Assembly (NCBI GenBank): GCA_026417735.1
Contig: JAOACR010000020.1
Location: 148,595-212,594 of the forward strand
DNA from: Kiritimatiellia bacterium
GTDB lineage: Bacteria > Verrucomicrobiota > Kiritimatiellia > PWTM01
Direction of reading: 5' to 3'
DNA length: 64,000 nt
A model generated the notes under the pieces. That model was not told the DNA's origin. It was given only the letters and a program-made list of their open reading frames with translations, and did not search any database. Made by a program: the position numbers and the translations under genes. This document shows positions 1-64,000 of the stretch, piece after piece; the first letter of the stretch is position 1; the number at the start of each line of letters is the position of its first letter.

Positions 1-1929
1 GCGGTCCAGTATCGCAACCCCTTCACCACTGGACTCGATCGCGTCTACTACGATTCGGTGGTGGTGGACCTCGTGGCACCAACGGTCCAAACGGCGTCCA
101 TCGTGCGCGTGAACACAGAGGACGGTGTGGTGTCCATCCGGCTGCTGGCCACCGACGACGTGGCGGGTGTGCGACAGGCCCTGTGGTCGTTTGACGGCGG
201 CGCACATTGGCAGGCAACGAACTGGCTGCCCGAGCTGCATCTGCCGTTCGTTTCCCCGTTCAGCGGCGTCTTGCTGCGCGTCGTGGACGAGGCGGGCCTG
301 ACCAGCCAAGTTGCCGTCGTGGAGACGCGACGTGATCTTTTCCCTCCCGAGTTCAACTTTTCCATCAACAATGCAGACGCCTACACCCGCTCGCCCACCG
401 TGACACTGCGATTCGCGGTCTGGGACGACCGGCCCCTCAGAGCCTGCCGGATCCGTGTGCGCGAGCAGACCAGCGGCCGGGACTACGGGCCATGGGCGGG
501 CACTGTGACCTCCGTCCCCATCGCGCTGCCTCCCACATCGATCGAGTCGGGCACCGGCACCGTGGCCACGACCCTCGACGGACGCTATCAGTTCGAGGCG
601 ACAGCCACCGATGGCGAGGGCCGCTCCTCGCCGCTGCGGCTCGCCTCGATCACGCTCGACCGTCAGCCCCCCACCGCCTCGCTGTGGCTCTGCGACGAAG
701 GCGGCCGCAACTGGACGACCGGTGCGGTGATTCATGCCCGCCTGGAGGTCGCCGATGCGAATCCGGACCTTCGCATGCGCCAGCGGCTGAACGGCGGGCC
801 CTGGTCCCTCTCCGCACCACTGCCCGCCGGTCTCTCCTCCTGGGTACTGGTGGCCGACAGTGTCCCTCCGCGCCATCACGAGCTCGAGATGGAGATCAGC
901 GACGCAGCCGGCAATTGCGTGACCGCCCGAGCAGCACTGCGGGTGAACCACCGTCCGCTCACGCCGACGGCGCTCTGGCCGCGAGGCGAGATCGGTGACA
1001 CTTCGCCGAAATTGTTCGCCAGCGACTTCAGCGATCCCGACGGCGAGCCCGTCGGCGCCGCAGAGTACCTCGTGCGGGAGGGACGTATCGAGGTGCTCGC
1101 CTCCGGCCCCACGACCCCCGGCACGTTTGCGGTCGCCCGCGGACTTCTGCAGGAAGGTCACGTCTACACCTGGGTGGTCCGCTACATGGACGCTGACGGA
1201 CTTTGGTCGGAGTGGAGCGAACCCACCGTCTTTGAGGTCGCCGCCGACAGCGACCACGACGGCCTGAGCGACCACGTCGAAAAAACTACCGGCACGCATC
1301 CCCTGAATCCTGACACGGACGGCGACGGCATTCCGGACGGTACCGAGGACCGCAACCTGAACGGCGCAGTGGACCCATCGGAAAGTGACCCGCGCAGCGC
1401 GGACACCGACAACGATGCGCTGCCCGACGGCATCGAAGATCGAAACCGCAACGGCGAACGCGATCCCGGCGAAACCGACCCCGCCAATCCGGACACCGAT
1501 CAGGACGGCCTCCGTGACGGCGAGGAGGATACAAACGCGAACGGCCGGTTCGAGCCGGCGCTGGGCGAAACACATCCGAACCTCGCCGACACTGACGGGG
1601 ACAGTCAGAGCGACGGCGATGAGCGATACGCCGGCACAGACCCGAACGATCGCAGCGCGTGCTTCGCCCTGACCCAGCTCACCGTCGTTCCCGATGGTCT
1701 GACTGCACATCTGCGATGGAAAGGACGCGGCCACCGACGGTACTGGATCGAAGCCGCCCGACGACCGGGTGCCTCGTGGAAGCCGCTGCAGAGCGTGGTA
1801 CCGGAAGGAGGAAATCCGCCGTGGTATTTCCTCGATGACATCAGCTTCACGGTCCCGTTGGAGATCTCCGCACGGTTCTTCCGGATTCGTATCGAGCCCC
1901 CCGAAACGGTTCCGCCAGACCCCAGATAG
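1..1929 (+). CDS. Secreted protein with thrombospondin type-3-like Ca-binding repeats (5' partial)
   Basis: The frame is open from the first base, so the N-terminus lies outside the window; 642 residues are visible. The first two thirds look like tandem beta-sandwich (Ig/fibronectin-like) segments, with phrases such as YQFEATATDGEGRSS. From about base 1246 to 1650 there are five Asp-rich repeats (DSDHDGLSD, DTDGDGIPDG, DTDNDALPDG, DTDQDGLRDG, DTDGDSQSD) of the thrombospondin type-3 kind, which bind calcium in known families. A C-terminal beta-rich segment of about 90 residues follows. It is probably exported or surface-attached. No enzyme motif is visible, so the role is unknown. Confidence 0.75.
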   Translation, partial: AVQYRNPFTTGLDRVYYDSVVVDLVAPTVQTASIVRVNTEDGVVSIRLLATDDVAGVRQALWSFDGGAHWQATNWLPELHLPFVSPFSGVLLRVVDEAGLTSQVAVVETRRDLFPPEFNFSINNADAYTRSPTVTLRFAVWDDRPLRACRIRVREQTSGRDYGPWAGTVTSVPIALPPTSIESGTGTVATTLDGRYQFEATATDGEGRSSPLRLASITLDRQPPTASLWLCDEGGRNWTTGAVIHARLEVADANPDLRMRQRLNGGPWSLSAPLPAGLSSWVLVADSVPPRHHELEMEISDAAGNCVTARAALRVNHRPLTPTALWPRGEIGDTSPKLFASDFSDPDGEPVGAAEYLVREGRIEVLASGPTTPGTFAVARGLLQEGHVYTWVVRYMDADGLWSEWSEPTVFEVAADSDHDGLSDHVEKTTGTHPLNPDTDGDGIPDGTEDRNLNGAVDPSESDPRSADTDNDALPDGIEDRNRNGERDPGETDPANPDTDQDGLRDGEEDTNANGRFEPALGETHPNLADTDGDSQSDGDERYAGTDPNDRSACFALTQLTVVPDGLTAHLRWKGRGHRRYWIEAARRPGASWKPLQSVVPEGGNPPWYFLDDISFTVPLEISARFFRIRIEPPETVPPDPR

Positions 1930-2091
1930 TTCCGCCGCGAGGCGCAGAGGAGGAGGCGGCAGCCCTTTTCGCGCGCCGTGCGTGGTCCTGCGCTCAACGC
2001 ATCGGCTCGTTGCCGCCGCCGCGCGCCTCCGCGAAGTCACCGATCGCGGCCACCCGACGGTGCGGTGAAAGCCAAGCGGGGTTGGAGGTTG

Positions 2092-2120
2092 TTGTCGGCG
2101 CCACTCAAAGCGGCCATACT
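2092..2120 (+). promoter_or_regulatory. Candidate promoter of the htrA/ABC run
   Basis: TTGTCG (2092-2097), a 17-nt spacer and CATACT (2115-2120) resemble a sigma70-type promoter. The ATG at 2130 lies only 9 nt past the -10 box, so the transcript would have almost no leader. This also supports 2130 as the start rather than an upstream codon. It is the only likely promoter I see before the long + strand run. Confidence 0.4.
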
Positions 2121-2129
2121 TTCGCGCGC

Positions 2130-3496
2130 ATGTGCCGTTTCGCACAGTCCCCGGCTTCACGAGTTGTCGCCGCCTGGCTCGCCCTCCCCCTCGCGGCCAC
2201 CGCCGTACCGCTGGGATCGGCGCGGCGCACCCCTCTGGTCGAAGCGGTGCAGCGGGCGCTGCCCGCCGTTGTGAACATCGGCACCGAGCAACTGGTGAAG
2301 GTTGTACCCGCCGACCCGCTGCAGCAGTTCCGCAGCGAGATGTTCGACCGTTTTTTCCGCGACCTGTTGGGTCAGCCCCCGATGCCCGGCTATCAGGTGC
2401 GCCATTCGTTGGGCTCAGGCGTCATCATTGACTCCCTCGGCTACATCCTCACGAACTTTCATGTAATTGAGCGCGCAACTGCGATTCGTGTCACACTCGT
2501 GGACGGCCGCCCCTATACCGCGCAACTGATCGCGGGCGACGAGCTGAATGACCTGGCGCTGCTCCGGATCGAACCCGACCGACCGCTGGCAGAAATCGCC
2601 TTCGGCCGAGAGGACGACTTGATGCTCGGAGAACCGGTCGTCGCGCTGGGCAACCCCTATGGGCTGGCGCACACGGTCACCGCCGGCGTGCTCTCCGCTA
2701 AAAACCGCGAGGCGCGGCACGGCGATCGCGTGATCTTCCGCGACATTCTCCAGACGGACGCCGCGGTGAACCCCGGCAGTTCGGGCGGACCGTTGATCAA
2801 TGCGGATGGCGAAATGATCGGCATCAACGTCGCGATCCTGCCCGAGGGTCAAAACATCGGCTTCGCGGTGCCCGTCGGGCGCGTCCGGGCACTGCTGACC
2901 GAGTGGCTTTCCCCCCGCAATCTGAAACGCATCTGGCTTGGTGTCGACATGGTCGAACGACAGGGGCGCATCGAAATCACCAGCGTGGAGGCAGGCGGAC
3001 CGGCCGGCGGAGCGGGTCTTCGTGCCGGCGACCATTTGACTGCGATCGACGGCCGCGCCGTCACTTCGCTGCTCGACGTGTATCGCCGACTGCTTCGCGT
3101 GCAGCCGGGTGACCGCCTCACCCTCACCACCGAGCGGGCGGGACGCCCGGTGATCGCGGAGGTCGTCGCCGCCCCCGTGCCCCGCCCCGACGGCCGCGCG
3201 CTCGCGATGCGGCGGCTCGGTCTCGACCTCGCGGAGCCATCGCCGGACGACCCGATCCGGGGAGGGCTGGTGATCGTTGCGGTGCGACCAGGCAGCGCCG
3301 CGGCTCGCGCGGGCCTGCACGAAGGCGTCCGCCTGCTCCGGATCGCCGGCCGCGCCATCACCACGCTCGACGACGTGGGTGCGGTGTTGGAGGCCGCGCC
3401 GGCCGGCGCAACGGTCTGGCTGGCGGTGGCGGTCTTTGACCGCGGCGAAGGGTTCCTGCTGGCCCGCACGCAATCGGTGCCACTGACGCTCGACTG

Positions 3497-3497
<1 letters not shown>
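2130..3497 (+). CDS. HtrA/DegP-type periplasmic serine protease with two PDZ domains
   Basis: A 455-residue trypsin-like protease of the HtrA/Deg family, which degrades or refolds damaged envelope proteins. The ATG at 2130 is chosen because it opens a signal peptide (hydrophobic VVAAWLALPLAATA) and follows a promoter-like sequence; the frame extends upstream to 2010. The triad is visible: His111 in TNFHVIE, Asp141 in ELNDLALL and Ser218 in NPGSSGGPL. Two PDZ domains follow, roughly residues 255-345 and 355-450. The stop overlaps the ATG of the ABC ATPase gene (TGATG), so it heads the envelope operon. Confidence 0.9.
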
Positions 3498-4464
<967 letters not shown>

Positions 4465-4468
<4 letters not shown>

Positions 4469-5208
4469 CGGGCTTTCTGACGCTGCTGCGCCGCGAACTG
4501 CGCGCGTACCTGTGTTCGCCCGGCGCCTACATTGTGGCGGCGCTTTTTCTGTTGGTGGCGGGAGCCGGTTTCTGGACCGCGGTCGCCTCCATTGCGGCGG
4601 AGCCGGACGGCGCCGTCGGCCTGATCGAAGTCTCAACCTGGATGTTCTTGCTGACGATCGCCGCCGCGGCGCCGTTGCTCTCGATGCGGCTGTTTGCGGA
4701 AGAATACCGGACGGGCACTTACGAGACGCTGATGACTGCGCCAGTGCGCCCCGCCGCTGTGGTGCTCGCCAAATATGCCGGCGCGCTGCTCTGGTATCTC
4801 GCCATGCTCCTGCCGACGCTCGCCTGGGGGCCGATGCTGGCCACCGCGGCCGCGGTGCCACCCGCGCCGGACCCGGCGGCGGTCGCAGGCGCCTATCTCG
4901 GCGCACTGCTGATCGGCGCCTGGTGCCTGGCGCTGGGTCTGTTCGCGTCGGCGCTCATGCGTTCTCAGGTCGCGGCGGGAGTGCTGGCGGTCGCGCTGAT
5001 TCTGGGCTGGCTGTTCGCGGGATGGGTGCCGTTTCTCTGGCCGATCCCGGCGGGCGATCGCCTGGGCGCCTGGATCTCGCCGGTCGTTCACATCGCCGAC
5101 TGGTCGCGCGGCATTCTGGACACCCGGCCGCTGGTGGCCTACCTCGTCAACATCGCCTGGGTTCTGTTCGCGACCGATCGTGTGCTGGAGTGGCGGCGAT
5201 GGCGCTAA
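4465..5208 (+). CDS. ABC-2 type permease (GldF-like)
   Basis: A 247-residue integral membrane protein with about six hydrophobic segments, for example AYIVAALFLLVAGAGF near the N-terminus. The ATG at 4465 is chosen because it overlaps the ATPase stop; an in-frame ATG at 4375 would overlap the ATPase gene by 90 bases. The motif EEYRTGTYETLMTAPV is characteristic of GldF/NosY-type ABC-2 permeases. It pairs with the ATPase upstream and the GldG-like protein downstream. The exported substrate is not evident. Confidence 0.85.
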
Positions 5209-6692
5209 GAGCGGCGGCGGAGCGTCAGCGAGAGATGCGGCGACGCATCTGGCGGATGCGGCGGATCAAGTTCGGCGCCGTTGCATCCCTGACGACCTCT
5301 CTGGCGCTGTCGCTTGTGGCGGCGGGGTTTGCACACGCGCTCGCGATGCGTCGCTTCGTTCGCGCGGATCTCAGCCGCGGCCGCGTGAACGCGCTGACCG
5401 ATGTCTCTCGCCATCTCGTCGCTTCCTTGACCAACACCGTGGACATCACCGTGCTGCTGCGCGGTGGCCGCGAGCTCGCCGACGTGACGCGTCTGCTGGC
5501 GGAGTACCAGGCCGCCTCGCGCGCGATTCGCGTACGACGCCTTGACCCTGACCGCGACATCGCTGCGGTGAACGAGCTGGCCCGCCGGCTGCCGATCGCA
5601 CCGGCCGGCTGTATCGTCGTGCAGGCCGGCGACCGCGTGCGGATCATCGAACCGGACGCCCTCTACGAGCTGGAACGGCGGCCGTCGCGCGCGGGCATCG
5701 AAACGGTGCCGCGCGCATTCCGCGGCGAGCCGGCGATCAGCTCCGCAATCCACGAGGTCACCCGCACCCGGCCGCCGGTCGTCTACGCCCTGGCAGGCCA
5801 CGGCGAACGGGCGGTGGACGACCTTGAACGCTTTCGCGGGCTCGCCTCCGCCGCCCGGCGCCTGCAACAGGACGGCATTGAGGTGCGCCCACTGCTGCTC
5901 TCCGAAGACAGCGGTGTGCCCGCCGACGCCGGCGCCCTTTGGATCGCCGGTCCCCGTTCGCGCCTCCCGCAGCCGGTGCTGGACGCGCTCAACGGATGGC
6001 TGGAACGCGGCGGCCGCGCTCTGATTCTGCTGGACAGCGGCGTGCAAACCGGCCTGGAAGGATGGCTGCGCCGATGGGGCCTTGAGATCGGCGACGACCG
6101 CGTGGTGGATGAAACTCGCACGCTCGGCGGCGGACTGCTGGTCAGCCGGTTTGTCCGCCACGGGGCCACCGCCCGTCTGCGCGACCTGGCCTGTGTGTTC
6201 TATCAGCCCCGCTCCGTCGAGCCCGCGGCGGACACCGCCACGCCCGCCGGCGGCGCCGACCGCCCCCGCGCGGTCCGCTTGGCGCTCACCAGCGACCGCG
6301 GCTGGGCGGAGCGCGACTATCTCACGCCGCCCTGGTCGTTCGACGAGATGCGCGACCGGGCTGGCCCGGTCGCAGTGGCTGCCGCCGTGGAGCGCGGCGC
6401 ACCCGGCGCGCTCGCGGCCGGCATCCGGCCCGCCCGACTGGTCGTCGTGGGTGACTCCGGCTTCGTTGCGAACGGGGCGATCGTCAGCGGGAACGGCGAT
6501 TTCCTTCTCGGCGCGATGAACTGGCTGCTCGATCGCCGCGAGCGCCTCGACATCCCCGCGCGCCCCATCGACCCGCCCCGTCTCGCCATCACCCGCGCCG
6601 GTCTGCGATGGCTCGGCGCCGGCGTGATGCTGGTGGTGCCCGGCTCGGTGATGCTCGTCGGCCTCGCCGTCGCATGGAGACGCCGTTCATGA
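5199..6692 (+). CDS. GldG-like ABC-associated auxiliary protein
   Basis: A 497-residue protein with an N-terminal membrane segment after a basic stretch, a large extracytoplasmic domain and a C-terminal membrane helix near residues 470-490. The start at 5199 overlaps the permease stop. The organisation matches the GldG/uncharacterised ABC-type transport family, always found beside GldA and GldF. Motifs such as DLSRGRVNALTD near the N-terminus and IAGPRSRLPQPVLDALNGWL are typical. In Bacteroidetes such proteins serve gliding and secretion, but here no gliding motor genes are visible. Confidence 0.8.
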   Translation: MALRAAAERQREMRRRIWRMRRIKFGAVASLTTSLALSLVAAGFAHALAMRRFVRADLSRGRVNALTDVSRHLVASLTNTVDITVLLRGGRELADVTRLLAEYQAASRAIRVRRLDPDRDIAAVNELARRLPIAPAGCIVVQAGDRVRIIEPDALYELERRPSRAGIETVPRAFRGEPAISSAIHEVTRTRPPVVYALAGHGERAVDDLERFRGLASAARRLQQDGIEVRPLLLSEDSGVPADAGALWIAGPRSRLPQPVLDALNGWLERGGRALILLDSGVQTGLEGWLRRWGLEIGDDRVVDETRTLGGGLLVSRFVRHGATARLRDLACVFYQPRSVEPAADTATPAGGADRPRAVRLALTSDRGWAERDYLTPPWSFDEMRDRAGPVAVAAAVERGAPGALAAGIRPARLVVVGDSGFVANGAIVSGNGDFLLGAMNWLLDRRERLDIPARPIDPPRLAITRAGLRWLGAGVMLVVPGSVMLVGLAVAWRRRS

Positions 6693-8482
6693 GCCGTCCG
6701 GGTGCGATCGCAAACCCCGTGCTGGCCGGGCTGGCGCTGATCCTTGGCGCGCTGTGGTGGTGGAGTGTTCGCTCCGACCGCATCGCCGTTCGCGACTCCA
6801 CCGAGCGGCTGCGCATGGCACGGTTCAACCCGGACGAAATCCGAGAGGTGGTCCTCGAGCGGCCGTCCGTCCGCACCCGCGTTGCTCGCGACGGGACGAT
6901 CTGGCGGTTGCTCGAACCCGTCGAGGCGCCCGCGGACGCGGTCGAGGTCGGCCGGTTGCTGGAGACGCTCGCGGACGTGGTCAGCGGCACGCCCATTCCC
7001 GCGGAGGAGCTGCGCGAAGCCCCTCCCGTCGAGATGGGTTTTGACCCGCCCGCCGCCCGTATCGCCCTCGTCCGCCCGGGAGGCGATCTGACCTTTGAGT
7101 GCGGACAGGCGCTACCCGGCGGCCGCCTGTATGTGCGCCTTTCACCGCCCAACGTATTCTTCGCCGTCAACACAAACGTGCTCGCCGCGATTCCGCCGTC
7201 GGCCGATGCGCTGCGCGACCGCACGCTCTTCCCCGGCGTATCCGACATCCGCCAGATCCGTCTGCGGCGTCCCGGCGGCCGCATCCACCTCAGCAGAGCC
7301 GACGATGGCCAGTGGCGAATCATGGAGCCGATTCAAGCCCGCGCCGACCGGCAGGCCGCGCAGCGGCTGGTGGAGGCGTTGCTCACCGCTCGCGTACGTG
7401 AGTTCGTGCGGGACGAAGTTGCGCTCGGCGACCCGTACGGGCTGGACGAATCGGCCATCGAGGTGCTCGTGGATGCCGGCCCCGGCGTGGAGAGCCGCTC
7501 GCTGCGCATCGGTCGGCGCTCCGACACCGATCCCGCCGGCGTCTACGCCCAGCGCGGCGGCTCCCGCGCGGTCGTCACTGTATCCGCGGAAATCGCCTGG
7601 ATGTGCGCCGCATCGCTGGACGACCTCCGCGACCGCCGACTGGTGCCGATCGCGCCGGAAGACATCGCAGGCTGGTCCCTGGAACGCGGTAACCGCCGGC
7701 TCCACCTCGTGACCACTAACGGCGGATGGACGATCCTTGAGCCGACACCCGCGCCGGCCGACGACGCGCGCGTCCGCGCGTTCATCCGCGAATGGCTCGG
7801 CACCCGCATCGAAAGCTTTCCCTCCAACCCGGCGCTCCCCGCACCCGCCGTCCGGCTGTGCTGGTACCGCACCGCCGCCGGGGAGTCCGCAGCGGTCACC
7901 GGCATGCCCGCCGCTGTCACGCTGCTGGTCGCGGAAACACCCCTCGAGTGGACGCCCGTTGCCGTCATTGAGGGCGGCTCGACCAACATCGTGATGATCC
8001 GCACCAAACCCCCCGGCGCGCTCGCGCCCGATCCGCTCCGTTTCCGCACCCGCGTTCTGCTCTCTCTACCGCGCGAACGGATCGCCGGTTTCGTGCTCCG
8101 CCGCGGCAACGTGGAGCAGCGCGTGACGATCTCGACCAACGGCGTGCTCACCGAGCGCGGAGATCCGGTGCCGGTGGCGACCGTGCTGCCCAAACTGCGC
8201 GCTCTGGACCTCCTGCAGGCCGTGAACCTTGTCACTGATTCACCCGCAGAACTGATCAGCTACGGACTCGATCCACCCGCCGCGTCGCTGACGGTACTCG
8301 ATCGCGCCGACTCGGGCGGATCGGTCACCCTGCTATTCGGACGCAGCGGCCCCGAAGGCACGTTCGTCCGAATACAGGGCCGCGACCTCGTGGCGCTTTT
8401 GGACCCGGCGACGGCGGGGGCTCTGCAGGCGGATCTGGTTCCGACGCCCACGCCTCCGCCCGGAGCCGCCCCTGGCCCGTGA
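6689..8482 (+). CDS. DUF4340 domain protein
   Basis: A 597-residue protein with one N-terminal membrane anchor (NPVLAGLALILGALWWW) and several repeated beta-rich DUF4340 units, marked by recurring phrases such as WRLLEPVEAPADAVEVGRLL, WRIMEPIQARADRQAAQRLV and WTILEPTPAPADDARVRAFI. The ATG at 6689 overlaps the preceding stop (ATGA); an in-frame ATG at 6674 is an alternative. DUF4340 proteins typically accompany GldA/F/G-type ABC exporters; their function is unknown. The stop overlaps the GTG of the next gene. Confidence 0.8.
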   Translation: MSRPGAIANPVLAGLALILGALWWWSVRSDRIAVRDSTERLRMARFNPDEIREVVLERPSVRTRVARDGTIWRLLEPVEAPADAVEVGRLLETLADVVSGTPIPAEELREAPPVEMGFDPPAARIALVRPGGDLTFECGQALPGGRLYVRLSPPNVFFAVNTNVLAAIPPSADALRDRTLFPGVSDIRQIRLRRPGGRIHLSRADDGQWRIMEPIQARADRQAAQRLVEALLTARVREFVRDEVALGDPYGLDESAIEVLVDAGPGVESRSLRIGRRSDTDPAGVYAQRGGSRAVVTVSAEIAWMCAASLDDLRDRRLVPIAPEDIAGWSLERGNRRLHLVTTNGGWTILEPTPAPADDARVRAFIREWLGTRIESFPSNPALPAPAVRLCWYRTAAGESAAVTGMPAAVTLLVAETPLEWTPVAVIEGGSTNIVMIRTKPPGALAPDPLRFRTRVLLSLPRERIAGFVLRRGNVEQRVTISTNGVLTERGDPVPVATVLPKLRALDLLQAVNLVTDSPAELISYGLDPPAASLTVLDRADSGGSVTLLFGRSGPEGTFVRIQGRDLVALLDPATAGALQADLVPTPTPPPGAAPGP

Positions 8483-10857
8483 ATTCGCCGGCGAAACTCC
8501 GGTTCAAACGCCGACCCCACGCCGGAACGGCGGTCGCGCTGGCGCTCGCGGTATTGATGCTGTGCTTTGACCGCTTCGGCCTCCCTGGCAGCTGGTTGAC
8601 TCCGCTCTGGCGCGGCGAGCGCAGCCCGCTCCAGCTGCGCGTTCGCCGGCTCAGGCTCGGGCCGTTCTCCGGCCTGCGCGCTGCGGGGGTGTCGGCGCAC
8701 CTCTCCCTGCCGGCCGGCAAGATCCGGGTGCAGGCCGAAGAGTTTCGCCTTCGCCCTCGCTGGGCGGACTGGCTCCGGGGCCGCACCGGTGCGATCGAGG
8801 GTGGACTCCTCCGCGGCCAGGTCGTTTGGGAGCCGCCCAACCCCGAGCTGCTTCCCGTCCGCCTGGACGAGCTCCAGCTGCGCCTCACACGCCCGCACGA
8901 CCAGCCGCTCCACATGGAGGCCTCCGCACGATGGAATCAGACACTGGTCCGCTTTGATGCGGTCGTCACTGGCGCCCTCCCCACGAGGCTTCACACCGCA
9001 TCCGCAGCCCAGCACCCCGCGCCCGCCGCCGGCTCTCCGGACCACCGCCGCTGGATGAACCCGCCGATTCCGCAGGGCTCCGGTGTGCTGGTGCTGTCCG
9101 CCATCGCGTCCGCCACCGCATTGACGGATGCGAGGCTCGAATTTCGCGGCGAGGGTACCGATCTGCACTGGGCAGGACGAGGCTGGCAACATTGGCGAAT
9201 CAACGGTCGTTTCGATGCGGAAGGCCTGTGCCTTGCGGATTTCCACCTCTCCGCCGACGGCGATGAGCTGCACATCCGCGGCCGCTGGCCCGGCCAGCGC
9301 CGCCCACCCGAGTTCGCGGTCACCGCGCAGATGTCACCGGCCGCGATCCGCGCGGCGCCGTGGCCGGAGGCGTGGACCGCGATTCTCCGGCGCTGGAATG
9401 TCGAAGCGCTCGAGCCCATCCACGCCAGCGTCACGGTCGGTCCGCGACCGGACGGGTCGGTCGGTCTCCACACTGTTCACATCGAACGCGGGACGTTCTC
9501 CGTTCTCGGCATACCGGTGCGCCAGGTCCGCGCCGACCTGTGCACGGACAATACGATCTGGCGGCTGCGTCGGTTGCTCGCGGTAGTCGGCGAACATGGC
9601 GACGGCGGGCCGCTGGCTCTCGAGGCCGAGTACGAGCCGGCCACCCGCCGCTACTGCGTCCGCGCAGACGCCGCCTTCGACCCTTCGGTGATCCTGCCGG
9701 TCCTGCCCGCGGACCTCGCCATCCAGGTGGGCGCTTACCGATCGCTCGGTCCTCCTCCACGCCTGAGGATTGAAGCACGCGGGCAACTCGATGAGCCACC
9801 CTCAACGGAACTTTCAGGGGAGATTTGCGCAGAAGAGTTTAGCTGGAACGGCGCATATCTATCCCGCGCCGCCGCGCAGCTTCAGCTGCAGGCGGGCGTG
9901 CTGCGGCTTGAGGACGTGATCCTGTCGCGTCCAGATGGACACCTCGTCGGGCGGATCGAGCAGGACCTGCAGCGCCGTCGCGTGCGCGTCGCCGCCCGGG
10001 GAGTGTTTCCGATTCCAGTGCTCGCGCGGCTCGGAGGTCCGCGGCCTCACCTGTTCGCCTCCCAGTTTCGTTTCGGCGGCACCGCGAGAGTCGCCGCGCT
10101 CGGCCAGGTGGACTACGGCCAGCAGGACGACAACTGGGGGGAACTCCATATCGAAGCGGACCACATCGGCTACGGCTGGCTGGACCTCGATCAGGTGGTT
10201 CTCGACGCCGAATTGGCCGGGCGTGATGTTCAGATTCCGCGGCTGTCGGCCAAAACCGTTGGCGGTGTGCTTCGCGGCAGTGCGCATCTGCGGCTGCCGG
10301 ACGCCGCCGACATCCCCGCGGCGTACGCGCTCGAGATGGCAGGGACGGACCTCGACTTCGCCGAACTGCTCCGCGCGCTCACCGACCGCAACGCGCAAAC
10401 GCAGCGCGGTCGTCTGTCTGCTTCGCTGAGCCTGGCCGGCCGTATCGGCCGTGGGCAGGGCCGAACCGCGACCGGCCAGGGTCACATCCGCATCCGCCGA
10501 GGCCAGCTGCTCGATATTCCTGTCTTCGGCGGCCTCTCGCAGTACCTGTCCTCCCTCGTGCCGGGTCTGGGTTTCGTTTCGCAGGGCGATTTCCGCGCGA
10601 GTTTCCAGATCCGCGACGGCTACGTCGAGACCGAACGTGCGGAACTGCGAGGCGAGATCCTGTCGCTCGACGGTGTTGGCCGCTACTATTTTGACCGACG
10701 GCTGCAGTTCCGGGTCGAAGCACGGCTGCTGCGCGGCGGCGCGGTTGCGGATCTGGTGCGCATGCTCACCTCGCCCGTCACCCGACTGCTTGAGTTCGAC
10801 CTCCGCGGCACTCTCGACCAACCCGAGTGGGCACCGCGCAATCTGCCCGGTCTCTGA
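8479..10857 (+). CDS. AsmA/TamB-like large periplasmic protein
   Basis: A 792-residue protein with an N-terminal anchor (residues about 15-32) and a long beta-rich region ending in an AsmA-like C-terminal segment (SASLSLAGRIGRGQG, then the GxGHIRIRRGQLLDIPVFGGL region and LRGTLDQPEW). AsmA-like proteins are thought to form grooves that move phospholipid between the inner and outer membranes. The GTG start at 8479 overlaps the DUF4340 stop (GTGA), so translation is probably coupled. Finding such a protein inside a Gld-type ABC run is unusual. Confidence 0.7.
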   Translation: MNSPAKLRFKRRPHAGTAVALALAVLMLCFDRFGLPGSWLTPLWRGERSPLQLRVRRLRLGPFSGLRAAGVSAHLSLPAGKIRVQAEEFRLRPRWADWLRGRTGAIEGGLLRGQVVWEPPNPELLPVRLDELQLRLTRPHDQPLHMEASARWNQTLVRFDAVVTGALPTRLHTASAAQHPAPAAGSPDHRRWMNPPIPQGSGVLVLSAIASATALTDARLEFRGEGTDLHWAGRGWQHWRINGRFDAEGLCLADFHLSADGDELHIRGRWPGQRRPPEFAVTAQMSPAAIRAAPWPEAWTAILRRWNVEALEPIHASVTVGPRPDGSVGLHTVHIERGTFSVLGIPVRQVRADLCTDNTIWRLRRLLAVVGEHGDGGPLALEAEYEPATRRYCVRADAAFDPSVILPVLPADLAIQVGAYRSLGPPPRLRIEARGQLDEPPSTELSGEICAEEFSWNGAYLSRAAAQLQLQAGVLRLEDVILSRPDGHLVGRIEQDLQRRRVRVAARGVFPIPVLARLGGPRPHLFASQFRFGGTARVAALGQVDYGQQDDNWGELHIEADHIGYGWLDLDQVVLDAELAGRDVQIPRLSAKTVGGVLRGSAHLRLPDAADIPAAYALEMAGTDLDFAELLRALTDRNAQTQRGRLSASLSLAGRIGRGQGRTATGQGHIRIRRGQLLDIPVFGGLSQYLSSLVPGLGFVSQGDFRASFQIRDGYVETERAELRGEILSLDGVGRYYFDRRLQFRVEARLLRGGAVADLVRMLTSPVTRLLEFDLRGTLDQPEWAPRNLPGL

Positions 10858-10923
10858 AAACGCGCAGCGGTTCGCCTTGCGTGCGCGTGCAGGGAGTCGC
10901 ATTTTGGAGCGGAGAAGCATCGC

Positions 10924-11811
10924 ATGACCACGACCGGCCTGACCCTCTGCGCATGGCTCGCCGCAGGGACGGTGTTCGCACAGACCACCGGCCGCCTGTT
11001 CCGCGTACACGAGATCGGTTTTGCGGACCCCGACGCGATCGCGGAGGCCGCCCGGGCAGCGCTCTCCGAGGGCAGCCGTCTGGTCGTGGACGCGCCGCGC
11101 CGGCGGTTGCTGGTGTTTGCGACCGAATCCGAACATTCGCAAATTGCCGACCTCGCCCGCGCCGCCGCCGCCCCTCCACCGATGGTGCGCATTGACGTCC
11201 GCCGGCGCGCAGTCGGGCAGACCAGCGAACTCGACGCCGGCGCAGCCGTCGGCGGCACGGTGGTGATCGCTCCAAGCGGCTCCTCAGCCGACATTTCGGT
11301 GCGCCCCCGCGCGGAATGGCGTGCGAGCGACACCTCCGAACATCTCGTGCAGACGCTCACGGTGCTCAGTGGCCGCTCCGCATCGCTCCAGATCGGCGAG
11401 GAGGTTCCCTACCTGGAATGGTTTCAACAGTGCGCGCTCGGCTGGGGCCTCACCGCGGCGGCCGTGCGCTGGCGCGCGGTCGGGGCCTCGCTTTCGATCG
11501 AGCCAACCGTGCTCGGCCAGGGCGAACATCGCCAGATCATGATCCGGTTGGTACCGGAGCTTTCGGGCGTCTCCGAGCACGGCCCGCTCCGCTGGCGGTT
11601 CGAACGTGTCGCGACGGAGCTCATCGTTGCGCCGGGGCAGACCGTCCGATTCGGCGGCACTTCCACTCACGCCGACTTCTACGACCGCTTCCTGGTTGGC
11701 ATCCGGCGCGGTGGCCGTCATCATAAGATTGAGTTCGAGCTGACGCCGACCGTGGTGGACACGCTCCCGCCGGGGGGCGCTGTCGGCGCGCAGGGAGCCA
11801 CGGGACGATGA
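10924..11811 (+). CDS. Short secretin-like protein (type II/III secretion superfamily)
   Basis: A 295-residue exported protein with signal peptide TLCAWLAAGTVFA. Residues about 25-95 resemble a secretin N-domain. The second half follows the order of the secretin core: LTVLSGRSASLQIGEEVPYL, then VGASLSIEPTVLGQGEHR and IRLVPELS, then LIVAPGQTVRFGG. It is far shorter than normal secretins (500-800 residues) and lacks most N-domains. It may be an outer-membrane or periplasmic ring component, or a decayed relative. Its stop overlaps the next ATG (ATGA). Confidence 0.65.
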   Translation: MTTTGLTLCAWLAAGTVFAQTTGRLFRVHEIGFADPDAIAEAARAALSEGSRLVVDAPRRRLLVFATESEHSQIADLARAAAAPPPMVRIDVRRRAVGQTSELDAGAAVGGTVVIAPSGSSADISVRPRAEWRASDTSEHLVQTLTVLSGRSASLQIGEEVPYLEWFQQCALGWGLTAAAVRWRAVGASLSIEPTVLGQGEHRQIMIRLVPELSGVSEHGPLRWRFERVATELIVAPGQTVRFGGTSTHADFYDRFLVGIRRGGRHHKIEFELTPTVVDTLPPGGAVGAQGATGR

Positions 11812-12695
11812 TCCGCGGAATAAGAGCGATCGGTAGCTGTTTTGTCGCGACCGCGATGGCGGCCGCCGCGGGGTCCGCAGCAGGAAACCTGCAGCCGCCG
11901 CTGTGTCCGATCGCGGACGGCGACGTCGAGCCGTGGGCCGCCGGTGGCATCGCGATCTCGCCCACCGAGACCATTGAACATTCGTCCGACTCGTTCGGCC
12001 TGCTCGAAAGCCTTGGGCATATCTCGCTGGGGTACTACCGAACCACCGCCGGCACGCTCGACCTGTCCCTGCGAGGCCGACTGTGGGTGGCGATCAACGG
12101 CGATCACTACGAGGTGCCCCCGGTGTTCGGCCAGCTCGCGGTCCGGTCGCGCTGGGACCTGCGCTTGGAACCCGGATGGACGCTCCGAACAGAGGCATTG
12201 CCAGGTTATTACGCCGCGATCGAACATCTCGAACTCGACGACTTCAACGTGCCACTGGCGTTCTCCGCGATCGCGGCCGCGGATCGCACGCTCGCCGGGC
12301 AGGCGGGCGTCTCGCTCTATCCCGGCTTCGAAAACTGGTTGGATCCGCTGCTTCGTCTGCGGTGGCGGCCGTGGCCTCAGTTCACTGCCGACCTCGGCTA
12401 TCCGGAGACCCGACTGCACTGGCAACCGCTGGCGGAGATCGCGCTGTTCGGCGGCTATCAGTTCAACCGGATCTGGCAGTTTTCCCTGTCCCGGAGCGAC
12501 CCGAAGGGGGAGTTCATGCTTCGCGATCAACGCCTCTATACCGGCGTGGAGGTGGGCGTGGCACGCTGGCTGACGTTCTCCGCCCACCTTGCGTACCTGC
12601 TGAACCGGGAACTCGACTACGAAGCGGGCCTTTTCCAGGACGCGAGAGTGGATGACGGCATCCTATTCGCGGTGGGCGTGTCGGGTGAGTTCTGA
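11808..12695 (+). CDS. Predicted outer-membrane beta-barrel-like protein
   Basis: A 295-residue exported protein with signal peptide (FVATAMAAAAGSAAG). The mature part is made of alternating aromatic/hydrophobic strands (LGYYRTTAGTLDLSLRGRLW, RLRWRPWPQFTADLGYP, EIALFGGYQFNRIWQFSLS) and ends in Phe (VGVSGEF), as outer-membrane barrels do. I do not recognise a named family. It overlaps the secretin-like gene by 4 bases and the next gene by 11, so it is likely made with them. A porin or assembly partner of the neighbouring secretin-like protein is a guess. Confidence 0.6.
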   Translation: MIRGIRAIGSCFVATAMAAAAGSAAGNLQPPLCPIADGDVEPWAAGGIAISPTETIEHSSDSFGLLESLGHISLGYYRTTAGTLDLSLRGRLWVAINGDHYEVPPVFGQLAVRSRWDLRLEPGWTLRTEALPGYYAAIEHLELDDFNVPLAFSAIAAADRTLAGQAGVSLYPGFENWLDPLLRLRWRPWPQFTADLGYPETRLHWQPLAEIALFGGYQFNRIWQFSLSRSDPKGEFMLRDQRLYTGVEVGVARWLTFSAHLAYLLNRELDYEAGLFQDARVDDGILFAVGVSGEF

Positions 12696-13686
12696 CCACC
12701 TGCGCCGACCGAGGCCGGCGTGCGCGCTCCGCGCCACGGCGACGATCCTGAGCGCGGGTCTCGTAACATCCCTGCGTGCAATCGAAATCGAACACGATCC
12801 CCCGGTCGCACCGATCCTGCCGGCGCACGCTGAAGCGGCCACCTGGCTGCTGCGCACGCCTGCGGTGTCGGTCGTGGTCGAGACGCTCACCGCGCGGCTG
12901 ACCGCACTGATCCCCACGGGCGGATCGAACCTGCTGTCAGCCGCGGGCCGGATCTGGCCGGTCCCCGAATCGGCATGGGCGGCACTCCGCGCGCAGCACT
13001 GCTGGCCGGAAACCGTGTTTGACGCTCCGGCCTGGACCGGCCGGGCCTGGCGCACGCGCAGCGGCGCAACGATCTGCCGGTGGACACGTGATTTCGGCCC
13101 ACCAATCAGCGCCCGCGCGACGCGGACGGTTCGCATCAGCCCCTACGCCGCCGCTGTCGAGATGGAAGATCGCTGGCAGCGCACCGCCCCTTCCGCGATC
13201 CCGCTCGGCCCCGCGGTCGTGCTGCGGATCGCCGACCCCGTTCGCCTGCTGCTGCCCGCACCGGCGGAGACGCCACCGGTGCGGCCGATCGCCTTTGATC
13301 CTCCGCCGTCGTTTGCCTGGCTGCAAACCGCAGGAACCTGGGTGTACCGCGTCGATCTCGGCGGTGAACACCGCGTAGAGTCCACCCGCCGGGGCCCCGC
13401 CTGGGCCGCGGCCGAGGTACCTGGCTGGCTCGTGCTGCTGCGTGGCCCCGCCGGCCGTCAGCCCGATGCGTTGCGCCTCCGCGCGCGCGCGTACGCGCAC
13501 CGCGCCTCCCGCACCGCAGAAATCGAGGTGGCCGCGGACGGGTTCCTCGCGCCGCCGGACGCCACGCTCGTCCTCAGAACAACCATTGAATGTTTCCCGC
13601 TCGCTCCACGGATGGACGCCACCGCGCTCGCGACCCGCACGCGGCTGCTCGCCGGAGAAGCGGAGGCGGGCAGCGCACCGCGGTGA
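12685..13686 (+). CDS. Hypothetical exported protein
   Basis: About 333 residues if the GTG at 12685 is used; an in-frame ATG at 12652 would overlap the preceding gene by 44 bases. A moderately hydrophobic N-terminal stretch (ATATILSAGLVTSLRA) suggests export. The rest is Pro-, Arg- and Ala-rich with a probable beta-rich C-terminal half (LRLRARAYAHRASRTAEIEV). I recognise no family. Position between the barrel-like gene and murJ, with overlaps on both sides, suggests a shared envelope role. Confidence 0.55.
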   Translation: MSSDHLRRPRPACALRATATILSAGLVTSLRAIEIEHDPPVAPILPAHAEAATWLLRTPAVSVVVETLTARLTALIPTGGSNLLSAAGRIWPVPESAWAALRAQHCWPETVFDAPAWTGRAWRTRSGATICRWTRDFGPPISARATRTVRISPYAAAVEMEDRWQRTAPSAIPLGPAVVLRIADPVRLLLPAPAETPPVRPIAFDPPPSFAWLQTAGTWVYRVDLGGEHRVESTRRGPAWAAAEVPGWLVLLRGPAGRQPDALRLRARAYAHRASRTAEIEVAADGFLAPPDATLVLRTTIECFPLAPRMDATALATRTRLLAGEAEAGSAPR

Positions 13687-13688
13687 CG

Positions 13689-15287
13689 ATGGACGAGAAA
13701 CGCCTCATCCGTTCCGCCGGTCTGGTCAGCGCGCTCACCTCGATCAGCCGCGTGCTCGGCTTCGTCCGCGACGTGTTGCTGGCGGGCGCGCTGGGCACCT
13801 CCGCGGCGATGTCGGCGTTCGTGATCGCCTACCGCTTGCCCAACCTCTTTCGGGCGCTGTTCGGCGAGGGCGCGCTGTCCGCCGCCTTCATTCCGGTGTT
13901 TGTCGAGAGCCGGCAGCGCGGCGGCGACGCCGAGGCGTGGCGGCTGGCTCGGTCCGTCTTCACGCTGCTGGCGGTGGTGCTGAGCACGCTGGTGGGCCTG
14001 GGCATGCTCATCTCGACGATCGCGCTTTCCCGCCCCGCGCTGGACGAGGCACACCGGCTGACGTGGTCCCTGTTCCGGATCATGGTCCCGTACCTGCTGT
14101 TCATTTGCATGGCCGCGGTTTCGATGGGAGCGCTGAATGCATTCGATCGATTCGCGGTTCCGGCGGCCACCCCGTGGGTGCTCAATCTCGTGGAAATTGC
14201 GACGTTGTTGTGGATCTGCCCCCGGCTGGGGCCACGGCCGGAACAACAGGTGTACGGTGTTGCGTGGAGCGTGGTGGTGGCAGGCGTGCTGCAGTGGGGG
14301 ATTCAGGTGCCACAGCTGCTCCAACTGGGCGCGGATCTGCGGCCCGGCCTCGACCGGCGGGATCCCCGGCTGCTGCGGGTGCTGGCGCTGATGGCACCGG
14401 CAGCGATCGGCCGCGCCGTGTCGCAGTTCAACGTGTTCTTCGCCACGATGCTCGCCGCCGCGATCGGACGTTGGGCCGCCGCTGCGCTCTATTTCAGCGA
14501 GCGCCTGATCTACCTGCCGCAGGGCGTCTTCGCGACCGCGCTGGGCACCGTGCTGCTGCCGCATTTCTCCCGCCACGGTGCCCGGCACGATCTCGACGGC
14601 CTTCGCCGGGCGGTGAGCGACGCGATCCGTCTGATCCTCTTCGGCATGCTGCCCGCCGCCACCGGCTTGTTCGTACTCGCCGAGCCGATCGTTCGAATGA
14701 GCTTCGAGTGGCGGCAGTTCGACGCGCACTCGACCCTTCTCACCGTCCGATGCCTGCGCGTGTACTGTTTCGGGCTGGTGTTCTTCGGCCTCGGCAAAGT
14801 GGTGGTGCCCGCCTTTTACGGTATGCAGGACACCCGCACACCGGTGCGCGTCGGCGTCTTCGCCGTGATGATGAATCTGCTGATGAGCCTCACGTTTCGC
14901 GCCACTTGGCCGGCGGAATGGCGCCACGCGGGGCTAGCCTTCTCGGTGGTCGCGTCCGAGGCGCTGAACGTGCTGGTCCTGGCCGCGATTCTTGAACGGC
15001 GCATCGGAGCTGCGGACTGGCTGGCCATCGGCCGCAGCGTTGCGCGGATCATCGCGGCCTGCGCGGTGCTCGCGGGCGCCGCGGTCGCCGCGAACGCGGC
15101 CGTGTCCGGCCAGCTCGCGCGCGCCGCAGCACCCGCAAAGCTGGCGCAGGTGGGTGGCGTGCTCGCAGCCCTGGCCGCAGGCGCCGGCGCCTATGTCGGG
15201 ATGGCCCGTGCCCTCCGCATGCCCGAATGGCGCGACATGATCGCCGCCTTCCGCAGCCGTCGCGCCACGCCGATCGCGGAAATCTAG
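13689..15287 (+). CDS. murJ: Lipid II flippase MurJ
   Basis: A 532-residue polytopic protein of the MurJ/MviN family, which flips the peptidoglycan precursor lipid II across the inner membrane. Family motifs include SALTSISRVLGFVRDVLLA at the N-terminus, YRLPNLFRALFGEGALSAAF, and YLPQGVFATALGTVLLPHFS. The ATG at 13689 follows the previous stop at once; a GTG at 13683 is an alternative adding two residues. It ends the long + strand envelope run and converges with kdsB only 16 bases away. Confidence 0.93.
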   Translation: MDEKRLIRSAGLVSALTSISRVLGFVRDVLLAGALGTSAAMSAFVIAYRLPNLFRALFGEGALSAAFIPVFVESRQRGGDAEAWRLARSVFTLLAVVLSTLVGLGMLISTIALSRPALDEAHRLTWSLFRIMVPYLLFICMAAVSMGALNAFDRFAVPAATPWVLNLVEIATLLWICPRLGPRPEQQVYGVAWSVVVAGVLQWGIQVPQLLQLGADLRPGLDRRDPRLLRVLALMAPAAIGRAVSQFNVFFATMLAAAIGRWAAAALYFSERLIYLPQGVFATALGTVLLPHFSRHGARHDLDGLRRAVSDAIRLILFGMLPAATGLFVLAEPIVRMSFEWRQFDAHSTLLTVRCLRVYCFGLVFFGLGKVVVPAFYGMQDTRTPVRVGVFAVMMNLLMSLTFRATWPAEWRHAGLAFSVVASEALNVLVLAAILERRIGAADWLAIGRSVARIIAACAVLAGAAVAANAAVSGQLARAAAPAKLAQVGGVLAALAAGAGAYVGMARALRMPEWRDMIAAFRSRRATPIAEI

Positions 15288-15303
15288 CGCCGCCCGCCGC
15301 CGC

Positions 15304-16056
15304 TCACGCCCCTCCCATCGCTCGCAGCGCCGCCTCCGCCCGCGCGACGTCCTCCGGAGTGTCCACACCAACGCCCGCCGCCGCGGCCCTGACCACCCGA
15401 ATCCGGGCTCCGAGATGCAGCGCCCGCAGCTGTTCCAACCGCTCCAGCCGCTCCAGTTGACAGGGCGGCTCCGCGACCAGCCGCTCGAGAAAGTCGCGCC
15501 GGTACGCATACAGCCCGATGTGCCGCCACCACACCGGCGCTGGCTCTGCCGCCGCAACGCCGTCCCGATCGTACGGGATCGGCGCGCGCGAAAAATACAG
15601 TGCCCGACTGTCTTCCGCGAACACCACTTTCACGACGGACGGATTCGTAAGATCGGCGAGGTCCTCAATCGGCGCGGCCGCGGTCGCCATCTCCCACCCC
15701 TCGTGCGCGCCGATCGCGCCGGCCACCGCGTCCACCAGCTGCGGATCCACCAGCGGCTCGTCGCCTTGGATGTTCACCACCACATCCGCGGCACGGTCCC
15801 GCACCGCCTCCGCAATGCGATCGGTACCCGAGGGGTGCGATGGCGACGTCATCACCGCCTCCACCCCGCACTCCATCGCCAGCCGCGCGATCCGCTCATC
15901 ATCCGTCGCGACGAGAATCCCGTTCAGTCGGCGAGCGCACCGCACGCGGTCCAACACACGAGCGAGCAGAGGACGGCCCGCGATCGGATGCAGCGCCTTG
16001 CCCGGAAACCGGCTGGACGCCCATCGCGCAGGGATCACCCCGAGGACCTCCCCCAT
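15304..16056 (-). CDS. kdsB: 3-deoxy-manno-octulosonate cytidylyltransferase (CMP-KDO synthetase)
   Basis: A 250-residue enzyme that activates KDO with CTP for lipopolysaccharide inner-core synthesis in the cytoplasm. Motifs are IPARWASSRFPGKAL at the N-terminus, HPSGTDRIAEA, NIQGDEPLVDP and YFSRAPIPYDRD. It starts 3 bases after the heptose kinase gene, forming an LPS-core pair. It implies a Gram-negative outer membrane with KDO. Confidence 0.93.
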   Translation of the reverse strand: MGEVLGVIPARWASSRFPGKALHPIAGRPLLARVLDRVRCARRLNGILVATDDERIARLAMECGVEAVMTSPSHPSGTDRIAEAVRDRAADVVVNIQGDEPLVDPQLVDAVAGAIGAHEGWEMATAAAPIEDLADLTNPSVVKVVFAEDSRALYFSRAPIPYDRDGVAAAEPAPVWWRHIGLYAYRRDFLERLVAEPPCQLERLERLEQLRALHLGARIRVVRAAAAGVGVDTPEDVARAEAALRAMGGA

Positions 16057-16059
16057 ACC

Positions 16060-17079
16060 TCATCCCTCCGGCGCGCCGCACTCGCGCATGTGCCGGAGCA
16101 ACTCCGCCGGTGTGCAGGTGGCCGTCCCCAGTTTCGCCACCACCACGCCCGCCGCGTAGTTCGCCAGTTCCGCCGCCTCGGCCGGCTGCGCACCCGCCGC
16201 CAGCGCCAGCACGTCCACCGCGATCACCGTGTCGCCCGCGCCGCTGACGTCGTACACTTCGATCGCACGCGTGGGTATGTGCACCGGTCGGCCGGACGCC
16301 AGCAACAGCATGCCCTGCGGTCCGAGCGTCACCAGTAGGTGATCCGGCGCCCAGCGGCGGCGCAGCGCTCTGGCCGCCGCCAGCAGCGGGCGGTCCTCCA
16401 GCGGAACCGCCGCGGCGCCCGGATCGCGCAGCCCCACCGCCGCAAACGCCTCCCGGCGGTTCGGCGTCGCGACCGTGAAGCCGCGCACCCGCAGCTCGCG
16501 ATTTTCTTTGGGGTCCAGCCCCGCCGGAATGCGCCGCGCACCAGCCTCCCGCAGCGCTGCGTCCACCACCGCCTGCACCACGTATCCCTTGCCGTAGTCC
16601 TCCACGATGAGCCCGTCCGCCGCCCGAACACTCCGGCTCACCCTCGCGCACGCTTCCGCAAGGCGTCGCCGATCCCACTCCAGCAGGCGCTCGTGGTCCA
16701 CCCGGCACACCTGCTGGCGCTCCGCCAGCACTCGCGTCTTCACAGTGGTCAGCGTGTCCGACTCCGCGCACACGCCGTCGGTCTCAATGCCCGCCGCCTG
16801 CAGCTGGCGCAATAGCTCCTGCCCCGCCGCGTCCGTGCCCACTCGGCCGCAGAGCACCGCGCGCGCGCCCATCGCACGCAGGTTCGCCGCAACGTTGCTG
16901 GCACCGCCCGGCACCGCTCGCTCCGCCCGCACCCGTACAACCGGCACCGGCGCCTCGGGCGATATACGCTCCACCTCGCCCTCGATGTAGCGGTCCAACA
17001 TCAGATCGCCGACCACCGCGATGCGCAGCCGCGGGAACCTGGCCACCAGTTCCTCCGCCCGCCGAATCGTCAATGCCAT
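16060..17079 (-). CDS. D-glycero-beta-D-manno-heptose-7-phosphate kinase (RfaE domain I type)
   Basis: A 339-residue PfkB-family sugar kinase. The N-terminus has VVGDLMLDRYIEGEVERISP followed by PEAPVPVV and GGASNVAANL, typical of the kinase half of RfaE/HldE. Near the C-terminus VYDVSGAGDTVIAV carries the PfkB catalytic Asp and anion hole. It would phosphorylate heptose-7-phosphate on the way to ADP-heptose for LPS core. The adenylyltransferase half is absent, so that step must be encoded elsewhere. It lies just upstream of kdsB on the same strand. Confidence 0.87.
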   Translation of the reverse strand: MALTIRRAEELVARFPRLRIAVVGDLMLDRYIEGEVERISPEAPVPVVRVRAERAVPGGASNVAANLRAMGARAVLCGRVGTDAAGQELLRQLQAAGIETDGVCAESDTLTTVKTRVLAERQQVCRVDHERLLEWDRRRLAEACARVSRSVRAADGLIVEDYGKGYVVQAVVDAALREAGARRIPAGLDPKENRELRVRGFTVATPNRREAFAAVGLRDPGAAAVPLEDRPLLAAARALRRRWAPDHLLVTLGPQGMLLLASGRPVHIPTRAIEVYDVSGAGDTVIAVDVLALAAGAQPAEAAELANYAAGVVVAKLGTATCTPAELLRHMRECGAPEG

Positions 17080-17107
17080 CGCGCCCGCCCCCCATCCGCG
17101 CCGGCCA

Positions 17108-17962
17108 CTACTGCCGCGCCACCCGCGGCGACCGGACCGGCTGCCGAATCTCGTTCAACACCGCTCGGACCCGCGCAACCGGCACTTCCGCGTCGATCCT
17201 CATCGCCACGCGCCGCTCATCGTCCGACACCCACAACCACACTTTCCCCTTCCGCACAAACAGACCGTTGAACTCCGCCGCCGGCTCATAGCGAATGCAT
17301 CGCACCCGGCCAAACCCGCTCACCGCGATCACTTCCTCCGCGACCGGACGCGGCAGCACCGTGTAGATCTTATTGTCCGCCATCACCCGCCACGCGCGGT
17401 CGTCGCCCAGGCCGATCCGCTCCCGCCGAAACCAGTACAGCAGCGAGGGAATATCACGGATGGTTGGATCAATGGGCAGTTCTTTCTCCCGGCCGCGCAG
17501 CAGCGAGCGCCATTTCGCTACGCCCGCCGCGTAGTCAAACTCCGTCACTTCATCGTAGCGGTTCGCCCCTTCGTTGATCTTCTTCACAAACCGAATCGGC
17601 AGAAAGCTCAACGGGTCCACACGGCTCTCGAGGAAATCGTCCACCGGGTAGATCGCATCCAGCACCGCACTCGACCGCGTCCGCAGCCGCAGCGCAATCT
17701 GCCAACGCCCCCCCTCGTTCACCCACTCGGACCAGGCCACCGCGGTCCCCACCGGCAGCAGCCCCCAGTACAGCCCGTAGCGCAACTGCTCACCCACCGG
17801 AAACCACATCGCCGGCACCTCGGCCGGCGGTGGCTGCGCCGGTGACTCCGGAGGTGTCTCCACCGGCAGTGGCACCTTCGGCGGCCACGCGTGCACATCG
17901 CGCACAACTGCCAGCGCCAGCCCCACCGCCAGACACATGCGCACGCGTCGCTTCACGATCAC
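17108..17962 (-). CDS. DUF3108 family exported protein
   Basis: A 284-residue protein with a signal peptide (MCLAVGLALAVVRDVHA) and a Pro-rich linker before the DUF3108-like domain. Features include FPVGEQLRYGLYWGLLPVGTA at the start of the domain and AEFNGLFVRKGKVWLWVSDD near the end, as in this periplasmic family of unknown function. Its start overlaps the holA stop (ATGA) and it precedes the LPS-core genes by 28 bases. Confidence 0.75.
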   Translation of the reverse strand: MIVKRRVRMCLAVGLALAVVRDVHAWPPKVPLPVETPPESPAQPPPAEVPAMWFPVGEQLRYGLYWGLLPVGTAVAWSEWVNEGGRWQIALRLRTRSSAVLDAIYPVDDFLESRVDPLSFLPIRFVKKINEGANRYDEVTEFDYAAGVAKWRSLLRGREKELPIDPTIRDIPSLLYWFRRERIGLGDDRAWRVMADNKIYTVLPRPVAEEVIAVSGFGRVRCIRYEPAAEFNGLFVRKGKVWLWVSDDERRVAMRIDAEVPVARVRAVLNEIRQPVRSPRVARQ

Positions 17963-19095
17963 CTCCGCGGTGGACGGGAGATCCGCAACACCAGCAGTTC
18001 CAGCAGCAACTCCGGCGACGGAAATCCCCCCACCATCCGCTCTCGCGCCCTCGTCACTGCCTCACCCGCCGACGCGAGCTCCGCCGCGCTGAAGTTCTCC
18101 GCCTGCTCCACCAGACGGCCCAGTCGGAACGAATGCATCTGCCGCGGGTCCCACTCACCGAGCGCCGCCAGCGTCGCGTTCGCCTCCGGCGAGTCGGTCC
18201 ACACCACCGAACGATCCGTCCGGCGCAACCATCCGCGATCCAACGCCATGCGCAAAATGGTCAGCTCGCGCAGCCGCCCCTCAAGCCCGCCGATCAGCTG
18301 GATCGGCTCTGCACGCTGATCCAACAACCGCCGCAGCGCCGCGAACGCCGCCGCCGGCCGTCGGGCCCCCACCCAGTCGGCCAGATCCCAGCCCTCCACT
18401 TCGCGCGTCACCGACGTGATTTCGCGCACGTCCGCTGCCGTCGCGCTGCGCCTCTCGCCGAGGTACAGCGCCAGCTTCTCGATCTCACCGTGAACGATGT
18501 GCCCATCCGCGCCGATCCGATCCAGAAAGAGCTCCACCGCCTCGGGCTCCATGCGGATGCCCTTCTGCGCCGCCACCTCCTCCACCAGGCGCCGAAGCTC
18601 GCGCTCCCGTTCCCAAGCCTTCTCCGAGAGCGCATAGTCGCCCACCTCTCCGCATTCGTGAACCGCCCGAAACAGCGCGCTGCGCCGGTCGATCCCCGAG
18701 CCGGTGATCAACAGACGATGGCCCGCCGGTAAGCCGCCGCGGATGCGCGTGACCAGCTTCTGCAGCCACGGTTGCGCCCCGCCACGCCCCAGCCGCGCCG
18801 ATTGCAGCGCGGAGCCCGCCCGGAACCATACCGCTTTGCCCTCGCCAAACATCGGTGCGGTTTCGAGCGCCAGCAGCACTGCGCGCAGCGCCGAAACAAT
18901 CTGATCCTCCGCATCGCTCTCGAGCGAAACCTCCTCCGCCGCCCAAATTCGCGAATCCGGCGGGCACCATGCCGCCATCCAGCGACGGGCCGCCTGCTCC
19001 ACGCGATATCCGTCGCCAAACAACAACACCACCGAAGGCCCGGCACCGGCTGCGCGGCCATCTCGCCGTCCGCTCACGCTTCGTCTCCCGAACAC
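17959..19095 (-). CDS. holA: DNA polymerase III delta subunit
   Basis: A 378-residue protein with the order of the clamp-loader delta subunit: VVLLFGDGYRVEQAARRW near the N-terminus, GLPAGHRLLITGSGID after about 125 residues, and a C-terminal helical collar (LRRLLDQRAEPIQLIGGLEGR). Delta opens the beta clamp so that the clamp loader can place it on DNA. A GAGGT Shine-Dalgarno-like sequence lies just before the ATG at 19095. It heads the holA-DUF3108-hldA-kdsB run. Confidence 0.82.
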   Translation of the reverse strand: MFGRRSVSGRRDGRAAGAGPSVVLLFGDGYRVEQAARRWMAAWCPPDSRIWAAEEVSLESDAEDQIVSALRAVLLALETAPMFGEGKAVWFRAGSALQSARLGRGGAQPWLQKLVTRIRGGLPAGHRLLITGSGIDRRSALFRAVHECGEVGDYALSEKAWERERELRRLVEEVAAQKGIRMEPEAVELFLDRIGADGHIVHGEIEKLALYLGERRSATAADVREITSVTREVEGWDLADWVGARRPAAAFAALRRLLDQRAEPIQLIGGLEGRLRELTILRMALDRGWLRRTDRSVVWTDSPEANATLAALGEWDPRQMHSFRLGRLVEQAENFSAAELASAGEAVTRARERMVGGFPSPELLLELLVLRISRPPRR

Positions 19096-19181
19096 ATGAC
19101 CTCACATCCTGCCGAAAACGACTTGTGCTCGCCAGCCGCTCACCGTTCCCCTCCGGCCGCCGGAGAACAACGGCTCCGCCG

Positions 19182-19856
19182 TCATCGCCGCCTCTTGCCG
19201 CCCGTTTCCCCCCGCTCCTGCCAGCGGCGGCCGCCCGCTGCCCACGCGCCGCGCCCCGAGCGCCGCGCTTCCGCCTCCAGCTCGTCCAGCCGGCGCCAAT
19301 GCACCGCCTCCGATGTGCCGTCCGGCAGGTCCACTCCCCGCCCGTACGCACGAGCCCACCCCGCCGCGATCAGTTCCTCGTGCAACCAGCGCTCAGCGCG
19401 CACGATCAGCGCAAATCGGCGCCCCAACTCTTCACGGCCGCCCGCCGGCTCCTCCCGCGTCCACACCGTCACCGGCCCCTCGCGCAACCACCCGGCCGTG
19501 AACTCCGCCGCGCTCGCCCCAAGCTCGGGAATGCGCGCCGCGGAGATGCCGAAGCGCCGGGCCTGTTCGCGAACCCGCTCGGGAAATTTTCGATCGGTCT
19601 CTGGCGCGTCGGCGAAATACAGCCGGTACATCACCGACGTGCCGCCGTGGCTCAGCACGAAACTATCTCCGTCGGCGTAGCGTCGCTCCTCCAACCGAGC
19701 GCCGTCCACGCGCTGCCAGGGGCCGACCTGCGGCGCGGACGGCTCCGACGCGCCCGCCATCCACGCCAGCACCACCCACCCGCACGTTCGCGACGCGACC
19801 GCGGCCCCACGCACGACGCCACTGTTCGAGACACGGTTCACCGCCTCAGCCCTCAC
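19182..19856 (-). CDS. Secreted thermonuclease-like (SNase) protein
   Basis: A 224-residue protein with an N-terminal hydrophobic segment (GWVVLAWMAGASEP) and an OB-fold SNase domain. The core motifs are ADGDSFVLSHGG, YRLYFADAPETD, and ELGRRFALI with GWARAYGRG, matching the Arg/Asp/Glu-Arg catalytic region of staphylococcal-type nucleases. The C-terminus is basic. It overlaps the 3' end of the PHP-like gene by 11 bases. A role in extracellular or periplasmic nucleic-acid cleavage is inferred from the family. Confidence 0.75.
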   Translation of the reverse strand: MRAEAVNRVSNSGVVRGAAVASRTCGWVVLAWMAGASEPSAPQVGPWQRVDGARLEERRYADGDSFVLSHGGTSVMYRLYFADAPETDRKFPERVREQARRFGISAARIPELGASAAEFTAGWLREGPVTVWTREEPAGGREELGRRFALIVRAERWLHEELIAAGWARAYGRGVDLPDGTSEAVHWRRLDELEAEARRSGRGAWAAGGRRWQERGETGGKRRR

Positions 19857-20634
19857 GTTTCGCGCCCGAACGGCGCCTCATATGACGCGCAATCCGCCAA
19901 CCCACCACCAGCGGCCCCGCGCGCGAACCAACCGGTACCGCACCGATGCGGCGGTCGCGCAGCATCGCGACCAGCGATCCCGCCGGATCCTCGGGCGCCA
20001 GCGGCGAGCTGAACAGCGTCGCGTAGCTCGCAATCCTCCGTTCCTCGCCGGGATACTCCAGCGGATCCGACCCCGCCAACAGCCGCCCTTCTCGCGCCGC
20101 TGAGCGCCGCAACAGCCGCGGCATCGGCCAGCCGCGTGGCCGCAGCGAAGAGTCCACCAACATCAGTACGTCGCGCGGCCAACGCGCAAGCAGCGCGCGA
20201 ATCATGCGCCCACGGCGGCCCCACCACTTGCCCGGTGCCCACGGAATCAGCGCCGGCGCGCCCAGCTCCTCCAGTTGCTGCACCACTTCCGGCGACGGCC
20301 TGCCTTCGAGCGCATCATCCCGCACGCCGATCGCCAGAATCTCCAGCCGTTCCGCGGTGACAATCTGCTGCCCCCGCACAATCCAAATGCCTCCGCCCCT
20401 CGTCTCATCCGCGATCCACACCGCCCTGCCTTCCGAGGCCACGCGCGCCACCACCCATGGGCCACCACCACCCATCAGACGCTCGAACTCCCGGCACCCT
20501 GCCGCCTCGGTCCAGCACAACACCCTCGCCGCGGACGGTCCGCCCAGAGATTGCATACGGGGCACGATCTCGCACCACAGCGACGCCGGATCGTAGTAGC
20601 CGTGCCAGTGAACGTGCAGATCGACAATCGTCAC
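19846..20634 (-). CDS. PHP-like metal-dependent hydrolase of unknown substrate
   Basis: About 262 residues from the GTG at 20634, which places IVDLHVHWHGYYD at the N-terminus as expected for a PHP/amidohydrolase metal site. A longer frame to 20745 exists but would run through the perfect hairpin at 20672-20701, so the shorter form is preferred. Later phrases (APALIPWAPGKWWG, DVLMLVDSSLRPRGWPMP, AGSDPLEYPG) resemble the strand ends of a TIM-like barrel. Substrate unknown. Confidence 0.6.
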   Translation of the reverse strand: MTIVDLHVHWHGYYDPASLWCEIVPRMQSLGGPSAARVLCWTEAAGCREFERLMGGGGPWVVARVASEGRAVWIADETRGGGIWIVRGQQIVTAERLEILAIGVRDDALEGRPSPEVVQQLEELGAPALIPWAPGKWWGRRGRMIRALLARWPRDVLMLVDSSLRPRGWPMPRLLRRSAAREGRLLAGSDPLEYPGEERRIASYATLFSSPLAPEDPAGSLVAMLRDRRIGAVPVGSRAGPLVVGWRIARHMRRRSGAKREG

Positions 20635-20671
20635 AGCGCAGCCCGCGGATTCACCGCTCCCGGAACAGGCA

Positions 20672-20701
20672 ACCGGCGGGGCCGCGAGCGGCCCCGCCGG
20701 T
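20672..20701 (-). terminator. Perfect 12-bp inverted repeat, probable terminator of the isomerase gene
   Basis: ACCGGCGGGGCC and GGCCCCGCCGGT flank a 6-nt loop, 50 bases beyond the isomerase stop at 20751. On the minus strand the stem is followed by only a weak T-rich stretch (TTGCCTGTT), so it is a plausible but not classical Rho-independent terminator. Confidence 0.4.
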
Positions 20702-20750
20702 GCTGCGTCCCCCGACCGCCCGCTCGCGGTCGGCAGGCAAACCAATGACG

Positions 20751-21743
20751 TCAGCGCTCGAACGCGGCGTCAAACGCGACCGCGGAGGGCTTAAAGTCGA
20801 GCCGCTTCACGAACTCGCACGCCTCGCGCGCACCGTGCTCACGGTCCATACCCGAATCCTCCCACTCGACCGAGAGCGGCCCCTCATACTTGATCTCGTT
20901 CAGCGCGCGGATGATCGCTTCGAAGTCCACACTGCCACGGCCCAGGCTGCGGAAGTCCCAGTAACGTCGCGGGTCGCCGAACGGCAGGTGACCGCCAAAC
21001 ACGCCGGACAGCCGCGGCGTCTTCGCAACACCGACGTCCTTCATGTGAACGTGGAAGATGCGGTCCCGAAACCGGCGGATGAACTCGACGTAGTCCACAC
21101 CCTGATACGCGAGATGGCTGGGATCGAAGTTGAAGCCGAACGCGGGATGACCGCCGACCGCCTCGATCGCACGCTCCGCGCTCACGATGTCGAACGCGAT
21201 CTCCGTCGGATGCACCTCGAGAGCAAATTTCACCCCCGCCTTTTCGAAGGCATCGAGGATCGGCTTCCACCGTTTCCCGAAGTCCGCATAGCCGGCATCG
21301 ATCATCGACTGCGGCGTCGGCGGAAAGGCGTAGAGCAGATGCCAAATCGAAGAGCCGGTGAACCCGTTCACCACCTTCACTCCGAGCGCCGCGGCGGCCT
21401 TCGCGGTCGCGATCATCTCCTTCGCCGCGCGCTTGCGCACGCCCTCCGGATCTCCGTCGCCCCACACGTAGTCGGGCAGGATGCTCTTGTGGCGCTCGTC
21501 AATGCAGTCACACACCGCCTGCCCGACCAGGTGCGACGAGATTGCAAAGACCTTCAGCCCGTACTTGTCCAGCAGTTCGCGCTTCGCTTTGCAATAGGCC
21601 GCGTTCGCCTTCGCGACCTCGAAGTGGTCGCCCCAGCATGCCAGCTCCAGACCGTCGTACCCGAAGTCGCGCGCCTTCTGACACATCGTTTCCAACGTAA
21701 GGTCGGCCCACTGGCCGGTGAACAACGTGACCGGTCTTGCCAT
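20751..21743 (-). CDS. Sugar phosphate isomerase/epimerase (xylose isomerase-like TIM barrel)
   Basis: A 330-residue AP-endonuclease-2-family TIM barrel. Candidate metal ligands sit at strand ends: [45 protein letters not shown] and [13 protein letters not shown]. Members isomerise or epimerise sugars or inositols; the exact substrate cannot be read. GGAGAG before the ATG is a good ribosome site. It is preceded by its own promoter-like sequence and followed by a hairpin, so it is probably monocistronic. Base composition is slightly less GC-rich in wobble positions than its neighbours, which may mean high expression. Confidence 0.8.
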
Positions 21744-21791
21744 GAGAGCTCTCCTTTCCCTGCACGGGGCCCCGACGCCCCGTTGCCGTGC

Positions 21792-21821
21792 AGTCTACCT
21801 GAACGTTGTCAGCTCTCGCAA
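21792..21821 (-). promoter_or_regulatory. Candidate promoter of the isomerase gene
   Basis: On the minus strand TTGCGA (21816-21821), 18 nt, then TAGACT (21792-21797). The start codon is about 48 nt downstream of the -10 box with a Shine-Dalgarno sequence, so this would be a conventional leader. Confidence 0.4.
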
Positions 21822-21855
21822 CTCCGGCCCGCAACCGCTTCTGCCCTCGCGCCGC

Positions 21856-21884
21856 TTGCCCTTGCCGGCCGTTCCTGCTACGAA
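21856..21884 (+). promoter_or_regulatory. Candidate tRNA-Leu promoter
   Basis: TTGCCC (21856-21861), 17 nt, then TACGAA (21879-21884) with an extended TGC just before the -10 box. The tRNA begins 21 nt downstream. Confidence 0.3.
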
Positions 21885-21905
21885 GCGCCGCGGCGATCTG
21901 GCCCG

Positions 21906-21992
21906 GCCGGAGTGGCGGAATCGGCAGACGCAGCAGACTCAAAATCTGCCGCCCGCAAGGGCATGGGGGTTCGAGTCCCTCCTCCGGCACCA
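21906..21992 (+). tRNA. tRNA-Leu (anticodon CAA)
   Basis: Class II tRNA of 87 nt with genomically encoded CCA. The acceptor GCCGGAG pairs perfectly with CTCCGGC and the discriminator is A. The anticodon stem is GCAGA/TCTGC around the loop CTCAAAA, giving anticodon CAA (reads UUG). A long variable arm (about CGCCCGCAAGGGCAT) precedes the T arm with GGTTCGAGTCC. It lies 22 bases before rlmD on the same strand, so the two may be co-transcribed. Confidence 0.95.
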
Positions 21993-22014
21993 TCGTCCGC
22001 GGTAACGTCCCACC

Positions 22015-23328
22015 ATGTGCGTAGACACTTTCGAACCGCTCCGGGTGGTCCGCATCGAAAAGCTCGTCTTTGGCGGTGACGGTCTCGCCCACCTCGACGG
22101 TCAGGCCCTGTTCGTGCCGGCGGTGGCGCCCGGCGAAACGGTCGAAGTGCGCATCGTGGAACGCCGGTCGCACTACGCACGGGCGGTCGCGGTCAACATT
22201 CTGGACCCCTCACCCGCCCGCCGAACACCCCCCTGCCCGGTGTTTGGCCGCTGCGGCGGCTGCGACTGGCTGCACCTGGCGCCGGAAGCACAGATCGCGG
22301 CGAAACAAAACATCCTCAACGAAGTGTTCGCGCCGCTGCGGCTGCCTCCCGGAGCTCTGCGACCGATTGTGCCGGCAGACGAGACCCTCTGGTACCGAAA
22401 CAAACTCTCGTTCTCCGTCGGTGTGGTCGAGGGCCAGGCGGTCTGCGGTTTTCACGAGCGGAGATCCCCCGACCGACTCGTCACCGCCCGCCACTGCCTT
22501 CTGCAGTCCCCGGCCTCTCAGCGAGTGGTGGAAATCGTTGAGCGGACGCTGAACGAACGCCGACTGGGGCGCCGCCCGCGACCGGACCGCGTCACTGTTC
22601 GGGAGGGCCGCGCGACCGGCGATCGGCTGATCGCACTGCGCTGGGCGCGGGTTCCGCCGGACGCAGAGCGCTGGGCCGAGCACCTCGGCGCCGAAGCGAC
22701 CACCGTGGTGGCACTCGGCGGTGGCCCGCTTACGGCCAGTCCGCTCACCGGTACCGGCACGTTCCGGGAACGGCTCGGGTCGTTCGAATTCGAACTCGGC
22801 CCCAACCAGTTTTTCCAAACCCACACGCGACAGGCAGAGCGAATGATCGAGTGGATCGCCGCCCACGTCGCCGCGATGGGCGCGGACCGGATCGTCGAGC
22901 TCTACGCCGGCTGCGGTGCGATCACGCTGTTTCTTTCGCGTGCTGCACGCGAGGTCACCGCGGTCGAGTCCGACGCGGAGTCCGTCGCCACGGCCGCCCG
23001 CTGCGCACAGCGTCACGGTGTTCTCAACGTCCGGTGGATCTGCGGCGACGCAGCGCGGATCGCGCGCGAGCTGTCCCGTGAACTCGTCCCGGACACGGTC
23101 GTCGCCGATCCGCCCCGCGCTGGTCTGCCCGCGGACCTGCGCACGCTGCTCGCCGGCGGTTGGGGGCGCAGCTGTGTGCTGGTCTCCTGCCACCCCCCCG
23201 CGCTGCTGCGAGACCTGAGGACACTGCTCGACGCGGGCTGGCAGCTCCAGGAACTCCAACCGTTCGACATGTTTCCGCAGACCGGGCACATCGAGGTCGT
23301 CGCGCTGCTGGTGCGCCGCACCGAGTGA
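22015..23328 (+). CDS. 23S rRNA (uracil-C5)-methyltransferase, RlmD/RumA type
   Basis: A 437-residue SAM-dependent methyltransferase. An N-terminal TRAM domain (residues about 8-65) is followed by the Fe-S cysteine cluster CPVFGRCGGCDW and a later RHCLL. The SAM motif is ELYAGCGAITLFLS, then VVADPPRAGLP, and the catalytic Cys is in VLVSCHPPALLRD. Members methylate U1939 (RlmD) or U747 (RlmC) of 23S rRNA, or tRNA U54; which one cannot be decided by eye. Confidence 0.88.
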   Translation: MCVDTFEPLRVVRIEKLVFGGDGLAHLDGQALFVPAVAPGETVEVRIVERRSHYARAVAVNILDPSPARRTPPCPVFGRCGGCDWLHLAPEAQIAAKQNILNEVFAPLRLPPGALRPIVPADETLWYRNKLSFSVGVVEGQAVCGFHERRSPDRLVTARHCLLQSPASQRVVEIVERTLNERRLGRRPRPDRVTVREGRATGDRLIALRWARVPPDAERWAEHLGAEATTVVALGGGPLTASPLTGTGTFRERLGSFEFELGPNQFFQTHTRQAERMIEWIAAHVAAMGADRIVELYAGCGAITLFLSRAAREVTAVESDAESVATAARCAQRHGVLNVRWICGDAARIARELSRELVPDTVVADPPRAGLPADLRTLLAGGWGRSCVLVSCHPPALLRDLRTLLDAGWQLQELQPFDMFPQTGHIEVVALLVRRTE

Positions 23329-23362
23329 GCAGCCAGCATCCCGAAGGGAGCCGCGGGATCAC

Positions 23363-23391
23363 TTGCGGCGGCCGTCGGCGTTCTGTACCAT
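23363..23391 (+). promoter_or_regulatory. Candidate rpsB-tsf promoter
   Basis: TTGCGG (23363-23368), 17 nt, TACCAT (23386-23391), leaving a leader of about 120 nt before the rpsB start. I see no recognised ribosomal-protein leader fold in it. Confidence 0.35.
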
Positions 23392-23521
23392 ATGCCTTCA
23401 TCAGTTCCGCGTCGAAGTGGCCGGCCATCGCCGGCGGCGCGGAATGGAAGCGAGTTCCCCGGCGGTCCTCACCGGGGACAAAGCGGATTGGCCCTACGGG
23501 GCCCAGCCACTGGAGGATGAG

Positions 23522-24488
23522 ATGGACACGACTGCGCCGGCACCCAGAGTGCCGGTGGATCTGAAAACGTTGCTCGAAGCGGGCGTCCACTTCGGGCACC
23601 GCACCCGCCGATGGAATCCGAAGATGAAACCGTTCATCTTCGGCGAGCGCAACGGCATCTACGTGATCGACCTGGGCCAGACCCTGGAACGGCTCGCCGC
23701 GGCGCGGGAGTTTTTGCGCCAGACGGTCCGATCGGGTCGCCAGGTGCTGATGGTCGGGACCAAGAAACAGGCCCAAGAGCTGGTCCGACAGGCCGCCGAA
23801 TCGCTGAAGATGCCCTATGTCGTGAACCGGTGGCTGGGGGGCATGCTCACCAACAACCGGACGATCCGACAAAGCGTCGTGCGGATGCGCAAACTGGAGG
23901 AAATGGCCGCCAGCGGCGCACTGGACACGATGCCCAAAAAGGAGGCCGCGTCCGCCCGGCACGAGCTGGCCAAGCTCCAGAAAAGCCTCAGTGGTGTCGC
24001 CAACATGGAGCAGCTGCCGGGCGCCGTGCTGGTGGTGGACGTCTGCCGCGACGCGATCGCGGTCGCCGAGGCCAACCGGCTCGGCATCCCCGTCGTCGCG
24101 CTGGTGGACACCAACGCCGACCCCGATTTGGTCCAGTACCCAATTCCCGCCAACGACGACGCGATCCGGTCGATCCAGGTCATTCTAAACGACCTCGTCG
24201 CCGCCATGCGCGAAGGCCTCGAAGAGTTCGAGCGGGAGGAGGAGGAACGCCGTCGTCAGCGCGCGGCGGAGGAAGCCGAAGAGCGGGCCCGACAGGAGGC
24301 GGCCGAAAAAATGCGCCGTCAACGCGAGCGGGAGGAGCGCCGCCGTCGCGAAGAGGCGCTGGCGAAGGCGAAGGCTGCGGAGGTGGAAACGCTCCCTGCG
24401 CCGGACTCATCTGCGCCGCTCGCGCCCATGGTGGACTCCGCCCCTGAGGTGGATCTGCCCGGCCGGCTGCTGAAAGAGGTAAAGGACG

Positions 24489-24496
<8 letters not shown>
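23522..24496 (+). CDS. rpsB: 30S ribosomal protein S2 with long charged C-terminal extension
   Basis: 324 residues from the ATG at 23522, preceded by GGAGG at proper spacing; the frame is open further upstream but the S2 core begins here. Motifs are LLEAGVHFGHRTRRWNPKMK, IYVIDLGQT, YVVNRWLGGMLTN and VALVDTNADPDL. The universal core ends near residue 230. About 90 residues follow, first almost purely Glu/Arg/Ala (FEREEEERRRQRAAEEAEER and similar) and predicted as one long helix or coiled coil. Standard bacterial S2 is about 240-260 residues. The stop overlaps the tsf start. Confidence 0.95.
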
Positions 24497-25319
<823 letters not shown>

Positions 25320-25347
25320 CCTCCATCGCGGGGGTCCGCGACATTCC

Positions 25348-25923
25348 ATGAAGCCGGCCGGAACCGAGGGGCGAGTGCGGGTGCTGATACCCATTGCGGA
25401 CGGCACCGAGGAAATTGAGGCGGTCACCGCCGCGGATTTGCTCCGGCGCGCCGGCGCCGAAGTCTGCCTCGCGAGTGTTGACGGCGAAACCATCACCGCG
25501 GGCCGCGGAACGCGTATTGTCGCGGACGCCCGCTGGGCCGAGGTCCGTACCGACGAGTACGATGCGATCGTTGTGCCAGGCGGCGCGCGCGGCGTCGAGC
25601 GACTGGCCGCACACGCGGATCTGCTCGATGCGCTCCGCGCCGCGCACGAACGGAACCGATGGATCGGAGCAATCTGCGCCGGGCCGCTGGTGCTGGAGGC
25701 CGCAGGTATCCTCCACGGCCGCGCGGCGACCTGTCACCCGGCGGCCGCCTCTCGTCTGCGCTCGGCAATCCGCCGCGACGAGCCGGTTGTCGTGGATGGC
25801 CGGATCGTCACCAGCCAGGGCGTCGGAACCGCGGTCGCGTTCGGGCTGACGCTGATCGAATGCCTCTGCGGAGCAGAAACCGCCCGCCGCGTCGCATTGG
25901 ACATCGTCGCGCGTTGGCCGTAG
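25348..25923 (+). CDS. DJ-1/PfpI family protein
   Basis: 191 residues with the DJ-1/YajL fold: VLIPIADGTEEIEAVTAADLL near the N-terminus (the conserved acidic residue in GTEEIE), AIVVPGG, and the nucleophile-elbow Cys in GAICAGPLVLE, followed by ATCHP. Members are redox-stress chaperones or glyoxalase/deglycase-type enzymes. It lies 28 bases after tsf on the same strand and may be read through from that operon. Confidence 0.88.
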   Translation: MKPAGTEGRVRVLIPIADGTEEIEAVTAADLLRRAGAEVCLASVDGETITAGRGTRIVADARWAEVRTDEYDAIVVPGGARGVERLAAHADLLDALRAAHERNRWIGAICAGPLVLEAAGILHGRAATCHPAAASRLRSAIRRDEPVVVDGRIVTSQGVGTAVAFGLTLIECLCGAETARRVALDIVARWP

Positions 25924-25975
25924 CGCTGGCCCCGTCGCCCCCCAACCAGGTCCTCGCGACGGGTCGCTGCCCTCC

Positions 25976-26457
25976 TCAGACGTGGCGGCGGCGCGCCCGA
26001 ATCAGCCCTCCCCCGCCGCTCCCCGAAACACCGAAGCGAATCTCAACGCGAGCAGATCGATCCGGTGAAACGTTGGCCGCACCAAGGGCTGGCTGACCAT
26101 TGATCCGCACCTCCCTCACCGGCCAGCCAACGCCGTCGCTGCACACCACCACCGCCAAGGGCGACTTGTGACCGCTCGGCATCAGCGCGACCACCGCCGA
26201 GTTCCTTTCCATACGTTCTTGTGCGGATCGTCCCGCAGACCAATGCAGACCTGAAGCTCCGGCGGCGCTCAGCGGAAAGCTACCGGTTCGAATTCGACGG
26301 AAACGCCATCTGGCGGAAGCGGCGGCAAGCGGCACAGAAGGAGCCTGACCGCCGGCGACTGCGCCAACGACAACGGAACTGGAGCGATGCCGAGCACAAG
26401 CACGGCCTCCCAGATCTGAAGGAAGCGCCCAAGCAAAGCCTCCATTTCGATATTCAC
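25976..26457 (-). pseudogene. Decayed gene for a small exported protein (two or more frameshifts)
   Basis: The minus strand opens with GTG at 26457, overlapping the stop of the upstream relic (GTGA), and encodes a signal-peptide-like start (WEAVLVLGIAPVPLSLAQSP) that hits a stop after 62 codons. Protein-like sequence continues in a second frame (PPELQVCIGLRDDPHKNVW) and then in a third (SAVVALMPSGHKSPLAVVV, then VREVRINGQPALGAANV) up to a stop at 25976. I cannot name the family. It reads as a frameshifted secreted protein rather than a live gene, though sequencing error is possible. Confidence 0.4.
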
Positions 26458-27155
26458 GAGCGATGATCATCGAGCAGGCGTTTCAGCCGCCGCTGCCTGC
26501 CCACATCCTCGGTCTTGGCCCACTGATTTGGCAACTGACCGGCATCCATCACGAGGTCACACAGCCGAACGCCATGCCGACCACGATCCTACTCCGGGCA
26601 GAAGAACCGTGGATCACAAACGCTGTGGTACCCAGACCGACTTTGTGCGGCGCCCGCATCGGGCCGAATATCGCCGCAGACCTTCCTGCGCGACGGATCC
26701 CGCAGCTGTCACACAAGCCTCGCCCCCGGAACATGAGCCGGCCGGGGCAGCACCGCAGGTCCAACGAGCGACCGATTCCTCCCGCCCAACCGCCCGACCC
26801 AGCCGGCAGCAGCCACCCTCGGTGGCGCTCTTCTGGCAGCCGCTTCATCTCCACGCCGTGTTGGCTCAACTGATCACTGTTCTCACCGGTCACAACGCCG
26901 CCCAGGGGGTCCGGGATCCACAAAGCACATCGCCGCAAAGCACGCATGGACGACGTCCCTCGCCCGCTCCGAACTCGGAGCCTCAAAGCGGCAAACATGG
27001 CTCTCCAACGAAACGCAAGCGGCAACAACTTCGGTGCGTCTTCCCTTCGCCTCCGACACCCGGGCGGCAACGGCCCCCTCACCTCCCTTCTGCGGTCCCA
27101 CTAGCCACAGACCCGGCACTCGCCATTCGCGGCGGCACGTTTCCGGAAGAAGCAT
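26454..27155 (-). pseudogene. Decayed coding sequence, family not recognised
   Basis: Minus-strand protein-like fragments occur in changing frames: 27155-26883 (TEVVAACVSLESHVCRFEAP), a middle part near 26600-26880, and a C-terminal piece ending at 26454 (GQLPNQWAKTEDVGRQRRLK). Several stops and frame changes separate them. Base composition is visibly less GC-rich than in neighbouring genes. The 3' end overlaps the next relic in GTGA fashion, as in a real operon. Confidence 0.35.
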
Positions 27156-27182
27156 TGACGGGGACTGTCGAGAACCTAGAAT
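27155..27182 (+). promoter_or_regulatory. Strong candidate promoter of the symporter/sialidase/lyase run
   Basis: TTGACG (27155-27160), 16 nt, TAGAAT (27177-27182): five of six consensus bases in each box. The symporter start is about 175 nt downstream. A GTG-started 59-codon frame begins 7 nt after the -10 box (27190-27369), the spacing seen at other leaderless genes here, but its sequence does not look like a protein. Confidence 0.5.
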
Positions 27183-27358
27183 GCCTGCGGTGACCCGGCC
27201 GGTACGCCAGTGCCCCGCCGAAAGGAGTCATCCGCCAGCTCCATTCGTGTGCGGTGCGCGCGGTCGCTTCAGACCCCGCCGGCCTCGGGCCCTGCGGTCA
27301 ATCAACGGAGAGCCATGCGGCAGGCCCCTGCACCGCGCGCCGAAGCGGAGCAACCGGC

Positions 27359-28939
27359 ATGAGGGGTAGCTGGAGCGGCGCGGACTCGGCCGTAGTGCTT
27401 GTCTATTTCACCGCGACGCTCACGATCGGATTGGCGCTGGGACGGACCAATCGGACCGCCGAAGGCTTCACGGTGGGAGAGCGGTCGCTGCCGGGGTGGG
27501 TGTGTGGTCTCTCGATCTTCGCGACCTTTCTCAGCAGCATCAGTTTTCTCGCAATTCCCGGTGGCGCATTCGCCCGAGACTGGAGCTGGTTCGTCTTCTC
27601 GCTCACGCTGCCGCCGGTGACCTGGCTGGCGGTGCGCGTTTTCCTCCCGCTGTATCGGCGCAGCGGCGAAATCTCCGCTTACGCGCTGCTCGAACGGCGG
27701 TTCGGCCCCTGGGCCCGGTGGTATGCGGACACCTTTTATCTTCTCACCCAGCTGGCGCGAATGGGCACCGTGCTCTATTTGATGGCGATGTCCGCAGCCA
27801 TGCTGGCCGATTGGGACATCCGCACAGTCATTCTCGCCACCGGCGGAATTGTCACCGCCTACGCATTTGTGGGCGGTCTGGTCGCCGTGGTCTGGACCGA
27901 TGCGCTGCAGGCGCTGGTCTTGATCGTCGGCGCGCTCGTCGCACTCATCCTGCTGCTGACAGACCTGCCGGAGGGCCCTGCCCAAGTGCTGCGCCACGCG
28001 CTGGCGCACCGCAAGCTCTCCCTTGGCAGCCTCGACCCCAGCACGTGGTCCGCCCCGACGTTCTGGGTCGTTCTGCTGCACGGGCTGGCGATCAATCTGC
28101 AAAATTTCGGCATCGACCAGAACTACGTGCAACGTTACCTCGCCCCCCGGTCCGACCGTGAGGCTCGTCGCGGGGTGTGGCTCGGCGGGCTGCTCTATGT
28201 GCCGGTGAGCGCCACGCTACTGTTGATCGGCACCTCCCTGCACGCGTGGTACCACGCACACCCCGCCGAGCTTGCCGGGCTTCGCGCCGCAACCGCAGCC
28301 CAGCGCGCAGCCTCAACCGCAGAACCCATCGACCCCGCGCAGCTCGACGATGTCGACCTGGGTGATCGCGCATTTCCGCATTTCATCGCCACCCGGCTGC
28401 CGCACGGGCTTGCCGGCCTGCTCGTCGCCGCCATCCTGGCCGCCGGTATGAGCACCGTGTCGACCTCGCTCAACTCGTCCGCCACGTTGCTGGTGACCGA
28501 TCTCTATCAGCGGCTCCTGCGGCCCAACGCCGACGACCCGGCCCGCCTGCGGACGCTGCACGCGGCCACGCTGGCCGTCGGTACCCTCGGCACCGGCGCC
28601 GCGCTGCTGATGGTCAACGCTCGCGGCGCGCTCGATGCGTGGTGGAAACTCGCCAGCGCGTTCAGCGGCGGCCTCGGCGGCCTGTTTCTGTTGGGCGTGC
28701 TCTCCCGCCGGGCGGGCTCCCGCAGCGCGGCCGCGGCGGTCGCGCTGGGCGTGCTCGCGATCGCGTGGATGACATGGTCGCCCACCTGGCCAGAACCGCT
28801 CGCCCGCTGGCGCTCGCCGCTCCATCCCTACCTCACCGTCGCGGTCGCGACCGCGGTGATTCTGATCTTCGGCATGCTGTTCGGCCGCTTCGAGTCGCGC
28901 CCTCGCACAGCTAGCTCAACCCGGGGGGACCCGCCTTGA
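27359..28939 (+). CDS. Sodium:solute symporter family protein (SSS)
   Basis: A 526-residue transporter with about 13 hydrophobic segments. The ATG at 27359 places the first helix (SAVVLVYFTATLTIGLALG) at the N-terminus; the frame is open to 27254 upstream. Family features are EGFTVGERSLPGWV, FLSSISFLAIPGGAFA, and the conserved NFGIDQNYVQRYLA motif typical of SLC5-like members that import sugars, sialic acid or similar solutes with Na+. Its stop overlaps the first possible start of the sialidase gene. The neighbouring lyase suggests an acylated sugar-acid substrate (inference). Confidence 0.88.
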   Translation: MRGSWSGADSAVVLVYFTATLTIGLALGRTNRTAEGFTVGERSLPGWVCGLSIFATFLSSISFLAIPGGAFARDWSWFVFSLTLPPVTWLAVRVFLPLYRRSGEISAYALLERRFGPWARWYADTFYLLTQLARMGTVLYLMAMSAAMLADWDIRTVILATGGIVTAYAFVGGLVAVVWTDALQALVLIVGALVALILLLTDLPEGPAQVLRHALAHRKLSLGSLDPSTWSAPTFWVVLLHGLAINLQNFGIDQNYVQRYLAPRSDREARRGVWLGGLLYVPVSATLLLIGTSLHAWYHAHPAELAGLRAATAAQRAASTAEPIDPAQLDDVDLGDRAFPHFIATRLPHGLAGLLVAAILAAGMSTVSTSLNSSATLLVTDLYQRLLRPNADDPARLRTLHAATLAVGTLGTGAALLMVNARGALDAWWKLASAFSGGLGGLFLLGVLSRRAGSRSAAAAVALGVLAIAWMTWSPTWPEPLARWRSPLHPYLTVAVATAVILIFGMLFGRFESRPRTASSTRGDPP

Positions 28940-28995
28940 TCACTGCTACGCCCGCGCTCGAAAACGTCTCCGCGCCGTCCCGGGCGCCAGAAGCC

Positions 28996-31900
28996 ATGGC
29001 CAGCCCGCCTCGCGCGCGCCGTCTCGCGCGCTTCGCTGGCCTTTCCGCGTTCGCGGTGACGGCACACTCTTCGCCGCTGGCCACCAACGAGTTCATTTTC
29101 CAGAGCGCGCCGTTTCGATCTTGCCACGCGTCCACGATCGCCGAAGCTGCGGACGGGACGCTCGTTGCCGCATGGTTCGGCGGCACTCATGAAGGCCATC
29201 CGGACGTGAGGATCTGGGTTTCGCGGCACACCGGTGACGGTTGGACCGTCCCGGTCGCCGTCGCCGACGGGCGGCAGCCGGACGGTTCTCGCCATCCCTG
29301 CTGGAATCCCGTGTTGCACCCCACCCGCGAGGGCACGCTCCTTCTTCTGTACAAGGTTGGCCCCGACTGTGCACGCTGGTGGGGCATGCGCCGCGTTTCG
29401 CACGACGGTGGCCGCACCTGGTCCGAGGCGGTTCGGCTGCCCGACGGCGTGATCGGGCCCGTCAAAAACAAGCCCGTGCGGCTGCCTGACAGCTCGCTGC
29501 TGGCCGGCTCGAGCACCGAACACGACGGCTGGCGGGTCCACTTTGAGCACAGCGCCGATGACGGATTCACCTGGCGCGCCGACCCGCCCGTGAACGACGG
29601 CCGCCAGATCGCCGCGATCCAACCCGCGATTCTCTTGCTCGGCGGCGGGCGCCTGGTTGCGCTCGGCCGCACCCAACAGCGCCGAATCTTCCGGTTGGAA
29701 TCCGACGACCTGGGCCGCACCTGGCGCCCGATGACGCTCACCGACCTCCCCAATCCCAACTCCGGCATCGACGCATTGACCCTTGCCGACGGCCGCCATC
29801 TGCTCGTGTACAACCCCGTCGAGCGCGGCCGCTCGCCGTTGGTGGTCGCGATCTCCACAAATGCCCACCAGTGGTCGCCCCTCCTCACTCTCGACGATGA
29901 GCCCGGCGCGGAGTTCAGCTATCCCGCCGTCATTCAGACGCGCGACGGACGCGTTCACATCACCTATACATGGAAACGCCAGCGCATCCGGCATGCGGTG
30001 CTCGACCTGTCCGCCGTCCCGCCCTCCGCCACCCCCGTCCGAAATCTCACCATTGCCGGCTGGGGTTGGGAGCAGGGCACGTTCTCAAACGGCGCAAAAG
30101 CGTTCTCGAATCGCGAGTATGTCTGGACGAATGTGCCGGCCGTGTTTGAGGGTTGGTCATGCACCCGCACGGTGGGCGGCGCGCCCTGCGAAACGCGTGT
30201 GACTGCCCGCACCGCCGGGCGTCTGCATGCGATTGCGCCCGCGGACTCGCCCATGCCGGACTGGCGACCGCTCGAGGCCGCCACCGTCCACTACACCGAT
30301 CGCGGGTGCACCGCGATGCGAGTGTGGATTCGCGATGTCGCCCGCGACGAGTGCCTCGTGCTTCCCCGCGCCGGATGGACTGGCGTCCAACTGCTATGGC
30401 CACCCGATGCCCACGCAGAACTGCTTCAACTCCCTCGCCCACCGACCCGGTCGCTGCAACCCCTCCGCTACAACCACCCGCGCCTGGTCGTGGACCTCGG
30501 CGTGGGTCTTTGGGCCTGGCCACTGCCGATGGATTTCGACGGCGACGGCGATCTCGATCTTCCAGTCAACTGCCCCGACAAGCCGTTCAACGGCGTGTGG
30601 CTCTTCGAAAACGCCTGCGCGGACACAGCCGCCAATCCCCTGCCGGTCTTCCGCCCCCCCCGCCGCATTAGCCGCGGCCTGCAGAACGTACAGGTCAGCT
30701 ACGTGGAGGGACATCCTCGCGTTCTGACCCCCGCCGCTGAGCACCCCGATTTCCTCCGTAGCGGGCTTGAGCGCAGCGTGCCGCTGCTGGTGCCGGCAAA
30801 CATCCACCCCAACCGTGTCCGCGCGAACATGTGGCGTTACGCGGACTACGACGGCGACGGCTCGCTCGACCTCGTCGTCGGCGTCGACGACTGGACCGAC
30901 TACGGATGGGACAACGCCTACGATCCCGCCGGCCGCTGGACCAATGGACCGCTGCGGGGCTTCGTCTATGTGCTGCGGAACGCGGGCACCAGTCGCACGC
31001 CGCGCTACGAACGGCCGGCGAAACTCATCGCCGGCGACCGTCCGGTGGAGGTCTTTGGATGGCCGTCCCCCAACCTGGGCGATTTTGACGGCGATGGCGA
31101 TCTCGACCTGATCTGCGGTGAATTCCTGGACAGGTTCACCTGGTTCCGCAACATCGGCCGCCGCACCGAGCCCCGCTACGAGCCCGGCCGCCGACTCGTC
31201 GCCGACGACGGTCGCCCGCTCGCGATGGACCTGCAGATGATCACACCTGTCGCGCTCGACTGGGACCGTGACGGTGACCTCGATTTGATTGCGGGCGACG
31301 AGGATGGCCGCGTCGCACTCATTGAACACACCGGTCGCATCGCGCCGGACGGTGTCCCCATCTTTCGCGCTCCCCGCTACTTCCAGCAAGAGGCCGACCT
31401 GCTAAAGTTTGGCGCCCTCGCCACACCGTGCGGCGCTGACTGGGATGGCGATGGTGACATTGACCTGCTCTGCGGCAACACCGCCGGCTACATCGGCTTC
31501 ATCGAAAACCTCAGCGGTCCGGGCGTCGAATACCCCCGCTGGGCGCCGCCACGTCGGCTCGAGGCCGATGGTCGGGTGATCCGGATCCAAGCCGGTCCCA
31601 ACGGAAGCATCCAGGGACCGGCCGAGGCGAAATGGGGCTACACGACGCTCACCGTCGCCGACTGGGATCACGATGGACTCCCCGATCTGGTCGTCAACTC
31701 GATCTGGGGTCTCGTGCACTGGTACCGCAACGTCGGCAGTCGTACCGCGCCAAAGCTCGCCGCCCCCGCGCCGATCGAGGTCGAGTGGCAGGGGCCGCCC
31801 CCGGCGCTCGCGTGGGGCTGGCTGCGCCCGAAGGGCCGCGAACTGCTCACCCAGTGGCGCACCACCCCCGTTGCAGTGGACTGGAACCGGGACGGCCTCA

Positions 31901-32325
31901 CCGACCTGCTGATGCTCGACGCCGAAGGCTACCTCGCGTTCTTCGAGCGCGCCCGCGATCGCGAGCGACTGATCCTGCGCCATCCCCGCCGCGCACTGTG
32001 CGATGAATCCGGCCGCCCCCTCCGCCTCAACGCCCGCGTCGGGGGTCGCAGCGGCCGCCGCAAACTCTGCGTCACCGACTGGGACGGCGATGGCCGACTC
32101 GATCTGCTCCTAAACGCGGAAAACGCGCGCTGGCTCCGGCAGATCTCAGAGCGCGAGGGCCGCTGGCTCTTCCGCGACATGGGACTTCTGAGCGATCAAA
32201 ACATCGAAGGACACGACGTCAGTCCCACCACGGTAGACTTCAACGGCGATGGCATCCCCGACCTCCTCGCCGGAGCCGAAGACGGCCATTTCTACTACCT
32301 GCGCAATCCGCGAAGCGAGCCATGA
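28996..32325 (+). CDS. BNR sialidase-like domain fused to FG-GAP/VCBS repeats, exported
   Basis: 1109 residues from the ATG at 28996, which opens a signal-like segment; a TTG at 28936 would overlap the symporter stop. Residues about 25-350 form a sialidase-like propeller of the BNR_2 type (SCHASTIAEAADGTLVAAWF, GPVKNKPVRLPDSSLLAGSS) with three Asp boxes (SHDGGRTW, SADDGFTW, SDDLGRTW). From about residue 510 to the end there are at least eight DFDGDGDLDL-like Ca-binding FG-GAP/VCBS repeats. True sialidase activity is not proven for this subfamily. It lies between a symporter and a NanA/DapA-type lyase gene. Confidence 0.82.
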   Translation: MASPPRARRLARFAGLSAFAVTAHSSPLATNEFIFQSAPFRSCHASTIAEAADGTLVAAWFGGTHEGHPDVRIWVSRHTGDGWTVPVAVADGRQPDGSRHPCWNPVLHPTREGTLLLLYKVGPDCARWWGMRRVSHDGGRTWSEAVRLPDGVIGPVKNKPVRLPDSSLLAGSSTEHDGWRVHFEHSADDGFTWRADPPVNDGRQIAAIQPAILLLGGGRLVALGRTQQRRIFRLESDDLGRTWRPMTLTDLPNPNSGIDALTLADGRHLLVYNPVERGRSPLVVAISTNAHQWSPLLTLDDEPGAEFSYPAVIQTRDGRVHITYTWKRQRIRHAVLDLSAVPPSATPVRNLTIAGWGWEQGTFSNGAKAFSNREYVWTNVPAVFEGWSCTRTVGGAPCETRVTARTAGRLHAIAPADSPMPDWRPLEAATVHYTDRGCTAMRVWIRDVARDECLVLPRAGWTGVQLLWPPDAHAELLQLPRPPTRSLQPLRYNHPRLVVDLGVGLWAWPLPMDFDGDGDLDLPVNCPDKPFNGVWLFENACADTAANPLPVFRPPRRISRGLQNVQVSYVEGHPRVLTPAAEHPDFLRSGLERSVPLLVPANIHPNRVRANMWRYADYDGDGSLDLVVGVDDWTDYGWDNAYDPAGRWTNGPLRGFVYVLRNAGTSRTPRYERPAKLIAGDRPVEVFGWPSPNLGDFDGDGDLDLICGEFLDRFTWFRNIGRRTEPRYEPGRRLVADDGRPLAMDLQMITPVALDWDRDGDLDLIAGDEDGRVALIEHTGRIAPDGVPIFRAPRYFQQEADLLKFGALATPCGADWDGDGDIDLLCGNTAGYIGFIENLSGPGVEYPRWAPPRRLEADGRVIRIQAGPNGSIQGPAEAKWGYTTLTVADWDHDGLPDLVVNSIWGLVHWYRNVGSRTAPKLAAPAPIEVEWQGPPPALAWGWLRPKGRELLTQWRTTPVAVDWNRDGLTDLLMLDAEGYLAFFERARDRERLILRHPRRALCDESGRPLRLNARVGGRSGRRKLCVTDWDGDGRLDLLLNAENARWLRQISEREGRWLFRDMGLLSDQNIEGHDVSPTTVDFNGDGIPDLLAGAEDGHFYYLRNPRSEP

Positions 32326-32378
32326 GGCCTTTCATTCCATCGCCCCTGCGGTCCGCGCGCGAACGTCGCCGGCACGCC

Positions 32379-32426
32379 GTCCAAGCGTTGGAGGGCACCC
32401 CGTCGCGATCGTCCAAGCGTTGGAGG
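32379..32426 (+). repeat. Two perfect 16-bp copies of an element with inverted CCAA/TTGG ends
   Basis: GTCCAAGCGTTGGAGG occurs at 32379-32394 and 32411-32426, exactly 32 bases (about three helical turns) apart. Its core CCAA-GCG-TTGG is a short inverted repeat. It lies in the 247-base gap before the lyase gene. It could be a paired operator or copies of a dispersed intergenic repeat; I see nothing else in this gap. Confidence 0.6.
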
Positions 32427-32572
32427 CGCCCGTCTTCCCGGCGGCGGTTGCACCCCGCCACCGGCGGACGGTCGCGGAGCTTTGCCGTCAGCGCGGGCAC
32501 CCGCCGCAGCCGTTGTCCGCGCGGATCATCGCGCATGGGCCATGCGCGGACACGTTTCGCCCTTCGATCTCG

Positions 32573-33514
32573 ATGAACCTGCCGCTTCCATCCGGTATTC
32601 TCGTGCCCCTCGCGACGCCTCTGACCCACCGCGACGCGCTCGATCATCACGGGCTGGATCGACTGGTGGATCACGTGTTGGCGGGCGGTGTCCACGGTCT
32701 GTTCCTGCTCGGCACAACGGGCGAAGGGCCGAGCCTCAGCTACCGCCTGCGGCGCGAGTTGGTGCGCCGCGTGACGGAGCGTGTCGCCGGGCGGGTCCCG
32801 GTGCTGGTCGCGGTCAGCGACACCGCCTTCGCCGAATCGGTGGCGCTGGCACGGCACGCGGCCGACTGCGGCGCAGCGGCAGTGGTCGCGGCTCCGCCGT
32901 ACTACTTCCCCGAAGGCCAGCCGGAGCTCACGGAGTATCTCGAGCACCTGGTCGAAGAACTTCCCTTGCCGCTGGTGCTCTACAACATGCCCATCTTGAC
33001 CAAGGTCAACATCGAGCCGGACTCCGTGCGGCGCGCTCTGGACAGGCCGCAGATTGTCGGCTTGAAGGACAGCTCCGGCGATCTCGTCTATTTCCGCCAC
33101 GTCTGTGCGATGGCCGCGGAGGCGCGACCGGACTGGCGGTTGTGGATCGGGCCGGAACACCAGTTGCCGGCTGCGCTGGCTATGGGCGGACATGGCGGGG
33201 TGTGCGGCGGCGCAAATGTCGCGCCTGACCTGTTCGTTGCATGGTATGCGGCACTTCGGGCGGGCGACACCGCGCGTGCCAGCACGCTGGAAGAGCGCGT
33301 CCGGGCGCTCGGCGAGATCTACCGGATCGGGCGCCATCCCTCCGCCGTGATGAAGGGCATCAAGTGCGCACTGTCACTGCTCCGCATCTGTAACGACTTC
33401 ATGGCGGAGCCGTTCCATCGTTTTCGAACGCCGGAACGGGAGCGCGTCCGCGCGGCGCTGATCCGTGCCGGTCTGCTACCGCCGAATCCGCTGTTCACCG
33501 CCGACCGTCCGTAG
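32573..33514 (+). CDS. DapA/NanA superfamily lyase (dihydrodipicolinate synthase or N-acetylneuraminate lyase type)
   Basis: A 313-residue TIM-barrel class I aldolase from the ATG at 32573; the frame is open upstream but overlaps the sialidase-like gene. The GTTGEGPSLS substrate motif, VLYNMP active-site Tyr and Schiff-base Lys in IVGLKDSSGD are all present. The family includes DHDPS, sialic-acid lyase and related sugar-acid aldolases. Position beside a sialidase-like protein and a symporter favours a catabolic sugar-acid lyase over lysine synthesis (inference). Confidence 0.85.
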   Translation: MNLPLPSGILVPLATPLTHRDALDHHGLDRLVDHVLAGGVHGLFLLGTTGEGPSLSYRLRRELVRRVTERVAGRVPVLVAVSDTAFAESVALARHAADCGAAAVVAAPPYYFPEGQPELTEYLEHLVEELPLPLVLYNMPILTKVNIEPDSVRRALDRPQIVGLKDSSGDLVYFRHVCAMAAEARPDWRLWIGPEHQLPAALAMGGHGGVCGGANVAPDLFVAWYAALRAGDTARASTLEERVRALGEIYRIGRHPSAVMKGIKCALSLLRICNDFMAEPFHRFRTPERERVRAALIRAGLLPPNPLFTADRP

Positions 33515-33788
33515 ACGACATCGGCACGCCGTTCGTTTCGCGCTCTGCTGCCATCGTCGGCAGATCAGCGCAGAGTACGCCTCGCGCGGCAGCTTGCTCG
33601 TGAGCGAAGCTCATCCGCTGGCCTCCAGACTCTGCAAGATCACCGGCACCGTGGTGCGACGCCATCGCCGAAGGGTTGGGGCGTGTTCGCATCGCTCCGT
33701 TGGGCTCGCGCGTTCGCGGCGCGGCCTGAGATGCGCACGCCGCCGCAGCGGCCGCACATGACTGGCCCTCGTGGGCCCGCCACCGCGG

Positions 33789-36428
33789 TCAGCCGCCTGC
33801 CAGCGCCTGCCGCAAAAACTCGGGCGCCGCAGCAACCGCCGCTGCGGCCCTGGTGCCGTCGCGTCCCCCGGCCTGCGCACGCTCAGGACGTCCGCCGCCG
33901 CCACCGCCGGCCAGCTTCGCGATCGCACCCGCCAGCCGGCCCGCATGAACCCCCCGCGCCACCAGCACCTCGGGCACCACCACCGCGAACGCCGCCTTGC
34001 CTTCGTTCGACGAGCCAAGCGCGATCACCGCGTCCGGCCGACGCACCGCGAGCGCGTCGGCCGCCTGCTTCAACGCGTCCGGCGACGCCTCGCCGAGGTA
34101 GCCATGAATCAGCATCGCACCACCCACCTCCACCGCGGCCGCCAGCAACGCCTCCGCCCGCGACTGTACCGCCGCGGCGGCGGCCGCCCGCATCGCCTTC
34201 TGCAGCTCGCGATGCTCGGCCAGCAACGCCGCGACACGATCCACCACCTCCGCAGGGTTCGCACTCAGCGCCCGACTCAGGCGCTCCACTCGCTCCCGGT
34301 CCTCCCGCGCCGCCGCCCAGGCTGCCTGCCCGCACAGCGCTTCGATGCGGCGGATTCCCGACGCCACCGAACCCTCCGACTCGATCCGGAAGAGGCCCAG
34401 CTCCCCGGTCCGCCGCGCATGCGTGCCCCCGCACAGTTCCCGAGAGACCCCCTCCACGCTCACCACCCGCACCACCTCGCCGTACCGGTCGTCAAACACG
34501 GCGACGATGTCCGTGCCGGCGACGTCCTTCAGCGGCATCTCGACGGTCGTCACCGGCCGGTCGTCGAGAATCCAGAGGTTCACCGTTTCTTCGATCTGCC
34601 GCAGCGTTTCGGGCGGCACCGCCTCAAACCAGGTGAAGTCAAAGCGCAACCGCTCCGGCCCCACCCACGATCCCGCCTGTTTCACCTCTTGCCCCACCAG
34701 CCGGCGGAGCGCCGCGTTGAGCAGGTGCGTGCCGGTGTGGTGCCGCATCGTCGCCCGCCGCCGGCGTTCGTCCACCGCCGCCCGCACCCGGGCCCCCTCC
34801 CCAATCCGACCGCGAACCACCCGGCCCCGATGCAGGATCACGCCCTCCGCCGGCTTCTGCGTGTCGAGCACCTCAAAGACACCGTCCGCGCTCTCCAGCC
34901 GGCCGCGGTCCCCGATCTGCCCTCCCGCCTCGCCGTAGAACGGCGTCACGTCCAGCAGCACCTCGCCGGTTTGCCCCTCCTCCAGAGCGCCGATCCGCCC
35001 CTCGGCTCCCAACACCGCGGTGACGGTCGCCTCCGCCTCCAGCCGCTCGTAGCCGACAAACCGGCTCGTCAGGCCCGCCGCCGCAAGCGCGGCGATGCGG
35101 TCGCCTGCCCCCCCCTCCAACGCGGCGCGGCGCGCGGCGCGTGCCCGCTCGCGCTGCACCGCCATTTCCCGCTCGAAGCCAGCCTCGTCCACCGTCAGGC
35201 CACGTTCGGCCGCCATCAGCCGCGTCAGATCAATCGGAAACCCGTAGGTGTCGTACAGCTTGAACGCCTCCGAGCCGGGAAACACCGTCCCGCCATCGCG
35301 GCGTGCGGCCGCCGCGGCCGCCTCGAAGAGCTCCAACCCCCGGTCGAGCGTGGCTTCAAACGACTCCTCCTCCGCCCGCAGCACCCGGCGGATGGTGTCC
35401 CGCCGAGCGCCCAGTTCTGGAAACGTGTCGCCCATCACCCCCTCCAGCACCGGCACCAGCTCCCCGAGAAACGGCTCGCGAAAGCCGAGCCGACGCCCGA
35501 ACCGCGCCGCCCGCCGCAGCAGTCGGCGCAGCACGTAGCCGCGGCCCTCGTTCGACGGAATCACGCCGTCCGCAATCGCGAACGCGAGCGCCCGCACATG
35601 GTCGGCGATCACCCGCATCGCGACCGCGTTCTCGCCCTCGTACTCCCGACCGCTGCGTTCGCGCAGCCAGCCGATCAGCGGCGCGAAAATGTCCGTGTCG
35701 TAGTTCGAATGCTTTCCCTGCAGCACCGCGGTGATTCGCTCGAAGCCCATCCCCGTATCCACATGCTTGCTCGGAAGCTCCTCCAGCCGGCCGTCCGCCC
35801 GCCGGTTGAACTGGATGAACACGAGGTTCCAAACTTCGATCACGTCCGGCGAGCCCGCGTTCACCATCTCCGGACCAGCGCCGCCCGGCGTGCGGTCAAA
35901 ATGAATCTCCGAGCACGGCCCGCAGGGACCGGTATCGCCCATCTCCCAGAAGTTGTCCTTCTCGCCGAACCGCAGCACGTGTGAAGGATCGATGTCCGTC
36001 ACCTCCCGCCACAGCGCCGCCGCCTCGTCGTCCTCCCGGTACACCGTCGCCCACAGCCGCGCGCGCGGCAGCCCCCACACGCCCGTCAGCAGTTCCCACG
36101 CCCACGCGATCGCCTCACGCTTGTAGTAGTCGCCGAACGACCAGTTGCCGAGCATCTCGAAAAAGGTGTGGTGATAGGTGTCGCGCCCCACCTCCTCCAG
36201 ATCGTTGTGCTTGCCGCTGACCCGAATGCACTTCTGCGTGTTCGCAACTCGCCGGTCGGTCGGCTCGCGCCCCCCCAGAAAAATGTCCTTGAACTGGTTC
36301 ATCCCGGCGTTGGTGAACAGCAGCGTCGGATCGGCCGGGAGCACCACCGGCGAACTCGGCACGATCGCGTGCCCCTTCGACCGGAAAAACTCGAGAAACG
36401 ACCGACGAATCTCGCGCGATGTCTTCAT
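33789..36428 (-). CDS. alaS: Alanyl-tRNA synthetase
   Basis: 879 residues, full length for the family. The ATG at 36428 is chosen because it begins the conserved KTSREIRRSFLEFFRSKGH; the frame is open 14 codons further. The class II catalytic domain contains LLFTNAGMNQFKD and NLEEVGRDTYHHTFFEML-like sequence, the editing domain has HHTGTHLLNAALR and CGGTHARRTGELG, and the C-terminus ends with the Gly-rich GGGGGGRPERAQAGG. It charges tRNA-Ala and corrects mischarged Ser/Gly. Confidence 0.96.
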   Translation of the reverse strand: MKTSREIRRSFLEFFRSKGHAIVPSSPVVLPADPTLLFTNAGMNQFKDIFLGGREPTDRRVANTQKCIRVSGKHNDLEEVGRDTYHHTFFEMLGNWSFGDYYKREAIAWAWELLTGVWGLPRARLWATVYREDDEAAALWREVTDIDPSHVLRFGEKDNFWEMGDTGPCGPCSEIHFDRTPGGAGPEMVNAGSPDVIEVWNLVFIQFNRRADGRLEELPSKHVDTGMGFERITAVLQGKHSNYDTDIFAPLIGWLRERSGREYEGENAVAMRVIADHVRALAFAIADGVIPSNEGRGYVLRRLLRRAARFGRRLGFREPFLGELVPVLEGVMGDTFPELGARRDTIRRVLRAEEESFEATLDRGLELFEAAAAAARRDGGTVFPGSEAFKLYDTYGFPIDLTRLMAAERGLTVDEAGFEREMAVQRERARAARRAALEGGAGDRIAALAAAGLTSRFVGYERLEAEATVTAVLGAEGRIGALEEGQTGEVLLDVTPFYGEAGGQIGDRGRLESADGVFEVLDTQKPAEGVILHRGRVVRGRIGEGARVRAAVDERRRRATMRHHTGTHLLNAALRRLVGQEVKQAGSWVGPERLRFDFTWFEAVPPETLRQIEETVNLWILDDRPVTTVEMPLKDVAGTDIVAVFDDRYGEVVRVVSVEGVSRELCGGTHARRTGELGLFRIESEGSVASGIRRIEALCGQAAWAAAREDRERVERLSRALSANPAEVVDRVAALLAEHRELQKAMRAAAAAAVQSRAEALLAAAVEVGGAMLIHGYLGEASPDALKQAADALAVRRPDAVIALGSSNEGKAAFAVVVPEVLVARGVHAGRLAGAIAKLAGGGGGGRPERAQAGGRDGTRAAAAVAAAPEFLRQALAGG

Positions 36429-36461
36429 ACTGCCGTCTCCACGTTCGCCAACGGGCGCAGG

Positions 36462-36490
36462 ATCATACACGGGACCGTGCGCCCGCCCAA
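36462..36490 (-). promoter_or_regulatory. Candidate alaS promoter
   Basis: On the minus strand TTGGGC (36485-36490), 17 nt, TATGAT (36462-36467, five of six consensus bases). The ATG is about 33 nt past the -10 box. Confidence 0.4.
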
Positions 36491-36548
36491 ACCGCGCGCC
36501 GCGCCCATCGTCGCACTTGCACGCCGTCGAATTGCACGTAGTTTGAAT

Positions 36549-36605
36549 GGGCGATCGGTGTACCCCATGGGTTCCCCACCCAGACCTCCTTGACGCCGAT
36601 CGCCC
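36549..36605. repeat. 13-bp inverted repeat (12/13) between alaS and the methyltransferase gene
   Basis: GGGCGATCGGTGT (36549-36561) and ACGCCGATCGCCC (36593-36605) are near-perfect inverted copies 31 bases apart. The right arm overlaps the -35 box and spacer of the methyltransferase promoter, so it could be an operator. Read on the minus strand, the loop holds a consensus AAGGAGGT followed by a GTG/ATG-rich stretch. Confidence 0.5.
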
Positions 36606-36618
36606 GTTTCTTTAGCGT
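36590..36618 (+). promoter_or_regulatory. Promoter of the methyltransferase gene, apparently leaderless
   Basis: TTGACG (36590-36595), 17 nt, TAGCGT (36613-36618). The GTG start at 36625 follows after exactly 6 nt, so transcription would begin at the start codon. Confidence 0.55.
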
Positions 36619-36624
36619 CGGACC

Positions 36625-37038
36625 GTGACGCAGAAGCCCGCCACAGCGCGCACCCTCTCCCACCCCCTCTTGACCGAGTTTCAGGCCCTCGTGTACGCGG
36701 TGGTGAGGCGGATTCCGCGCGGCCGCGTCGCAACCTATGCGCAGGTCGCCCGGGCGGCCGGCTGTGCAAGTCCACGCGCCGTCGGACAGGCCCTGCGACG
36801 CAATCCCTTCGCGCCCCATGTCCCCTGCCACCGCGTCATCGCCAGCGACGGCCGGGCGGGCGGATTCGCCGGCCAGCAGCACGGCGCCGCGCTCCGGCGA
36901 AAGCTCGCTCTGCTGCGCCGCGAGGGTGTGACCTTCCGCCGCGGACGGCTGGCCGATCCCAACCGGCTCGTCGAGCTCGCCCATCTGAGGCCGCAGCGCG
37001 GTATCTCGTCGGTCGACCGTGGGAGCTCACCGCCGTGA
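36625..37038 (+). CDS. Methylated-DNA-[protein]-cysteine S-methyltransferase (MGMT/Ogt type)
   Basis: 137 residues containing the acceptor-Cys motif PHVPCHRVIASDG, with the helix-turn-helix RVATYAQVARAAGCASPRAV before it and GGFAGQQHGAALRRKLALL after it. The N-terminal domain of classical Ogt/Ada is missing, so it is the single-domain form, which transfers the alkyl group from O6-alkylguanine to itself. The GTG start has no Shine-Dalgarno and sits 6 nt past the -10 box. Its stop overlaps the GTG start of the DUF6807 gene. Confidence 0.87.
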   Translation: MTQKPATARTLSHPLLTEFQALVYAVVRRIPRGRVATYAQVARAAGCASPRAVGQALRRNPFAPHVPCHRVIASDGRAGGFAGQQHGAALRRKLALLRREGVTFRRGRLADPNRLVELAHLRPQRGISSVDRGSSPP

Positions 37039-37982
37039 GACGTATCGCGGAAAAGATTGCGCTGCTTGCGCTGGCCGGGTGGTCTGCGGGTGCGGCCGAT
37101 TCACTCCAGTGCGCCATCCGTTTTGAGCAGGCGGAATCCGCACTACGCATTCTGGCCGGCGCCGAACGCTTCGCGGTATACCGCTTCGCGGAACCCCCGT
37201 CGCCCTGCGTGTACCCCCTCGTGGGCCCGACCGGCACGAATGTGCTCCGCGAGTACCCCTTCGCGACGGTGCCCGGCGAATCTCATGACCACCCCCATCA
37301 CCGCGGTCTCTGGCTCGGTCACGGCGAGGTGAACGGCCACGACTTCTGGTCGTGCCGGAACGGCGAGCGCATCCAGCAGGCCGCCATCCTCGAGCGAAAC
37401 GACGCAACCGGCCGCCTCGTGACGAGTAACCACTGGGTCGCCGCGGGCTCACTCGTCGCCGCCGACACGCGCGCATGGGTCTTCCGGAGGCAGGCGGACG
37501 GCTCGGTGTCGGTGGAGCTGGACTGGCGACTGTTCACACCGTCTGGCGACATCGAACTCGGTGACACCAAAGAGGGATTGTTCGCGCTGCGTGTGGCCAC
37601 CGCGCTCCAGTGCGATCCGCCGGGGCATGGCACGCTGATCAATTCCGAAGGCGACACCGGCAGCGCAGCGTGGGGGCGCCGCGCCCGCTGGTGCCGCGCA
37701 TCGGGTATACACAGTGGCGCACCGGTCTCCATCCTGATGTTTGATCATCCGTCCAACCCCGGCCATCCGAACGGCTGGCATGTTCGGACCTACGGGCTGT
37801 TGGCCGCCAACCCGATCGCGCGAAAAAGCTTCCGGCTTTCGGAGCAGCCGGCACCACAGCGCATCCCCGCCGGTAGCTCGCTGAGGTTCCGCTGGTGCGT
37901 GGTCGTGACGCGCGGCGTGCCGGAACCCGCCGCCGTGGAGTCCCGCTGGCGTGCGTGGTCGGCCGCTGCGGTGGCTCCGTGA
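37035..37982 (+). CDS. DUF6807 (PmoA-like) family exported protein
   Basis: A 315-residue protein with a signal peptide (ALLALAGWSAGAADS). The signature SHDHPHHRGLWLGHGEVNG with DFWSC is that of the DUF6807 family, common in planctomycetes and verrucomicrobia and annotated in databases as PmoA-related without biochemical support. The mature part appears to be all-beta. The GTG start at 37035 overlaps the methyltransferase stop (GTGA), a surprising pairing of DNA repair with a secreted protein. Confidence 0.78.
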   Translation: MRRIAEKIALLALAGWSAGAADSLQCAIRFEQAESALRILAGAERFAVYRFAEPPSPCVYPLVGPTGTNVLREYPFATVPGESHDHPHHRGLWLGHGEVNGHDFWSCRNGERIQQAAILERNDATGRLVTSNHWVAAGSLVAADTRAWVFRRQADGSVSVELDWRLFTPSGDIELGDTKEGLFALRVATALQCDPPGHGTLINSEGDTGSAAWGRRARWCRASGIHSGAPVSILMFDHPSNPGHPNGWHVRTYGLLAANPIARKSFRLSEQPAPQRIPAGSSLRFRWCVVVTRGVPEPAAVESRWRAWSAAAVAP

Positions 37983-38008
37983 GCGGTCGCATGCCCGCAA
38001 ATTGGGTG

Positions 38009-38014
38009 TATAGT
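38009..38014 (+). promoter_or_regulatory. Candidate -10 box (TATAGT) of the PEP-CTERM protease gene
   Basis: TATAGT at 38009-38014 follows TG in GTGTATAGT and has a weak -35 (GTCGCA) 17 nt upstream. It is followed by a strong ribosome site GGAGGTGATC before ATG 38044. Confidence 0.35.
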
Positions 38015-38043
38015 GCAGCCGATGAGGCTGCTCGGAGGTGATC

Positions 38044-39099
38044 ATGAAGCGACTGCAGATCGGACAAGCCGCCGCTGCGGCAGTCTGCCTGGTGGGTGCT
38101 CTCCTCGCTGAGGCTCAAACCCCCCTCGTGAACGCCCCCCCCGGCGACGCGGGCCGGGTCAATCTGATGGTGGTCGCCGGAAGCTCGAATGTCTCTCCCG
38201 CTGAGTCGCCAGCCTCGCGCGTGGATCCAAACACGGTGTCCTCACTGTACGCGGGCGTGGGCAGTGTCCGGGTGCAGGTGGGTGCCAACACTTACATCGG
38301 AACTGGGACGCCGTTGACACCCACCCACATTCTCACCGCTGCCCACGTGCTCGACATCGACGGGAACGGCACGCCCGATACGACCCCCTCCAATGTGCAG
38401 TTCTGGCTGAATTACGGGGGCAGCCCCAGTCACATCGTCACCGCCTCCGCCCTGCACCTGCACCCGGCCTACAACGGCCACATGGTCAATCTCAACGACG
38501 ACCTCGCGATCATTCAGTTGTCCTCCCCCTTGCCGGCCGGTGTGCCTACCTACGATATCGTGCGAACCTCGCTGGTCTATCAGACGGCCATCACCGTTGT
38601 CGGTTATGGCTGGTCCGGCTACGGCAACATCGGATACACGGTGGCCCCCAGCTACGTGGTGAAGCGCGCCGGCACCAACTTTGTCGACGGCGTCTGGAGC
38701 TGGGATGACGAAGGCACCAACACGGTGTTCGAAGTCTGGTATGGTGATTTCGACTGGCCAAACGGCGTGAATACCGGTTTCGTCGGCGGCGTCACCGTTG
38801 GCAACCGTCTGGAAACCACCTTCGGCGGCGGAGACTCCGGCGGCCCCGGCTTCATCTGGGACGGCACCATCCCGAAGATCGTCAGTGTGAACACCTTCAC
38901 CTTCAGCATGGGCACCACCAACGCCCCCACCTTCGGCTCCGGCCTGGGCGGCATTCACATCCCCGCATACTCCAATTGGATCGACAACGTCGCGGGAATC
39001 CCGGAACCGCAGACGATACTGCTCTCATTGCTCGGTACAGCCGCCGCGCTCGCCGTTCGCCGTTTTCGCGAGCGGGCAGAGGATCCGCCGTACCGCTGA
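38044..39099 (+). CDS. Trypsin-like serine protease with PEP-CTERM sorting signal
   Basis: 351 residues; the start at 38044 follows an excellent Shine-Dalgarno (GGAGGTGATC). There is a signal peptide (AAAAAVCLVGALLAEAQ), a trypsin-like domain with His in LTAAHVLD, Asp in LNDDLAIIQL and Ser in GGGDSGGPGF, and a C-terminal PEP-CTERM tail: IPEPQTILLS, a hydrophobic helix and the basic RRFRERA. Such proteins are processed by exosortase and delivered to the surface or matrix. No exosortase gene is in the window. Codon and composition are less GC-rich than neighbours. Confidence 0.88.
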   Translation: MKRLQIGQAAAAAVCLVGALLAEAQTPLVNAPPGDAGRVNLMVVAGSSNVSPAESPASRVDPNTVSSLYAGVGSVRVQVGANTYIGTGTPLTPTHILTAAHVLDIDGNGTPDTTPSNVQFWLNYGGSPSHIVTASALHLHPAYNGHMVNLNDDLAIIQLSSPLPAGVPTYDIVRTSLVYQTAITVVGYGWSGYGNIGYTVAPSYVVKRAGTNFVDGVWSWDDEGTNTVFEVWYGDFDWPNGVNTGFVGGVTVGNRLETTFGGGDSGGPGFIWDGTIPKIVSVNTFTFSMGTTNAPTFGSGLGGIHIPAYSNWIDNVAGIPEPQTILLSLLGTAAALAVRRFRERAEDPPYR

Positions 39100-39161
39100 T
39101 CGGCGCGCCTGCAGCCCGCAATCCTCGCCGGGCCGGCGGACGGCGAACTTCGCGGTTGCGC

Positions 39162-39191
39162 TTGTCCATCCACCGCAGCCAACCGTAGGAT
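39162..39191 (+). promoter_or_regulatory. Promoter of the exonuclease gene, apparently leaderless
   Basis: TTGTCC (39162-39167), 18 nt, TAGGAT (39186-39191); the ATG at 39198 follows after 6 nt. Confidence 0.5.
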
Positions 39192-39197
39192 GAAACC

Positions 39198-39998
39198 ATG
39201 TTTCCTCTCCGGCTCGAGCGCGCGCTCGTCGTGTTCGACATCGAAGCGACCGGCACCGACCCCGGCAGCGACCGCATCATTGACCTCGCCGTGATTCGCC
39301 TGGAGCCGGACGGCTCGCGTTCGGCACGGGAGTTTCGCTTCCATCCCGGCATACCGATTCCCCCGGCCGCAACCGCGGTGCACGGGATTCGTGACGAAGA
39401 CGTCCGGAACTGCCCGCCGTTCGAACAACGCGCTGAAGAGGTTGAGCGCTGGTTCCGCGATGCAGACCTCGCCGGCTTCAACATCGCCCGCTTCGACGTC
39501 CCCCTCTTGCGGGCCGAGTTCCGGCGCGCGAACCGGCAGTTCTCCCTCGAAGGGCGTCGATTGGTAGACGCCCAGCGCATCTTCCACATGAAGGAACCGC
39601 GGACGCTGTCTGCAGCGGCCCGCTTCTACGTCGGCGTCGAACACGTCGGCGCGCATGGCGCGCTGGCCGACGCCGAGATGACATTGCGCGTCCTCGAGCG
39701 ACAGATCGAACGCTACGAGGATCTGCCCCGGGAGGTCCCCGCTCTGAGCGAATGGTGTTTTCCCACCAACACCGACGCGGCGGACCTCGAAGGCAAGCTG
39801 CGCTGGACCCCCGAAGGCGAACTAGTTCTGACGTTCGGTCGCTTCAAGGGCCGGACCTTGCGTGAGCTGGCCAATGACTCTTCCGGCCCCGGAAGAGACT
39901 ATCTCAAGTGGATGTTGCGCCAGGAGTTCGCGCCGGACGTGAGGGCGTGGGTGCAGGACGCTCTCGAAGGAAGGGCTCCGCGCCGAACACCGCCGTAG
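39198..39998 (+). CDS. DnaQ-like DEDDh 3'-5' exonuclease
   Basis: 266 residues. The three exonuclease motifs are in order: ExoI VVFDIEATGTDPGSD, ExoII FNIARFDVPLLR, and ExoIII HGALADAEMTL (HxxxD, the DEDDh type). After residue about 205 there is a second small domain (LTFGRFKGRTLREL with DYLKWMLRQEF) resembling the tail found in ExoX-type enzymes. It probably acts in repair or DNA turnover rather than as polymerase III epsilon. The ATG sits 6 nt after a -10 box. Confidence 0.85.
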   Translation: MFPLRLERALVVFDIEATGTDPGSDRIIDLAVIRLEPDGSRSAREFRFHPGIPIPPAATAVHGIRDEDVRNCPPFEQRAEEVERWFRDADLAGFNIARFDVPLLRAEFRRANRQFSLEGRRLVDAQRIFHMKEPRTLSAAARFYVGVEHVGAHGALADAEMTLRVLERQIERYEDLPREVPALSEWCFPTNTDAADLEGKLRWTPEGELVLTFGRFKGRTLRELANDSSGPGRDYLKWMLRQEFAPDVRAWVQDALEGRAPRRTPP

Positions 39999-40107
39999 CT
40001 CTCGCACCTATCCGCCTGATCGGACTCCGCCAGCCGTGGCCGCCCCAATGCAAACTGCGGAGAAACGAAGGGTTGGGCCAGTGTCACCGCGAAGCGAAGA
40101 GCGAGCG

Positions 40108-41493
40108 ATGCCTGCGGCAGTGAAGTCGCCGCCTCCAGCGGGCTCGCGGCCGCCCCGCCACGTCCCCACCCCGCTGATGGTGATGGTCACAGTCGCGGCC
40201 GCTGGGTTGGGATTCGCGGTTGGGCGCTGGTGGCCTCCGCGGACGCCGGAGGTACCCAGGGGGAACGTTCCCGCGACCTCTTCGTCCACGCCCTCTCACG
40301 AACAGCGCCCCCTGCTTCTTCCACGCCCCACGGCGCCGCCCGCTCCAACGCAGACCGACGCGACAGCCCCAGCGCAAAACTCCCCCAGTACCACCGAAAA
40401 CCGCGCAGAGATCTCCCCCGCATTGGACGTTTTTTTCCGGCGAGCGGTCGCCGCGCCGGAAGAGGGCGTGGGCCCGACATATGCGGGCGCGGCCGCGCAC
40501 CTCACGGAAGAAGAGGTCCGCATCGCGCTTGGCGCGGTCGAACGATGGCCCGCCGGCCCGCGCCGCAGCGGCGCGGAAAACCTGCTGGCGCGGCGCTGGG
40601 GACAGCTTGACCCCGCCGCCGCGCTCGCGTGGGCTGCCAGCGTCAGCGAGCCGATTCGCCGACACGAGCTGCGGCGCCAGGTGATGCTCGGATGGGCCTC
40701 GGTCGATCCCTCCGCAGCCTTCGCTCATGTCAGTGCCGGTGCGGACGGCACCGCCCCCCCTCACCGATTGCGCGAAGTCTTCGAGGGCGCGATGCAGGCG
40801 GAGACGCACACCGCTCTCCGGTTCGCCGCGCAGCTCGATCCATCGCGTTTCGGCGGCGAGGCCGGTTCGATCATCTGGACCGTCTTCGGCCGCGATCCCG
40901 CCGCCACTGTCGCCTTCGTGGAAGCGCTGCCGGACGGCGATCTGCGACAGTTGGCGGTGGACCGCGTGATCGACCACTGGGCACGATACGACCCGCTCGG
41001 CGCACGGGCATGGATGGAACGACTCGGAGCCTCGGGCCAGACCCTCTCGGCGAGAATCGAGCTGGGCGAATCCTGGGCACGAGTGGATCCGGCCGGAGCG
41101 GTCGGATGGTTCCTGGATCTTCCGGCCGAGCAACAGGACGGCCGAATTTTGGACCGCATTCTGCATCGCTGGCTGCAGTACGACCCCGACGCGTGCATCA
41201 CATGGCTTCGGGAGCAACCACCCTCGCCGCTGCTCGACCGCGTGCGCGCTGAGCGGGCGGTGTCCCTGGCCCGCCGCGACATCGCGGAAGGGCTGGCATG
41301 GGTACCGCTCATCACCGACCCCCGACGCCGCGCGGCAGCGGAGGAACAGATCGTCTGGGATTGGTACCGCCGCGACCGCGCGGCCGCGGTGGAGTATGCG
41401 CAGCGCAGTGGAACATTGCCGGATGCGGCCCGGCAACGCCTGATCGAGCGTGCACGGCGCGATGCGGAGCGAGAGGCCGCGACGCGTCAGTGA
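40108..41493 (+). CDS. Membrane-anchored protein of tandem 32-residue helical repeats
   Basis: 461 residues from the ATG at 40108; GTG 40036 and ATG 40048 are alternative starts in the same frame. An N-terminal anchor (PLMVMVTVAAAGLGFAVG) is followed by a Pro/Thr-rich linker of about 60 residues, then at least seven tandem repeats that start with DPxxAxxW/F (DPAAALAWAASV, DPAATVAFVEAL, DPLGARAWMERL, DPAGAVGWFLDL, DPDACITWLREQ) at an exact 32-residue spacing. This is a TPR/Sel1-like helical array exposed to the periplasm. Partner unknown. Confidence 0.65.
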   Translation: MPAAVKSPPPAGSRPPRHVPTPLMVMVTVAAAGLGFAVGRWWPPRTPEVPRGNVPATSSSTPSHEQRPLLLPRPTAPPAPTQTDATAPAQNSPSTTENRAEISPALDVFFRRAVAAPEEGVGPTYAGAAAHLTEEEVRIALGAVERWPAGPRRSGAENLLARRWGQLDPAAALAWAASVSEPIRRHELRRQVMLGWASVDPSAAFAHVSAGADGTAPPHRLREVFEGAMQAETHTALRFAAQLDPSRFGGEAGSIIWTVFGRDPAATVAFVEALPDGDLRQLAVDRVIDHWARYDPLGARAWMERLGASGQTLSARIELGESWARVDPAGAVGWFLDLPAEQQDGRILDRILHRWLQYDPDACITWLREQPPSPLLDRVRAERAVSLARRDIAEGLAWVPLITDPRRRAAAEEQIVWDWYRRDRAAAVEYAQRSGTLPDAARQRLIERARRDAEREAATRQ

Positions 41494-43397
41494 GCGCGCG
41501 CGGGGGGGGCAGCGGCAACCTCCTGCTCGCCGAACCGCATCAAACGGCCGCTGTTGAACACCACCATCAGCGAACCGACGTTGTGCAATAGCGCCGCGGC
41601 GATCGGCGGGACACCGCCGGCGGCCGCCAGCGCCATGCCGCCAACGATAAAAACCACCCCGACACCGATGTTCTGCGCGACGACTCGTGTCGCGTATCGT
41701 GACAATTCGATCAGCCGCGGCACCCGTCGAAGGTCATCGGCCATCAGCGCGATGTCCGCGGTGTGAAGCGCGACGTCGCTGCCCGCCGCTCCCATCGCAA
41801 TACCGGTGTCGCCCGCGGCCAGCGCGGGTGCGTCGTTCACCCCATCCCCCACCACCGCCACACGGCGGCCTTCGGCGCGCAACCGGCTCACAAACTCGAC
41901 CTTCGCCGCCGGCAGACAACCGGCGCGGTACTCTGAACACTCGATCGCCTCAGCCACCTTGCGCGCCGCCCGCTCCCGGTCGCCAGTGACCATCGCAATT
42001 CGCTGAATGTTGAGTTCGCGCAACCGGCGGACCGCCTCTCGCGCGCCCGGCCGCAGCCGGTCCTCCAACCCGATCCACCCCAAGTAACGCCCGTCTACCG
42101 CAACGTGCACCACGCTGAGATGACCGGCCGCGGCCTGCTCGCCGTCAGCCGCCGCCACCACCCCCGCATCGCACAGCCACTCCGCGCGGCCGCACATGAT
42201 CGACCGCCCCTCCACCCGCGCCCGCACACCGCGCCCGGCCTCCTCCATACACTCCTCCGGTTCCCGCACGGCGACGCCCGCCTCGCGCGCCAGCCGTGCG
42301 ATCGCCACCGCCACCGGATGCTGGCTGCCGCGCTCCGCGGCCGCGGCCGCCGCCAGCAGCTCCGACGGCGCCACCCCCTCCGCCGGCGCCAACCGCACCA
42401 CCTCCGGTTCGCCGGCCGTGAGCGTGCCCGTCTTGTCGAACACCACCGCATCGGTCCGGCCCACCGCCTCGAGATGCACGACGTTCCTCACCAGAATGCC
42501 GGACCGTGCCGCCGCGGCGAGCGCGGCAACCATCGCGGTCGGTGTCGCCAGCACCAGCGCACACGGACACGCAAACACCAGCATCGCCACCACCCGGTCC
42601 CAGTCGTCCGTGAAAAACCACGTCACCGCGGCCAGCGCCAGCACCAGCGGCGTGTAGTGACCCACGTAGCGGTCAATCAACATCGCGAAGGGCAGCCGCG
42701 TCCGCTCAGCCTGAAGGATCATCTCGCGCACCCGCCCCAGCGTCGTGTCCGGACCGACCCGCGTCACCTCGATCTCGACCGCGCCGGTGAGATTCTGCGT
42801 GCCGGCAAACACCTCGTCGCCGTCCGCCTTGTCCGCCGGCAACGGCTCGCCGGTGATCGTGGCCTCCTGAATCGCCGTCCGGCCCGCGATGATCCGCCCG
42901 TCCGCCGGCACCAGATCACCCGGACGCAACAGCACACGGTCGCCCGGCCGCAGCTCATGCGCGGGCACCTCCTCCTCACCGCCCTCCGGGCGGCGCCGCC
43001 GCGCGGTGGTCGGCGTCAGTCGCACCAGTCCCTCGATCGCACGGTGCGCGCCGACCGCGGTCCGGGTCTCGATCACGGTAGATAGCAGCATGAGCAGCGC
43101 GATCACCCCGGCTGATTTCGGATCCCCGCGGGCCAGCGCCGCGAGCACCGCGATCGCAACCAGCCCATCCAGATGCACATGCCCGGCACGCAGGTCCGCG
43201 GCAGCGGTCCGCAGAATCGGCAGCGCGAGCATCACCGCACCCACCGCGGCAGCGACCTCGGCCGCCGCCGCACTGGGGGGGTGGATCGCCGGCGCCAGAT
43301 AGCCCGTTCCGACAAACGCGGCGGCCACAATCACCCAGCCCAGTAGACCGCGGCCGGCGCCGCCGCCGTCGGCTCGCTCTCTATGGGACGTCTGCAT
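41487..43397 (-). CDS. P1B-type heavy-metal translocating ATPase
   Basis: 636 residues from the ATG at 43397; the frame continues to 43475, but that would overlap the SPFH gene further. Motifs: TITGEPLPADK (actuator), the metal-binding ACPCALVLATPTAM in helix 6, VFDKTGTLTAGE (phosphorylated Asp), HPVAVAI (HP motif) and VGDGVNDAPALAAGD. There is no N-terminal cysteine HMA domain. The last helix region LLHNVGSLMVVFNSGRLM does not let me assign Cu or Zn/Cd. It overlaps the third SPFH gene by 17 bases. Confidence 0.88.
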   Translation of the reverse strand: MQTSHRERADGGGAGRGLLGWVIVAAAFVGTGYLAPAIHPPSAAAAEVAAAVGAVMLALPILRTAAADLRAGHVHLDGLVAIAVLAALARGDPKSAGVIALLMLLSTVIETRTAVGAHRAIEGLVRLTPTTARRRRPEGGEEEVPAHELRPGDRVLLRPGDLVPADGRIIAGRTAIQEATITGEPLPADKADGDEVFAGTQNLTGAVEIEVTRVGPDTTLGRVREMILQAERTRLPFAMLIDRYVGHYTPLVLALAAVTWFFTDDWDRVVAMLVFACPCALVLATPTAMVAALAAAARSGILVRNVVHLEAVGRTDAVVFDKTGTLTAGEPEVVRLAPAEGVAPSELLAAAAAAERGSQHPVAVAIARLAREAGVAVREPEECMEEAGRGVRARVEGRSIMCGRAEWLCDAGVVAAADGEQAAAGHLSVVHVAVDGRYLGWIGLEDRLRPGAREAVRRLRELNIQRIAMVTGDRERAARKVAEAIECSEYRAGCLPAAKVEFVSRLRAEGRRVAVVGDGVNDAPALAAGDTGIAMGAAGSDVALHTADIALMADDLRRVPRLIELSRYATRVVAQNIGVGVVFIVGGMALAAAGGVPPIAAALLHNVGSLMVVFNSGRLMRFGEQEVAAAPPARAH

Positions 43398-44397
43398 GGT
43401 CCTCCGCGCCCGGCAGTTCCGGCGCCAGCCAAAGTCGGAGCTCCTGCGAACCGTCGGTCCGGGGCCGCAACACATAGATCTCCGCGACGGCCGCCAGAGC
43501 GCGCCGAACGCTGTCCTGCCACAGGGCGGTCAACACCACTTCCCGGTTCTCCTTCACCCGGGGCAGCAACTGCCGGAACACCGCCGCGTCTGCGCGGATC
43601 GCAGCCAGCTCGCGGTCACGCGCGGCCGCCGCCGCCGCACGGCGACGCGCCGCCTCCGCAGCGGCCTCGTGGACAAGCCGGGCCGCGCTGCGCCGCGCTT
43701 CTTCCACCCTCGACGCCCGCTCCTGCGCCGCCCGCGTCACATCGTCAAATGCCGCCGCCACTGCCGCGGGGGGCCCCAGCTCAACGGCCTCCACCCGCTC
43801 GATTCGAACACCGATGCGCCGCGCGGCGACCCTTCGCGCAACCTCCTCCTCGATCCGGCCGCGCAGCGTCTCGATGCGGGTCCGCAGCACCGCATCCAAC
43901 TCCATGCCCGCCGTCGCGCGCACGACCGCGGCCTTCAGCTCATTCGAGATCACCGCGGTCGGCGATTGCGCCGCGGTCACCCACATCACCGGATCCTCGA
44001 TCAAATACCACGCGGTCCACCTCGAGCGGATCAGGTTCGCTCGCGCAGTGAGCACGCCGTCGCGCCAGAGCTCTTCGTCGGCGCGGCGAGCATCCTCCGC
44101 GATGGGCGGCGTGCCGATCGTCAGCGGCCGCGGCCGCGCCGCTTCCAGTCGGATCACTTCCGCAAACGGCCGGGGCAGCGTCCAGTGCGCGCCCGGCCCC
44201 CAGGTGTCCCCGCGGACCCGGCCGAACAGCCGAACCACCGCGCGCTCGTGCGGCTGAATGAAATGCAACCCGGAGGCCGCATACAGCGGCAGCAGCGCGA
44301 AGAGCACACCCCGAACGATCCGCGCAGCCAGCGCCAGCGCATCCGCCCACGGCGAGGCGCCCGCCGTTGTACCCACCCATGGCCCGGTCGCACTCAC
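43381..44397 (-). CDS. SPFH/Band 7 protein (third of three)
   Basis: 338 residues, GTG start at 44397 overlapping the previous stop (GTGA). One N-terminal helix (ARIVRGVLFALLPLYAASG) precedes an SPFH domain (QPHERAVVRLFGRVRGDTWG). This is followed by a long Ala/Arg/Glu coiled coil (residues about 215-275). It differs from the second SPFH protein, so it is not a recent duplicate. SPFH proteins build ring-like membrane microdomain scaffolds; HflK/C regulate FtsH. No ftsH gene is in the window. Confidence 0.75.
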   Translation of the reverse strand: MSATGPWVGTTAGASPWADALALAARIVRGVLFALLPLYAASGLHFIQPHERAVVRLFGRVRGDTWGPGAHWTLPRPFAEVIRLEAARPRPLTIGTPPIAEDARRADEELWRDGVLTARANLIRSRWTAWYLIEDPVMWVTAAQSPTAVISNELKAAVVRATAGMELDAVLRTRIETLRGRIEEEVARRVAARRIGVRIERVEAVELGPPAAVAAAFDDVTRAAQERASRVEEARRSAARLVHEAAAEAARRRAAAAAARDRELAAIRADAAVFRQLLPRVKENREVVLTALWQDSVRRALAAVAEIYVLRPRTDGSQELRLWLAPELPGAEDHADVP

Positions 44398-45326
44398 TTG
44401 CCCGAAGCCGGCGCGGCGGCGCCGGGCCGTGTCACAAACAGGTCGAACGGCGGCGTCTCGGTGCCGAGGATCACCGTCGCGCGGCGCCCGAGCGTCTGTT
44501 CAAACGCCTGAAGCTTACGGAGGAACAGAGCCAACTCTGGATCCTGCTCAAAAACGCGGTATGCGTCCGCGGCGGCCGCGTCACCCTCCGCGCGCAGTCG
44601 CAGCGCGTCCGCGTCGGCCTCGGCGAGCATCTGCTCCCGTCGCGACTCCGCCTCCGCGCGAAGCCGAGCCGCCTCCGCATCACCTTCCGCACGGTAGGTT
44701 TCTGCGAGCGCGGCGCGCTCCGCCCGCATACGCTCGTAAACCCGTTCCAGAATCGCGGGCGGCAGCCCCAGCGAGCGAACTCCGACCGCGGTCAACTCGA
44801 TTCCATACCGCTCCAGCGCCTCGGGCGCGGCGGCCGCTGCGATCTCGGACTCGATCGCTTCCAGCTTCAGCTCGGTCGGCTCCGGGTGGACCAACGCCTC
44901 AAACGCATGCCGTCCGATCACCGCGTTGCGCCAGTGACCAAGCAGCCCATTCAGGTTCCGCCGCGCGCGCTCAAACGTGCCCACCCGCTCCAGAAACTTC
45001 ACCGGTTCGGCAACGCGCCAGATCGCATACAGCGAAACCATCACCGGGCGCCCGTCCCGCGTCAAAGTCTGCTCCAACGCGCCTTCCCAAACCTGTGCCC
45101 GGGCATCGAAACGGTGCACCGTCTGCACCGGCCACGGCCATCGACGATGCAGCCCGGGACGAGTGAGTGGCGCCGACGCGACCCGGCCGAACGTCGTCAC
45201 CACTGCGACCTCACCCTCCCGCACGATCAGCAAGACCTGCGTCATCAGCAGCAGCACCGCCGCGCCGATCATCAGCACGGCGGTCAGCCGCTGCCCGCCC
45301 GGCCCAGTCGGTGCCGTCGCACTCAT
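44394..45326 (-). CDS. SPFH/Band 7 protein, HflC-like (second of three)
   Basis: 310 residues from the ATG at 45326, which overlaps the preceding stop (ATGA). A single N-terminal helix (LTAVLMIGAAVLLLMTQVLL) is followed by VREGEVAVVTTFGRVAS and PGLHRRWPWPVQTVHRFDAR, the standard opening of HflC. The coiled-coil tail contains ARLRAEAESRREQMLAEADA, very like HflC/prohibitin. It should pair with the HflK-like protein upstream. Confidence 0.82.
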   Translation of the reverse strand: MSATAPTGPGGQRLTAVLMIGAAVLLLMTQVLLIVREGEVAVVTTFGRVASAPLTRPGLHRRWPWPVQTVHRFDARAQVWEGALEQTLTRDGRPVMVSLYAIWRVAEPVKFLERVGTFERARRNLNGLLGHWRNAVIGRHAFEALVHPEPTELKLEAIESEIAAAAAPEALERYGIELTAVGVRSLGLPPAILERVYERMRAERAALAETYRAEGDAEAARLRAEAESRREQMLAEADADALRLRAEGDAAAADAYRVFEQDPELALFLRKLQAFEQTLGRRATVILGTETPPFDLFVTRPGAAAPASGK

Positions 45327-47209
45327 CGCACGACCTCCTCCGCCCGCACCCCCGCGGGCGAGCGGTTCGTCAGCACGCCGATGTCCCACAACACGGAGGA
45401 CACCTTCGGCTCCAGATTCAGCTGCACCACCTCGCGGCCCGCCGCCGCAGCGATCAGATAGAGTCGGGGCCGCTGCAGCGCGGCGACTACCGCGTCCAGC
45501 GCCGCGCGGCCGGCATATACCACCGGACTGGCGGCCGCAGCCGCCTGCCGCGCCCGAAACCGCTCCGCTTCAGCAGCCGCGACCACAGAACGGCGCCCGC
45601 GTTCCGCCATCGCCGCCAGCCGTCGGCCCTCGGCAGCAGCGCGGGCCACCGCCTCCATGCGGGCCGCCTCTCCCCGCGCCCGCAGCACCGCCGCCTCGCG
45701 TCGCTCCATCGCCGCCACGACATCCTCAAACGCCTCCGCCACCTCCACCGGCGGGTGAACGTCCCGCAGACCGACGAACGTCACCTCGATACCCAGATTC
45801 AGACGTCCCACTTCACGACGCAGCCGCTCCGCCACCGTGCGGCCAAACTCCGCCTGCCCCGCCCCCAGCACGTGCATCACATCCCGTCCCGCCAGCTCCG
45901 CGGTGACCGCGCGCGTCGCCACGGCTCTGATCGCCGCGTGCGGGTCCGCCGCACCATAGAGATACCGCACCACGTTCGTGATCCGGTATTCCACCGGGAT
46001 GTTCACCGCCAGCACCCCCACCGGCGCGGCCGCAGGCGCATTGGTCCCGGCCAGAGCGCGCGCGCCACTCAAAAAGAGGTCCTCCCGCCGATAGTGCGCG
46101 CGCGTCCACAGCATTTCAGCAATCCCCCCCTCGTCCCCCTCGTAGCCGATGGTCAGACGCTGCAGCCGTCGAACAGGCGCACGGCGAATCGTCTCGAAGG
46201 GCCAGGGCCAGGTCCAGTGCCACCCCGGCCCCACCAGGCCCTCGGGCTCCGGCAACGGCCGGCCCAGCCGCTCCCGCACGCCTTCCTCTTCCGGTCCGAG
46301 GATCGCCACGCCGCTCCATCCATACAGAACCGCCGCCTGAACGGCGACCAGCGGCGCCAGCGCACGCGCAATTCCTCGCGCCGCCCGCGTGCGGGAAAAC
46401 TCGAAACCGAACTGGTAGTCCACCGACTCCGCCGCGGCGCGCCACCATGAGGCCGGCGAAAGGATCCATCGAACGAAGGCACTCTCGTAGGGCGCCGACG
46501 GCGATTCGTCCGCTCGGCGGGGCCGGTAGAGCTCCAAGAGCGTCCGCACCCACTGCTCCGCGCCCAGCGCGCCGGTCCACACCGCCAGCACGCGCCAGCC
46601 CAGCACCGCCACCCGATCCAAGCCAGCCCAGTGCGCGAGCGCGGCGCCAGCGGCCATCCCCGCGCCGATCGCCGCCGCCCCAAGCACCACGCCCACACCC
46701 CGCAGCAGCGCAAGACCGGGCCCGGCCGCGGCCGACAGATAGTAGCGCGCCGCGACAAGCAACAGGAACGCCGCTCCGCTCTCCCGGCCGGCCGCCACCA
46801 GCCACCGGGATCCCTCTCCACCCTCACCGCCGGCCGGCAAACCCCGCCACCCCTGCACCGCACCAACCAACGCGACCGCCCCCAGCACCGGCGTCGCCCA
46901 CGGCACCACCCACCTCTCAAACACAGCGGCGCTCCGCGCAAAGCCGCCCGCGCCGGCGTCCGCAGCCGCAGGCGCAAACAGCGCCGCCTCCGGCCGCACG
47001 GCTGCCATCCGCAGCTCTTCCGCCTCCTCCCGCACCCGCCGCGCCAGATACAGCCGCACCGCAACCAGCGCGCAGGTTCCGACCGTCCAGAGGTAAAGGT
47101 ACAGCGTGGGCGGCCCCATCCCACCGCCGGCGGCCGGCGCCGACGCCGCTGCGGCCGCAAGACTCAACACCATCGCCGCCAACGCCGCGCGTTCGCCCGA
47201 CCGCTGCAT
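45323..47209 (-). CDS. Polytopic HflK-like SPFH protein (first of three)
   Basis: 628 residues; ATG at 47209 overlaps the permease stop (ATGA). The first 250 or so residues hold about five to six membrane segments (for example YLYLWTVGTCALVAVRLYLA and VVLGAAAIGAGMAAGAALAH), unlike normal HflK, which has one. The C-terminal half is HflK-like: WSGVAILGPEEEGVRERLG, VGPGWHWTWPWPFETIRR and VNIPVEYRITNVVRYLYG, then a coiled coil rich in Ala, Arg and Glu. This is a fusion of an integral membrane domain with an SPFH module. Confidence 0.75.
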   Translation of the reverse strand: MQRSGERAALAAMVLSLAAAAASAPAAGGGMGPPTLYLYLWTVGTCALVAVRLYLARRVREEAEELRMAAVRPEAALFAPAAADAGAGGFARSAAVFERWVVPWATPVLGAVALVGAVQGWRGLPAGGEGGEGSRWLVAAGRESGAAFLLLVAARYYLSAAAGPGLALLRGVGVVLGAAAIGAGMAAGAALAHWAGLDRVAVLGWRVLAVWTGALGAEQWVRTLLELYRPRRADESPSAPYESAFVRWILSPASWWRAAAESVDYQFGFEFSRTRAARGIARALAPLVAVQAAVLYGWSGVAILGPEEEGVRERLGRPLPEPEGLVGPGWHWTWPWPFETIRRAPVRRLQRLTIGYEGDEGGIAEMLWTRAHYRREDLFLSGARALAGTNAPAAAPVGVLAVNIPVEYRITNVVRYLYGAADPHAAIRAVATRAVTAELAGRDVMHVLGAGQAEFGRTVAERLRREVGRLNLGIEVTFVGLRDVHPPVEVAEAFEDVVAAMERREAAVLRARGEAARMEAVARAAAEGRRLAAMAERGRRSVVAAAEAERFRARQAAAAASPVVYAGRAALDAVVAALQRPRLYLIAAAAGREVVQLNLEPKVSSVLWDIGVLTNRSPAGVRAEEVVR

Positions 47210-48192
47210 CAGCACTTCACTTCCGCGGAACGCAGCAGCCATGTGCCGATCGCCAAAACCCCGCTCACGTACAGCGCCGCATACGCTGTCGCCATCGCCA
47301 CATACCGCAGTGGCACCGGCACGCCAAGGTTCACCGCGTCCGCCATCCAGAAATGTTGCCAGTTGGGTACCAGCGCGTACACTGCCGCCGCCCAGCGCCG
47401 CGTCGCCGCCAGCCGGCCGAACAGATAGTCGCTCATCAAACCCGCCAGAAACACCGCGCCGGTCAGCGCCATCGTCGGTACGACGTCCAGCCGCGTCGCA
47501 AACATGAGCGCGATCGCGGCGAGAACCAGTAGCGCGATCGCGATCAGCACGTTCGCCCCAATCATCGGCACCGAGTAGAACTCTCCGACCCGTGTCGGCG
47601 CTACACCCTCCCGCGGCCGGCCACCACCCACCCAGAACGCGACCCAAACTGCCGCGGTCAAAAACCAGCCCGCATCCGCGACGAAGGGCCGTCGCGTCAA
47701 ATAGTTCCATCCCGCCGCCAGTAACCACGCCACCGGCGCGGTCAACAACAGCGGTACTTCGCCCCCCCAGTCCCAGAAAAACGGCACCGCCATCACCCGC
47801 GCCGCCATCATCGTCGCCGGTGCAATCGTGAGCGAAAACATGAGCATCCCGCCCGCCACCCCCGCGAATTTGCCCACCACAAACGTGCCGCGCCCGACCG
47901 GCTTGCTCAACACCGTGGCCGCGGTGCCGCGCTGCAGCTCCCGCGTCAGCGAATGGCAGGCCGACGTGCCGGCCAGCCACAATCCCAAAAACAGATGGAG
48001 CGCAAGCACGCTATCAGCGACGATCTTCTCGCCCTCGTCCAGCGTATGCGTTGTCAGCAGCGGCATCAGCGCACAGCCCACCACCGCGGTGGTGGTCAGC
48101 AACAGCGTGAGTGGCTGTCGCGCGATCTCGCGGCGCGTCGCCGCCGCCACCGCCCAACCCGCCTGAATCGCCGCGCGCATCCCCACCAGCAT
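47209..48192 (-). CDS. ABC-2 type permease without a nearby ATPase
   Basis: About 327 residues from the ATG at 48192 (a GTG at 48201 and an ATG at 48180 are alternatives). Six or more membrane segments are visible, e.g. SVLALHLFLGLWLAGTS and APVAWLLAAGW. The motif SLTRELQRGTAATVLSKPVG is the characteristic cytosolic loop of ABC-2 exporters. The matching ATPase is not adjacent; it may be the one at 3497 or elsewhere. It is translationally coupled to the polytopic HflK-like gene. Confidence 0.75.
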   Translation of the reverse strand: MLVGMRAAIQAGWAVAAATRREIARQPLTLLLTTTAVVGCALMPLLTTHTLDEGEKIVADSVLALHLFLGLWLAGTSACHSLTRELQRGTAATVLSKPVGRGTFVVGKFAGVAGGMLMFSLTIAPATMMAARVMAVPFFWDWGGEVPLLLTAPVAWLLAAGWNYLTRRPFVADAGWFLTAAVWVAFWVGGGRPREGVAPTRVGEFYSVPMIGANVLIAIALLVLAAIALMFATRLDVVPTMALTGAVFLAGLMSDYLFGRLAATRRWAAAVYALVPNWQHFWMADAVNLGVPVPLRYVAMATAYAALYVSGVLAIGTWLLRSAEVKC

Positions 48193-48243
48193 AATCGCCA
48201 CCGCCCTCGCTGGCGACGCGCTCGCAGAACAGGTGCCGCGGAG

Positions 48244-48272
48244 TTGAAGCGCACACGATGCCGCGGTAGGCT
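48244..48272 (+). promoter_or_regulatory. Promoter of the trp leader and his/trp operon
   Basis: TTGAAG (48244-48249), 17 nt, TAGGCT (48267-48272). Six bases (GTGAAC) later comes the leader-peptide ATG at 48279, so the transcript would start at or next to the ATG. Confidence 0.6.
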
Positions 48273-48278
48273 GTGAAC

Positions 48279-48347
48279 ATGAGGATCGCGCGTCATCCGC
48301 AGCGTGAAGGTTGGTGGGCCGGCGGACCGGCCCGGGTTCGCGGTTGA
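48279..48347 (+). CDS. trpL: Candidate trp leader peptide (22 residues, tandem Trp codons)
   Basis: ATG to TGA gives 22 residues with the central stretch QREGWWAGGPA; the two UGG codons are at 48312-48317. There is no Shine-Dalgarno, but the ATG lies 6 nt after a -10 box, consistent with leaderless translation. Two adjacent Trp codons in so short a peptide are very unlikely by chance. The peptide would serve only as the sensor: ribosomes stall at the Trp codons when charged tRNA-Trp is scarce. It precedes hisF-hisI-trpE-trpG. Confidence 0.72.
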   Translation: MRIARHPQREGWWAGGPARVRG

Positions 48348-48400
48348 TGCGCGCGTCGACGCGATCGAACCCCGGGGCGGTCCCGGGGTTCCGCGTTTTT
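48312..48400 (+). promoter_or_regulatory. Ribosome-mediated transcription attenuator (trp type)
   Basis: Four competing strands are visible. Hairpin 1:2 is GGGCCGG (48316-48322) with CCGGCCC (48327-48333), 4-nt loop, starting inside the second Trp codon. The antiterminator 2:3 pairs CCCGGGTTCG (48331-48340) with CGAACCCCGGG (48366-48376), ten pairs and one bulged C. The terminator 3:4 is at 48360-48400. A ribosome stalled on the Trp codons would cover strand 1, free strand 2 and block the terminator. The segment between holds a 12-nt palindrome at 48352-48363. Confidence 0.75.
48360..48400 (+). terminator. Attenuator terminator hairpin with T-run
   Basis: GAACCCCGGG (48367-48376), loop GCGGT, CCCGGGGTTC (48382-48391): ten perfect pairs. 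The stem can extend by CGC/GCG (48360-48362 with 48393-48395) so that TTTTT (48396-48400) follows directly. It ends 10 bases before hisF. Confidence 0.8.
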
Positions 48401-48410
48401 CGGGACCGAC

Positions 48411-49172
48411 ATGCTGGCCAAACGCATCATCCCATGCCTAGACGTGGACCGCGGACGAGTGGTGAAGGGCGTCCGGTTCGTCGCGCTTCGCGACGCGGGC
48501 GACCCCGTCGAATGCGCCCGCGCCTACGAAGCGCAGGGAGCCGACGAACTCACCTTTCTGGACATCACCGCCTCCCACGAGCAGCGCGACACGATCGTGG
48601 ACGTCGTCCGCGCGGTCGCGCAACACGTCTTCATGCCCCTGACAGTGGGAGGGGGCATCCGAACCGTCGCCGATATCCGCCGGCTGCTGCAGGCGGGCGC
48701 GGACAAGGTATCGCTGAACACCGCCGCGGTGGCCCGACCGGAGCTGATCACGGAGGGAGCGGAACGTTTCGGCCGCCAGTGCATCGTGCTGGCGATTGAC
48801 GCGCGGCGGCGCGAACAGGGCGACGGTTGGGAGGTCGTCACCCACGGCGGCCGCCGGCGAACCGGCCGCGATGCGGTGGAGTGGGCCCGCGAAGGTGTCC
48901 GGCGCGGCGCCGGGGAAATTCTGCTCACCAGCATGGACCGCGACGGCACCGCGGACGGCTACGACCTTGAGCTGACGCGCGCGATCGCAGACGCGGTGCC
49001 GGTCCCGGTGATCGCCTCGGGTGGCGCCGGCGGCCCCGAACACCTCATCGAGGCGGTCACGCGCGGCGGCGCCGACGCGGTGCTCGCCGCCTCGATCTTC
49101 CATTTCGGCCGGTACTCCATCACAGAGGTGAAACGCGCAATGCGCGCAGCCGGCATTGAGGTACGACTGTGA
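48411..49172 (+). CDS. hisF: Imidazole glycerol phosphate synthase, cyclase subunit
   Basis: A 253-residue TIM barrel that makes the imidazole ring of histidine (with glutaminase HisH, not in the window) and releases AICAR. Catalytic Asp residues lie in [15 protein letters not shown] and VLAIDARRR; phosphate-binding loops are VGGGIRTV and [22 protein letters not shown] is the usual family motif. The start follows the attenuator terminator by 10 bases. Stop overlaps the hisI GTG (GTGA). Confidence 0.95.
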
Positions 49173-49609
49173 ACCGAGGGCGGCCAATGCACAGCTCGCA
49201 CGAACTCGAAGAGGGGCGGACCCTCTCGCTCGACTTCTCGAAACTGGCGGCCGCCGCCGCACGATGCGATGGGCTGCTGCCCGTCGCCGTGCAGCACGCC
49301 GACAGCGGCGAGGTGCTGCTGGTGGCCTACACCAACGAAACCGCATTCCGCCGCGCGGTGGCCACGGGCCGCCTTGTGCTCTGGAGCACATCTCGCAACG
49401 AGCTCTGGGAAAAAGGGGCGACTTCGGGCGAAACTTTTGAGCTCCTCGAGGTCCGCGTGAACTGCGAACAGAACTCGCTGCTGTATCGCGTGCGGCCGCG
49501 CCGCGGCGGCATCTGCCACACGCGCAACGCCGAGGGGCGACCGCGCTCGAGCTGCTTCTACCGCCGGCTGAACCCCGCCACCGGCGAACTGGAGAATCTC
49601 GATCCATGA
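49169..49609 (+). CDS. hisI: Phosphoribosyl-AMP cyclohydrolase
   Basis: 146 residues, single-domain HisI without the HisE pyrophosphohydrolase. Motifs: [19 protein letters not shown] with ATSGETF, the metal-binding region [12 protein letters not shown], and GGICHT followed by RSSCFYRR. It opens the purine ring of PR-AMP in histidine synthesis. The GTG at 49169 overlaps hisF; ATG 49187 is an alternative start. Its stop overlaps trpE (ATGA). Confidence 0.93.
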
Positions 49610-51159
49610 GCGACATCGGCCCTACGCTCAGCGGTGGCCTGCGGTTGCACCCCGGCCCGCGGGAGTTTCGCGAACGCGCGGCGCGCGGCACCCTCGTGCC
49701 CGTCTGGGTCGAACTGCTCGCCGATGAGGAGACGCCGCTTTCCGCCTACGCCCGGGTGCGGAGGGTGCTGCGGCAGCGCGACCACGCCTCCCACACGTTC
49801 CTGCTCGAAAGCGTGGAGGGAGGCGAACGGGTGGGGCGCTATTCGTTCATCGGCGGCGCACCCCGCGCGATCGTTCGCGCGTGGGGCCGGCGCGTCCGCG
49901 TGCAGCATCCCGATGGATCCAGCCTCGAACTGCCGGAGGGTGATCCGCTCGACGCGCTGCAGGGACTGATGGCGCGCTACCGACCGGTTGGGGATCCGTC
50001 GCTGCCGCCGTTCGTCGGCGGCGCGGTCGGGTTTCTCGGCTACGATCTCATCCGCGTCTTTGAGCCACGCGTGCCGGTGCGCGAGGACCAGGCGCTGCGC
50101 GCGCCAGACATGGTGTTCATGATCACCGATGCGCTGCTGGTCTTCGACCGCGCCCGGCACAGCCTCCGCATCCTCGCGAACGCCGACACCACAGAAGGCG
50201 CCGACCGCGCCTACGACCAAGCCGCGGCGACCATTGAATCGCTCGCCGCCGCCCTGCGCGAGCCCGGCGAGAAACGCCTGACCGATGTCACCGCCGCCAC
50301 GACGGTCCCCGAGCCCCGCTCGACGATGTCCCGTGACGAGTTCGAGGAGTCCGTCCGCCGCGCACAGGATCACATCCGCGCCGGCGACATCATTCAAGTC
50401 GTGCTCTCACAGCGTTTCGAAACGGCCTTCGCCGGCGATTCGCTCGATGTCTACCGCGCGCTGCGATGGATCAACCCCTCGCCGTACATGTTCCTGCTCG
50501 ATCTGGGCGAGAGCGCAATGATCGGCAGTTCGCCGGAGGTGCACGTCCGCTGCATCGGCGGAAACGCCACGATCCGCCCGATCGCCGGCACCCGTCCCCG
50601 CGCCGCGTCGCCGGAGGAGGATGCGCGGCTTGAGCGCGAGCTGCTCGCCGACCCGAAAGAACGGGCCGAGCACATCATGCTGGTGGACCTGGCCCGCAAC
50701 GACCTGGGGCGCGTCTGTGAGCCCGGGTCGGTTCGGGTACCGGAACTGATGACGGTGGAACGCTACAGCCATGTGATGCACATCGTGTCGGACGTCACCG
50801 GACGTCTGGCGGCGGACCACAACGTCTACGACCTGATGCGCGCGACGTTTCCCGCCGGCACCGTCACCGGCGCACCCAAAATCCGCGCGATGGAAATCAT
50901 CGCGGACCTCGAGCGCTCGCGCCGCGGACCCTACGCGGGCGCGGTGGGCTATTTCGGCTTCGACGGCAACCTCGATTCCTGCATCACGATCCGCACCATC
51001 ATCCTCGATGAAGGCCGAGCCTATGTGCAGGCCGGCGCCGGCATCGTCGCGGATTCGGACCCGGTGCGGGAGTACGAGGAGACCCGGAACAAGGCCCGGG
51101 CGATGCTGCACGCGCTGGCGCTCGCGCAGCGGTTCGCGGCCGGAGAGAGCCTCCCATGA
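49606..51159 (+). CDS. trpE: Anthranilate synthase component I
   Basis: 517 residues converting chorismate to anthranilate, the first step of Trp synthesis. The N-terminal domain keeps the Trp-feedback motif in [17 protein letters not shown] (LLES). Catalytic regions include [39 protein letters not shown] and [14 protein letters not shown]. It is translationally coupled to hisI and trpG. The other trp genes (trpDCFBA) are not in the window. Confidence 0.95.
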
Positions 51160-51746
51160 TCCTCGTCATCGACAACTACGACTCGTTCACCTGGAACCTC
51201 GTTCAGTACCTCGCCGAACTCGGTGCACATCCGCGCGTGCTGCGCAACGACGCGATCGACGCCGCCGGACTTCTGGCACTGGCACCGGAGCGGCTGATCA
51301 TCAGCCCCGGCCCCGGCTCCCCTGACGACGCCGGTATCTCCTGCGAAGCGATCCGCCGGCTGGCCGGCCGCGTGCCAATTCTCGGCGTGTGCCTCGGCCA
51401 CCAGTGCATCGGCCAGGTCTTCGGCGGCCGGATCGTTCGCGCCGCCCGGTTGATGCACGGCAAAACCTCGTGGATTCACCATCGCGGCGAAGGCATTCTC
51501 GCCGGCCTCCCTGAGCCGTTCGAGGCCACGCGGTACCACTCGTTGCTGATCGAACGGTCCTCTCTGCCCTCTTGCCTGCGTATCACTGGCGAGACCGACG
51601 AAGGCGAGATCATGGCCGTCCAGCACGTCGAATGGCCAGTGTACGGCGTCCAGTTCCACCCCGAGTCCATTCTGACCAAGGACGGCAAGCGTATTTTGAA
51701 GAACTTCCTCGAAATCCCCGTCCGCACGACGTCCTCGGGAGGTTGA
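51156..51746 (+). CDS. trpG: Anthranilate synthase glutamine amidotransferase component (TrpG/PabA)
   Basis: 196 residues, class I glutaminase with nucleophile Cys in [13 protein letters not shown] and the His/Glu pair in VQFHPES; the N-terminus is [16 protein letters not shown]. It supplies ammonia to TrpE. Like many single copies it might also serve p-aminobenzoate synthase. It overlaps trpE by 4 bases (ATGA). Confidence 0.94.
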
Positions 51747-51749
51747 ACG

Positions 51750-52160
51750 ATGGTCCCGATCACCGTCAGCTACCTGGGCAATCTCCGGTGCGAAGCGACG
51801 CATGGTCCCTCCGGCAGCCGCATCGAAACCGATGCGCCCGCGGATAACCACGGGCGCGCGGAGCGCTTCTCCCCCACCGATCTGGTCGCCACCGCGCTCG
51901 GCAGCTGCATGCTGACCATGCTCGGCATCTACGCGCGCGAACGTGGATGGGACCTGACGGGCAGCCGTGCGGAAGTTTTGAAAATCATGGGCGGGCCGCC
52001 CCGCCGGATCACCCAAATCCAGGTGCGTCTGCACATGCCGATCGCGCTGGCACCGGCCGACCGGAGAGAACTGGAGAACCTCGCCCGCGGCTGCCCGGTC
52101 GCCCGCAGTTTGCACCCGGAGCTCCGCACGGACATCACCTTCCACTGGCCGCGCGGCTGA
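51750..52160 (+). CDS. OsmC/Ohr family peroxidase-like protein
   Basis: 136 residues with the two reactive Cys of the OsmC family: ALGSCMLTMLGIYARE and LARGCPVARSLHPE. Members reduce organic hydroperoxides. GGGAGG lies 10-12 bases before the ATG. It follows trpG by 3 bases and is likely the last gene of the attenuated operon. Confidence 0.88.
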   Translation: MVPITVSYLGNLRCEATHGPSGSRIETDAPADNHGRAERFSPTDLVATALGSCMLTMLGIYARERGWDLTGSRAEVLKIMGGPPRRITQIQVRLHMPIALAPADRRELENLARGCPVARSLHPELRTDITFHWPRG

Positions 52161-52177
52161 GCACCCCCCGACTCAGC
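52156..52177. terminator. Small hairpin between convergent genes
   Basis: GCTGAG (52156-52161) and CTCAGC (52172-52177) flank a 10-base C-rich loop, lying over the stop of the OsmC gene and the end of the convergent propeller gene. No T-run on either strand; weak candidate for a bidirectional terminator. Confidence 0.2.
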
Positions 52178-53714
52178 GTGCCGCCTCCCGAGGCCCGCGC
52201 ACCGCGTAGAGGCGCCGCATCGTCGCCACATACAGCCGCCCGTGCGCCGCCGCCGGCGTGCCCCAGATCGCACTGTCGAGCCGCGTCTCACCCAGCGCCC
52301 GGCCTGCGCGGTCCGCCGACCATGCGTACAGCGTGCCGCGATGCGTCCCGACGTACACGCGACCATCGGCGACCAGGGGCGAGCCCGAGACCTCACCATC
52401 CAGCTCGCGGACCCACACCCCCTCCCCCGTCGCCGCATCCACCGCGTGAAGGCGGCCGCTGCTGTCCGGCACAAACACCAGGCCCGCGAGCACGGCCGGC
52501 GTCGAGAGACAGTGCCGAACCAGCGGATACCGCCATCGCTCGCGCAGCTGAATTTCTCCGTTCTCCACACTCGGCTCGACACGCACCAACCACGCCTCTC
52601 GCTTGCCCCACCAACGGTCGCCACCCACCGTGACGAAAATCGCACCCGCCACGCACACCGGCATCCCGTGAATGGTGGAGGGGCCGCCCGCCTCGCGTCG
52701 CCCGTTCCATTCGCAGGCACGCTCCTTCGCCGTCCCCGGGTCCAGATCGAGCCGCGCAACGCAGCGCAACACCACCGGCGCAGACTCGGGCGGCGGCGAT
52801 GGGAGCGCTTCGAACATGTACACCACCGCATCGGCACCGCCGAACACCAGATGCGGCCGTCCTGCCAGCTCCATCATCGCCGGCGAGGACCACTGGCAGT
52901 GTACGATCCGGGGGCCGATGCGTTCTCCGTCCCTCGCGAGCAGCCGGCCAGTGCGCGCGTCCACCGCGATCAGCGTCGCCGCTTCGGGGTGGCGGATCCG
53001 CCGGTGAGTGTTGTCCACCCCGTTGCAGGTGTTCAGATACGCGACATCCCCCACCAGCAGCACCGACGCGTGCCCCGCGTCATGCGTGTAAATGCCCGCC
53101 GCCACCTTCAAATCCAGCCGCCAGATCACGTCCGCATCGAGCCCGCCCAGCGGCACCGGCTCCTCTCCCTCCGGTGTCAGCAGCGCCGCCTCCTCGGTGA
53201 ACGGCCCGTCATTGCCATTCGCCAGCCCCGCGGCGTCCAGACACAGCAACTCGCCACGGTTGTCCAGTACCCACAGTCGATCGCCCTCGACGGTCGGCGG
53301 CGAACAAAGACCCGCGCCGGGCCAGTCCAGATACACGTCGCCCGTCCGCTTCGGCGTGACCAGCTGCCAGAGCAGCCGACCATCCGCCTCGTCAAAACAC
53401 ATCAACACACCACGGTCGCCAACCCGGCGCGCGTCACGCGGCCGCCGGTTGTTTGTGCCGACCAACACCCGTCCGCCGGCGACAATCGGAGACCCGTACG
53501 TCTCGTGGCCGAGCTCCGCCACCCAGGCGACATCCTCCGGCGAATCGACCCGAAACGCCGCCGGTAGATTGGTCGCGGATGAGACCATGTTGCGCGTCCA
53601 TCGCTCGCCCCACTGCGCCGCAGCGGCGGGCGTCCGCATGCCGACCGCCAGCGCGATCACCACCGGCGCCGCCACGCGTCTCCGCCCGCCTGCGGACCGG
53701 CCGATGGCCTTCAT
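52173..53714 (-). CDS. Exported PQQ-type beta-propeller protein (BamB/quinoprotein-like repeats)
   Basis: 513 residues from the ATG at 53714, which overlaps the gcvT stop (ATGA). A signal peptide (VVIALAVGMRTPAAAAQ) leads into a propeller of about eight blades with recurring PQQ-like repeats: GSPIVAGGRVLVGTN, DEADGRLLWQLVTP, DARTGRLLARDGE, DAATGEGVWVREL. There are no obvious quinoprotein catalytic residues, so it is probably a structural or sensor protein rather than a dehydrogenase. Confidence 0.82.
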   Translation of the reverse strand: MKAIGRSAGGRRRVAAPVVIALAVGMRTPAAAAQWGERWTRNMVSSATNLPAAFRVDSPEDVAWVAELGHETYGSPIVAGGRVLVGTNNRRPRDARRVGDRGVLMCFDEADGRLLWQLVTPKRTGDVYLDWPGAGLCSPPTVEGDRLWVLDNRGELLCLDAAGLANGNDGPFTEEAALLTPEGEEPVPLGGLDADVIWRLDLKVAAGIYTHDAGHASVLLVGDVAYLNTCNGVDNTHRRIRHPEAATLIAVDARTGRLLARDGERIGPRIVHCQWSSPAMMELAGRPHLVFGGADAVVYMFEALPSPPPESAPVVLRCVARLDLDPGTAKERACEWNGRREAGGPSTIHGMPVCVAGAIFVTVGGDRWWGKREAWLVRVEPSVENGEIQLRERWRYPLVRHCLSTPAVLAGLVFVPDSSGRLHAVDAATGEGVWVRELDGEVSGSPLVADGRVYVGTHRGTLYAWSADRAGRALGETRLDSAIWGTPAAAHGRLYVATMRRLYAVRGPREAAR

Positions 53715-54808
53715 GCGCCTCCCGGCGGCTGCGCCGCACGGGCGGTCCCCGCCGTCCAAAACGGCGGCGCGGTCACGGTCGCCGGCAACCGTGTGCGCTC
53801 ACTCACGACCTCAACCTCGCGACCCTCTTCGGTGAGATCGGCGTCGAGATAGGCCAAAGCCACCCCGACCCCGAGGCTCGGCGCAAACGCGCCGCTGGTC
53901 ACCCTGCCGGCAGCGCGCTCACCCACACACACCGCCGCGCCCGCCCGAGCGGCGCGTCGCCCGTGGAACCGCAGCCCCGTTAGATACCGATTGCAGCCCC
54001 GTTCCAGGTCGCGTCGGACCGCCTCCCGACCAATGAACTCCTTCCCAAGATCCACAAACGCGCCACGCGAGGCGGCCACCGGCGTCTGCTCCACCGAGAG
54101 CTCGTGACCGTACAACGGATAGCCCATTTCCAGGCGCAGCGTGTCACGCGCGCCCAACCCGGCCGGCGAGGCTCCCCCGGCCAGCAGGCGCCGCCAGAGC
54201 TCCACGGTCGCTTCCGCCGGCAGATAAACCTCATAGCCCCACTCGCCCGTGTAGCCCGTGCGACTGATCACCATCGGCCGCCCCTCCCACTCGGTCTCTG
54301 TCAGACGAAAGTATTTCAACGGTGGCGCCGCACGGCCGAGCGCCGCCGCCAGCACACGCCACGCGGCGGGCCCTTGCACATCCAGCTTGCCCAGCTCGCC
54401 TGACCGGTCACGCAATCGGGTGCCCGCGGAGACCCGCGCGCAAATCCACTGCCAGTCCGAGGCGCGCGGACCCGCATTCACGATGAGCCAGAAGCGATCC
54501 GGTGCCAGCCGATAACAGGTCAGATCATCGAGCACGCCGCCGTCATCACGCAGCAGGTAACCATATCGGCACTGCCCGACCGCGAGCGTGCTGATCCGCA
54601 TCGTCAATAGGCGTTCCAAATCCGCCTCAGCGGATGGACCGCTCAGCTCGAACTCTCCCATGTGGCAGGTGTCGAACACGCCGCAGGCGGTCCGCACGCT
54701 CTGGTGCTCCGCGAGAATGCCGGTGTACTGCAGCGGCATCTGCCAACCCGCGAATTCCACAATCCGAGCGCCCAACGCGCGATGCTCTTCGTACAGCGGC
54801 GTGCGCAT
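53711..54808 (-). CDS. gcvT: Aminomethyltransferase (glycine cleavage T protein)
   Basis: 365 residues. Features: HRALGARIVEFAGWQMPLQY at the N-terminus, VRTACGVFDTCHMGEFELSG, the folate-site region ISRTGYTGEWGYEVYLP and a C-terminal beta-barrel domain (AAGRVTSGAFAPSLGVGVAL). It transfers the methylene from the lipoylated H protein to tetrahydrofolate. The gcvH and gcvP genes are not nearby and no glycine riboswitch is visible in the 48-base gap upstream. Confidence 0.93.
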   Translation of the reverse strand: MRTPLYEEHRALGARIVEFAGWQMPLQYTGILAEHQSVRTACGVFDTCHMGEFELSGPSAEADLERLLTMRISTLAVGQCRYGYLLRDDGGVLDDLTCYRLAPDRFWLIVNAGPRASDWQWICARVSAGTRLRDRSGELGKLDVQGPAAWRVLAAALGRAAPPLKYFRLTETEWEGRPMVISRTGYTGEWGYEVYLPAEATVELWRRLLAGGASPAGLGARDTLRLEMGYPLYGHELSVEQTPVAASRGAFVDLGKEFIGREAVRRDLERGCNRYLTGLRFHGRRAARAGAAVCVGERAAGRVTSGAFAPSLGVGVALAYLDADLTEEGREVEVVSERTRLPATVTAPPFWTAGTARAAQPPGGA

Positions 54809-54856
54809 GCGGGTCAGTCTAGCGGTCCTTCCCGACGGGCGCGACGTGCGTTCGCA

Positions 54857-55846
54857 CTAGAGGTCGAGCCCCAGCGATTTCAACCGCCAGTAGTCACGGG
54901 TCCACTTCTCGCGCACTTCCACATGGAGCGCCACCCGGACCGGCCGCTCCAGGAGCGCCTGCAGCTCCGCCTCCGACGCGCGCCGCACCGCCCGCAACAT
55001 GCGGCCCTTCTCCCCGATCACAATCGGCTTCTGGCTGCTGCGCTCCACCCAGATGTCCGCGTACACCTCCAAAGCTCCATCCGCTCCGTCCCGTACCTCC
55101 GTCACGCTGACCGCAACCCGGTGTGGCAGCTCATCCCGTAGACGGTGGATGAGCTTCTCTCGAATAATGTCCGCAAAGAACAGCTTTTGCGGAAAGTCCG
55201 TGAGCACATCCGGCGGAAACAGGGGCGGCCCCACGGGCAGCCGTTCGAAGAGCAGCTCCAGCAAACGGTCCAGGCCCTCTCCGGTCACCGCCGAGCATTC
55301 CACCCAGGCCGGCTCCGGCGGCATCGGAGTGCGATCCGCCGCCGCCCGCGCCCAGCTCTCCCGCATCGCCCCCGCGCTCCGAACGCCGAGATCGCACTTG
55401 TTCAGAGCGATCACCACCGGCGGCGCCGGCGGCTCCAGCGCGGCGAGCCTCTGCATCCAGCCCTCATCCTCCTCGCGCGGCGGCAGCGAACCATCCACAA
55501 CCAGCAGCACCACATCCGCCCCCTCGGCGGACTTGCGCGCGGTGCGATTAATCCAGCGCCCAAGCTCCGACTCCGCCTTCAACACGCCCGGCGTGTCCGT
55601 TAGCACGATCTGGCCACGCTCCTCGGTGCGGATCGCGCGAATGCGATGCCAAGTTGTCTGCGCGACGGGACTGACGATCGTCACCTTCTCGCCGACCAGG
55701 GAGTTCACCAGCGACGACTTCCCCACGTTCGCCCTGCCCACCACCGCAACAACACCCGATCGCATCGGCACGGCGCCCTCCGCACCGTGTCCCTCGGTCG
55801 GCACCACCAGCGGCGCCCCGCCGTTCGGCTCCGCAACTGGGTTCAT
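54857..55846 (-). CDS. era: GTPase Era
   Basis: 329 residues from the ATG at 55846, overlapping the rhomboid stop (ATGA). G1 is GRANVGKSSLVN (an Ala replaces the usual Pro), G3 LTDTPGVL, G4 ALNKCD, and the C-terminal KH domain has DIWVERSSQKPIVIGEKG. Era binds the 3' end of 16S rRNA during small-subunit maturation. An extra Gly/Pro-rich N-terminus of about 25 residues precedes the G domain. Confidence 0.93.
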   Translation of the reverse strand: MNPVAEPNGGAPLVVPTEGHGAEGAVPMRSGVVAVVGRANVGKSSLVNSLVGEKVTIVSPVAQTTWHRIRAIRTEERGQIVLTDTPGVLKAESELGRWINRTARKSAEGADVVLLVVDGSLPPREEDEGWMQRLAALEPPAPPVVIALNKCDLGVRSAGAMRESWARAAADRTPMPPEPAWVECSAVTGEGLDRLLELLFERLPVGPPLFPPDVLTDFPQKLFFADIIREKLIHRLRDELPHRVAVSVTEVRDGADGALEVYADIWVERSSQKPIVIGEKGRMLRAVRRASEAELQALLERPVRVALHVEVREKWTRDYWRLKSLGLDL

Positions 55847-56652
55847 CGCTCCCACCCCCTCAGTCGACGACTCGCCGCTTCCAACAACTCTCGCTCACGC
55901 CGCGTGAGCGCCCGCAGCCCGCCCCGCGCGACCTTGTCGAGGATCCGGTCCACGTCCTCCGAGCCCGCGTCGGAACATCCTCGGGGGTGCTCCCACCGCC
56001 TCCCCCATCGCCGCAAACCATCGCCGATCCCCCATGTGCCGCCCACCACGGTTCGCGTGTACACCGCACCGGCGAGCGCACCGGCCAGGTGCGCCGAGTG
56101 CGCCACACCGCCCTGAAAGCCCTCCACGAGGTACACCAGTTCGAGCAACATGACGCCCAGCACCATCAGCCAAGCCGGCAGTGTGAAGAACGGCAACAGC
56201 AACAACATCATCGGCCGGCGGGGGTGGAGCGTCGCAAATGCGGCCATCACACCAAACACTGCCCCCGAAGCGCCCAGGCACGGATGGCGGTCCAACAGCA
56301 CGTAACCGAGACCGCCCAGCACCCCGCTGCCAGCATACAGCGCCGCAAAACGGCCAGGGCCCAGCGCCCGTGCGACCTCCGGCCCGAGCAACGCAAGCCC
56401 GATCATGTTCATCAACAGATGGCCGGGACTTCCGTGCAATAGCTGATAGGTCGCGAACTGCCAGAGCCGGCCGCTCTGGACGCCTCCGCGCGACAGCGCC
56501 AGCTCGCGAAGAATCCATGCGGCGCCGCCCGCACGCCATGCGAACAGCTGAGCGAGATACGCCGCCACCGTCGCACCGACGATCGCCCAGACAATCCGGC
56601 CGCGGTCGCGCTCCCAGTTCCAAGCTCGATCGAACTCGCTCACCACATCCAT
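55843..56652 (-). CDS. Rhomboid family intramembrane serine protease
   Basis: 269 residues with six hydrophobic segments. Catalytic Ser is in CLGASGAVFGVMAAF and the partner His in AHSAHLAGALAG; the HGSPGHLLMNMIGLALLG segment carries the family's H-x-x-x-N helix. A basic cytosolic C-terminal tail of about 65 residues (ALTRRERELLEAASRRL) is extra. A TATCAT box just inside the annotated start raises the alternative of a GTG start at 56643. Confidence 0.88.
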   Translation of the reverse strand: MDVVSEFDRAWNWERDRGRIVWAIVGATVAAYLAQLFAWRAGGAAWILRELALSRGGVQSGRLWQFATYQLLHGSPGHLLMNMIGLALLGPEVARALGPGRFAALYAGSGVLGGLGYVLLDRHPCLGASGAVFGVMAAFATLHPRRPMMLLLLPFFTLPAWLMVLGVMLLELVYLVEGFQGGVAHSAHLAGALAGAVYTRTVVGGTWGIGDGLRRWGRRWEHPRGCSDAGSEDVDRILDKVARGGLRALTRRERELLEAASRRLRGWER

Positions 56653-56694
56653 GATAACCGCCCGCCGTGACCAGACCGAACCCGGTGCCGCCGG

Positions 56695-56722
56695 TTGCGA
56701 CCACCCCGCCGCACCCTACAAT
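56695..56722 (+). promoter_or_regulatory. Promoter of the DUF2062 gene, apparently leaderless
   Basis: TTGCGA (56695-56700), 16 nt, TACAAT (56717-56722); ATG 56730 follows after 7 nt. Confidence 0.5.
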
Positions 56723-56729
56723 GGTCGCG

Positions 56730-57278
56730 ATGCAGTCGCCACGCCCCAGAGATCGCCGGACCTGGCGCGATACGCTCCGCTATCTGCTGCTGCAGCGCGA
56801 TACTCCGGAAAGCATCGCGCTGGGCGTCGCGCTCGGCACGTTCATTGCGATGACGCCCACCCTCGGCGTACAAATCATCCTCGCGCTCGCCGCCGCTTCG
56901 TTGCTGAACGCGAATCGTCTTGCCGCGCTGCCCCCACTGGCGATCACCAATGCGCTCACCGCCGGTCCCATCTACGGTCTCGAGTGCTGGATTGGCGCCC
57001 AGTTCCTTCCGCGCACGTGCGCCGCGGATCTGCTCGAGCGATGGGCCCTGCTGCGTGACCTCATCGCCCGCCGCGACTTCCACGCGTACCTTGACCACTG
57101 GCGGGACGTTGCAAAAATCGGATGGGACCTTTGGTTGGCGATGTGGATCGGCAGCCTGCTGGTCGGCGGCGTGATGGCAATCGCCGCCTACTGGCTGACG
57201 CTCGCCATTGTCCGCGCTCATCGGCGTCGCCGGGCCATCCGGCTGCGCGGCAGCACAGCCGAGACCGCGCAGCGCTGA
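56730..57278 (+). CDS. DUF2062 family membrane protein
   Basis: About 182 residues from the ATG at 56730, chosen because the -10 box ends 7 nt upstream; ATG 56721 lies inside that box. The motif SIALGVALGTFIAMTPTLGVQ and PPLAITNALTAGPIYGLECW are DUF2062 hallmarks. Two or three membrane helices are visible and the tail is basic (RAHRRRRAIRLRG). Function of the family is unknown. Confidence 0.8.
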   Translation: MQSPRPRDRRTWRDTLRYLLLQRDTPESIALGVALGTFIAMTPTLGVQIILALAAASLLNANRLAALPPLAITNALTAGPIYGLECWIGAQFLPRTCAADLLERWALLRDLIARRDFHAYLDHWRDVAKIGWDLWLAMWIGSLLVGGVMAIAAYWLTLAIVRAHRRRRAIRLRGSTAETAQR

Positions 57279-57285
57279 GCGCGCT

Positions 57286-57507
57286 TCAGCCTCCCCCGAT
57301 GGCGAGCCGGGCCTTGAGCTTCGCCGGATGGCGCAGCAGCCGCCTCACCGTCAGCGCGTCGAGCTTCGCGACTGTCTCCTCCGGCACGCCCAGCGCCACA
57401 AGCCGCCGCCGCTGCACGCGCTCACGCCGCCGTCGCTCCGCCGGCGTCTTCTTCGGCCGGGAGCGGTTCTTGTTCCGGATCGTCCGCTGAGTCAAATGCT
57501 TCGCCAT
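57286..57507 (-). CDS. Small very basic protein, unknown
   Basis: 73 residues from the ATG at 57507, which is preceded by GAGGTG at good spacing. The first half is extremely basic (TIRNKNRSRPKKTPAERRRR) and the second is helical (LDALTVRRLLRHPAKLKARL), so nucleic-acid or ribosome binding is likely. I do not recognise a family. It is convergent with the DUF2062 gene. Confidence 0.55.
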   Translation of the reverse strand: MAKHLTQRTIRNKNRSRPKKTPAERRRRERVQRRRLVALGVPEETVAKLDALTVRRLLRHPAKLKARLAIGGG

Positions 57508-57513
57508 GCCCAC

Positions 57514-57949
57514 ACCTCAACTCGCCGCCCCGCTCCGCGAGGGCGGAGGCGCTCTTGTACTCGGCCGGAAACCTCCCGTCAACCAACCACACCAGCTCTC
57601 CGCCCACCCACCCCCCCGGGCTGGCCGCCCCAGCACTCCAGAAAGCCACCCAACCTTTGTGAGCCCCCACTGGTCCCTCGCCCCCCAGCCGCCGCTGTCA
57701 CACCGCCGGCCTGCCGCGCCACCGGTCGGGTATTCCTCCGATCCTTGGACCCCCAATTCGCCGGCCACCCAGGATTTGGAGAACTCCTTGCGCCGCAGCA
57801 ACGAACACCCCGCGGCAAACCGATCCCCTCCACCCAGTCTGTAGCTCGGCCCGCCGAGTGAAATACACCGCCCGCTTCCCTCCACCCAGCAGAGCAGCCC
57901 GCGCCGGAGGTTCGAATATGACAAAAATGAACTTTCTGCCATCCCTGTG
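57514..57949. other. Intergenic stretch without a convincing gene, strongly C-rich on +
   Basis: About 430 bases before the PilZ-like promoter. Open frames on the minus strand are long but read as low-complexity Gly/Trp/Arg. Read on the minus strand, the box GGGTGGAGGG occurs twice about 70 bases apart with other G-rich runs. It does not match tmRNA, SRP RNA or RNase P by eye. It may be a non-coding RNA, an upstream regulatory region, or a degraded gene. Confidence 0.35.
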
Positions 57950-57978
57950 TTGACAACCACTTGGGCTGGCAGTAGTAG
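57950..57978 (+). promoter_or_regulatory. Promoter of the PilZ-like/pilT genes, apparently leaderless
   Basis: TTGACA (57950-57955, perfect consensus), 17 nt, TAGTAG (57973-57978); the GTG at 57986 follows after 7 nt. Confidence 0.5.
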
Positions 57979-57985
57979 TCTTCAC

Positions 57986-58339
57986 GTGGATCAAGTCGAA
58001 AGCACGGCGGTTCCCGAGATCCTGGTCTGCTGGGACCAGGAAGAGACGGCGCAGGATCGGCGCGGGTTTCGGTGCTGTCCATTGGGCGTTCAGTTCTACA
58101 CGCGGCGTCCCCTCGCGATGTTCAAGATTCTGATGCTCGACCTGTGTCTTCCCGACGGTGCGGGGCAGGAACAGCGCGCGAAGTGCGAGGGCATTGTGGT
58201 GCACACCGCCCCGGACACCGCCCGCGGACTGCACCGGATCTGGGTGTTGTTCACTAACATGCCGGAAGAGTTTCGGCGCCGCTTGCAGTGCTGGTCGAAA
58301 GAAGCCGGCACCCAATGCCCACACTGCATGAACTACTGA
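57986..58339 (+). CDS. PilZ-like domain protein with CPHC tail
   Basis: 117 residues from GTG 57986, placed 7 nt after a -10 box; an in-frame TTG at 57947 lies inside the promoter. RRGFRCCPL has the RxxxR half of a PilZ c-di-GMP motif, and MFKILMLDLCLPDGAG, CEGIVVH and WVLFTNMPEEFRRRL follow the PilZ barrel order, but the second motif (D/NxSxxG) is absent. The protein ends in CPHC before MNY, a possible metal site. The next gene, a pilus retraction ATPase, starts inside it, so a role in twitching control is likely. Confidence 0.6.
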   Translation: MDQVESTAVPEILVCWDQEETAQDRRGFRCCPLGVQFYTRRPLAMFKILMLDLCLPDGAGQEQRAKCEGIVVHTAPDTARGLHRIWVLFTNMPEEFRRRLQCWSKEAGTQCPHCMNY

Positions 58340-59406
58340 AGCTCGCGGTCGAACGCGGCGCCTCCGATCTGCATCTGGTCCCCGACCGGCCACCGATGTT
58401 GCGCATCGCGCAGGAGCTGGTGCCTGCCGCTCCCGATCCCGTTACGGCGGCGGACGTGGCGGCTGCGGCCGAAGCGCTGTTGCCGCCGCACCTGCGGGAC
58501 GGGTTCCGCACGCGACGGGAAGCCGACTTTTCACACATGGAGCCCGGCGTGGGGCGCTTCCGCGTGAACGTGTTTGTCGCGACCGGCAACTGCACGATCT
58601 CGATGCGACATGTGAAAGACCGCGTCCCGTCGTTTGAGGAGCTCCACCTGCCGCCACAAATTCGGGCGATCGCAATGTTCCCGCGCGGTATCGTGCTGGC
58701 CACCGGCACGACCGGCTGCGGGAAGTCCACAACGCTGGCCGCGATCATCGAACATATCAACACCCACCTGGTGCGCCGAATCGTGACGATCGAAGACCCG
58801 ATCGAATACCTCTTCCGCCCCGCTCGCTCGGTGATCTCCCAGCGCGAGGTCGGCATCGACACGCAGTCCTTTCACGCGGCGCTCAAACATGTGCTCCGGC
58901 AGGATCCAGACGTGATCATGATCGGCGAAATGCGAGATGCGGAGAGCTTCGTCGCGGCCCTCTCGGCAGCCCAGACCGGTCATCTGGTGTTCAGCACACT
59001 GCACACCGGCACCGCGGCGCAGGCGATCCCCCGCATCCTCGACTTCTTTCCAGCCAGCGAGCGCGACTCGGTCCGCATGGCGCTCGCGGACAATCTGCGA
59101 GCGGTCTTCTGCCAGCGTCTGGTTCCCTCCACCGATGGAGGTGTGCGTCCCGCCGTCGAAATCCTGATCGTGACACCGACCGTCCGCAAACTCATCGAGC
59201 AGAACCGGCTGGATAAGCTGCCCGCCGCAATCGAAACCGGCACCGAGGACGGAATGCAGACATTCAACCAGTCGCTGTATGCGATGATCCGCGCCGGAGA
59301 GGTCACGGAAGAAGTCGCGCTGCGGTACGCGAGCAATCCGGAAGCGCTGCGCATGAATCTCAAGGGCGTTTTCCTCGACGAGGCGCGCCGCATCCTGTCC
59401 ACCTGA
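58315..59406 (+). CDS. PilT/PilU-type pilus retraction ATPase
   Basis: 363 residues from ATG 58315, overlapping the PilZ-like gene by 25 bases. N-terminal LLKLAVERGASDLHLVPDRP, Walker A GTTGCGKSTTLAAI, Asp box TIEDPIEYLF, Walker B DVIMIGEMRDAES and His box GHLVFSTLHTGTA are all present. The C-terminus (MQTFNQSLYAMIRAGEVTEE) lacks the classical AIRNLIRE of PilT and looks closer to PilU. No other pilus genes are in the window. Confidence 0.9.
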   Translation: MPTLHELLKLAVERGASDLHLVPDRPPMLRIAQELVPAAPDPVTAADVAAAAEALLPPHLRDGFRTRREADFSHMEPGVGRFRVNVFVATGNCTISMRHVKDRVPSFEELHLPPQIRAIAMFPRGIVLATGTTGCGKSTTLAAIIEHINTHLVRRIVTIEDPIEYLFRPARSVISQREVGIDTQSFHAALKHVLRQDPDVIMIGEMRDAESFVAALSAAQTGHLVFSTLHTGTAAQAIPRILDFFPASERDSVRMALADNLRAVFCQRLVPSTDGGVRPAVEILIVTPTVRKLIEQNRLDKLPAAIETGTEDGMQTFNQSLYAMIRAGEVTEEVALRYASNPEALRMNLKGVFLDEARRILST

Positions 59407-59433
59407 GCGGCGCCGGCCGCGGACACCGCGCGA

Positions 59434-60906
59434 TTACGGTGTATCCGCCTCCCGGGTCGCGTCAAACACTGCCCGCAGACGTGGATCGTCCAGATCGAGA
59501 CGGTACAACAGCTGGTTGTAATCGTACCGCGGAATGGCGAACGGTGCTCCGGAGAACGTCTCCGCGAACGTCCCTTCAAAGTAAATGTAACGGCCGGCCG
59601 CCTCGTCCAGAAAATCGTGGTGTACGGGATTGTAAAAAGAGTAGGACGGGTGCGTCGCCACCTTGACCGCGCGACACCACGGACCGGTGGAGTCCGGAGC
59701 TTCGGAATACCACACCTCGCCGAGAAACGACTCCGTCCCGCCGCTCTCCACGAAGATCATCACCCACCGGCGACGATACCCATTCCAACGGACGGAACCG
59801 GCGTGGGGCCGGATCAGCCGACCGCCCGCGTCGCGAAGCTGCAGCCGGGCCGCCCCCGCCGTCAGGGCGCCGTGCTGGATCGCTTCGCGTTCCCTTTCCG
59901 GCGTGCCGGGCTCGCCGGTGGCTCCCCATCCCCACGCGCCGTTGCGGATCGCGAAACACTCATAGGCTGCCGGGTTCGTCACCGCTTCGAAACGCGCCGG
60001 CACGCGGACGGTCGCAAACGGCTGCGCAAACAGCACCCAGTCACCCACCCGTACCGCCTGCCCTGCCGGATGGCGCCAGCCCACCGATTCGCCATACTCG
60101 AACAGCCGGCGCAGCGAACAGCGCTCCTCGTCCCACTCCGCCAAGCCGTGCCCCAGCTGCCGTTCCAGACTTTTCATCCTCGCGTACCGCACAACCAGCC
60201 GCTGTCTCCCGCTCGCATCCGGCACACTACAGGCGCCATCCACCCAGACCATGCCCTCTCCAAAATCCGGCGCCATCGGCCGCACAAACCCCTCTTCGCT
60301 CTCCCAGTACCGCAGCATCGCACCAAGGTCCTGCGGCGGGGAGCCGGGCGCAGGTAGGGCGGATACCGCCCCCGTCGTGTGGAAGTTGCCCAGCGGGTGA
60401 GACGCGCGGCTCGTATCGCCCCAAAACCAATGGATCTGCCCACGGTGGACCACCGCCTGAACCGAATCCTGCCCCACCACCCCTCCACGCACCGGCGGCT
60501 CGCTCACGGGAACCGTGTGCCCGAGCAGTTGCGAGTCCCGATACCGTCCCGCGCCGGTAATCCGCCCGATTCGCTCCGCGATGTTCGTGCGCACCAGCCG
60601 CACCTCCGCACGGCCTCCCGGCCGGACGTCCAGCGCCTGCCCCTCCATCCCGAACCCATCCCGCGGAGCGACATAACCGGGGCTTCGTATGAAAAAGAAC
60701 ACCCGGCCGGACATCCACCCCGGCTCATCAAACGCAACCCGTCCCGCGTTGTCGGTCCAGTACCGGACCTGATGCACCGTCCGCAGTTCGACCAGCGGAA
60801 CCCCCCGCCCGGTCACCGCGTCTCGAACATGAATTTCAAACGGCTGCGCGGCCGCGACCGCTGTGATCAGTGCACCGCTCAGAGCCATCCGTGGTCCCGA
60901 TACCAT
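59434..60906 (-). CDS. Exported protein: carboxypeptidase-regulatory-like domain plus propeller-like domain
   Basis: 490 residues with a signal peptide (MALSGALITAVAAAQP), then a beta-sandwich (EIHVRDAVTGRGVPLVELRT) and a large domain with HWFWGDTSRASHPLGNFHT, resembling DUF4185/five-bladed glycosidase-like proteins. FHD-like active-site acids cannot be assigned. ATG 60906 is preceded by GGAGG and overlaps the epimerase gene by 28 bases; ATG 60888 is an alternative. It probably acts on polysaccharide, given the xylanase two genes upstream. Confidence 0.65.
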   Translation of the reverse strand: MVSGPRMALSGALITAVAAAQPFEIHVRDAVTGRGVPLVELRTVHQVRYWTDNAGRVAFDEPGWMSGRVFFFIRSPGYVAPRDGFGMEGQALDVRPGGRAEVRLVRTNIAERIGRITGAGRYRDSQLLGHTVPVSEPPVRGGVVGQDSVQAVVHRGQIHWFWGDTSRASHPLGNFHTTGAVSALPAPGSPPQDLGAMLRYWESEEGFVRPMAPDFGEGMVWVDGACSVPDASGRQRLVVRYARMKSLERQLGHGLAEWDEERCSLRRLFEYGESVGWRHPAGQAVRVGDWVLFAQPFATVRVPARFEAVTNPAAYECFAIRNGAWGWGATGEPGTPEREREAIQHGALTAGAARLQLRDAGGRLIRPHAGSVRWNGYRRRWVMIFVESGGTESFLGEVWYSEAPDSTGPWCRAVKVATHPSYSFYNPVHHDFLDEAAGRYIYFEGTFAETFSGAPFAIPRYDYNQLLYRLDLDDPRLRAVFDATREADTP

Positions 60907-61874
60907 CGGGCAATATCCTCCACCTCCTCCTCAAAACTTCGCGCGGGACGGAAGCCAAGTTCGCGCGCCGCTTTCGATGCGTCAAAGTGACGATTCTTCG
61001 TAAAGAAGTCCACGCGCCGGCGAAAGATGGGGGGCCGAATGTTCAGCGGCGTACAGATCGCCTCGCACATCGTTCCGAGCCACTGCAGCGGCTTCACCGG
61101 CAGGCGCCAGCGGGGCGGCGGCACCCCGAGCACCGACGCGATCTTGCGCGCCATCACGTCGAGCGGCACCGCCCGTTCACCGGCGATGATGTACACCTCA
61201 CCATTGAGGTCCTCGCGCGCCATTGCCAACTGGAACGCCCGGCTGAGATCCCGCACGTCGACGAAGTGCACATGCTTGCACGGCCCCACATAAAAAAAAC
61301 GCCGACGCGCGATCATCCGAAACATCTTCAGGTTCCGCGTGTCACCCGGGCCGTAGATCATCGCCGGACGGATGACCACGCCGCGAATGCGCCCCGAACG
61401 GAAGTAGTCCAGCGCAATCAGCTCGCCAGCCAGTTTCGAACGCTGATACGCGTCACCGGGATTGTACGGAGAGGTCTCGGTGCCCGGGGGGTCACGGACG
61501 TCGCCCAGCACGCCCACCGTCGAACAGTGAATGAACCGGCGCACGCCAGCCTCGATCGAAGCATCGAGCATCCGTCGCGTTCCTTCGGCGTTGATGTCGT
61601 GATACACGCGCTCCGGGAATCCAGCCTGACGATAGAGAGCCGCAATGTGATACACACGCGTGCAGCCGCGTACCGCCCGCCGAAGCGAGTCCGCGTCGCG
61701 CAGGTCCGCCTCGACAATCGGCACACCGAGCCGCTCAAGTTCGCCGGCGCGGCGCCGATCCCGTACCATCGCCCGGACCGGAACGCCCTGCGCAACCAAA
61801 TCGGCCGTCAGCACGCCGCCCACGTAGCCGGCCGCCCCCGTCACGAGCGTCAGTTCGCCGTTCGAGACCGCCAT
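60879..61874 (-). CDS. NAD-dependent epimerase/dehydratase (extended SDR)
   Basis: 331 residues with Rossmann motif VTGAAGYVGGVL and the catalytic YQRSK (YxxxK) preceded by HCSTVGVLGD. RGVVIRPAMIYGPGD and VHFVDVRDLSRAFQLA are typical of extended SDRs that change nucleotide sugars or sterol-like substrates. It lies between the GH10 xylanase and the exported propeller-like protein on the same strand. Confidence 0.85.
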   Translation of the reverse strand: MAVSNGELTLVTGAAGYVGGVLTADLVAQGVPVRAMVRDRRRAGELERLGVPIVEADLRDADSLRRAVRGCTRVYHIAALYRQAGFPERVYHDINAEGTRRMLDASIEAGVRRFIHCSTVGVLGDVRDPPGTETSPYNPGDAYQRSKLAGELIALDYFRSGRIRGVVIRPAMIYGPGDTRNLKMFRMIARRRFFYVGPCKHVHFVDVRDLSRAFQLAMAREDLNGEVYIIAGERAVPLDVMARKIASVLGVPPPRWRLPVKPLQWLGTMCEAICTPLNIRPPIFRRRVDFFTKNRHFDASKAARELGFRPARSFEEEVEDIARWYRDHGWL

Positions 61875-61971
61875 CCGTCACCCCCGTTCTCGCACCGGCC
61901 GCTGCAGCGGCGGCCGCATTTCGGAGTCTGTGTTCTCTGCCATTCAGCCGCAAGCGCGGCGCAGATATCGC

Positions 61972-63777
61972 TCACAGGGTCAACGTGATTTCCGCCGTTG
62001 CGCCGGCGCGCAGAGGAATCGTGATGATGGCGTCCAAGCTTTTTCCATCCGCAATCGCCCGCACCCGATGGGTGCCCCGCCATACCCGGACGCGAACCGT
62101 CCCCGTGGAATCGGTGGTGGCGGTGGCATCCGTCCACCATTCACCGCGGATCAACCTCATCAGACGCTCATATACCGGCTTCGGGCTCATGTCCGCCCGC
62201 AACCAGCCGGCCGGCGCGCGCTTCCAAGCCCCCCGATCGCTGAAATCCCACCATGTAATCGCCTCCACCTGAGGGTGGCTGAACAACACCCGATAGGCTT
62301 GCTCGACGTAGTCGGCCTGTGCGGCCTCACCCTCTGGCGTCGTAGGCCATTCTCCCGCCTCATAGCGCTCTTTCACCGGCACCCCCCGCGCCCGAGCGCC
62401 GCTGACCACCGTCATCTCGGTGAAATGAATCGGGCGGCCGAACACGGCGAAGCGTTCGGTCACTTCCCAGAGACGCTCGAGAGACCAGGGGCCATCATGC
62501 ATGTGTGACTGCAGCCCGATCGCGTCGGGGAGCGCATTCGAGGCCGCGAGCGTCCGCAGAAGCCGTTCGTTGCGCGCGCTGACGTCGAAATCGTTGTAGA
62601 GCAACACCGTATCCGGCGTCGCCACCTCCCGCGCCCAGCGCAACGCCGTCATCACCGGCAGGGCGGGGCCATCACGCCGTACCCAGTCTCCGATTCCGGT
62701 GCCACGGTGCGCCGGTGCCGCCGCAGCGTTCGCCTCGTTCCAAACATCCCAGTAGCGAATCCACTTCTGATAGCGGGGGATCAGCTGGCGGACGCGCGCT
62801 TCCAGCAGCGGGATGGCCTCTTCTGCGGAGACAGGCGCCCAACGCGGCCACACCTCATGCCAACAAATCGGATGACCCTTCGCGGCGATTCCTCTCTCCT
62901 CACACCACCGGGCCATCGCCTCCAGCTTCGTCTCGTTTCTCTGTCCCCGCACCGGCTCGTAGGCGCCCCAGTAGAACGGCAGCGTCGCGTAATTCAGCAG
63001 CGCTCCAAATCGCCGCTGATACTCGCGCTGCCATGGCTCCGTGTTCGCGGGATCGAGTAGAAAAATGTTGCACCCAAAAAGAAAAGAGTGCTTTTGCTGG
63101 TGAACTTCCACCCGCGCCCCCCGCACCGGCCGCCCTGCTCCGTCGCGCACGCGGACCACCAGTTCGCACTGCCGCAACCGCCGCGTTCGCTCCGCAACCG
63201 CTGCCGGCGCCACCGCCGACCGTGCGTCTGCCAGCCGAGGGTCCGGACCGAGACGCTGTATCCGCAAATCTGCGATCTCCATCTCCCCCGTGCCGAAACC
63301 GGCTTGAATCCGAACCCACAGCTCGCCGGCCGCCCATGCCCGATCTGTCGTCTGGGTAACGCCGTACGGCCGCCACTCGGGAGACCACTCCGTCACAATC
63401 TCCGCCACATTTGCCCAGGGTGGGCCCGCCTGTTCTACAGCGACCCGCACGCGGTTGGAGGTCGGCGAACGCGCGACAAAGCTCAGCCCGATCCGTTCGC
63501 CTGCGGCCCACGCCGCACGCAATGGCTGTCCCACCTGCAACGAGTAAAACGGCTGCGCGGCTTCACGCACACGAATCCGCAATACGGATTCACCTCGGGG
63601 GCCGCTCGAGCGTTCCACCGTCCAGCGTCGATCACTCGGCAATTCAATTGAGCTCCACGACGAATCGAACAGGTCCTGAGCTCCTGCGCCACTGGCCGCG
63701 AGCACACCAACCAACAACCCCATCCGACGCGTTAGTTTCCAAACCACATCGGCACCTTTGACTCTCGTTTGGCTCAT
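61972..63777 (-). CDS. Secreted GH10 endo-beta-1,4-xylanase
   Basis: 601 residues: signal peptide (MGLLVGVLAASGAGAQ), a CBM-like beta-sandwich (residues about 50-175), and the GH10 barrel (about 230-540). The catalytic acid/base Glu is in IRYWDVWNEANAAA and the nucleophile Glu in PIHFTEMTVV; KGHPICWHEVWPRW is also diagnostic. A short C-terminal beta domain follows. It would cut xylan outside the cell. In-frame M19 is a weaker alternative start. Confidence 0.9.
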   Translation of the reverse strand: MSQTRVKGADVVWKLTRRMGLLVGVLAASGAGAQDLFDSSWSSIELPSDRRWTVERSSGPRGESVLRIRVREAAQPFYSLQVGQPLRAAWAAGERIGLSFVARSPTSNRVRVAVEQAGPPWANVAEIVTEWSPEWRPYGVTQTTDRAWAAGELWVRIQAGFGTGEMEIADLRIQRLGPDPRLADARSAVAPAAVAERTRRLRQCELVVRVRDGAGRPVRGARVEVHQQKHSFLFGCNIFLLDPANTEPWQREYQRRFGALLNYATLPFYWGAYEPVRGQRNETKLEAMARWCEERGIAAKGHPICWHEVWPRWAPVSAEEAIPLLEARVRQLIPRYQKWIRYWDVWNEANAAAAPAHRGTGIGDWVRRDGPALPVMTALRWAREVATPDTVLLYNDFDVSARNERLLRTLAASNALPDAIGLQSHMHDGPWSLERLWEVTERFAVFGRPIHFTEMTVVSGARARGVPVKERYEAGEWPTTPEGEAAQADYVEQAYRVLFSHPQVEAITWWDFSDRGAWKRAPAGWLRADMSPKPVYERLMRLIRGEWWTDATATTDSTGTVRVRVWRGTHRVRAIADGKSLDAIITIPLRAGATAEITLTL

Positions 63778-63908
63778 TCTAATCCCACCCGCACATCCCT
63801 TGGAAGCCCCCCCTCAGAAAGAATGCTCTGTCCCCATAACACCATTTTGGATTCTGACACCGGTTGCGTGGAGCTGAACGCTTCGTTCCTTTCGGTCGCC
63901 CGCAAGTA

Positions 63909-63964
63909 AACATCTCCGTCCCTCAGTTCGTCCCTCAGGCTTAGGCGTGAACATCTCCGTCCCT
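63909..63964. repeat. 15-bp direct repeats at the window edge, REP/RAYT-like
   Basis: AACATCTCCGTCCCT occurs at 63909-63923 and 63950-63964, with a related CTCTGTCCCC near 63828 and a degenerate copy near 63982. Short phrases of this kind often flank REP-associated tyrosine transposase genes. None is seen here; it may lie beyond the window. The rest of 63778-64000 holds no gene I can support. Confidence 0.5.
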
Positions 63965-64000
63965 GGGGCGCTCGGGCGCTGGCATCTGTGTGCCTGTGGC

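What the first reader, a model, noticed from the sequence alone, without database searches (positions are those of the whole stretch)
48244..48410. Complete-looking tryptophan attenuator with leaderless leader peptide
A 22-codon frame with tandem Trp codons (48312-48317) sits 6 nt after a -10 box. A 7-bp hairpin begins inside the second Trp codon, its 3' strand can pair with the 5' strand of a 10-bp terminator that has a T5 run, and the next gene starts 10 bases later. All four classical strands are present in the right order. Such ribosome-mediated attenuation is well known in Proteobacteria and some Actinobacteria; I am not aware of it being described for the group this genome seems to belong to, nor with a leaderless leader.
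Basis: partly seen in the sequence, partly recalled or inferred. Interest (0 to 1): 0.93.

Follow-up and report, generated by a model that had tools for sequence, protein, structure and literature searches.

The report
Leaderless tryptophan-and-histidine operon attenuator
In front of a joined histidine-tryptophan gene cluster of a Kiritimatiellota bacterium sits a 22-codon reading frame with tandem tryptophan codons and RNA stretches that are predicted to form competing hairpins; the counterparts found in 22 related genomes carry both tryptophan and histidine codons, so ribosome stalling would likely switch the genes on when either amino acid runs short.

Summary
It is conserved. A detector using only promoter, ORF and terminator (no codon criterion; thresholds set after seeing the leaders) finds a leader in 20 of 37 hisF regions with trpE downstream and 0 of 59 others (19 of 36 and 1 of 60 before one locus was reassigned). 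In 23 collected leaders Trp is 46 and His 41 of 372 codons (expected 6.5 and 8.6). W/H order varies, the antiterminator pairs better with its own partner than with swapped ones (p=1e-4), and modelled stalls at Trp or His sequester the terminator arm. Best reading: a bivalent Trp/His attenuator fitted to a mixed his-trp operon. Leaderless attenuators are already known in Sinorhizobium and Streptomyces. In the window's own leader the single His lies 6 codons before WW, so His sensing there is least certain. Nothing was tested in vivo.

The parts
48244..48249 (+). -35 box TTGAAG
   Evidence: sequence; best promoter in the 70 nt upstream of the ORF
48267..48272 (+). -10 box TAGGCT, 17 nt after -35, 6 nt before ATG
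   Evidence: in 21 of 23 leaders the best promoter's -10 ends 6-11 nt before the start codon
48279..48347 (+). leader ORF MRIARHPQREGWWAGGPARVRG with stop, predicted leaderless
48294..48296 (+). His codon 6 (CAT), candidate second control codon
   Evidence: sequence; His enrichment across leaders; here 6 codons from WW
48312..48317 (+). tandem Trp control codons 12-13
   Evidence: sequence; Trp in 23 of 23 leaders
48316..48322 (+). strand 1 of hairpin 1:2
48327..48340 (+). strand 2: pairs with strand 1 (48327-48333) or with strand 3 (48331-48340)
48366..48376 (+). strand 3 / terminator 5' arm
48382..48391 (+). strand 4 / terminator 3' arm
48396..48400 (+). T5 run
48411..49172 (+). hisF
   Evidence: relatives (name recalled from sequence)
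49169..49609 (+). hisI
   Evidence: order conserved (name recalled from sequence)
49606..51159 (+). trpE
   Evidence: name recalled from sequence
51156..51746 (+). trpG
   Evidence: name recalled from sequence
51750..52160 (+). OsmC-like gene, last gene of the apparent operon
   Evidence: name recalled from sequence

Best explanation
The stretch 48244-48400 is likely a ribosome-mediated transcription attenuator of the hisF-hisI-trpE-trpG operon, predicted to be translated without a 5' leader and to respond to shortage of tryptophan and, in the family at large, probably of histidine. Shown: promoter-like boxes, ORF, control codons, complementary strands, terminator, and recurrence in relatives where hisF is followed by trpE. 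Inferred: transcription would start at or 0-5 nt before the start codon and ribosomes would load on the 5' end; with both amino acids plentiful the ribosome runs to the stop codon, covers strand 2 and lets the terminator form; when charged tRNA-Trp or tRNA-His is short it stalls on the W/H cluster, strand 2 (often CGGGGTC) pairs with the terminator's 5' arm (GACCCCG) and RNA polymerase reads on. Because one mRNA carries both pathways, either shortage would open it: an OR gate.
For: Architecture-only detection 20 of 37 linked vs 0 of 59 other regions, all 20 with W and H; with the original 1.3-kb cut 19 of 36 vs 1 of 60, with a 2.7-kb cut 20 of 44 vs 0 of 52 (Fisher 2e-9 and 8e-9). W/H-cluster ORFs 21 of 36 linked, shuffles mean 2.2, max 6, and 3 of 60 others, shuffles 3.9. 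Trp 46 (exp 6.5) and His 41 (exp 8.6) of 372 codons in 23 leaders; His next to Trp in 20 of 23; CAT 26, CAC 15. Best promoter's -10 ends 6-11 nt before the start in 21 of 23; in base shuffles it falls 3-12 nt before the start in 24%; SD-like match in 1 of 23. Antiterminator: combined shuffle p 9e-8 over 23 leaders, partner-swap p 1e-4 for 22 leaders, 6.5e-4 for 17 less related; hairpin 1:2 p 0.003/0.007. Modelled arm sequestration 0.91 at His, 0.81 at Trp, 0.27 at stop; stall minus stop 0.58 vs 0.18 (sd 0.08) in shuffles, 22 leaders. TRAP absent in the 21 leader genomes searched of 23; no Rfam family. Of 40 hisF regions from outside the class, the one with hisI and trpE downstream has a W/H-rich frame with a promoter.
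Against: No RNA or protein data. 14 of 37 linked loci have no leader by either criterion; in 5 of them a long same-strand open frame ends -81 to +4 nt from hisF, in 9 the absence is unexplained. Seven further loci with trpE 1.5-2.6 kb downstream have none either. Eight of the 59 unlinked regions have under 1.3 kb held downstream, so trpE there is unknown. The window's leader has one His, 6 codons from WW, no more than chance by itself; its antiterminator p is 0.10, and only 8 of 23 leaders reach 0.05 singly. L002 and L115 show little or no modelled switch (0.15 and 0.06, below their shuffle means). Without any ribosome the arm is also mostly sequestered (0.67), unlike the textbook case. Pairing outside the CCCCGG core is not better than swapped (p 0.38). 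Streptomyces TrpL1 has 3 His codons with no his gene behind it. The leaders are related, so p-values overstate independence; the 23 were collected partly by their W/H codons, and the thresholds were set after the leaders had been seen.
Confidence: 0.82

Rival explanations
1. A tryptophan-only attenuator; the His codons are kept for RNA pairing or are incidental.
For: Trp is the more enriched residue; the window's His is remote from WW; hairpin 1:2 involves the control-codon region (p 0.003); Streptomyces TrpL1 has His codons without a his gene.
Against: 20 of 20 architecture-only leaders have His; His is 4.7 times background and next to Trp in changing orders; the operon starts with two his genes; stalls at His are modelled to work as well as at Trp.
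Confidence: 0.15
2. A constitutive hisF promoter with an ordinary intrinsic terminator; the small ORF is not regulatory.
For: No expression data exist; 14 of 37 linked loci do without a leader.
Against: Trp/His enrichment, paired antiterminator and link to trpE.
Confidence: 0.04
3. Protein- or tRNA-binding attenuation (TRAP, T-box) instead of a translated leader.
For: A terminator/antiterminator pair could in principle serve any sensor.
Against: Rfam gives only five hits far below threshold, none of them a T-box or trp leader; TRAP absent in 21 of 21 genomes searched; the conserved feature is in-frame W/H codons.
Confidence: 0.02

Closest known systems
Sinorhizobium meliloti trpL / rnTrpL attenuator
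   Same: Leaderless Trp leader ORF, terminator, trpE downstream (PMC7298713, passages).
   Different: 14-aa leader for trpE(G), not a his-trp operon; another phylum.
Streptomyces lividans TrpL1 (trpE) and other leaderless leader peptides
   Same: Leaderless, WWW, hairpins and U-rich stretch before trpE (PMC8079986, passages).
   Different: Monocistronic trpE, no his gene; another phylum; its 3 His are not adjacent to WWW.
E. coli trp and Salmonella his attenuators (Rfam Trp_leader, His_leader; family names recalled)
   Same: Ribosome-mediated logic (PMC1183508, passages).
   Different: One amino acid each, separate operons, SD-led leaders (recalled); no Rfam match here.
Multi-amino-acid attenuators thr and ilvGMEDA of E. 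coli (operons named in PMC1183508; codon content recalled)
   Same: One leader sensing more than one amino acid.
   Different: Those amino acids come from linked pathways; Trp and His do not, here they share an operon (and PRPP as a precursor, recalled).
Mycobacterial leaderless polycysteine attenuator ORFs (Canestrari 2020; seen only as a citation and reference in PMC9094748)
   Same: Leaderless short ORF whose codons sense one amino acid.
   Different: Cysteine, other phylum.

Membership tests
Ribosome-mediated (leader-peptide) transcription attenuator | Short ORF with control codons for the operon's end product | tested here: met
   WW in the window; W and H enriched in 23 leaders
Ribosome-mediated (leader-peptide) transcription attenuator | Intrinsic terminator between ORF and first gene | tested here: met
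Ribosome-mediated (leader-peptide) transcription attenuator | Antiterminator competing with the terminator, strand 2 covered at the stop codon | tested here: met
   met as a group; not in L002 and L115; window alone p 0.10 but a clear modelled switch
Ribosome-mediated (leader-peptide) transcription attenuator | Amino-acid-dependent premature termination | not testable with these tools
   no expression data
Leaderless leader peptide | -10 box placed so that transcription would start at the start codon; no SD | tested here: met
   21 of 23 spacing 6-11 nt (22 of 23 if L055 starts at its ATG), SD-like in 1 of 23; start site itself not mapped
Bivalent Trp/His sensing | Both codons conserved in a control cluster | tested here: met
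   in the window itself only weakly (one His, 6 codons away)
Bivalent Trp/His sensing | Response to each amino acid separately | not testable with these tools
   needs starvation assays
Rfam Trp_leader / His_leader families | Covariance-model match | tested here: not met
TRAP-regulated trp leader | mtrB/TRAP gene in the genome | tested here: not met
   0 of 21 genomes; of the 14 control genomes it rings in Bacillus subtilis

The most novel reading that the evidence does not exclude
A ribosome-operated OR gate for two biosynthetically separate amino acids: leaderless leader peptides sense Trp and His together and go with the fusion of hisF-hisI to trpE-trpG in Verrucomicrobiota, including a differently built 28-codon version (5 His, 3 Trp) in another class that may have arisen independently.
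Probability: 0.75. Interest if true: 0.82.

Novelty: new variant of a known kind. Interest (0 to 1): 0.74.

Why it matters
It extends classical attenuation to a phylum where my searches found no description, and it shows leader peptides whose control codons match the gene content of a chimeric operon. Leaders were found only where trpE follows hisF, which makes the evolution of multi-input attenuators testable by comparison. It also predicts that leaderless translation in Kiritimatiellota is good enough to run a timing-sensitive switch.

Tried and rejected
Rfam scan of the window and of 48150-48550: nothing relevant. Pattern scan TGGCAY...CCCCGG...CCGGGG: 71 of 288 genomes match; five of the listed matches lie just upstream of hisF (G002, G013, G019, G089, G151), the rest look like chance; not used for counts. 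Search for His-only leaders at hisG and Trp-only leaders at trpC in 21 of the 23 leader genomes: 1 hit in 44 loci (L255); it overlaps the end of another open frame and the start of trpC, and its hairpin lies inside trpC, so no single-amino-acid counterpart was found there. Leaders directly upstream of trpE in 38 named loci incl. Pontiella relatives: none convincing. Swap test without the CCCCGG core: no signal. Static MFE with masked strand 1: mixed.

Rows handled specially. L055 was scored from a CTG start, left out, and taken from its ATG. L124 was counted unlinked; trpE was then found 1.8 kb downstream and it was counted linked although the cut for the others was 1.3 kb; recounts with other cuts are. 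L100, L106, L108 (other phyla) were dropped; regions with the same upstream sequence were merged. The late His codon of L002 was left out.

Literature: searches; papers seen as passages only: PMC7298713, PMC2965389, PMC8079986, PMC9094748, PMC1183508; the others as listings. Most subscription papers are not held, so absence is not proof.

Full report
What is there. Searches show, on the + strand, TTGAAG-17-TAGGCT, six bases, ATG, the 22-codon frame MRIARHPQREGWWAGGPARVRG, a 7-bp hairpin that starts inside the second Trp codon, a competing complement to the terminator's 5' arm, a 10-bp terminator whose outer CGCG/CGCG pairs reach the T5 run, and hisF after ten bases. hisF, hisI, trpE and trpG each overlap the next by four bases and an OsmC-like gene follows after three; gene names come from sequence recognition, and the order hisF-hisI-trpE-trpG is repeated in relatives. 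The nearest records that carry a taxon name are Kiritimatiellae/Kiritimatiellota (L034, L035; the three nearer ones are named uncultured bacterium).

Folding. The whole leader folds into the 1:2 plus terminator form, -71 kcal/mol; 3 of 200 shuffles fold as well. Masking the RNA up to the second Trp codon (fold from 48318) turns the minimum into the antiterminator; masking further (from 48327) restores the terminator. Folding the RNA before strand 4 has been made is closer to what polymerase and ribosome see: the terminator arm is sequestered with probability 0.75 when a Trp codon is in the A site, 0.76 for the His codon, 0.50 without ribosome and 0.09 with the stop codon there (footprint assumed to end 13 nt after the first base of the A-site codon).

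Relatives. hisF was searched in 58 and then 288 genomes of the class, and stretches around it were fetched. After merging duplicates and dropping three regions of other phyla, 96 upstream regions remained: 36 with trpE within 1.3 kb, plus L124, whose trpE appeared 1.8 kb downstream when more sequence was fetched, and 59 others. Of these 59, eight have under 1.3 kb held downstream and seven have trpE 1.5-2.6 kb away. A detector that asks only for a promoter ending 5-11 nt before an ATG/GTG frame of 10-30 codons and a terminator behind it finds 20 of 37 and 0 of 59. Counted without moving L124 it is 19 of 36 and 1 of 60; with every locus that has trpE within 2.7 kb as linked, 20 of 44 and 0 of 52. 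Thresholds were set after the leaders had been seen, but the detector does not look at codons, and all 20 frames contain both Trp and His. A detector based on W/H clusters gives 21 of 36 against a shuffle mean of 2.2 and maximum of 6, and 3 of 60 against 3.9; the three are L124 and two (L129, L176) taken as chance.

Codons. In the 23 collected leaders (23 genomes, eight families as labelled) there are 46 Trp and 41 His among 372 codons, 7.1 and 4.7 times the frequency in 13 window proteins. The next most enriched residues are Asn (3.1 times) and Lys (2.8 times). Part of the set was collected by W/H codons, so the unbiased statement is the 20 of 20. Examples: MKNFWWHHGEDGAIL, MVTSWHWHDEGVSAGA, MNTQHGWHPWRSTGS, MSTRNNSHAWHRENGGSR, MKTARRHWWPAWRAFGPAPVHP. 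The order of W and H changes while both stay, which speaks for selection on both amino acids. The window's own leader is the weakest case for His: one His, six codons before WW.

Leaderless start. In 21 of 23 leaders the best promoter in the 70 nt upstream has its -10 box ending 6-11 nt before the start codon; in base shuffles it falls 3-12 nt before it in 24%. The -35 begins TTG in 22 of 23, the spacer is 16 or 17 nt in 23 of 23, and one leader has an SD-like match. L055 fits too if its upstream ATG is the start (6 nt). The start site is therefore predicted at or just before the start codon; it has not been mapped.

Competing pairings. Strand 2 lies mostly between the W/H cluster and the stop codon. 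Its pairing with the terminator arm beats shuffles overall (combined p 9e-8; 8 of 23 leaders at 0.05 or below, the window 0.10) and beats pairing with other genomes' arms (p 1e-4 for 22, 6.5e-4 for 17 less related). Hairpin 1:2 shows the same more weakly (0.003, 0.007). The arm extension without its CCCCGG core gives no signal (0.38). Across leaders the modelled arm sequestration is 0.91 for stalls at His, 0.81 at Trp, 0.27 at the stop and 0.67 without ribosome; the difference stall minus stop is 0.58, shuffles 0.18 with sd 0.08 (22 leaders). L002 and L115 do not behave.

Outside the class. From 288 genomes drawn from the phylum, 40 hisF regions of other classes were fetched. Its terminator lies further off than the detector's 95 nt, so it did not pass the architecture test. 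A second W/H match, L300, has neither promoter nor terminator and is taken as chance.

Controls on the reading. TRAP is absent in 21 of 21 leader genomes searched. Neither hisG nor trpC in those genomes is preceded by a comparable leader (1 hit in 44 loci, overlapping coding frames). So the leader goes with the joined operon, not with his or trp genes in general. Fourteen of 37 linked loci show no leader by either criterion; in five of them a long same-strand open frame ends -81 to +4 nt from hisF, so hisF is probably not the first gene there; nine are unexplained.

Known work. Leaderless leader peptides: S. meliloti rnTrpL (PMC7298713, passages) and S. lividans (PMC8079986, passages). Streptomyces TrpL1 contains three His codons without a his gene, a caution. 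The 2010 survey of premature terminators states that leader-peptide systems had been shown only in Proteobacteria and Actinobacteria and adds bacilli (PMC2965389, passages). Searches for Kiritimatiellota or Verrucomicrobia with attenuation, for hisF with trpE and leader peptide, and for Trp-and-His leaders listed no description (one search listed 15 of 57).

Verdict. Attenuation: very likely. Two-amino-acid sensing in the family: likely. In the window's own genome the His part is the least certain. It is a new variant of a known kind.

Noticed in passing
L055:195-374 (same leader in L289): Another class of the phylum has a 28-codon leader with 5 His and 3 Trp and a different terminator before hisF-hisI-trpE; possible independent origin.
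   Followed up: partly
L012, L030, L117, L120, L125: hisF-hisI-trpE operons without a leader in which a long same-strand open frame ends -81 to +4 nt from hisF.
   Followed up: partly
L011, L021, L035, L141, L162, between terminator and hisF: Degenerate ATTACGATTA-type simple repeats in the gap; GAAACCC repeats upstream of hisF in L008.
   Followed up: no
L002, L115: Leaders with Trp and His codons but little or no modelled antitermination switch.
   Followed up: no
window 45323-47980, - strand: 885-codon open frame ending in an HflK/SPFH-like stretch and overlapping an ABC-permease-like frame at 47209-48201 (names recalled).
   Followed up: no
window 21906-21989: tRNA gene (Rfam tRNA, 55.8 bits).
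   Followed up: no
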